This document shows, one piece after another, positions 1 through 23,997 of a stretch of 23,997 nucleotides of DNA (the stretch's first letter is position 1; the number at the start of each line of letters is the position of its first letter). Below the pieces are notes generated by a model. That model saw nothing but the letters and a program-made list of their open reading frames with translations. It did no database searches and was not told where the DNA came from. The stretch is from a virus: the IMG/VR virus record IMGVR_UViG_3300010370_000237, positions 1-23,997 of that record. The stretch is one strand, 5' to 3'. Both the position numbers and the translations under genes were made by a program.

Positions 1-30
1 AAAAAAACCTGGAGGGGTCTCCAGGCTTTT
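1..30 (-). terminator. Intrinsic terminator after tRNA-Thr
   Basis: Read on the minus strand, a 7-bp stem (CCTGGAG/CTCCAGG, positions 8-14 and 19-25) with a 4-nt loop is followed by seven T residues (positions 7-1). This is a textbook rho-independent terminator. It lies about 20 nt beyond the 3' end of tRNA-Thr and closes the pebS/tRNA transcription unit. On the plus strand the stem is followed only by CTTTT, so termination should work mainly for minus-strand transcription. Confidence 0.85.
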
Positions 31-49
31 GCATCTTCCTTCACACGGA

Positions 50-123
50 AGCCCAAGGTCGGACTTGAACCGACGACCTACGGTTTACAAAACCGTTGCT
101 CTATCCAGCTGAGCTACTCAGGC
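50..123 (-). tRNA. tRNA-Thr (anticodon UGU)
   Basis: The minus strand folds as a complete cloverleaf. The acceptor arms GCCTGAG and CTTGGGC pair with two G-U wobbles. The D arm contains AGCTCAGCTGGATAGAGC, the anticodon stem ACGGT/ACCGT encloses the loop TTTGTAA (anticodon TGT, threonine), and the T arm contains GGTTCAAGTCC. The discriminator base is T and the 3' CCA is not encoded. The first six bases overlap the end of the upstream pebS gene: tRNA nucleotides 4-6 are the TGA stop of that gene. Cyanophages often carry a few tRNAs thought to match codons they use more than the host does. Confidence 0.93.
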
Positions 124-750
124 ATATTCAAAGAGAAATTCGTGTGTATATTTATCACCAAACTCTTTACCAAAATTAGATTGCATAAAACCTGTAACAG
201 GGTCTAATTCTAACATATATTTGTCAAATTTGGCAAATTCTGTAGTATCATCACCTTTTGGTTTTGCATCATTTAGAAGTTTGGCGTAAGTAGAAACATA
301 TTTTTCAAAATCAGGCAAATATTGCTCAACTTCATCCATATGACACTTACGCACAAACACATAACGAGAAAAGTGATTGCCAGCCTCAAAAAAACGAATT
401 TCTTTGGTATTACCAGCATACTCACCCATATTTTCTCTTACAATTTCATGATCGAAATCGTAATGCTCTTTAGGGTGCTGAAAGTCAAAGGTTAAAATGA
501 CTTTATTTTGAAAAAATGCCATTAAATCCATTCCCAGGCATGGCAGGTTACTGCCTGTTTTTGGATAAATGATATTATTGTAAATATGAGAGTTACCGTT
601 AGCGATGTTAGTAACTCTTGCTTTTTTCACATATTCACCCTCAAAGAGGATAGAATCCATAACTATCTCTTTATGAGTATGAGTTTCACTGTATGTTTTG
701 TTTAGGTCCAGATAATCAAACAGCATTTCATGGTATTTGCCCCAAAACAT
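118..750 (-). CDS. pebS: Phycoerythrobilin synthase PebS (ferredoxin-dependent bilin reductase)
   Basis: This 210-aa protein belongs to the ferredoxin-dependent bilin reductases, which reduce biliverdin IXalpha to open-chain phycobilins. It resembles cyanophage PebS, which makes the whole four-electron reduction to phycoerythrobilin. The central block with YPKTG, GMDLM and FDFQHP, then FFEAGNHFS and the late ELDPVTGFM, are hallmarks. The two aspartates proposed as catalytic in PebS correspond to D75 (in GMDLM) and D183 (in ELDPV); both are present. It is slightly shorter than the 233-aa P-SSM2 enzyme as I recall it, lacking part of the variable N-terminus. A GAGG Shine-Dalgarno about 8 nt before the ATG supports the start. 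Its stop codon lies inside the tRNA-Thr gene. Assignment to the family is secure. PebS is favoured over PebA or PcyX from sequence recall, not from enzyme data. Confidence 0.85.
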   Translation of the reverse strand: MFWGKYHEMLFDYLDLNKTYSETHTHKEIVMDSILFEGEYVKKARVTNIANGNSHIYNNIIYPKTGSNLPCLGMDLMAFFQNKVILTFDFQHPKEHYDFDHEIVRENMGEYAGNTKEIRFFEAGNHFSRYVFVRKCHMDEVEQYLPDFEKYVSTYAKLLNDAKPKGDDTTEFAKFDKYMLELDPVTGFMQSNFGKEFGDKYTHEFLFEYA

Positions 751-760
751 AATCGTGTCC

Positions 761-1027
761 TCAGTCGTCTTTAGGAAGTAGCTCTGGATTGTCTATTTCT
801 ACTTCAAACATTAGCGGATGCATTTCTTCCATTATAAGATAATTGGAAATTTTAAACATATCTTCGTCGTCGTAATCACGATGTTGAAGTGCTTCTGTCT
901 GGACAGCAGGGTGGTCTTGTATAATCTGAGGTAATTCGTCAAATGTATAGGGAAGACCTTGGATGAAATACATTCGCACAACTTCTCCCATATAGAAGCA
1001 GTATGCTTGTGTTAGTGTGTATTTCAT
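761..1027 (-). CDS. Hypothetical protein, 88 aa
   Basis: This is a small acidic protein beginning MKYTLTQAYC and ending LLPKDD; I do not recognise its family. The frame stays open further upstream, but that longer reading is the translation of tRNA-Leu(UAA) and is not credible, so the ATG at 1027 is chosen. It lies 33 nt after the tRNA 3' end and 10 nt before pebS, within the same apparent transcription unit. There is no strong Shine-Dalgarno, only a GTGGGA-like stretch. The C-terminal half is rich in Asp, Glu and hydrophobic residues. I see no membrane segment or signal peptide. A role in the early host takeover phase is possible from context only. Confidence 0.7.
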   Translation of the reverse strand: MKYTLTQAYCFYMGEVVRMYFIQGLPYTFDELPQIIQDHPAVQTEALQHRDYDDEDMFKISNYLIMEEMHPLMFEVEIDNPELLPKDD

Positions 1028-1060
1028 TACATTTCCCACTACAATATATTTAGTAGGAAA

Positions 1061-1144
1061 TAGGGCGAGGGAGACTTGAACTCCCACGGGCATAAGCCCA
1101 ACAGATTTTAAGTCTGGTGTGTCTACCGATTCCACCACCGCCCC
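1061..1144 (-). tRNA. tRNA-Leu (anticodon UAA)
   Basis: On the minus strand this 84-nt class II tRNA has acceptor arms GGGGCGG/TCGCCCT and a D arm GTG...CAC containing GAATCGGTAGA. The anticodon loop CTTAAAA (anticodon TAA) sits in the stem CCAGA/TCTGT, whose outermost pair (27-43) is mismatched. The long variable arm is GGGCTTATGCCC and the T arm is GGGAG-TTCAAGT-CTCCC. The discriminator is A, as expected for leucine, and CCA is not encoded. It begins 5 nt after the stop of the 59-aa gene, so tRNA maturation would cut a polycistronic message. Confidence 0.93.
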
Positions 1145-1149
1145 AAAAA

Positions 1150-1329
1150 TTACCGACAAATAATAGTATCGGTTTTTAGTAGTTTTCTACACTTATCTAG
1201 TAGGTCAAAGAATTCATTAATTGTGGAGCATTTAAGGACAATAGTGGAATTGTCCTCTCCACGAATGATTATCTTCTTATTATACAGGTCCGTTGTGATT
1301 TTGTCAATCACTTGCTCGTTAGAAATCAC
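1150..1329 (-). CDS. Hypothetical protein, 59 aa, GTG start
   Basis: This small frame starts with GTG and is easy to miss because it is short and has no ATG. It begins VISNEQVIDK and ends TDTIICR. The GTG overlaps the TGA stop of the upstream 75-aa gene as GTGA, a classic translational-coupling arrangement, and its TAA lies just before tRNA-Leu. The composition is plausible for a real protein, mixed alpha/beta with a basic C-terminal part and two cysteines. No family is recognised. The perfect fit between its two neighbours is the main evidence that it is real. Confidence 0.65.
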   Translation of the reverse strand: MISNEQVIDKITTDLYNKKIIIRGEDNSTIVLKCSTINEFFDLLDKCRKLLKTDTIICR

Positions 1330-1553
1330 TTTTCTGCCAAACGAGGAAGGAACATGTAACCAATCTCATCACCGTCATCAGCACTACCCCATTCCCAGAA
1401 TTCTTGGGCGAGAGCCATAATATCTTCTTGACGGTCTTCTTTGTCAAGAGCATCAAAACGAGATTCTACATATTCAAGGATACTATCGATGGTTTCTTGT
1501 ACTTGGTCAGATTCAACTTCTTGAATTTGACCGTCATCACCGTAGTTGAGCAT
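1326..1553 (-). CDS. Hypothetical acidic protein, 75 aa
   Basis: This is a small, strongly acidic protein beginning MLNYGDDGQI and ending LPRLAEK, with no recognised family. The frame is open further upstream to 1610, but that longer version would run through the -10 and -35 boxes of the promoter at 1582-1610. The ATG at 1553 is preceded by AGGAGA about 8 nt upstream and is the better start. It is the first gene of the unit leading to pebS and overlaps the next gene by 4 nt (GTGA). Acidic proteins of this size directly behind strong early promoters in T4-like phages often act on host machinery; nothing in the sequence proves that here. Confidence 0.75.
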   Translation of the reverse strand: MLNYGDDGQIQEVESDQVQETIDSILEYVESRFDALDKEDRQEDIMALAQEFWEWGSADDGDEIGYMFLPRLAEK

Positions 1554-1581
1554 TTGGAGTGTCTCCTCTGTGTATGTATGT

Positions 1582-1610
1582 AGTATAGCAGGGTTGGAGG
1601 GGGTTGTCAA
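1582..1610 (-). promoter_or_regulatory. Sigma70-type promoter P1 of the pebS/tRNA unit
   Basis: On the minus strand TTGACA (1610-1605), a 17-nt spacer and TATACT (1587-1582) form a near-consensus host-sigma promoter. It lies about 30 nt before the 75-aa gene and its AGGAG Shine-Dalgarno. Strong -35/-10 promoters of this kind are early promoters in T4-like phages. Confidence 0.8.
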
Positions 1611-1662
1611 GAGCTCTTAAGAATCTCTTAGGGACTCGTCCCCTTCAACCGAGCACATCGTT

Positions 1663-1691
1663 ATTGTAGCAGGATGGCAGGGGTGTGTCAA
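1663..1691 (-). promoter_or_regulatory. Sigma70-type promoter P2, tandem copy
   Basis: A second minus-strand promoter, TTGACA (1691-1686), 17-nt spacer, TACAAT (1668-1663), lies 81 nt upstream of P1. Its spacer resembles that of P1: both are C-rich and end in CCTGC. The two promoters look like duplicates. Between them is a short GGGAC/GTCCC palindrome at about 1631-1642. From 1692 to 1774, up to the end of the structural module, I see AT-rich runs and no clear terminator. Confidence 0.72.
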
Positions 1692-1774
1692 GAGGGGGCT
1701 CGACTTTTTTAAGCAATTTTTTGCCGAGATTTTTTTTGCGACCTTTTGGTAATTACAGGTCAATTTTGGATTTT

Positions 1775-3490
1775 CTAATTTAGTCTGATTGGTTGTCCTT
1801 TTAACACTAATGATGATCCATCAATAGTAATGATTCCTGGCGCGGTCATATCAATCTTACCTTGTGACTTGATCGTAATGTCACCTGGGCTTTCAATTTG
1901 GACACCAGTTTGTGACTTACTTGCAACTAAACCAGTGACATTTGCAATGTTTGCTCCCGTAACATTAAATGTATTTGCTCCAAGAATTTTAGTGGTAAGA
2001 GCGCCAGCGACCGTAACCGTACTAGCACCATTAATTCTAGAAAGCATTCCAGATGGATTAAATGCAAGGAAATTTTGAGATGCTGCAGGGGAAGCACCAA
2101 TTCCCATACCAACTTGCAAACTACCAAGTATAGATGCCGCACCTTTTGTTGTTTTCATAGCAACACCACCAGTTGCAGAATCAAATCCAGATCCAGGAGC
2201 GAATGCAGCAACAACATCTGGGGTAGCACCTGGAATTCCAATACCAGCGCCTGCAATAGTTTTACCAATTAACGATGCTTCTTTCATCGCTGTAGTTAAT
2301 ACACTACCAGTGTATGATTTAATATTGATGTCTCCTGGGTTGCCACTAAAAGTTGTTGCTCTCCCAGCTCCTGCCAAAATACCAATCAATCCCGTTTCAG
2401 TTACAACGGCATAATCACCAATTTTAGAAACTTTAGTTACAAAATCACCATTATCAACTTCGATTTTCATCGCAGTATCTTTAGGAGTATTGTTTTTATT
2501 AGCAGAGATAACTAATGCTTCCTGCTGAGCAACTCCCCAAACTGGAGGCACGGCTGGACCAGTTGGATTAACTACATTACCTTGTGCTTCAATACGCATC
2601 TTTTGACCAGCTTGAATGTAAACATTTCCACTAGTTGCGATAACTTTATCACCCGAAGCTCTTTCCGATACTGTTGCCATAGAAGATCCAGATTCAGATA
2701 TCTTTGCAGCACCTGCTTTCTCATTTACTTGAGATGCAGTAGTAGTAGCAACATTTGAATCGTTGATAAATTTACCTGCTTTAATTGTTACCTCTCCACC
2801 ACCTGATGCAGGCAATTCAAATCCAAATAAACCTGCAGCTGCTTTAGCAAACACTTCACTTGCATCAAAACCTGATAGAATATTAACTGCCTTGGTAGCA
2901 TTTAAAGTTAAAGTTTCCGCTGCATTAAATACAATATTCTTTCCACTAAAATGAATGTCGCCATCCGTGCATTCTAAATCTATACCACCGTTATTTACAA
3001 GAATAGAAAATGCTGGATATCTTTTTTCAGATACAGATTGATCGCTGGAATTGCTGATGGGATTCTCTTCATCATGTTTGCCACTGGTGTTAATATTGAT
3101 TGATAAAGAAGTGCCGACATTAATTCGTGTGTTTGACTGAGACTCAACTTCAATTCTTCCACACGTCAAATCCTCTGCTACTGGACTCGTTGCTTTGATT
3201 CTTACTGTCCCCTTTTCATCTACCGCAATAGTAGATCCAGTTGTAGTAATGGTGCCGAAACTACTATCGCCATACGGACTTTCAGATGCCCAACATAAAT
3301 TACCTTTCTTAATTTCTACCTCAGATCCTGGAGGTATCATCGATGTTTGACAATCTTCAAGAGGAGCTAGTGCTTTATTCTCGCTCCAATCAGCAGGAGA
3401 TAAAGCAAGTGCAGTGCCATCTTGAAATGCCTCTGCAGGAAGAGGAGTAGCACCAGGATTGCCATAATTTACATTACTATATTGACTCAT
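1775..3490 (-). CDS. Virion structural protein, spike-like, 571 aa
   Basis: This is the last gene of the late tail module, 11 nt after the gp5-like gene, with a good AAGGAG Shine-Dalgarno. The protein is rich in Gly, Ala, Ser, Thr and Val. Much of it alternates short beta-prone stretches such as DITIKSQGKIDMTAPG and IITIDGSSLVLKGQ. That pattern resembles the triple-stranded beta-helix or VgrG-type tip of contractile tails, where in T4 the C-terminus of gp5 forms the needle. The first 110 residues (with PPGSEVEIKKGNLCWAS) may form a separate attachment domain. There is no signal peptide or catalytic motif. A spike or baseplate-decorating protein is the best inference from composition and position; no specific T4 homologue is recognised. 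Confidence 0.6.
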   Translation of the reverse strand: MSQYSNVNYGNPGATPLPAEAFQDGTALALSPADWSENKALAPLEDCQTSMIPPGSEVEIKKGNLCWASESPYGDSSFGTITTTGSTIAVDEKGTVRIKATSPVAEDLTCGRIEVESQSNTRINVGTSLSININTSGKHDEENPISNSSDQSVSEKRYPAFSILVNNGGIDLECTDGDIHFSGKNIVFNAAETLTLNATKAVNILSGFDASEVFAKAAAGLFGFELPASGGGEVTIKAGKFINDSNVATTTASQVNEKAGAAKISESGSSMATVSERASGDKVIATSGNVYIQAGQKMRIEAQGNVVNPTGPAVPPVWGVAQQEALVISANKNNTPKDTAMKIEVDNGDFVTKVSKIGDYAVVTETGLIGILAGAGRATTFSGNPGDINIKSYTGSVLTTAMKEASLIGKTIAGAGIGIPGATPDVVAAFAPGSGFDSATGGVAMKTTKGAASILGSLQVGMGIGASPAASQNFLAFNPSGMLSRINGASTVTVAGALTTKILGANTFNVTGANIANVTGLVASKSQTGVQIESPGDITIKSQGKIDMTAPGIITIDGSSLVLKGQPIRLN

Positions 3491-3501
3491 TTATCTTCTC
3501 C

Positions 3502-6438
3502 TTATGGGCAATCAATGTATTCACCAACAGGAGTTGGTCCAACAACTTCTGCGATTTCTCTCACATCTTGTCTATCTAGGCAAGCAATGTTTGCGATTGC
3601 GACAGCGCCAACACCTCTAGAGACAGGAATAATTTTAATTAAAGGATTGTCTGTAAATGTTTTTGACTTATTTTTTACTTTGATATCAACTAATACACCA
3701 TTGGCAATGACTGCTTCAGCAACATCCAACTCACCATCAACAAATACAGCAGGTGGCACATCGTAACCGAATCCTGGTTTAATAATAGTAAAACCTGTTA
3801 TAATACAGTCTAGATTTTCTGGTGGATTTGGAGGATAACCTCTGCCAGGTCTTACCACTTTAATCTCAGAAACATATCCTTCGTCATCCAATACAGCAAC
3901 CGCAGAAGCACCATATCCTCTACCATTACCTTGAATATAAATTGCTGGAGCTGCTAAGTATCTTGTGCCTGGCGAGCAGATACCAATGCTAACAATCTGT
4001 CCTGTGCTAGACACAACTGGAGGACATGCAATGGGTGGCACAGGAGTTGGAGATGTAGGTGGTGGTGTGGGTGGAGTTACAGGGTTGCCTTCGATTACAA
4101 ATTGTGTTGCTGCTCCACCATTTTGCAATGCGACATAAACCAATTCATCTTCAGAAAAACTAACTGTATCACTAACTGTTACCTGTGTAGTAGCTATATT
4201 ATCTACTACTGTAAATGTTCCCGTCAAAGTATTGCTAACAAAATCAGATAACTGTAGATTAAATCCAAACATAAAGTAATTTAATCTGGTGCCATTCGAT
4301 ATGCCAGTAGTAGTTAAAGTGAAAGTAACAATAGATCCAGGTCTAGCAACCACAGGACTAGCTTGTAAATCATAACTAACTCCTGGTCCAGATGGCAATG
4401 AAGTGGTGGAATATAATGCCGTTGAGTTTCCTACTATTTTTATTGTATAATCTGCCAGTGCTGTTGTATTTTCATTTGAATATCTTATCCTACGCACTGA
4501 TGAAATATTAGTGGAAACATTAATATCCGTAACAAATTTAATCAAACCATAAGAAGTAGAAAAATAATCTTCTCTTGGTCTATCTACTATCGAAGATGAA
4601 TTAATAAAAATATAACCAACATCAGATATTACTTCTTCTGGATCGTGTCCAGATGCTCTACACACACATCGATATCCATCACCATCATATGATGAAACCA
4701 ACGAGGATAGTGTTATATTATCAGATGTTTCTCCACTAATATCCAAATAAGAAATACCATCAGTAGATTTTTGCCATTGATAATTAATCGTAGATCCATT
4801 AGAGCTAGAAGCAACTACTCTAAATGTATAAGACTCTCCAACATTTTTAGTTGCACTTTGCGGATCTAATAAAATAGTTAGTGTGGGAACATCAGCAACT
4901 GGTGGGACTGTAGTAGAAGGTGTTGTCGTGGATGGTGTTGTTGTTGGAGTTTTATCTGGAATGCCGCCAGTTATTGCTACATTTAATTCAGGATTTACTG
5001 GAGCTAAAGCGTCTTCACACTGAGCAACAGCAGGAGATGGTTTAGTATCTTTAGCAATAGCAGACAGTAAAGCATCTAAATCATCTGCCAAGCCTTTCGC
5101 TTTTGTTTTTGGTCCTTCCCCACAATCTTTGATAACTTTCTTACACTTCTCTGGAAGTCCAGCACATGTAATACCAAGAAAACTCATAATCTCAGAAATT
5201 GTGCCGAAAATTTTATTCAATGGTGCCGCTACTCCCTGTAAAATATTAAGTAACGGTGCCATGATAGAATTAATGGCATTGGTGATGAAATTCTGTAGAG
5301 ATGACATCAAAGAATTAACCATTGCTTCGATGCCACACAAAGCTTCTGACCAAAACTTATCCACTAATCCCATAACAAAATCTGTTAGGAATTTAAGGAT
5401 TCTGTCATACAAATCTTCAATTTGGCAACCAATCTTCGCTAATTGATCCGTTAAAAACTTTTGAATTTTGTCAAGAAGTTTCTCTGGTTTCTTAGGATCA
5501 TATGGTGGTTTAGCATCCTTTGGTTTTCCTTTATCAGATATCAAACTCAGTAAAGCATTGATAAGATATTGTACACCTTGCTGCACAAGATTGTATAGTT
5601 TTCCTTTCAACCAACTATAACTTTGAAAGATAATTGCCATTATCTTTTGCACATAACCCATAACAAAAGACTCTGCTTCCCTAGCGTATCCAGTAACCTT
5701 ACTAACAAGCAAACTTCCAACCTGTCCACCAGATTGTGAGATTGCTTTAAACATTTCTGATAGAACAATTTCTATCATCGATGCAGTCTTTCCTGTTGGG
5801 CAATCTGCTTGAGAAATGATAGTGCATTTAACTGCTGCCTCATTCATTGCACTACCAGGACACTGGGAGTATGCAACAGCAGGCGGTTGTCCTACGGCAT
5901 TTTCTGGATTGTTTGCAGTACCAGGAGGTTGCTGAGCAGTAGCGTATTGCCCTGCTGCCGCTGCTTTAACGTCTGGTTTAGTTAGAGGCACCACTGAATG
6001 TGGAGGACCAGCTACAGGACCAGGAGCAAAGTTTTTAAATGCTCTACATCCTTCTGGGTTTGCTTTTAAAAATGGAGCAAGTGCTGGGTCATCTTCCCCC
6101 CTAGCATTTCTTATTGTGCCAATACTTCCTAGGATATATGGTTGCTGAGCCATATCGGAATCCATAAAGAATCCGATAACCCAATCACCCCATTTTAATT
6201 TTGTTGTTACGCCACCTGCAGCACTAAAAGGAGTAGTGGTTGGAGCTACGGTATTTGCCCAAGGCAAAGCATCGCTACCAGCACTCTCGCAATCAGCAAG
6301 ATGATGCCCTACAATTCTAACCTTAAAACGATTAGAGTTTTTATCATTTTCGTCAGTCTTTTCAATCTGACCAACCCACCAATGGAAACCATCTTTACCT
6401 ACAAAATTAGTAGGTCTGCCGTAACTTTCAAATGCCAT
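3502..6438 (-). CDS. 5: gp5-like baseplate hub protein with OB fold, no visible lysozyme domain
   Basis: The N-terminal 110 or so residues match the OB-fold of T4 gp5: HWWVGQIEK, then FKVRIVGHH, LPWANTVAPTT and GDWVIGFFMDSD followed by PYILGSIGTIRN. In T4 this domain seats gp5 on the gp27 trimer at the centre of the baseplate. The rest differs. Residues about 235-437 are a long series of amphipathic or hydrophobic helices. Residues about 490-520 are a Thr/Pro linker. Residues about 520-610 resemble an Ig-like domain (YTFRVVASSS, YQWQKSTDG, YRCVCRA). Residues about 816-970 hold GxGY..PP repeats. I see no T4-lysozyme-type active site. At 978 aa it is much longer than the 575 aa of T4 gp5. It is preceded by the 70-aa gene (2-nt gap) and the gp27-like gene. 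Confidence 0.8.
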   Translation of the reverse strand: MAFESYGRPTNFVGKDGFHWWVGQIEKTDENDKNSNRFKVRIVGHHLADCESAGSDALPWANTVAPTTTPFSAAGGVTTKLKWGDWVIGFFMDSDMAQQPYILGSIGTIRNARGEDDPALAPFLKANPEGCRAFKNFAPGPVAGPPHSVVPLTKPDVKAAAAGQYATAQQPPGTANNPENAVGQPPAVAYSQCPGSAMNEAAVKCTIISQADCPTGKTASMIEIVLSEMFKAISQSGGQVGSLLVSKVTGYAREAESFVMGYVQKIMAIIFQSYSWLKGKLYNLVQQGVQYLINALLSLISDKGKPKDAKPPYDPKKPEKLLDKIQKFLTDQLAKIGCQIEDLYDRILKFLTDFVMGLVDKFWSEALCGIEAMVNSLMSSLQNFITNAINSIMAPLLNILQGVAAPLNKIFGTISEIMSFLGITCAGLPEKCKKVIKDCGEGPKTKAKGLADDLDALLSAIAKDTKPSPAVAQCEDALAPVNPELNVAITGGIPDKTPTTTPSTTTPSTTVPPVADVPTLTILLDPQSATKNVGESYTFRVVASSSNGSTINYQWQKSTDGISYLDISGETSDNITLSSLVSSYDGDGYRCVCRASGHDPEEVISDVGYIFINSSSIVDRPREDYFSTSYGLIKFVTDINVSTNISSVRRIRYSNENTTALADYTIKIVGNSTALYSTTSLPSGPGVSYDLQASPVVARPGSIVTFTLTTTGISNGTRLNYFMFGFNLQLSDFVSNTLTGTFTVVDNIATTQVTVSDTVSFSEDELVYVALQNGGAATQFVIEGNPVTPPTPPPTSPTPVPPIACPPVVSSTGQIVSIGICSPGTRYLAAPAIYIQGNGRGYGASAVAVLDDEGYVSEIKVVRPGRGYPPNPPENLDCIITGFTIIKPGFGYDVPPAVFVDGELDVAEAVIANGVLVDIKVKNKSKTFTDNPLIKIIPVSRGVGAVAIANIACLDRQDVREIAEVVGPTPVGEYIDCP

Positions 6439-6440
6439 AA

Positions 6441-6653
6441 TCAGTCTTCATAAATTCTACACTCTAAAGCACTTGGATTTGCATCACAGAATAATTCTAG
6501 TGGCGTTGGATCGTGATCATCTTCTGGATGTCTTTCTTGATACCTTTCTAAAGCTTCTAACTCTTCCTCAGCATGTCTTCTTGATTGTGAAGATGCCATG
6601 GCATCTTCGGCAATTCTCCTATCATGCTCAATATGTTTATTAATGTTTTCCAT
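6441..6653 (-). CDS. Hypothetical protein, 70 aa
   Basis: This small charged protein has an alpha-helical, Glu/Arg-rich first half and a distinct C-terminus, LELFCDANPSALECRIYED, with two cysteines spaced ten apart. It sits between the gp27-like gene (1-nt gap) and the gp5-like gene (2-nt gap), so it is made together with the hub proteins. I do not recognise the family. The helical character and lack of a histidine/cysteine zinc pattern argue against a PAAR-type spike tip such as T4 gp5.4. An assembly helper or small hub component is a contextual guess only. Confidence 0.65.
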   Translation of the reverse strand: MENINKHIEHDRRIAEDAMASSQSRRHAEEELEALERYQERHPEDDHDPTPLELFCDANPSALECRIYED

Positions 6654-6654
6654 A

Positions 6655-8061
6655 CTACTTCTTTACCTTACTTGCAGTATTTTTCCTTCCAAATGAATCC
6701 CTCACAAGAGAAATATTCGTAGTGCCAGTGCGAGGTTGTGACCCTCTCATAATAAAGTTATATCCTATATCTTTAATTAAATAGTTTCCGCTATGCTCTT
6801 CGTCGTAAGGATTTGTTTTTCTGTCGTTATCATCTGTCATGTTTGGCAATAACAATTCCAATTTATCACCTGCTCTTATGGTAAGATTTGGAGGGACTAC
6901 AATATTTATCGTCTGATTTGTAGCTAATTTATATCTTGCATTCGACTGAGCAATAGAATACTTATAAACATCTTTGTAAGTGGCGTCATCTTTACCCGCA
7001 GTTGATTTTGTATCATGAAATAATTCATGATTGACCATCTGTGTCATGATACGAGTAGCGGACCCAGCTAATTGCTTCTGTCCAAAGGGAATCTCGGTTA
7101 CAGATCCAAGATGTGCCATATCTCTATAAGTATCTTCTATCTTATAAATGTTTTCTTCATAGGTGCAACTATTTACATCGAAGAAAACACACACGGTAGA
7201 ATAAAATCCTTCTCTCAATTGTTTTAAAATATTCAATTCATTTGCAAAATTATATTCTAATATACTAAGGTGAGTTTGACTTTCTGCTCCTTCAGTGTTT
7301 GCAATCTTATATGAATAAGTATATTTTGGTGCTTCACCACCATACGGTGCTTCATTAGATGAGCAAAGATAATCTAAAGATTTAAACACATAAGCGTCAT
7401 GTGTTTCATAGAATAAGTATCCTGCAGTGCCAGATAACTTGGTTAGTTTTGTCGTATCAATTGACGGCACCCCGCTAGGAGATGGTGTGGAGGAATTAGT
7501 TGATGCTTTACTACCACCTGGAGTTGCTGCAGATATAGTGATAGGAGCTAACTGATAAATGAAATCGAATGGTCTCTTCAAAGAAGGTAACCATTTCTGT
7601 CTAAACATTGCTGGCTCAGTATCAACTCTCTTATTAGTTTTCAATGTTTCAGATAGTATTTTCTTAACAATCTCATCATTAGATCCCTCCAGTATTCCAC
7701 CTATTCTCACACCTTCATTAACCATTCCAGTGTAACTCATCAATCCAAGTTGATAAACTTGCTGCCTACCAGAATTAGTTCTCACATCAATGCTACTTAC
7801 ATTTAATCTGTAAGTATAAGTAGTTTGGGAAAATGTTTCTGTCTTTAAATTAAAAACAATTTCTTCTCTACCCTGTATAGGCAGTCCAGCTAAGACATTA
7901 GCAGTTGTATCTTCTATAAGAATTTCCGCTAAGATATAAGGATTGTTTATACTTTCAAAGATTGAAAATTCTAATACCAATTGCGTAATATCAAAACTTC
8001 TATTATCAACTGATGTCAAGATAATAGAATCTACTGTAAATTGTCTTGCGTTTTGTGCCAT
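6655..8061 (-). CDS. Putative baseplate hub protein, gp27-like
   Basis: This 468-aa protein begins with a beta-rich segment, QFTVDSIILTSVDNRSFDIT, in the style of hub proteins that open with a beta-barrel. Its last 80 or so residues contain IVVPPNLTIRAGDKLELLLP and later GNYLIKDIGYNF, a pattern I associate with the closing domain of gp27/gpD-type hub proteins. It lies just before the 70-aa and gp5-like genes, the place expected for the trimeric hub that carries gp5. Nothing catalytic is seen. A Gly/Ser/Pro-rich linker occurs around residues 180-200. The hub assignment rests on domain pattern and neighbours; sequence identity to T4 gp27 is not obvious. The start ATG lies 4 nt after the previous stop and lacks a strong Shine-Dalgarno, so translation is probably coupled. 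Confidence 0.55.
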   Translation of the reverse strand: MAQNARQFTVDSIILTSVDNRSFDITQLVLEFSIFESINNPYILAEILIEDTTANVLAGLPIQGREEIVFNLKTETFSQTTYTYRLNVSSIDVRTNSGRQQVYQLGLMSYTGMVNEGVRIGGILEGSNDEIVKKILSETLKTNKRVDTEPAMFRQKWLPSLKRPFDFIYQLAPITISAATPGGSKASTNSSTPSPSGVPSIDTTKLTKLSGTAGYLFYETHDAYVFKSLDYLCSSNEAPYGGEAPKYTYSYKIANTEGAESQTHLSILEYNFANELNILKQLREGFYSTVCVFFDVNSCTYEENIYKIEDTYRDMAHLGSVTEIPFGQKQLAGSATRIMTQMVNHELFHDTKSTAGKDDATYKDVYKYSIAQSNARYKLATNQTINIVVPPNLTIRAGDKLELLLPNMTDDNDRKTNPYDEEHSGNYLIKDIGYNFIMRGSQPRTGTTNISLVRDSFGRKNTASKVKK

Positions 8062-8065
8062 GGTA

Positions 8066-10996
8066 TTATACTAAGTCTGGATATAAGAAGTCAGCAAATG
8101 CCATTGCTTTAAATTTGCCTGCTGGCACAGCAGATCCAAATGACCCGCTGGCGGTTGCTGATGGCACCGAAGAAGTAACTGGTGGTGCTACCACCGCTGC
8201 TGTAGATGGGGATGATGGTGCAGCTGCTGCTGATGGTCTCGTGCCACCTGCTGATGCTGGTGCTCTCCCTGGTGCCGCTGGTGATGGTCTTGGTTTTGGT
8301 TTTAACTTTGCTGCTTCCTGTCTATTTAATCTCTCAGCAAGTTGTGCCGCTAATTTTTCCTGCTTTGCTTTTCTCTCAGCAGTTGCACCTTTCTTATTCC
8401 AAACTTGCCACCATGGATTTCTACCAACTGCCTGGTCACTGACGCCCATATTGACCCAACGACCATTTACTCTCTGCACACCCAATCTGGAGCGTTGCTG
8501 TGATGCTCTCTGTGCTTTTAATTTAGCAGCATGAGCTCGTCTTGAATCCATAGGGCCACCTGCGGCATGTCCTCTAGATTCTTGCATCAATCTTGCTAAC
8601 TCTGCATTACGATTTAATGCATTACCTAATGGAGTTGATTGATATGTTGGTCCTTTTCCTTGCCTTGCTGCATCTCCAGCTTTTAACATTTGCCCCCATG
8701 TAAATGGGTTGAATAAATTAAAAGACCCACCATCCTGTGCTGGTATAGAGAGTGGCGTAACATCTCCAGTTGGTAGAGAAGCTTGTTGCGTGCCAGGATC
8801 TGCTTTGTTTGGTGTCGTGACTACTGGTGGTCTTGCCGCTCGTGGTCTAAAATTTTTAATAGTTTCCTTACCAATATCAAGCAGTGCATCAGCATCATTC
8901 TTAGGATCAACATGTTTTCCATTAACTAATTTTTCAAAGTGTAAATGCTCTCCACTACTTCTACCAGTGTTTCCAATCTCCCCGATTGTTTCTCCATTAT
9001 AATCTTGTCCCTCTTTTAATGGTGACGGATCTTTCAAGTGCATAAATCTATACTCAACTCCACCACCTGTGTTTATATAAACAGAATTTCCGCCCCCTGG
9101 TTCAAATCCAGAATAAGTTACCTTACCTGTTTTTTTCATAGCAACATACCACCCTTTCTCACCACCTGTGCCAATATCTTGACCCATGTGTGGTCTCCCT
9201 CTACCTAATTTAGTGCCAGTAGGATCAAACCCATCGGTAAATTGCACAGCACCTTTCCCCGATGACAAATCAATTTCATTTTTAACACCTGTATTTTCTA
9301 GGTCAGCGCCAGGTGGTTTATCTTTATTGCCATTACCTCCTTTACCACCGCCAGATCCGCCACCACCAATTTTTATATTACCAAATAATGATTTCATAAA
9401 ATCTTTGGCATCTTTATTCACATCAACTTTTTTAAATTGTGCTCTACCAAGAGCAGATGTAAATGTGAGATTAGAAATACCAAATTCTTTAGATGCTTTT
9501 CTAATATTTTGTCTCACTTGATCGCCCACACTTCCGCTGTCAGTCTTGCCTAACATGCCAGCAGACACGCCAAGTATCATAGCACCAACAGTATCCATAG
9601 CAGTTTCGCCAGGGCTTGTTGCCGCTGACTTACCAAACATCGCTTTGCCTTCACTACGATTCAATGGTATGACACTCTGCCCAGGTGATAAGATTCCTTT
9701 AGTTGGATTGTCATACATTCCTGGTTTGATTCCCCCTTCTGCCATTGGAGAAACGGGGGATGGTGGTACTGATGATGGGACTATGCCACCTTCAGAGAAT
9801 AATGAAGGAGTGGATATGTCTAGCATTCCTCTTTCGAGACCAGACATTCCAGATGTTTGTTCTGGCGTTAAACCTGGGGTGCTGAACGCTTGTCCTAATT
9901 CTTTGTTGCCTAGTCCTGGAGCAAAGGTATCTCTACCTAAACTAGCTGCCAAGAATGCCCATCCCAGTGGACCAGGCAGAGCACTTCCAAGATTTAATGC
10001 ACCACCAATAGCATCACCTTCAGCAAAAGATTTTGCTGCCAATCCAATACCCAAAGCAGTTTGTGCTCCTGGAAGTAATCTACCAAGTAATCCTCCAGCA
10101 CCTTTTGCTCCTGCTTTAACACCACCCTTTGCAGCATCATCTGCAAATGGTAACATCTTTTTCCACCATGGTTGCTTTGCTGCAGGAGCACCGCCACTAG
10201 TTGTAACTTTTGGTCCAGTGCCAGGCATTCTAGGACCAGATGGTTTTCCTCCTTTACCCTGTGTTACTGGAGATTTTTTAAATGGATTTAATTTTTTTAT
10301 TCCTGGCAAAAAGTTATCTAATAAATCTGCTATGCCAAGAGCACCAAGTATCCAATCCCATGGTCCCCCACCACCTCCATCTTCTCCACCTTTACCGCCA
10401 CCCTTGTCTTCTGGTTTCTTAGCATCAGAAACGCCAGCGACATCTTTAGTTTTTTCTAGTTTCTTTTCTGCTCTGGCAAACTTAGCTTCATCTAATGCTC
10501 TTCGTCTTAACTCAGTTTGTGCATCAATACTATCTTTGATAACTGTCAGTGTGCTAGATGCTCTGGTAACTTCTGACAGATTTTCACCTGCCATCATCTT
10601 AACGCCATCAAGTTTAGACACCATCATACCAGTGTCTTTTAGAATAGCCGTGAATCCACCAGCAATAAACTCTTTTAGTTTTGCTTTACCTTCTCCGCCA
10701 CCTCCATCTCCTGTAGGCGGTTTAACTTGCTGGTCACTCTTGGTTGTTTTATTCCAATCAAATTGCTTTGCCCAATTAGATTTTGCCTTCTTGGATTTAA
10801 TTGGATTGAATTTATTTGCCAATGCAGATTTAAATAATGACCCTTTCTTAGGTGTCTCTCCTTTCTCTGCTGCTTTTTCTCTCTGCTCCTTAGCATCTTC
10901 TGCCGCATCACGAATCTTCGCACCAATAGACATAGCAATGCCTAATACGCTTGGTCCTTGCCCTGCTGGAATTGGTGTGGATGTTCCTGCTGCCAT
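8066..10996 (-). CDS. Virion structural protein with M23 metallopeptidase domain
   Basis: This 976-aa virion protein carries a peptidoglycan endopeptidase of the LytM/M23 family at about residues 585-705. The zinc ligands are visible: H603 and D607 in HMGQD, and H686 in the HLHFE motif, with H684 as the usual second catalytic histidine. M23 enzymes cut peptide cross-links in peptidoglycan. Here the domain probably opens the cell wall locally during tail penetration. Upstream are a Lys-rich N-terminus, Gly/Pro-rich linkers and an AEGG..PG...SPGQSVIPL stretch (about 415-445) like those near the ends of tape-measure proteins. The C-terminal 110 residues are Ala/Pro/Ser-rich and end in FADFLYPDLV. 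A strong AGGAGG lies about 15 nt before the ATG. It could be a second tape-measure-like or hub-associated protein. Confidence 0.8.
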   Translation of the reverse strand: MAAGTSTPIPAGQGPSVLGIAMSIGAKIRDAAEDAKEQREKAAEKGETPKKGSLFKSALANKFNPIKSKKAKSNWAKQFDWNKTTKSDQQVKPPTGDGGGGEGKAKLKEFIAGGFTAILKDTGMMVSKLDGVKMMAGENLSEVTRASSTLTVIKDSIDAQTELRRRALDEAKFARAEKKLEKTKDVAGVSDAKKPEDKGGGKGGEDGGGGGPWDWILGALGIADLLDNFLPGIKKLNPFKKSPVTQGKGGKPSGPRMPGTGPKVTTSGGAPAAKQPWWKKMLPFADDAAKGGVKAGAKGAGGLLGRLLPGAQTALGIGLAAKSFAEGDAIGGALNLGSALPGPLGWAFLAASLGRDTFAPGLGNKELGQAFSTPGLTPEQTSGMSGLERGMLDISTPSLFSEGGIVPSSVPPSPVSPMAEGGIKPGMYDNPTKGILSPGQSVIPLNRSEGKAMFGKSAATSPGETAMDTVGAMILGVSAGMLGKTDSGSVGDQVRQNIRKASKEFGISNLTFTSALGRAQFKKVDVNKDAKDFMKSLFGNIKIGGGGSGGGKGGNGNKDKPPGADLENTGVKNEIDLSSGKGAVQFTDGFDPTGTKLGRGRPHMGQDIGTGGEKGWYVAMKKTGKVTYSGFEPGGGNSVYINTGGGVEYRFMHLKDPSPLKEGQDYNGETIGEIGNTGRSSGEHLHFEKLVNGKHVDPKNDADALLDIGKETIKNFRPRAARPPVVTTPNKADPGTQQASLPTGDVTPLSIPAQDGGSFNLFNPFTWGQMLKAGDAARQGKGPTYQSTPLGNALNRNAELARLMQESRGHAAGGPMDSRRAHAAKLKAQRASQQRSRLGVQRVNGRWVNMGVSDQAVGRNPWWQVWNKKGATAERKAKQEKLAAQLAERLNRQEAAKLKPKPRPSPAAPGRAPASAGGTRPSAAAAPSSPSTAAVVAPPVTSSVPSATASGSFGSAVPAGKFKAMAFADFLYPDLV

Positions 10997-11019
10997 TCTA
11001 TCTACCTACCTCCTGATAT

Positions 11020-14000
11020 TTAGGACACAGATGAGTAATACACTCTATCATACAGAGCTTTGGCAGCTGCATGTATGTTTGCTGGAACTTCTTGTATTAC
11101 TGTTTGCACAGGACCAGGCACATATTGTATTTGCACCATTGGTTGTATCACAGCAACCGTAGATCCAACTGTGCCAGTGACAGTATCTTTAGGTATAGGT
11201 AGCGGCACAACTTGACCCTCAGGTAATGATGCTCCTCTTACTGGTTTGAATGATGAGTCTGGTCCATAAGGAGCATAATATTTTCCACCTATTGCTTCAA
11301 TAGCATCTCTAGGACCAGACTGATATCTAACATTCGATGGTCCTTTATGTGGTGGTCCGAATATAACTCTATCCACAAAATCTACAAGATTAAAACCACC
11401 AGAAACTTCAACGCCAGATTGTCTTCCTATTTGTTCATATCTATTGTATGCTCTTGCTGGATCTTTGTAAATATCATACTCTTTATTTTGTATAGGAGCA
11501 ATCAACATTTTATTTCCTAAATGTGCAAGTAATTCCTCACCATGACCTATAAATGTTTCTCCTCCAGTGTATTCTTTTGGAATAATATATCCTGTATCAG
11601 GTCCAGATATTTGATATAAACCCTTGACCTTATTAGAAAAACTTGCTGCAGCAGATACGATACCACCCCTCGCCATCTTCGCCAACACAGAAGCAGAGTC
11701 ATTTACTCTTTCTTGTTTCTCTTTTGCATCTTGTACTGCTGGTCCTTCATAATTTTTCAATACCCAGTTAGATGCAGATGCTATGTCTTTTGAATTTTTG
11801 AAAACATTTCCGCTATCATATGTTGGAAACTCTTCAATAACATATCCAAGAGCAAGGTCATCTGTTGCTGGTTTAGTCTTCCAATCATGACCTTTTGATT
11901 CCATATACTTAGCAAAACCCTGCTGTCTAGATGGAATGGTCCATTGTGGATAAGAATATCCTGCTCCCTTATTCATCGCGTCTTGTAAAGTGCCCTTCTT
12001 GCTACCTTCCAAAACATCTGGTTGAAGACCACTTTCTTGTATCATGTTGCCGACAATAGCAGCAGCTTGATAGTCTTTGATTCCTAATCTAGACTGTAAA
12101 ATTTTAGCAATTGAAGCGCCTTTTTCATACACAGGGCCATCTTTAATATCAAAGTCTTCGGCATCACTATCATCATCATTCTTCTCTTCATCACCACCAA
12201 TATTGATGCCAAATAATTTAAAGAAGTTGGCAAAGAATCTAGACAATTCATTCGCACCTTGCTTCTCCGTCATTGCAGCTGAATTAATTTCAGCAGCAAA
12301 TGCTCCTTGATTCAATCCAAATATAGTAGCAAGTCCTCCCATCAGTGGAGAGAATATCTTTGCAATTACACCACTAAAAGGTCCAGCAACACTCACTAAA
12401 TTAGAAAGCGTTGTAGAAATCCAAGATCCAACTACTTGGAATGGTGCTGCAAACAGATTAGCAAATGGTTGCACCTTCTTCATTAAATTTCCAGTGGCAC
12501 CAAGACCAGTAGCAAGAATATTACTACCAGCACCTCGCAAAGCTCCACCTTCAGCAAACTTTCTAGGAGACCCAGTAACCATTTCTGGACCTGCTTCACC
12601 AATCATTGCTCTTACTGGAGATGCTACACCAGCAGTGCCTTCTGCAAATTTAAATCTTCTGCCAGGAAATGATGGGAATTTGAATCTATTTCTCTTCGGC
12701 ACATCACCAGTTATTTTTGGACCACCTCTTCTTGTGGTATTTCTTTCCCCGCCTCCCTTTATTCTCTTAGCAATATCTCTTGCATCATCAGCGGCAAACA
12801 ACATATCAAACCAATCTAATCCATCACCTTCTTTTGACATCAATCCACTTAAATCAATGTCAGGTATATTGATATCACCTGTTGCTTGTTGTGCTTCATC
12901 ATCCGAAGACCCAGAATCTATTTCAACATCTATAGACTTGGCAATAGCATTTTGTATTCCCTCTAGTGTATCAGCTACTCGTGAAGTTTCTCCAACCAAC
13001 TTACTCATAGTCTGAATCAAGTCACCCATTCTCTTATTGATTCCACTGAGAGACTTAGTTACATTTCTAAATCCAGTTGCTAAATCTTTTATCTCTGACT
13101 GTTGTTTCTTATTCTTAGGGTCTCCATCTCCGTAGTCAAACTTGTCACCGAAACCTGCCTTCTTACTTGACTGTTTAGATGGTATGTTTTCAAAGAATGT
13201 GCCAACCGTTTGGTCTAATACTTTGCCACCAAACTGATACCCCAAAGACTTCTTAAGGAAGTATCCTTTCTCCTTTACTTCTGGTGGTATCTCCGCACCA
13301 TTTGCTTCTGCTTTAAGAGCTCTTTCTTTTTCTTTCTTAGCATCTTCAAATGCTTTTGATATTTTATTTCCTATCCATGCACCAGCACGAAGAACCGATG
13401 GGCCCATATTTTGTCCAACTGGACCACCCTTCTCCATGAAGTTGAGTGTTTTTTTCCCTATTACCTTGGCAACTCCTTTAACACCGCCACCAAACTTAGA
13501 TGCAAAAGATCTCTTAGGTGGTTTAGGTGGCGGACTACTAGGAGGAGTAGTAGGTTTTTTCTTAGACTTAGGTTTCTTTTTCTTCTTCTTTTTCTTATCA
13601 GTTTTCTGAGTCTGAGGCGTAGGAACAGTTTCACTACCTTCCCAAGGATCAGGAATCTTATTCTCTGTGGGGGGAGGAGCAATCTTCTCCTGAATGTCTT
13701 CTAAGATGTCTATCTTATCTTCAAGAATCTCAGAAACTTCTTCTTTAGTTTCTGCCTCCTGAATTTCTTCTTGTGCTTCTACTAATATTTCAGTAGTTTG
13801 CTCAACAATCTTTTCGCTTACTGGTTCTTCAAATGGATTGTTGAGATATGCTTCTACCAACCACTCCTGATATAATCTTTGCCTCTCCATCCACTGTATA
13901 GGAGTGCCACTTTCCTGATCCAAAGAGGGATAACCTCTTGGATCTTTTTTTATGTTGGCAATTAACCTATCGGCATCTGCATCAGAAAGATTTACATATG

Positions 14001-14136
14001 AAGTATAGCTTTCATCTCCCTGTCTTCTACCAGTTAATTTTGATTTTAAAATCAACCACAACCTAGAGTTAGGATTAATCCTACTCCAAGGCATCTTTGG
14101 ATTTAATACTCCTTCTGGCGGTTGTGGTAAATTCAT
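11020..14136 (-). CDS. Tape-measure/hub-like virion protein with tail-lysozyme domain
   Basis: This 1038-aa structural protein contains a domain like the phage tail lysozyme family at about residues 670-815. It starts at GASIAKILQSRLG and includes AAIVGNMIQESG (E701 is the likely catalytic glutamate), GYSYPQWT and a closing NWVLKNYEGP segment. It presumably cleaves the glycan strands of peptidoglycan during injection. Other parts are a Glu-rich coiled-coil segment (about 105-155), a lysine run (about 180-195) followed by a proline-rich linker, and GEAGPEMVTG (about 511-520), a motif common in tape-measure proteins. Its ATG overlaps the TGA of the gp26 frameshift extension as ATGA. Its place directly after the probable tail chaperone fits a tape-measure or central hub role. 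No T4 name can be assigned with confidence. Confidence 0.75.
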   Translation of the reverse strand: MNLPQPPEGVLNPKMPWSRINPNSRLWLILKSKLTGRRQGDESYTSYVNLSDADADRLIANIKKDPRGYPSLDQESGTPIQWMERQRLYQEWLVEAYLNNPFEEPVSEKIVEQTTEILVEAQEEIQEAETKEEVSEILEDKIDILEDIQEKIAPPPTENKIPDPWEGSETVPTPQTQKTDKKKKKKKKPKSKKKPTTPPSSPPPKPPKRSFASKFGGGVKGVAKVIGKKTLNFMEKGGPVGQNMGPSVLRAGAWIGNKISKAFEDAKKEKERALKAEANGAEIPPEVKEKGYFLKKSLGYQFGGKVLDQTVGTFFENIPSKQSSKKAGFGDKFDYGDGDPKNKKQQSEIKDLATGFRNVTKSLSGINKRMGDLIQTMSKLVGETSRVADTLEGIQNAIAKSIDVEIDSGSSDDEAQQATGDINIPDIDLSGLMSKEGDGLDWFDMLFAADDARDIAKRIKGGGERNTTRRGGPKITGDVPKRNRFKFPSFPGRRFKFAEGTAGVASPVRAMIGEAGPEMVTGSPRKFAEGGALRGAGSNILATGLGATGNLMKKVQPFANLFAAPFQVVGSWISTTLSNLVSVAGPFSGVIAKIFSPLMGGLATIFGLNQGAFAAEINSAAMTEKQGANELSRFFANFFKLFGINIGGDEEKNDDDSDAEDFDIKDGPVYEKGASIAKILQSRLGIKDYQAAAIVGNMIQESGLQPDVLEGSKKGTLQDAMNKGAGYSYPQWTIPSRQQGFAKYMESKGHDWKTKPATDDLALGYVIEEFPTYDSGNVFKNSKDIASASNWVLKNYEGPAVQDAKEKQERVNDSASVLAKMARGGIVSAAASFSNKVKGLYQISGPDTGYIIPKEYTGGETFIGHGEELLAHLGNKMLIAPIQNKEYDIYKDPARAYNRYEQIGRQSGVEVSGGFNLVDFVDRVIFGPPHKGPSNVRYQSGPRDAIEAIGGKYYAPYGPDSSFKPVRGASLPEGQVVPLPIPKDTVTGTVGSTVAVIQPMVQIQYVPGPVQTVIQEVPANIHAAAKALYDRVYYSSVS

Positions 14137-14327
14137 TTAAACTGCTGTTGCTGTTGTTTCTGTCTCTCTTCTTCTAGATGATTCATCAACATAGTAACAT
14201 ACACTTCCCTTTCCCATGGCATCATCTCTTCCAATTCAGTAAGAGAAAACTTATGAAAATACATCAGATTAAAATTAGTCTGATAGAAATTTGCAAGAGT
14301 TTCATGGAAGAGACTTATCCGAAAAAA
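14133..14327 (-). CDS. gp26 -1 frameshift extension (tail assembly chaperone-type)
   Basis: This minus-strand frame has 62 sense codons after the slip site, reading RISLFHETLANF, later FSLTELEEMMPWEREVY, and ending in a Gln-rich tail. It lacks a convincing start: the only internal ATG (14264) has no Shine-Dalgarno and would remove a third of it. The frame begins exactly where a -1 slip on T_TTT_TTC (14327-14321) would place the ribosome, and ends in a TGA overlapping the ATG of the next gene. The product would be gp26 residues 1-237 plus 62, about 299 aa. This matches the arrangement of lambda G/GT and P2 E/E+E', whose frameshift products are tail assembly chaperones. In T4 the next gene after 26 is 51, a hub assembly catalyst, but I see no clear similarity to it. 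Confidence 0.7.
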   Translation of the reverse strand, partial: FFRISLFHETLANFYQTNFNLMYFHKFSLTELEEMMPWEREVYVTMLMNHLEEERQKQQQQQFK

Positions 14328-15031
14328 TTGGTAAGTCCCTCAATAGTATATTCAGATTCAACCCCTGTATTGGGATTGGTTAAAGTAAATGTATGTGATA
14401 CCTTGGGCATAGTAGCAAAAAACTGTTGAATAGATTCAAACTGTTTGCTGGTTAAACCCTCTAGATATTCTTTAATCTCTTTCTTTGGTGTGGTCTTTGC
14501 TTCCCACACTTCTTCACCATCATAAATCTGTTCCACGCAATTAATAATCTCATCAAATACTTCTTCAGTTGATTGCTCTTTCTGTAGAATTTGTGATGTA
14601 ATAAACTGCTCCATGCTGGGATACTTCATAATCAATCCACTGGTATCAGAAAGAGTTACCTTTCTATTGTGTCCCTCTGGTTTGATACACTCAACTTCCT
14701 CAAGGTTTAATGTATAAGGAAGTTTAGTTTCATTATCATCCTTCGCAGTGAAAATCATTTCAACTAATTCACCAACTGACTTGGCACGGATGTTTAGAAA
14801 AACATATTCCAAATCAAACATCGAAAGATCTTCTACTTTAATTCCTCGTGTGAGAATACACGACTTGAGAATTTCAACGATAGCATCTCTCATTTGCTTA
14901 TCGTCACCTGACTCTGTAGCAATCAGAAGAAGTTTTTCTTCCTTCACTAAGAATGGTCTGTATTTAATTGTCTTACCTGTTGAAGGTAATTCCAATTCAT
15001 AGGTTGGGACTGGGGGTTTTGGTAATGCCAT
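14315..15031 (-). CDS. 26: Baseplate hub subunit gp26-like
   Basis: This 238-aa protein resembles the T4-type gp26 baseplate family: MALPKPPVPTYELELPSTG, then KYRPFLVKEEKLLLIA, and ILKSCI followed by DLEYVFLNIRAKSVGE. T4 gp26 is needed for building the central hub of the baseplate. It is 14 nt downstream of the tail-tube-fold gene and upstream of the tape-measure-like gene, the position taken by the tail assembly chaperone in lambda- and P2-like phages. The zero-frame stop comes one sense codon after a slippery T_TTT_TTC, so a fraction of product is probably extended by 62 residues. No catalytic motif or membrane segment is seen. Family assignment is good; the chaperone role is inferred. Confidence 0.82.
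   Translation of the reverse strand: MALPKPPVPTYELELPSTGKTIKYRPFLVKEEKLLLIATESGDDKQMRDAIVEILKSCILTRGIKVEDLSMFDLEYVFLNIRAKSVGELVEMIFTAKDDNETKLPYTLNLEEVECIKPEGHNRKVTLSDTSGLIMKYPSMEQFITSQILQKEQSTEEVFDEIINCVEQIYDGEEVWEAKTTPKKEIKEYLEGLTSKQFESIQQFFATMPKVSHTFTLTNPNTGVESEYTIEGLTNFFG
14321..14327 (-). promoter_or_regulatory. Programmed -1 ribosomal frameshift site (T TTT TTC)
   Basis: In the gp26 frame the codons are ACC AAT TTT TTC GGA TAA, so T_TTT_TTC is a correctly phased X_XXY_YYZ slippery heptamer, one sense codon before the zero-frame stop. An SD-like GAGGGA lies 8 nt upstream, a spacing similar to that of the stimulatory element of E. coli dnaX. A 6-bp stem (ATCAGA/TCTGAT, 14284-14263) lies 36 nt downstream, probably too far to act as the usual stimulator. 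Confidence 0.7.
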
Positions 15032-15045
15032 AATTTATATCTTAA

Positions 15046-15738
15046 TTAATTTGTTTTTCCGACTCGATTAATTTGGAAATCCCATCTTCTATAATAAAAA
15101 GATGCAGTTACTTTCAACAATGTTGAAGCACCATAGGATACTGGTGTGCTTTGAATAGAATATGGCCAAGCATCGTGTAATCTATATAGTCCAGCTACTC
15201 TGCCAAGAGTATCTGTAGAATTTCTTTCCGCTTTTTTAATAATTATTTCGCATTGATATTCATCTGGATATGCAACAGTGTAAGCACCCAATCTTCCGCC
15301 TCTACCTCTCTCAGTATTAGACCCTTCAGTGTCTCTGAAAATTACACCCATCCATGTATTGAGAAATTTGAGAGGAAGTAAATTAGCATCGCAAGTCCAT
15401 CCTAAAGTTATGTCCTGAAAAGATCTAGTGTGTGGATAATTTACCTGACCTTCACCCATATAAACGCCAGTTGTTTGTCCAGTATTTGCCATCACCCCAG
15501 GAAGAGATGCCTCTTCACACAGAAGCGTGAGCATATCATACGCCAAAGCACGATCCGACTCCGCAAAAGAACTAAATCCAGCACCACTAAGTTTTTCTTG
15601 CAACAAATCTTTTCCAGAAAAATCAAATCTAACCTCATAAGTATTGGACATAGCGGCACTGCCACTATTAGCAAGTCCTCCAAGAAAACCATTGATACTT
15701 GTTTTGCCAGAAGAAACTGCAAATGGTCTTTCTGCCAT
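15046..15738 (-). CDS. Tail-tube-fold structural protein (gp19/gp54-like)
   Basis: This 230-aa protein has features of the T4 tail-tube superfamily (gp19, gp48, gp54). An N-terminal strand is followed by NTYEVRFDFSG, then the characteristic LLCEEASLPGV loop, a TRSFQDITLGWTCDANLLPL strand pair, FLNTWMGVIF, and a C-terminal VSYGASTLLKVTASFYYRRW beta segment. Such proteins form the hexameric rings from which the tube grows. Since gp48 lies across the divergent gap, this could be the gp54 tube initiator or another ring protein at the hub-tube junction. It is the first gene of the minus-strand late module and starts 20-30 nt after a late promoter-like box, with a TAGG Shine-Dalgarno about 9 nt before the ATG. 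The exact T4 counterpart is uncertain. Confidence 0.65.
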   Translation of the reverse strand: MAERPFAVSSGKTSINGFLGGLANSGSAAMSNTYEVRFDFSGKDLLQEKLSGAGFSSFAESDRALAYDMLTLLCEEASLPGVMANTGQTTGVYMGEGQVNYPHTRSFQDITLGWTCDANLLPLKFLNTWMGVIFRDTEGSNTERGRGGRLGAYTVAYPDEYQCEIIIKKAERNSTDTLGRVAGLYRLHDAWPYSIQSTPVSYGASTLLKVTASFYYRRWDFQINRVGKTN

Positions 15739-15739
15739 C

Positions 15740-15747
15740 TATAAATA
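15740..15747 (+). promoter_or_regulatory. T4-type late promoter driving gp4-gp53
   Basis: TATAAATA is an exact match to the T4 late promoter -10 element and stands 24 nt before the gp4 start codon in the divergent intergenic gap. T4 late promoters need gp55 and gp33 and lack a -35 box. None is seen here, as expected. Confidence 0.72.
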
Positions 15748-15766
15748 CCTACGGGATACTATATAT

Positions 15767-15774
15767 TATTTATG
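15767..15774 (-). promoter_or_regulatory. Late promoter-like box driving the minus-strand tail module
   Basis: Read on the minus strand the sequence is CATAAATA, one mismatch from TATAAATA. It lies 28 nt upstream of the first minus-strand structural gene (start 15738) and overlaps the gp4 start codon. With the plus-strand box it forms a divergent promoter pair. Confidence 0.5.
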
Positions 15775-16206
15775 GCATACTCTGGGAAGTATAGACCTGA
15801 AAATCCACAGAAATACAAAGGGAATCCGACTAACATAATCTATCGGTCTCTTTGGGAAAGAAAGTTTATGGTATTCTGTGATAGAAATCCCAGTGTGTTG
15901 CAGTGGGGTAGTGAAGAATGTGTGATACCGTATCGCTCACCTATTGATGGTAGGGTGCATCGTTACTATGTTGATTTCTATATCAAAATACAAACGAAAA
16001 CAGGTGAGATAAAGAAGTATCTAATTGAAATTAAACCAAAGAAGCAAACGATACCACCAGACCCACAGAAAAAACAAACAAAAATTTATAAAGATAAAGT
16101 ATTATCCTACTATAAAAACATGGCGAAGTGGGAAGCAGCTAAAGAATGGTGTGAGGATAGACGCATGGAGTTTCTAATACTGACAGAAGATCACTTAGGA
16201 GTCTAA
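15772..16206 (+). CDS. 4: Head completion protein gp4
   Basis: This 144-aa protein matches T4 gp4 (gp50/65), which completes DNA-filled heads before tails join. The family is related to the TnsA N-terminal, PD-(D/E)XK-type nuclease fold. The motif residues are visible: E29 in YRSLWERKF, D68 in HRYYVDFYI and E86-x-K88 in YLIEIKPK. The N-terminus (YSGKYRPENPQKY) is typical for phage members. It is the first gene of the plus-strand late operon, 24 nt after a TATAAATA box. The next gene follows 1 nt after its stop, with an AGGAG Shine-Dalgarno at the end of this gene. In T4 gene 4 also sits next to genes 2 and 53, so synteny agrees. Confidence 0.88.
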   Translation: MAYSGKYRPENPQKYKGNPTNIIYRSLWERKFMVFCDRNPSVLQWGSEECVIPYRSPIDGRVHRYYVDFYIKIQTKTGEIKKYLIEIKPKKQTIPPDPQKKQTKIYKDKVLSYYKNMAKWEAAKEWCEDRRMEFLILTEDHLGV

Positions 16207-16207
16207 C

Positions 16208-16885
16208 ATGGCAAAAGGATTCGGCAAAGATAGTAAGTCTGGTGGTAAAAACTACGAGACTCTCTTTGAGCGTGTCCAGAAACTTACTGGAGGTGAAGAG
16301 AAAACATGGTCGTGGTATCGACAGACTGTGAAAAAAATGGCACTGGAATACAAAGCACACCCAGAAAAAACTGTCAAGGAAGAGAGAAGAGACAGAGTGC
16401 AGGTGGAAGAGAATCAAGATACAAATGAATTAAGAAGGTATGCAAGACAAGGAAGACTATTTCTCTTTGAATACAAAGCAAAGATGAAGTATCTTCCATA
16501 CTACGATCAATTTCCTTTAGCATATGTGATACGAGCAAACAGTGACCACTTCATTGCTGCTAATTTACATTATGTACACCCAAATAAAAGATTGAAAATT
16601 ATACAAGACTTGATGGATGATAAAATTAATGTACCTACCTGCATCATCCATAAATATATAACAGACCACATCGATGGATTTCTTTTAGACTTAGCATCTT
16701 CTGAATGGGAAACATCTATCGCCCTACCTGTTGAAAGTTTCGTTAGAGATAAAAATGGTCAAAAGTTTCCATACAAATCTGCTGATGTGTGGAAAGAAAC
16801 CAATGAAAAATTCTATACTAAATTCAGAGCAAAAAGAATCATCAAAGGTTATGGCAAACCAGAAGACATCGAGGACGTAGAATGA
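16208..16885 (+). CDS. 2: Putative DNA end protector gp2
   Basis: This 225-aa basic protein lies in the position of T4 gene 2, beside gene 4. The N-terminal half is Lys/Arg-rich. The middle contains GRLFLFEYKAKMKYLPYYDQ and FPLAYVI, followed by AANLHYVHPNKRL, a pattern I associate with phage gp2 proteins, which bind the end of packaged DNA and protect it from RecBCD-type nucleases. Length is a little under that of T4 gp2 (274 aa). The ATG is preceded by AGGAG, and its TGA overlaps the gp48 ATG as ATGA. Assignment rests on remembered family pattern and synteny. Another head or neck completion protein remains possible. Confidence 0.6.
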   Translation: MAKGFGKDSKSGGKNYETLFERVQKLTGGEEKTWSWYRQTVKKMALEYKAHPEKTVKEERRDRVQVEENQDTNELRRYARQGRLFLFEYKAKMKYLPYYDQFPLAYVIRANSDHFIAANLHYVHPNKRLKIIQDLMDDKINVPTCIIHKYITDHIDGFLLDLASSEWETSIALPVESFVRDKNGQKFPYKSADVWKETNEKFYTKFRAKRIIKGYGKPEDIEDVE

Positions 16886-17802
16886 TACCAGCAGGAAGCA
16901 GTGGAGCAGGTACAACAGGACCACAGGAAACTAATTTAAGATACCCACAAGAAAGAATAGGGTCTGATACCGATTGGGTATTGTTTAATTTTTATAAGTA
17001 TAAAGCACCATTTAGCAATCAAGTTGCTACAAATACTAGTAATGATGCTTTGCTATCAGATTATAATAGCTCTGTCACATCATTGGGTGAGCACAAAGGA
17101 ACTATACAACTGTATATGCCAGAAGATATTGAAGCACAATATGGAGCCAACTGGCAAGACATGGATTTGAGTTTAGCAGCAAGGACTGCATTGGGAATGT
17201 TTGGAAAAGCATCTGCTGGTAATATTGGAGGAGCTGGAAAAGAAGCTCTTCAATCTATGACAACAATGACTGAAAATGCTATATCAAAAGGCACTGTAGT
17301 TGCAACTGCAATTGGAGAAATACTAGGACAAACTAACTTCGGATCTCTCACAACCAACGATGTATTTGCAGCATCAACTGGTCAAATATTAAACCCAAAT
17401 ACTGAGGTGCTTTATCGCGGACCAAAAATGAGAAACTTTTCTCTCTCATTTAAAATGGCACCTAGAAATTTAAAAGAAGCACAAACTATCAAAAGTATCA
17501 TACAGAAATTTAAAGTAGGAACTCTACCAAAATTCGGTGCTGTATCAGAAGATAAATCTGCTTCTTTTGTATCTGTCCCTGATATTGTTGACGTAACTTT
17601 CATGCGTGGTGGAGCACCTAGCGAGTGGGTTTCTCAATTCAAACCAAGTGTGATTACAGATTTCAATGTATCATATACTCCCGATGGAGCTTGGGCAAGA
17701 TTGCCAGATGGTTCACCAGTTGCAACAACCATCAGAATCAGTTTCCAAGAAACCAAAATGGTTTATGGTGATGAAATTAGAGATAGCGGAGCAACATTCT
17801 AA
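16882..17802 (+). CDS. 48: Baseplate tail tube cap gp48
   Basis: This 306-aa protein resembles T4 gp48. An N-terminal tube-fold part (DWVLFNFYKYKAPF, later TIQLYMPEDIEAQYG) and an Ala/Gly-rich helical middle are followed by NPNTEVLYRGPKMRNFSLSF with MAPRNLKEAQTIKSIIQKFK. The tail end has a TIRISFQETKMVYGDE strand. gp48 caps the baseplate hub and, with gp54, starts tail tube polymerisation. It overlaps the upstream gene by 4 nt (ATGA) and gp53 by 1 nt (TAATG), so the four genes are translated as a unit. I am confident of the family; T4 gp54 is the only close alternative. Confidence 0.85.
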   Translation: MIPAGSSGAGTTGPQETNLRYPQERIGSDTDWVLFNFYKYKAPFSNQVATNTSNDALLSDYNSSVTSLGEHKGTIQLYMPEDIEAQYGANWQDMDLSLAARTALGMFGKASAGNIGGAGKEALQSMTTMTENAISKGTVVATAIGEILGQTNFGSLTTNDVFAASTGQILNPNTEVLYRGPKMRNFSLSFKMAPRNLKEAQTIKSIIQKFKVGTLPKFGAVSEDKSASFVSVPDIVDVTFMRGGAPSEWVSQFKPSVITDFNVSYTPDGAWARLPDGSPVATTIRISFQETKMVYGDEIRDSGATF

Positions 17803-18449
17803 TGTATTTTTCACTCACACCAGACATACAATACGACGAGAAACCAGTTAAGTTTCCTTTCTCTCAATCAGATTATGTGGTTGCTAAAAATTTCTTTCGT
17901 CGCTTTAAAATAGATGAGGATAAGTTTAGTTATTCGGTATTCTTCAAGCGTTATGCTATTGTAGAGGGAGATCGTTTAGATTTACTTTCAGAGAAAACAT
18001 ATGGCACACCTAATTATGATTGGGTAATTGCTTTGACTAATAATATAATCAATCCATACTTCGATTGGCCTCTATCTGAGTGGCAACTAAGAGACTTAGT
18101 TGATAATCCAGACTCAATACATCATTACGAGACAAAAGAATTAAAAAACCAAGAGGGTCAGGTTGTGTTAGAGGGTGGTCTGACAGTAGATCAAGCATTT
18201 GTAGGAAGACCATATGTGTATTTGAATCAATCTACACCCAACCTAGTTTATACACAAATTGCTGGTAGTAATATAACAACTGCTGTCACTAATCTTGATC
18301 AAGCTATCAGAGAAAACGAATCAAAGAGAGAAATCTATCTATTAAAAGACAGATACATTCAACAGTTTGTGAGAGATTTCAAGGAGCAAAGTTTCTACTC
18401 ACGCTCAACTAACTACGTCGATAGTCAATTAAAAAAATCAGGGGTCTAA
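17802..18449 (+). CDS. 53: Baseplate wedge subunit gp53
   Basis: This 215-aa protein carries the gp53 signature. FFRRFKID is followed at residues 51-95 by a LysM-like segment: YAIVEGDRLDLLSEKTYGTP, then DWVIALTNNIINPYFDWPLS. T4 gp53 is the wedge protein that ties the six wedges together around the hub. It is the last gene of the plus-strand operon and is followed by a strong bidirectional terminator. Its length is near that of T4 gp53 (196 aa). The start overlaps the gp48 stop by one base. Confidence 0.9.
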   Translation: MYFSLTPDIQYDEKPVKFPFSQSDYVVAKNFFRRFKIDEDKFSYSVFFKRYAIVEGDRLDLLSEKTYGTPNYDWVIALTNNIINPYFDWPLSEWQLRDLVDNPDSIHHYETKELKNQEGQVVLEGGLTVDQAFVGRPYVYLNQSTPNLVYTQIAGSNITTAVTNLDQAIRENESKREIYLLKDRYIQQFVRDFKEQSFYSRSTNYVDSQLKKSGV

Positions 18450-18460
18450 ACTTTTTTACA

Positions 18461-18498
18461 CAAAAAAATGGGCGGATTTTTTTTCCGCCCAAAAGGTT
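18461..18498. terminator. Bidirectional intrinsic terminator between gp53 and gp32
   Basis: A perfect 8-bp stem TGGGCGGA/TCCGCCCA (18469-18476 and 18484-18491) with an all-T loop is flanked by seven A's on the left and AAAAGG then five T's on the right. On the minus strand the GC-rich stem is followed by ATTTTTTT, a strong terminator for gp32. On the plus strand it stops gp53 read-through. It lies in the 69-nt gap between convergent genes. Confidence 0.9.
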
Positions 18499-18518
18499 TT
18501 TATCTATGGATTTTGGTT

Positions 18519-19436
18519 TCAGTCTTCCTCAGCGAGGCGAGCGAAGTAACTGAGAGCATCATCTTCATCCTCATCAACACCAGCAGCGACTGCAACCTTA
18601 GGCAGGGCAGGTTCACGGCGGGGAGCAGGAGCAGTGAATTCCTCATCCTCAATCTCTTCATCAAGAGTAGGACGAGCAACCTTCGCACGAGCAGCAGCAG
18701 GAGTTTGAGTGACACCCAGCACCAGATTCAGGCGCTCTTCCAACTCTTCATAAGACTTGAAGTTATCAGCAGCAGTGAAAGCAGCAAGAGAATGCTCCGA
18801 CTTCCAGATGCTTTCCAGTTGAGAATCATCAGCAGAGAGTGCAGCAGGAGCAGCAAACTCAGACTTGTCGTAATTCCAATAACCAGCAACGTTAGTAATC
18901 TTCAGTTTGAAGTTAGCACCTTCCCACATATCAAACGGGTTGATAGGAGTTTCGTCTTCAAACTCAGGTTGCATGGCAGCCATGATTTTGTCGAAGATCT
19001 TCTTACCAAACTTATACAGAAATACTTTACCTTCATTCTCAGGGTTTGCTTTATCGCTCACCACATAGATGTTAGCATAGTAGGACAGTTTGCGCTTCTG
19101 CTTACGAGCAGTTTCTTTATCAGCATCGCTGCCGCTATTCCAGAGGCGACGATTGATCTCACCAACAGGATCTTTGCCACCGATGGTGGTCAGAGAGTTT
19201 TCAATATACCAACCACCTGGACCTTGGAAGGCATGACTATACAGTTTTGCCCAGGGCACATCTTCACCCTCGGGCGCGGGCAGGAAACGAATGACAGCAA
19301 ACCCGTTGCCAGCAGCATCGACTGATGGTTTCCAGAATCGCTCATCAGCACTGGAAGAAGAGTTTGCTTTCTCCAACTCTTTAGTAAGAGTTGCGAAATT
19401 GTTTTGTGACTTACGCTTAAGGTCAGCAAAAGACAT
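18519..19436 (-). CDS. 32: Single-stranded DNA-binding protein gp32
   Basis: This 305-aa protein is the T4-type ssDNA-binding protein that coats the template during replication and recombination. The core is clear: a basic N-terminus (MSFADLKRKS), then AGNGFAVIRFLP, SHAFQGPGGWYIEN, LSYYANIYVVSD, NPENEGKVFLYKFGKKI and MWEGANFKLKI, and an acidic C-terminal tail (DEDEDDALSYFARLAEED) of the kind that binds partner proteins. The start at 19436 is chosen because of GAGG 7 nt upstream and because T4 gp32 begins similarly. The frame is open 16 codons further but those run into the leader. The protein has no cysteine at all, so the zinc site of T4 gp32 (H64, C77, C87, C90) is not preserved. It has its own promoter at 19491-19519. 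Confidence 0.93.
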   Translation of the reverse strand: MSFADLKRKSQNNFATLTKELEKANSSSSADERFWKPSVDAAGNGFAVIRFLPAPEGEDVPWAKLYSHAFQGPGGWYIENSLTTIGGKDPVGEINRRLWNSGSDADKETARKQKRKLSYYANIYVVSDKANPENEGKVFLYKFGKKIFDKIMAAMQPEFEDETPINPFDMWEGANFKLKITNVAGYWNYDKSEFAAPAALSADDSQLESIWKSEHSLAAFTAADNFKSYEELEERLNLVLGVTQTPAAARAKVARPTLDEEIEDEEFTAPAPRREPALPKVAVAAGVDEDEDDALSYFARLAEED

Positions 19437-19490
19437 AGGATTACCTCGGATTAATTTGGATTTGGTCTGTGTGACGCCTGCCACGGATAC

Positions 19491-19519
19491 ATCATAACAC
19501 GGCAGAGGGGCGGCGTCAA
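19491..19519 (-). promoter_or_regulatory. Sigma70-type promoter of gp32
   Basis: On the minus strand TTGACG (19519-19514), a 17-nt spacer and TATGAT (19496-19491) lie about 55 nt before the gp32 start. The -35 box overlaps the last codons of the DUF1825-like gene and sits in the loop of the inverted repeat at 19501-19528. Confidence 0.7.
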
Positions 19520-19528
19520 CCCTCTGCC
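19501..19528. repeat. Perfect 9-bp inverted repeat over the gp32 promoter
   Basis: GGCAGAGGG (19501-19509) and CCCTCTGCC (19520-19528) form a GC-rich perfect inverted repeat with a 10-nt loop that contains the -35 element and the stop codon of the upstream gene. There is no T-run after it, so it is not a standard terminator. It could be an operator, an mRNA end-stabilising hairpin, or a site for RNA processing. Confidence 0.7.
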
Positions 19529-19860
19529 TCTATCTCCTTCTCAAACTGGTCCAGCTTGGAGAGCATCTCACGCATCAGGGAGAGCACGTCAGCAGTCTCC
19601 CACCAACCGTAGAGCATCTTAGCACCCTGCTCGATCTGCTCACACATTTCGACAGCACGAGGATCGTCTGAGAGTTTTAGTCGCATGTAGAAGATCTGCT
19701 GCTTCTCAACTAATGACCTTACGGTGTGAATATAATTCAGTTGATCTTCTTTAGATTTTTGAAATGGAGATGAGAGAGTCAGCTCCATTGCTTCCATCTG
19801 AAGACGTTCCATTTCCCGTGCTTCTTCACGGACAATATCGGAATCAAAAAAGTCAGTCAT
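19516..19860 (-). CDS. DUF1825-like protein
   Basis: This 114-aa mostly helical, acidic protein begins MTDFFDSDIVREEAREMERL, closely matching the opening of DUF1825 proteins (FFDSDIVQEEA), a small family I know from cyanobacteria and their phages. The middle has VEKQQIFYMRLKLSDDP, again typical. Its function is unknown. It overlaps gp33 by 4 nt (ATGA) and lies between gp33 and gp32, the place where T4 has gene 59, the loader of the replicative helicase. It is half the length of gp59 and I see no sequence similarity. The gene was probably acquired from a host. Its stop falls within the inverted repeat at the gp32 promoter. Confidence 0.75.
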   Translation of the reverse strand: MTDFFDSDIVREEAREMERLQMEAMELTLSSPFQKSKEDQLNYIHTVRSLVEKQQIFYMRLKLSDDPRAVEMCEQIEQGAKMLYGWWETADVLSLMREMLSKLDQFEKEIEAEG

Positions 19861-20075
19861 ACCAACATTAATTTTGCGCGAGATGTTTTCTTGATGAAGT
19901 TTAATTTTTGAGCATCAAACTTTAGTTTTTCTTTTAGAGGTTTAGTAATAAGTTTTGATACCGTTTCCACCTCAATATTATTGATATCACAATAGTGTAG
20001 AATAGCATCAATATAATTCATATCATTATGTGATGCAATCTTCTCCACTTCCTGTGAGAATTTTGCACTAGTCAT
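19857..20075 (-). CDS. 33: Late promoter transcription accessory protein gp33
   Basis: This small protein (72 aa from the chosen start) matches cyanophage gp33: MTSAKFSQEVEKIASHND, then MNYIDAILHYCDINNIEVETV, and a C-terminal AQKLNFIKKTS. In T4 gp33 bridges RNA polymerase, the late sigma gp55 and the sliding clamp, activating late promoters such as the TATAAATA box in this window. An upstream ATG at 20108 would add 11 residues and overlap the nuclease gene by 8 nt, but lacks a Shine-Dalgarno. The ATG at 20075 has AGAGGA about 7 nt before it and fits the family's N-terminus, so it is preferred. It overlaps the DUF1825-like gene by 4 nt. Confidence 0.8.
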   Translation of the reverse strand: MTSAKFSQEVEKIASHNDMNYIDAILHYCDINNIEVETVSKLITKPLKEKLKFDAQKLNFIKKTSRAKLMLV

Positions 20076-20100
20076 AAACTTGTCCTCTAATATTTCTCCT

Positions 20101-20772
20101 TTAGTCATAGGTTTTTTTATACTCGTCTATGTACCCGATTAATTTTTGAAGATAAATCTTCTTTGGTGTTTCTACAAACACCTGAGTGTCTCCGCTTTCA
20201 CAAGCGATGATAGTAACAATTTTATTAACTTTTAATTTGTATCTTTCATACAGCATACATGCATATGCTGTTTCTTGAATAAGATAATCTTCAATCCACT
20301 CTAGCTTTTTTTCTTCAGCAGATGTTTTGAAGTCGATGATAGATAACTCTCCATCAAACTCTGCAATACAATCAACGCGCCCTGCAATTTCCAACTCGTC
20401 TGAGTATAATGCCGCTTCTTGTGCGTAGATGTTATTGATTCTGTTTAGTGTTGGCTTAGCATTCTTAAACATCATCAAGGGCAAGTGCTTGTCCTTGAAT
20501 TTAGTTTCATCGTATCTATTATTTAGGTAATCTTCAACGATAGAATGAAATGCCGTGCCGCGAGAGGCAGCACGGTTAGAGATTCTATTTGCTTTTTCTT
20601 CTCCTACTCTTTGTCTCCACTTCATTATACCAGCTTTCTTCTCTGGATTGCAAGAGAGCACAGTAGTAATTGATGGATACTTACCGCCAGATGGCACAGG
20701 ATATACCCTGCGACCATCGACAGTTTCGGCAATCAATTCGATTGGAGTCAAAGGCAAATGATGAAAAAGCAT
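20101..20772 (-). CDS. PD-(D/E)XK family exonuclease
   Basis: This 223-aa protein has the layout of RecB/Cas4/MGME1-type nucleases: RGTAFHSIVE (H76, E80), an acidic residue at E119, AGRVDCI (D134), IIDFKTS (D147-x-K149) and QETAYACMLY (Q166, Y170). These residues coordinate metal and cut DNA, usually from ends. In a T4-like cyanophage it could process recombination or replication intermediates, or help degrade host DNA. It starts 1 nt after the phoH stop and is followed by gp33 in the same operon. The early segment SGGKYPSITTVLS is also typical of phage members. The substrate cannot be read from sequence. Confidence 0.82.
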   Translation of the reverse strand: MLFHHLPLTPIELIAETVDGRRVYPVPSGGKYPSITTVLSCNPEKKAGIMKWRQRVGEEKANRISNRAASRGTAFHSIVEDYLNNRYDETKFKDKHLPLMMFKNAKPTLNRINNIYAQEAALYSDELEIAGRVDCIAEFDGELSIIDFKTSAEEKKLEWIEDYLIQETAYACMLYERYKLKVNKIVTIIACESGDTQVFVETPKKIYLQKLIGYIDEYKKTYD

Positions 20773-20773
20773 T

Positions 20774-21532
20774 CTACAGTCCTAAGTTTGTTTTACTAAT
20801 GAGATAACTACGGACCAATCCGCTACGTACGATGTCTTCGATTTGGAATTCAACTGTGGAAAACTCTTCCATAGTTTCAATGATACGCATGAAGTCAATG
20901 ATACCATTGCGCTCATGTGTTTTAATAAGGTCTGACTGTCTAACATCACCAGAGAAGATAATCTTAGAGTCCTGACCGACGCGAGTGATAATTGAATCTA
21001 ACTCGTGGAAGTTGAGATTCTGCATCTCATCAATGAGAATGATGCAGTTGTCTAGTGTGGTGCCACGAATAAAAGATGTTGACCAGAAAGAAATGGTTTC
21101 CTGTGCCTTGAGATTGTAATACAGTTTATCAAATTCATCATCGCTTGGCATCTCAAACATATATTTTACCATATTCTTGTAGGGAATTTGGTAAAGAGAT
21201 GACTTGTCTTCATGGTCGCCAGGAAGGAAACCAATCTCGCGGGTCGCTACCAGTGAGCGGACGATATAGATTTTCTCATAAGGGGTATTCTCATTGAGAA
21301 CATCCTTGAGTGCGAGATATAAAGCGATGAATGTTTTACCAGTGCCAGCGCACCCGTAACCAAACATGTTTTTACCTTTTGCATACTCTTCAAAGTATCT
21401 CTTTTGATTTTCTGTAAGGGGTTCAATGTCTGTAAGCAATTCAGAATTAACAGGTTTCTTCCTTTTCATTTGCTTCAAACTCATACCAGGAGGCACAACG
21501 GCACCAGTTTTCTTTCTAGTTTTCACAGGCAT
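20774..21532 (-). CDS. phoH: PhoH-like ATPase
   Basis: This 252-aa PhoH-family P-loop protein has a Walker A motif GYGCAGTGKT (58-67), VRSLVATREIGFLPGD (91-106), a Walker B motif IILIDEMQN (164-172) and FSGDVRQSDL (193-202), all family hallmarks. PhoH is very common in marine phages and is linked to phosphate stress in E. coli. The fold suggests an RNA-related helicase or ATPase; its phage role is unproven. The Lys-rich N-terminus (residues 1-27) may bind nucleic acid. It lies between a small unknown gene (3-nt gap) and the PD-(D/E)XK nuclease. I see no obvious pho box, but the operon promoter is outside the window or not clear. Confidence 0.92.
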   Translation of the reverse strand: MPVKTRKKTGAVVPPGMSLKQMKRKKPVNSELLTDIEPLTENQKRYFEEYAKGKNMFGYGCAGTGKTFIALYLALKDVLNENTPYEKIYIVRSLVATREIGFLPGDHEDKSSLYQIPYKNMVKYMFEMPSDDEFDKLYYNLKAQETISFWSTSFIRGTTLDNCIILIDEMQNLNFHELDSIITRVGQDSKIIFSGDVRQSDLIKTHERNGIIDFMRIIETMEEFSTVEFQIEDIVRSGLVRSYLISKTNLGL

Positions 21533-21535
21533 AAT

Positions 21536-21766
21536 TTACAGTCTCTCTACATTTGATCCAGGTACATTAGCGGCGCGGTTGATAATTGATTTCCAATCGC
21601 TCGATGTTTTATTTTGCCAGTTTCCAATCTCAGAAACTGAATGCAAAAGTGTTGGCATCTGAGAGATGTGTGGATTAGCAGCAAGATAAGGTTCTCTTTC
21701 TGCCATATACATCCACTTCTCAAACTCTTCACCTGTGTTATTATCTTTGAATTTGTAAGTTGGCAT
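21536..21766 (-). CDS. Hypothetical protein, 76 aa, MPTY-type N-terminus
   Basis: The protein begins MPTYKFKDNNTGEEFEKWM, a start shared by a set of small phage proteins resembling the FmdB zinc-ribbon family in its first residues (MPTYxF). The cysteines of a true zinc ribbon are absent here. The frame is open to 21919, but that extension runs antiparallel to nothing recognisable and covers the upstream gene in another frame, so the ATG at 21766 is chosen. It overlaps the 187-aa gene by 26 nt, suggesting translational coupling. Function unknown; conservation among T4-like marine phages is from memory. Confidence 0.72.
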   Translation of the reverse strand: MPTYKFKDNNTGEEFEKWMYMAEREPYLAANPHISQMPTLLHSVSEIGNWQNKTSSDWKSIINRAANVPGSNVERL

Positions 21767-22304
21767 CTTCAATAAACCATGAGGGAATAGTGGCAGGAGA
21801 TTTCCATTTCGCAAAGGAAACTTTCTCTCCAATATAGTAGTTACGATATGACTGGATAGAATTACCAGGCACTTTATATATATCTGGCATCGCAGGGGGT
21901 GGATCTGTCCACCCAGCATCTTTAATATTGAATGGAGCTACCCATAAGTAACTAATCAAACTCTCCGTGCTGTGATAGTTTCTATAGCGTCGTGTATATT
22001 CTACACAACAATGTTGAAATAAATCAAACAACCAACGATAGTGTGAGCGTGACTCACGGACCCATATATTAGATGGGTGATTAATATGACATGCTTTGTA
22101 TAAAATGTCTTCGCGTGGTTTGTCAAGGCGATAACGTTTTACTGTCTTGCCTTTAGGCGACTTCTCTGTATAAGGAATGCCGTCAAGCACACGATGAGCG
22201 GTAGAAAGAAGTTGAGCATACTCAACAATCATCTTCACTACATGCTTATCGCAATGCTCGGCGGCACAGGTGCGTGGGTCGTAACTGAGATAAAAGATAT
22301 TCAT
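21741..22304 (-). CDS. Conserved hypothetical protein, 187 aa
   Basis: The protein opens MNIFYLSYDPRTCAAEHCDK and continues HVVKMIVEYAQLLSTAHRVL, a segment I recall from uncharacterised proteins of marine T4-like phages. C13, H17, C18 and H21 are close together and could bind a metal. Further conserved-looking parts are HPSNIWVRESRSHYRWLFDL and a C-terminal SYRNYYIGEKVSFAKWKSP. It is rich in aromatic and basic residues, so a nucleic-acid role is possible. No known enzyme motif is found. The start overlaps the upstream 57-aa gene as ATGA and has no Shine-Dalgarno of its own. A 7-bp hairpin lies just upstream. Confidence 0.75.
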   Translation of the reverse strand: MNIFYLSYDPRTCAAEHCDKHVVKMIVEYAQLLSTAHRVLDGIPYTEKSPKGKTVKRYRLDKPREDILYKACHINHPSNIWVRESRSHYRWLFDLFQHCCVEYTRRYRNYHSTESLISYLWVAPFNIKDAGWTDPPPAMPDIYKVPGNSIQSYRNYYIGEKVSFAKWKSPATIPSWFIEDANLQIQR

Positions 22305-22474
22305 TGAGAAATTTCTAGGAGAGGTGTTCTCTCCTTGATTCTATCACCATCTACCCAAATACGCAAGAGTCCAATCTGGTCAGTATATTCAACAAGACAC
22401 TGACCAGTAACCTTATCCCACTCAATGATTTGACAGGCAACTGGGGTGCCATTAAGGTCACATTCGTAATACAT
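22301..22474 (-). CDS. Hypothetical protein, 57 aa
   Basis: This small frame begins MYYECDLNGTPVACQIIEWD and ends TPLLEISQ. It is real-looking: it fills the gap between two genes, starts 6 nt after the oxygenase-like stop, and its TGA overlaps the next ATG as ATGA. The sequence (LNGTPVACQIIEWDKVTGQC followed by LVEYTDQIG) suggests a small beta-barrel, but no family is recognised. There are three cysteines. It has no clear Shine-Dalgarno, so coupling to the upstream gene is likely. Confidence 0.7.
   Translation of the reverse strand: MYYECDLNGTPVACQIIEWDKVTGQCLVEYTDQIGLLRIWVDGDRIKERTPLLEISQ
22317..22335 (-). other. 7-bp hairpin before the 187-aa gene
   Basis: On the minus strand AGGAGAG (22335-22329) pairs perfectly with CTCTCCT (22323-22317) around a 5-nt loop. 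The 5' arm is the only strong Shine-Dalgarno-like sequence near the ATG at 22304, yet it is about 24 nt away and sequestered. It lies within the end of the 57-aa gene. Confidence 0.5.
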
Positions 22475-22480
22475 AATTTT

Positions 22481-23101
22481 TTAAGATGCTATATGTGTAT
22501 TAGGATATACTGAAGTTATATTAAAAGATATAGTACACCTTTTTGCTTTCGCAGGTAAGACATAATGAGAAAGTCCCGATGGAAAGAAAATTATACTACC
22601 TTCTTCTAAAAAATCAGTATTAAAATTGACACCAGAGTTATCTAAGCTGCATGGGATTGGTGGTTCTTCGTAAAAAATAGTTTTATTTGTTTCTTCAAGA
22701 TGTAATAAGTATATCCCACAATATGCATTGACATGTATTTTATCACGTATACGTGCATAGTTTTTATCATGTTGATGAGTTTCTTGAAAATCTCCAGGAT
22801 TATATAAGTTATACCAACTGCATGATATGTAAGACTCTACAGGGAGAGGGATATTTTCTCTCATTTCAACTAACATATTATCGAAGTAAGGCCAAATTAC
22901 ATTAGAAGTAAAATAATCTTCATATAAAAATTCATTTAAAGAAGGATTATTGTAACTTGTTTTTAATTCACCCACCCATTCATTATTTTTTTTTAAATTA
23001 TTTTGAGTATCTAAAATATTATTATAATATTTTTCTTTTATTTCTTTATGAGAATTTACTTTTTCCCAGTAAACAAAATTATATGGAAATGCATAGTGCA
23101 T
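22481..23101 (-). CDS. Putative 2OG-Fe(II) oxygenase
   Basis: This 206-aa protein has the double-stranded beta-helix pattern of phage 2-oxoglutarate/Fe(II) oxygenases. SWYNLYNPGDFQETHQHD carries H109, H111 and D112. YCGIYLLHLEETNKTIFYEEP follows. The closing EGSIIFFPSGLSHYVLPA carries H179, with R188 as the probable 2-oxoglutarate anchor. The proximal motif reads H-Q-H-D rather than a plain HxD, so the iron ligands need care. Such enzymes are abundant in cyanophages, but substrates are unknown. The gene is markedly more AT-rich than its neighbours (5 G/C in 60 nt at 22981-23040), suggesting later acquisition. It sits 1 nt after the 96-aa gene. Confidence 0.72.
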   Translation of the reverse strand: MHYAFPYNFVYWEKVNSHKEIKEKYYNNILDTQNNLKKNNEWVGELKTSYNNPSLNEFLYEDYFTSNVIWPYFDNMLVEMRENIPLPVESYISCSWYNLYNPGDFQETHQHDKNYARIRDKIHVNAYCGIYLLHLEETNKTIFYEEPPIPCSLDNSGVNFNTDFLEEGSIIFFPSGLSHYVLPAKAKRCTISFNITSVYPNTHIAS

Positions 23102-23102
23102 A

Positions 23103-23393
23103 TTATTCTCTCACCCTTACTCTCCACATTTCTACGACTTCATCGAATACACCACCTTGACATGTTTCCATCCACCCAGCATGATCTGGATGATAAAATG
23201 CCACTTTAGCCAATTCTTTTTCTGTATCCACTTCTAATATAGCACAAGGAATCCATCCCCTATCCACCGAAATTAAAACTTCATACGGAAATCTAATTTT
23301 GTTTTGTTCGACAGAAGAAATTTTTGCTTGGTCAGAAGTAACCTCTTCAAATTGTTTATGTAATTCTGATATGTCTGGTTTTTTATTCTTCAT
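23103..23393 (-). CDS. Hypothetical protein, 96 aa
   Basis: This small protein has a charged helical N-terminus (MKNKKPDISELHKQFEEVT) and a beta-rich C-terminal part: IRFPYEVLISVDRGWIPCAI, then AKVAFYHPDHAGWMET. It ends VVEMWRVRVRE. The second half may form a small SH3-like barrel, but no family is recognised. It overlaps the thyX end by 11 nt and ends 1 nt before the oxygenase-like gene. The Shine-Dalgarno is weak (AGG about 10 nt upstream), consistent with coupling. Confidence 0.7.
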   Translation of the reverse strand: MKNKKPDISELHKQFEEVTSDQAKISSVEQNKIRFPYEVLISVDRGWIPCAILEVDTEKELAKVAFYHPDHAGWMETCQGGVFDEVVEMWRVRVRE

Positions 23394-23997
23394 TTGTCCA
23401 ACCTAGTGCTTCAGATACTGTGGGAAATTGTTGTTTAAATACTTCACGACACGCTTTGGCAATTTGCATGTGCTCTTTCTGTGTGCCATGTGCGGAGCGC
23501 AAATCAATGTAATGTATCCATGACCTGCATGAGCCTGTCATGTAAAGGCGTGTAGTGGTCGCCAGAGGCAGCACAAACCTTGCACACTCCTTTGCCACTC
23601 CCGCCTCTAGGAGACGCTTGTAGAGGTTGTTGGAGCGGATGAAGTGCTCTTGAATTTCTGTTTCAAGAATAAGTTTCAGATATCCTTCAAGGTCATCAGT
23701 AGAATTCTGGCGATTCTTTTCATCTTGGCGACGCAACTCTGGCACAGGAATATCGCCTGTCAACAGATTAGCATCAGCATAGCGTTGGGAAAACTCTTGG
23801 AATGTAAATGAACGGTGACGCAAAATCTGAGCTGCGATGCCACGAGAGGTTTCAATCTCCAGTGTCATATGAGCTTGCTCAAACACAGACCAATGATTAT
23901 GCTTAATGCAATAACGCAATAGCCCTGCATAGTTTTCGTTATCTTGGTTACTAGGGTTAGACACTCTAGCAACATATGCCATTGTCTTTTCTGCATC
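23383..23997 (-). CDS. thyX: Flavin-dependent thymidylate synthase ThyX (5' end outside window)
   Basis: ThyX makes dTMP from dUMP using methylenetetrahydrofolate, FAD and NADPH, supplying thymidine for phage DNA. The signature RHRSFTFQEFSQRY (residues 55-68 from the first visible ATG) matches RHRx7S with its FAD and dUMP contacts. A C-terminal CRSWIHYIDLRSAHGTQKEH segment also fits. The ATG at 23982 gives 199 aa, but the frame remains open to the window edge, reading Asp-Ala-Glu-Lys-Thr before that Met. ThyX proteins have a strand before AYVARVSNP, so the true start is probably outside the window. The downstream 96-aa gene overlaps its end. Confidence 0.93.
   Translation of the reverse strand, partial: DAEKTMAYVARVSNPSNQDNENYAGLLRYCIKHNHWSVFEQAHMTLEIETSRGIAAQILRHRSFTFQEFSQRYADANLLTGDIPVPELRRQDEKNRQNSTDDLEGYLKLILETEIQEHFIRSNNLYKRLLEAGVAKECARFVLPLATTTRLYMTGSCRSWIHYIDLRSAHGTQKEHMQIAKACREVFKQQFPTVSEALGWTNEE

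Follow-up and report, generated by a model that had tools for sequence, protein, structure and literature searches.

How a T4-like cyanophage makes its tail assembly chaperones is a question raised by the short open frame between gp26 and the following gene. In many other phages, lambda (G/GT) and P2 (E/E+E') among them, a programmed frameshift at a tail chaperone gene is a classic mechanism. Among phages with long tails, the G-T frameshift has been described as widely conserved 'except T4'; in lambda, the tape measure and tube proteins are acted on by both the short and the long form, whose ratio is fixed (Atkins 2016, PMC5009743). T4 gp26 and gp51 have been classed as chaperones of hub assembly (PMC3004832), and gp51 of cyanophages and of marine vibriophages was found to have about 20% of the normal length, with the first ~200 aa missing (Sullivan 2010, PMC3037559). 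Is this small gp51 a gene of its own, or is it the end of a longer protein that begins in gp26?

We analyzed a stretch of 23,997 nucleotides (IMG/VR record IMGVR_UViG_3300010370_000237, positions 1 to 23,997), referred to as the window, for which an original prediction had proposed a programmed -1 frameshift extending gp26. Searching viral contigs at the protein level yielded 80 loci whose gp26 is 50-82% identical, which together with the window make 81; a non-redundant subset of 74 loci was used for codon counts. The features of the window locus are as follows:

15031-14315, minus strand: gp26, 238 aa, putative short tail assembly chaperone (TAC-N), matching PF12322 and phrog_150
14341-14336, minus strand: SD-like GAGGGA, candidate 5' stimulator, with GAG bias, 8 nt 5' of the heptamer
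14327-14321, minus strand: slippery heptamer T_TTT_TTC, phased with gp26, in 81/81 loci
14315-14317, minus strand: gp26 zero-frame stop TAA, one codon past the heptamer, read from the sequence and equally spaced in 80/81 loci
14133-14321, minus strand: -1 frame extension, 62 codons plus TGA, the predicted long-form-specific C-terminal part, supported by the open frame in 81 loci, dN/dS and phrog_634
11020-14136, minus strand: 1038-aa ORF with a phage tail lysozyme domain (PF18013), probable tape measure protein

The 3' end of gp26 reads ATT GAG GGA CTT ACC AAT TTT TTC GGA TAA, and the gene product matches Pfam PF12322 (T4_baseplate, 8.8e-69) and phrog_150 (2.2e-75). The extension frame opens with CGG ATA AGT CTC, its translation runs RISLFHETLANFYQTNF...QQFK, and its stop TGA (14135-14133) shares an ATGA with the start of the 1038-aa ORF at 14136. 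The placement of the heptamer one sense codon ahead of the gp26 stop had been accurate to the base, and the GAGGGA 8 nt upstream, the 62 open codons, the ATGA overlap and the lack of a good start in the window were all confirmed.

A phased NNT TTT TTC is present in all 81 loci, one codon ahead of the gp26 stop in each of them apart from L073 (two codons), and the arrangement of heptamer plus open -1 frame lies far above chance level. This conservation supports the predicted programmed frameshift. In the non-redundant loci, TTT TTC occurs in 74/74, while TTC makes up 25% of the remaining gp26 Phe codons. As a control allowing for shared ancestry, we used the other conserved columns inside gp26 itself: the share of TTC is 100% at residue 237, 0% at residue 236 and 4-59% at the other conserved Phe columns upstream. 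The codon ahead of TTT TTC ends in T in every locus, though its amino acid may be Asn, Ser, Ala or Asp. A similar bias was observed at the SD-like GAGGG, whose Glu is encoded by GAG in 65 of the 68 non-redundant loci having Glu there (96%), compared with 32% overall elsewhere in gp26 and 12-67% at the other conserved Glu columns (binomial 1.6e-28, valid if the loci are independent). Set against the in-gene control columns, the fixed TTC at residue 237 and the GAG bias indicate that selection acts on the signal at silent sites.

The E. coli dnaX signal combines an SD-like element, a heptamer and a downstream stem-loop. An SD-like upstream element of the dnaX type is present in the window together with the heptamer, although the heptamer is a different one and the spacing here is 8 nt; the stem-loop is shared by most relatives. 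Folding of the 42-50 nt 3' of the heptamer yielded strong hairpins in most of them, with a mean z of -3.16 against a control keeping protein and codon usage (p <=0.05 in 77% of loci), whereas windows in the gp26 body gave a mean z of -0.36 with the identical synonymous-codon control. The stem also covaries: counting pairs in 72 sequences gave a score of 0.293 versus 0.163 for shuffled data (0/500 reached 0.293) and at most 0.142 with the partner slid, and four stem pairs changed on both sides, e.g. from GC to CG. It occupies columns 33-44 with 54-65 of alignment A1 and was seen among L004-L080, for instance directly 3' of the heptamer in L023. RNAalifold on the 72-sequence alignment found no consensus structure; such an all-sequence consensus misleads here, as the sequence of the stem varies between subgroups. 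Neither the window (z -0.11) nor its nearest relatives L001-L003 (0.11, 1.40 and -0.35) have the stem-loop, so the window carries the heptamer and the SD-like element only, with one stimulator missing. Two window-specific hairpins, one around the heptamer and one at TCAGACTAATTTTAATCTGA, were set aside as they are not kept in L001-L003.

Past the heptamer, the -1 frame is open in 81/81 loci (two contigs end within the frame), while stops in either other frame across the extension number about 5.8 per locus in each. The conserved core of the extension reads LEnYY..NFaLmqHHKYSLtEiENMiPWEReiY..LL, and divergence at codon positions 1/2/3 amounts to 0.31/0.16/0.50. With a median dN/dS of 0.20 and all 271 usable pairs below 1 (maximum 0.53), the expected conservation of the -1 frame amino acids with synonymous bias was borne out. 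This substitution pattern indicates that the -1 frame encodes a protein under purifying selection.

The identity of this protein part is revealed by comparison with T4. The extension matches phrog_634, the T4 gp51 family of hub assembly catalysts (2.6e-24), and aligns with the C-terminus of T4-type gp51 (T4 residues 199-248, the last 50; hhalign prob 97.3, E 2.1e-11), whereas its profile found no match in T4 or 44RR gp26 (hhalign prob 0.3). Residues 1-201 of T4 gp51 in turn match PF12322 (3.9e-52). T4 gp51 is thus a PF12322 domain followed by a homologue of the extension, and corresponds, in a single frame, to the predicted frameshift product. Judged from these alignments, we read the cyanophage gp51 of '~20% length' as the frameshift extension and not as a truncated gene; its N-terminal part would be supplied by gp26 through the frameshift. 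In T4 and 44RR, a short gp26 and a fused gp51 are separate, divergently oriented genes; T4 therefore has two genes for what the phages studied here appear to make from one. In a tree of PF12322 domains, T4 gp26 groups with gp51 (85/91), as predicted by a duplication in the T4 lineage, but with long branches and a midpoint root this tree is only suggestive.

Inspection of the gp26 3' end in 22 annotated phage records revealed T TTT TTC in 18, including Vibrio (KVP40-like), Aeromonas, Acidovorax, Pseudomonas, Pelagibacter and Stenotrophomonas phages; Sinorhizobium phage phiM12 has T TTT TTT. Pelagibacter phage Mosig (L085) keeps the heptamer, with the gp26 stop seven codons further downstream, and in its record only a shorter portion of the -1 extension is annotated, as 'baseplate hub assembly catalyst'. 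In the record of Stenotrophomonas phage IME-SM1 (L086, NC_054952.1, ~4735-4745) the run consists of five T, which breaks the heptamer and lengthens the annotated gp26; the near-identical Ps15 (L116) has six, and the five-T run is probably a homopolymer sequencing error. The heptamer is absent from two Ackermannviridae, S118 (L090) and Ds9CZ (L091), which have GAA/GAG ATT TTC ATT TAA with a conserved extension frame, so the heptamer is not the sole possible solution. Ds9CZ has a TAATG start. S118 has neither a nearby ATG nor the heptamer, and another route to the long form may therefore exist. The original prediction had also warned that annotation loses the extension. This applies to S-CAM1 (L082), S-PRM1 (L114) and Sf-CH1b (L115), where it falls in a gap of ~175-185 nt without annotation that separates gp26 from its downstream neighbour, but in many cyanophage records it is entered as a gene of its own, 'gp51', as in S-SM1, S-PM2, P-SSM4 and S-CRM01.

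Is gp26 a plausible chaperone? The AlphaFold2 model of the protein has a pLDDT of 90.8, and for residues 1-86 the best match among solved structures is 2ob9, the tail assembly chaperone of HK97 (Z 6.6, rmsd 4.6, 84 aligned, 7% identity), followed by the similar small proteins 3klu (Z 6.5) and 3fgx (Z 6.0). Foldseek alone gave no significant match with the gp26 model (E > 1), and support for a chaperone-like fold of the N-terminal domain in this model is for that reason moderate. A model of the fused 44RR gp51 had no chaperone match (best Z 4.2), and this weak match was not counted against the chaperone reading. The neighbouring 1038-aa ORF matches PF18013 (2e-18) and, weakly and within the lysozyme part, the tape measure family phrog_9570 (0.0017); in phiM12, the gene two places past gp51 carries the annotation 'similarity to phage tape measure proteins'. 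We infer that the ORF probably encodes the tape measure protein. In S-CREM2 (L097, from 1430), the extension is followed by a gene of ~1565 codons that is labelled 'endolysin', compared with 918-1167 codons in S-SM1 and S-PM2. The tail of S-CREM2 is reported to be ~418 nm long (PMC10665884); the combination of a long gene and a long tail fits a tape measure role.

As a whole, these data are best explained, with high probability, by a programmed -1 frameshift at the end of gp26 that gives a short and a long chaperone form. In this model, gp26 would be the short form (TAC-N) and the equivalent of T4 gp26. A minority of ribosomes would reach TTT TTC in the P and A sites, be held on the heptamer by SD-anti-SD pairing at GAGGGA and slip back one base, whereupon both tRNA-Phe would re-pair on TTT TTT. 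Reading through 62 more codons would then produce the long form (TAC-NC) of ~299 aa with an NFF-RISL junction, the predicted collinear equivalent of T4 gp51. During tail assembly both forms would work together, their most likely target being the tape measure protein encoded by the next gene. The slippage itself, its efficiency and the assembly role are what we infer from sequence comparison.

The extension could also be a small gene in its own right, the 'gp51' of cyanophages, whose translation would begin by termination-reinitiation past the stop of gp26. Many records annotate it as its own gene, a TAATG overlaps the gp26 stop and the extension frame in S-CRM01 and the KVP40-like Vibrio phages, and among 72 loci an ATG is found in the -1 frame at or before +8 in 46. 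The window, however, has no ATG, GTG or TTG in this frame from the upstream stop to +8, the next one lying only deep within the conserved part; 25 loci including the window have no such start, and one has TTG only. The claim that the -1 frame lacks a separate start hence holds for the window and 24 other loci but not for the 46 relatives with an ATG, where reinitiation is a live secondary route. Even there, the ATG varies in place (+2, +5 or +8) and SD matches are poor, with at most 4 nt and 25/46 without any, though the starts of gp26 itself are weak too. Moreover, loci that do have the ATG show the same silent-site fixation of TTT TTC, of the T ahead of it and of GAG, which reinitiation leaves unexplained, and the T4 gp51 fusion shows that the domain works joined to a gp26-like domain. 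We consider it very unlikely that reinitiation accounts for the locus.

Slippage might instead take place during transcription, as the invariant run of six T could be used for transcript realignment and would yield the identical -1 protein. Six T are short for polymerase slippage, though, the run stays at six before C in 18/19 annotated records that retain the site instead of being lengthened, and the GAG bias and the stem-loop act on ribosomes; a transcriptional origin thus appears highly improbable. We give hardly any credence to an unprogrammed origin, in which a split gene has decayed or the T run was missequenced: IME-SM1 suggests that T-run miscounts occur in records, but 81 loci share the arrangement, and both frames are under purifying selection.

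With ribosomal frameshifting as the favoured mechanism, the locus resembles lambda G/GT and P2 E/E+E' in having a short protein and a predicted -1 long form just before the, here probable, tape measure gene. The likeness is one of layout; in contrast to lambda and P2, the zero-frame stop follows one codon past the slip site, and an SD-like element, plus a stem-loop in most relatives, is under visible selection. With T4 it shares the PF12322 domain of gp26 and the collinearity of gp51 with the predicted frameshift product, but T4, 44RR and relatives use two genes and no frameshift, whereas here one gene would serve for both forms. Our search of the open literature on cyanophage frameshifts or slippery sequences found no paper on the gp26 locus. 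Vladimirov, Gautam and Davidson reportedly identified the T4-like chaperone genes in 2022. A passage of the PRFect paper states, citing Vladimirov 2022, that 'some T4-like phages' use short and fused genes (PMC10885494). For phage Adele (Vandenendeviridae/Andersonviridae), a chaperone frameshift with a poly-T slippery site and a conserved -1 frame before the tape measure was described (PMC12846349); the motif is given as GTTTTT and the phage families are different, but a passage of that paper cites poly-T slippery sites in 'TAC-N genes of T4-like phages'. In view of these two remarks, the cyanophage case has probably been described already, at least partly. As far as the literature consulted shows, our additions are the evidence from silent sites, the covarying stem-loop and the finding that the window clade lacks this structure.

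Tentatively, since the case for it is somewhat less than even, we suggest that one ancestral gene has taken at least two routes to the two forms. One, in cyanophages, KVP40-like phages and several other genera, would be a -1 frameshift accompanied by an SD-like element and, for many of the cyanophages, by a stem-loop that covaries; the other would be duplication with in-frame fusion in the T4 lineage, where the frameshift was lost. The complete signal of three parts, together with the loss of part of it in the window clade, may represent an undescribed variant of a phage chaperone frameshift.

The proposed mechanism would replace an old annotation puzzle, the cyanophage gp51 at one fifth of its length, and hundreds of cyanophage records would need one joined CDS where gp26 is now followed by a small gene or a gap. 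It would also link the chaperones of abundant ocean phages to tail assembly in lambda and T4, and the single-gene and two-gene systems may be compared to learn what sets the proportion of short to long chaperone.
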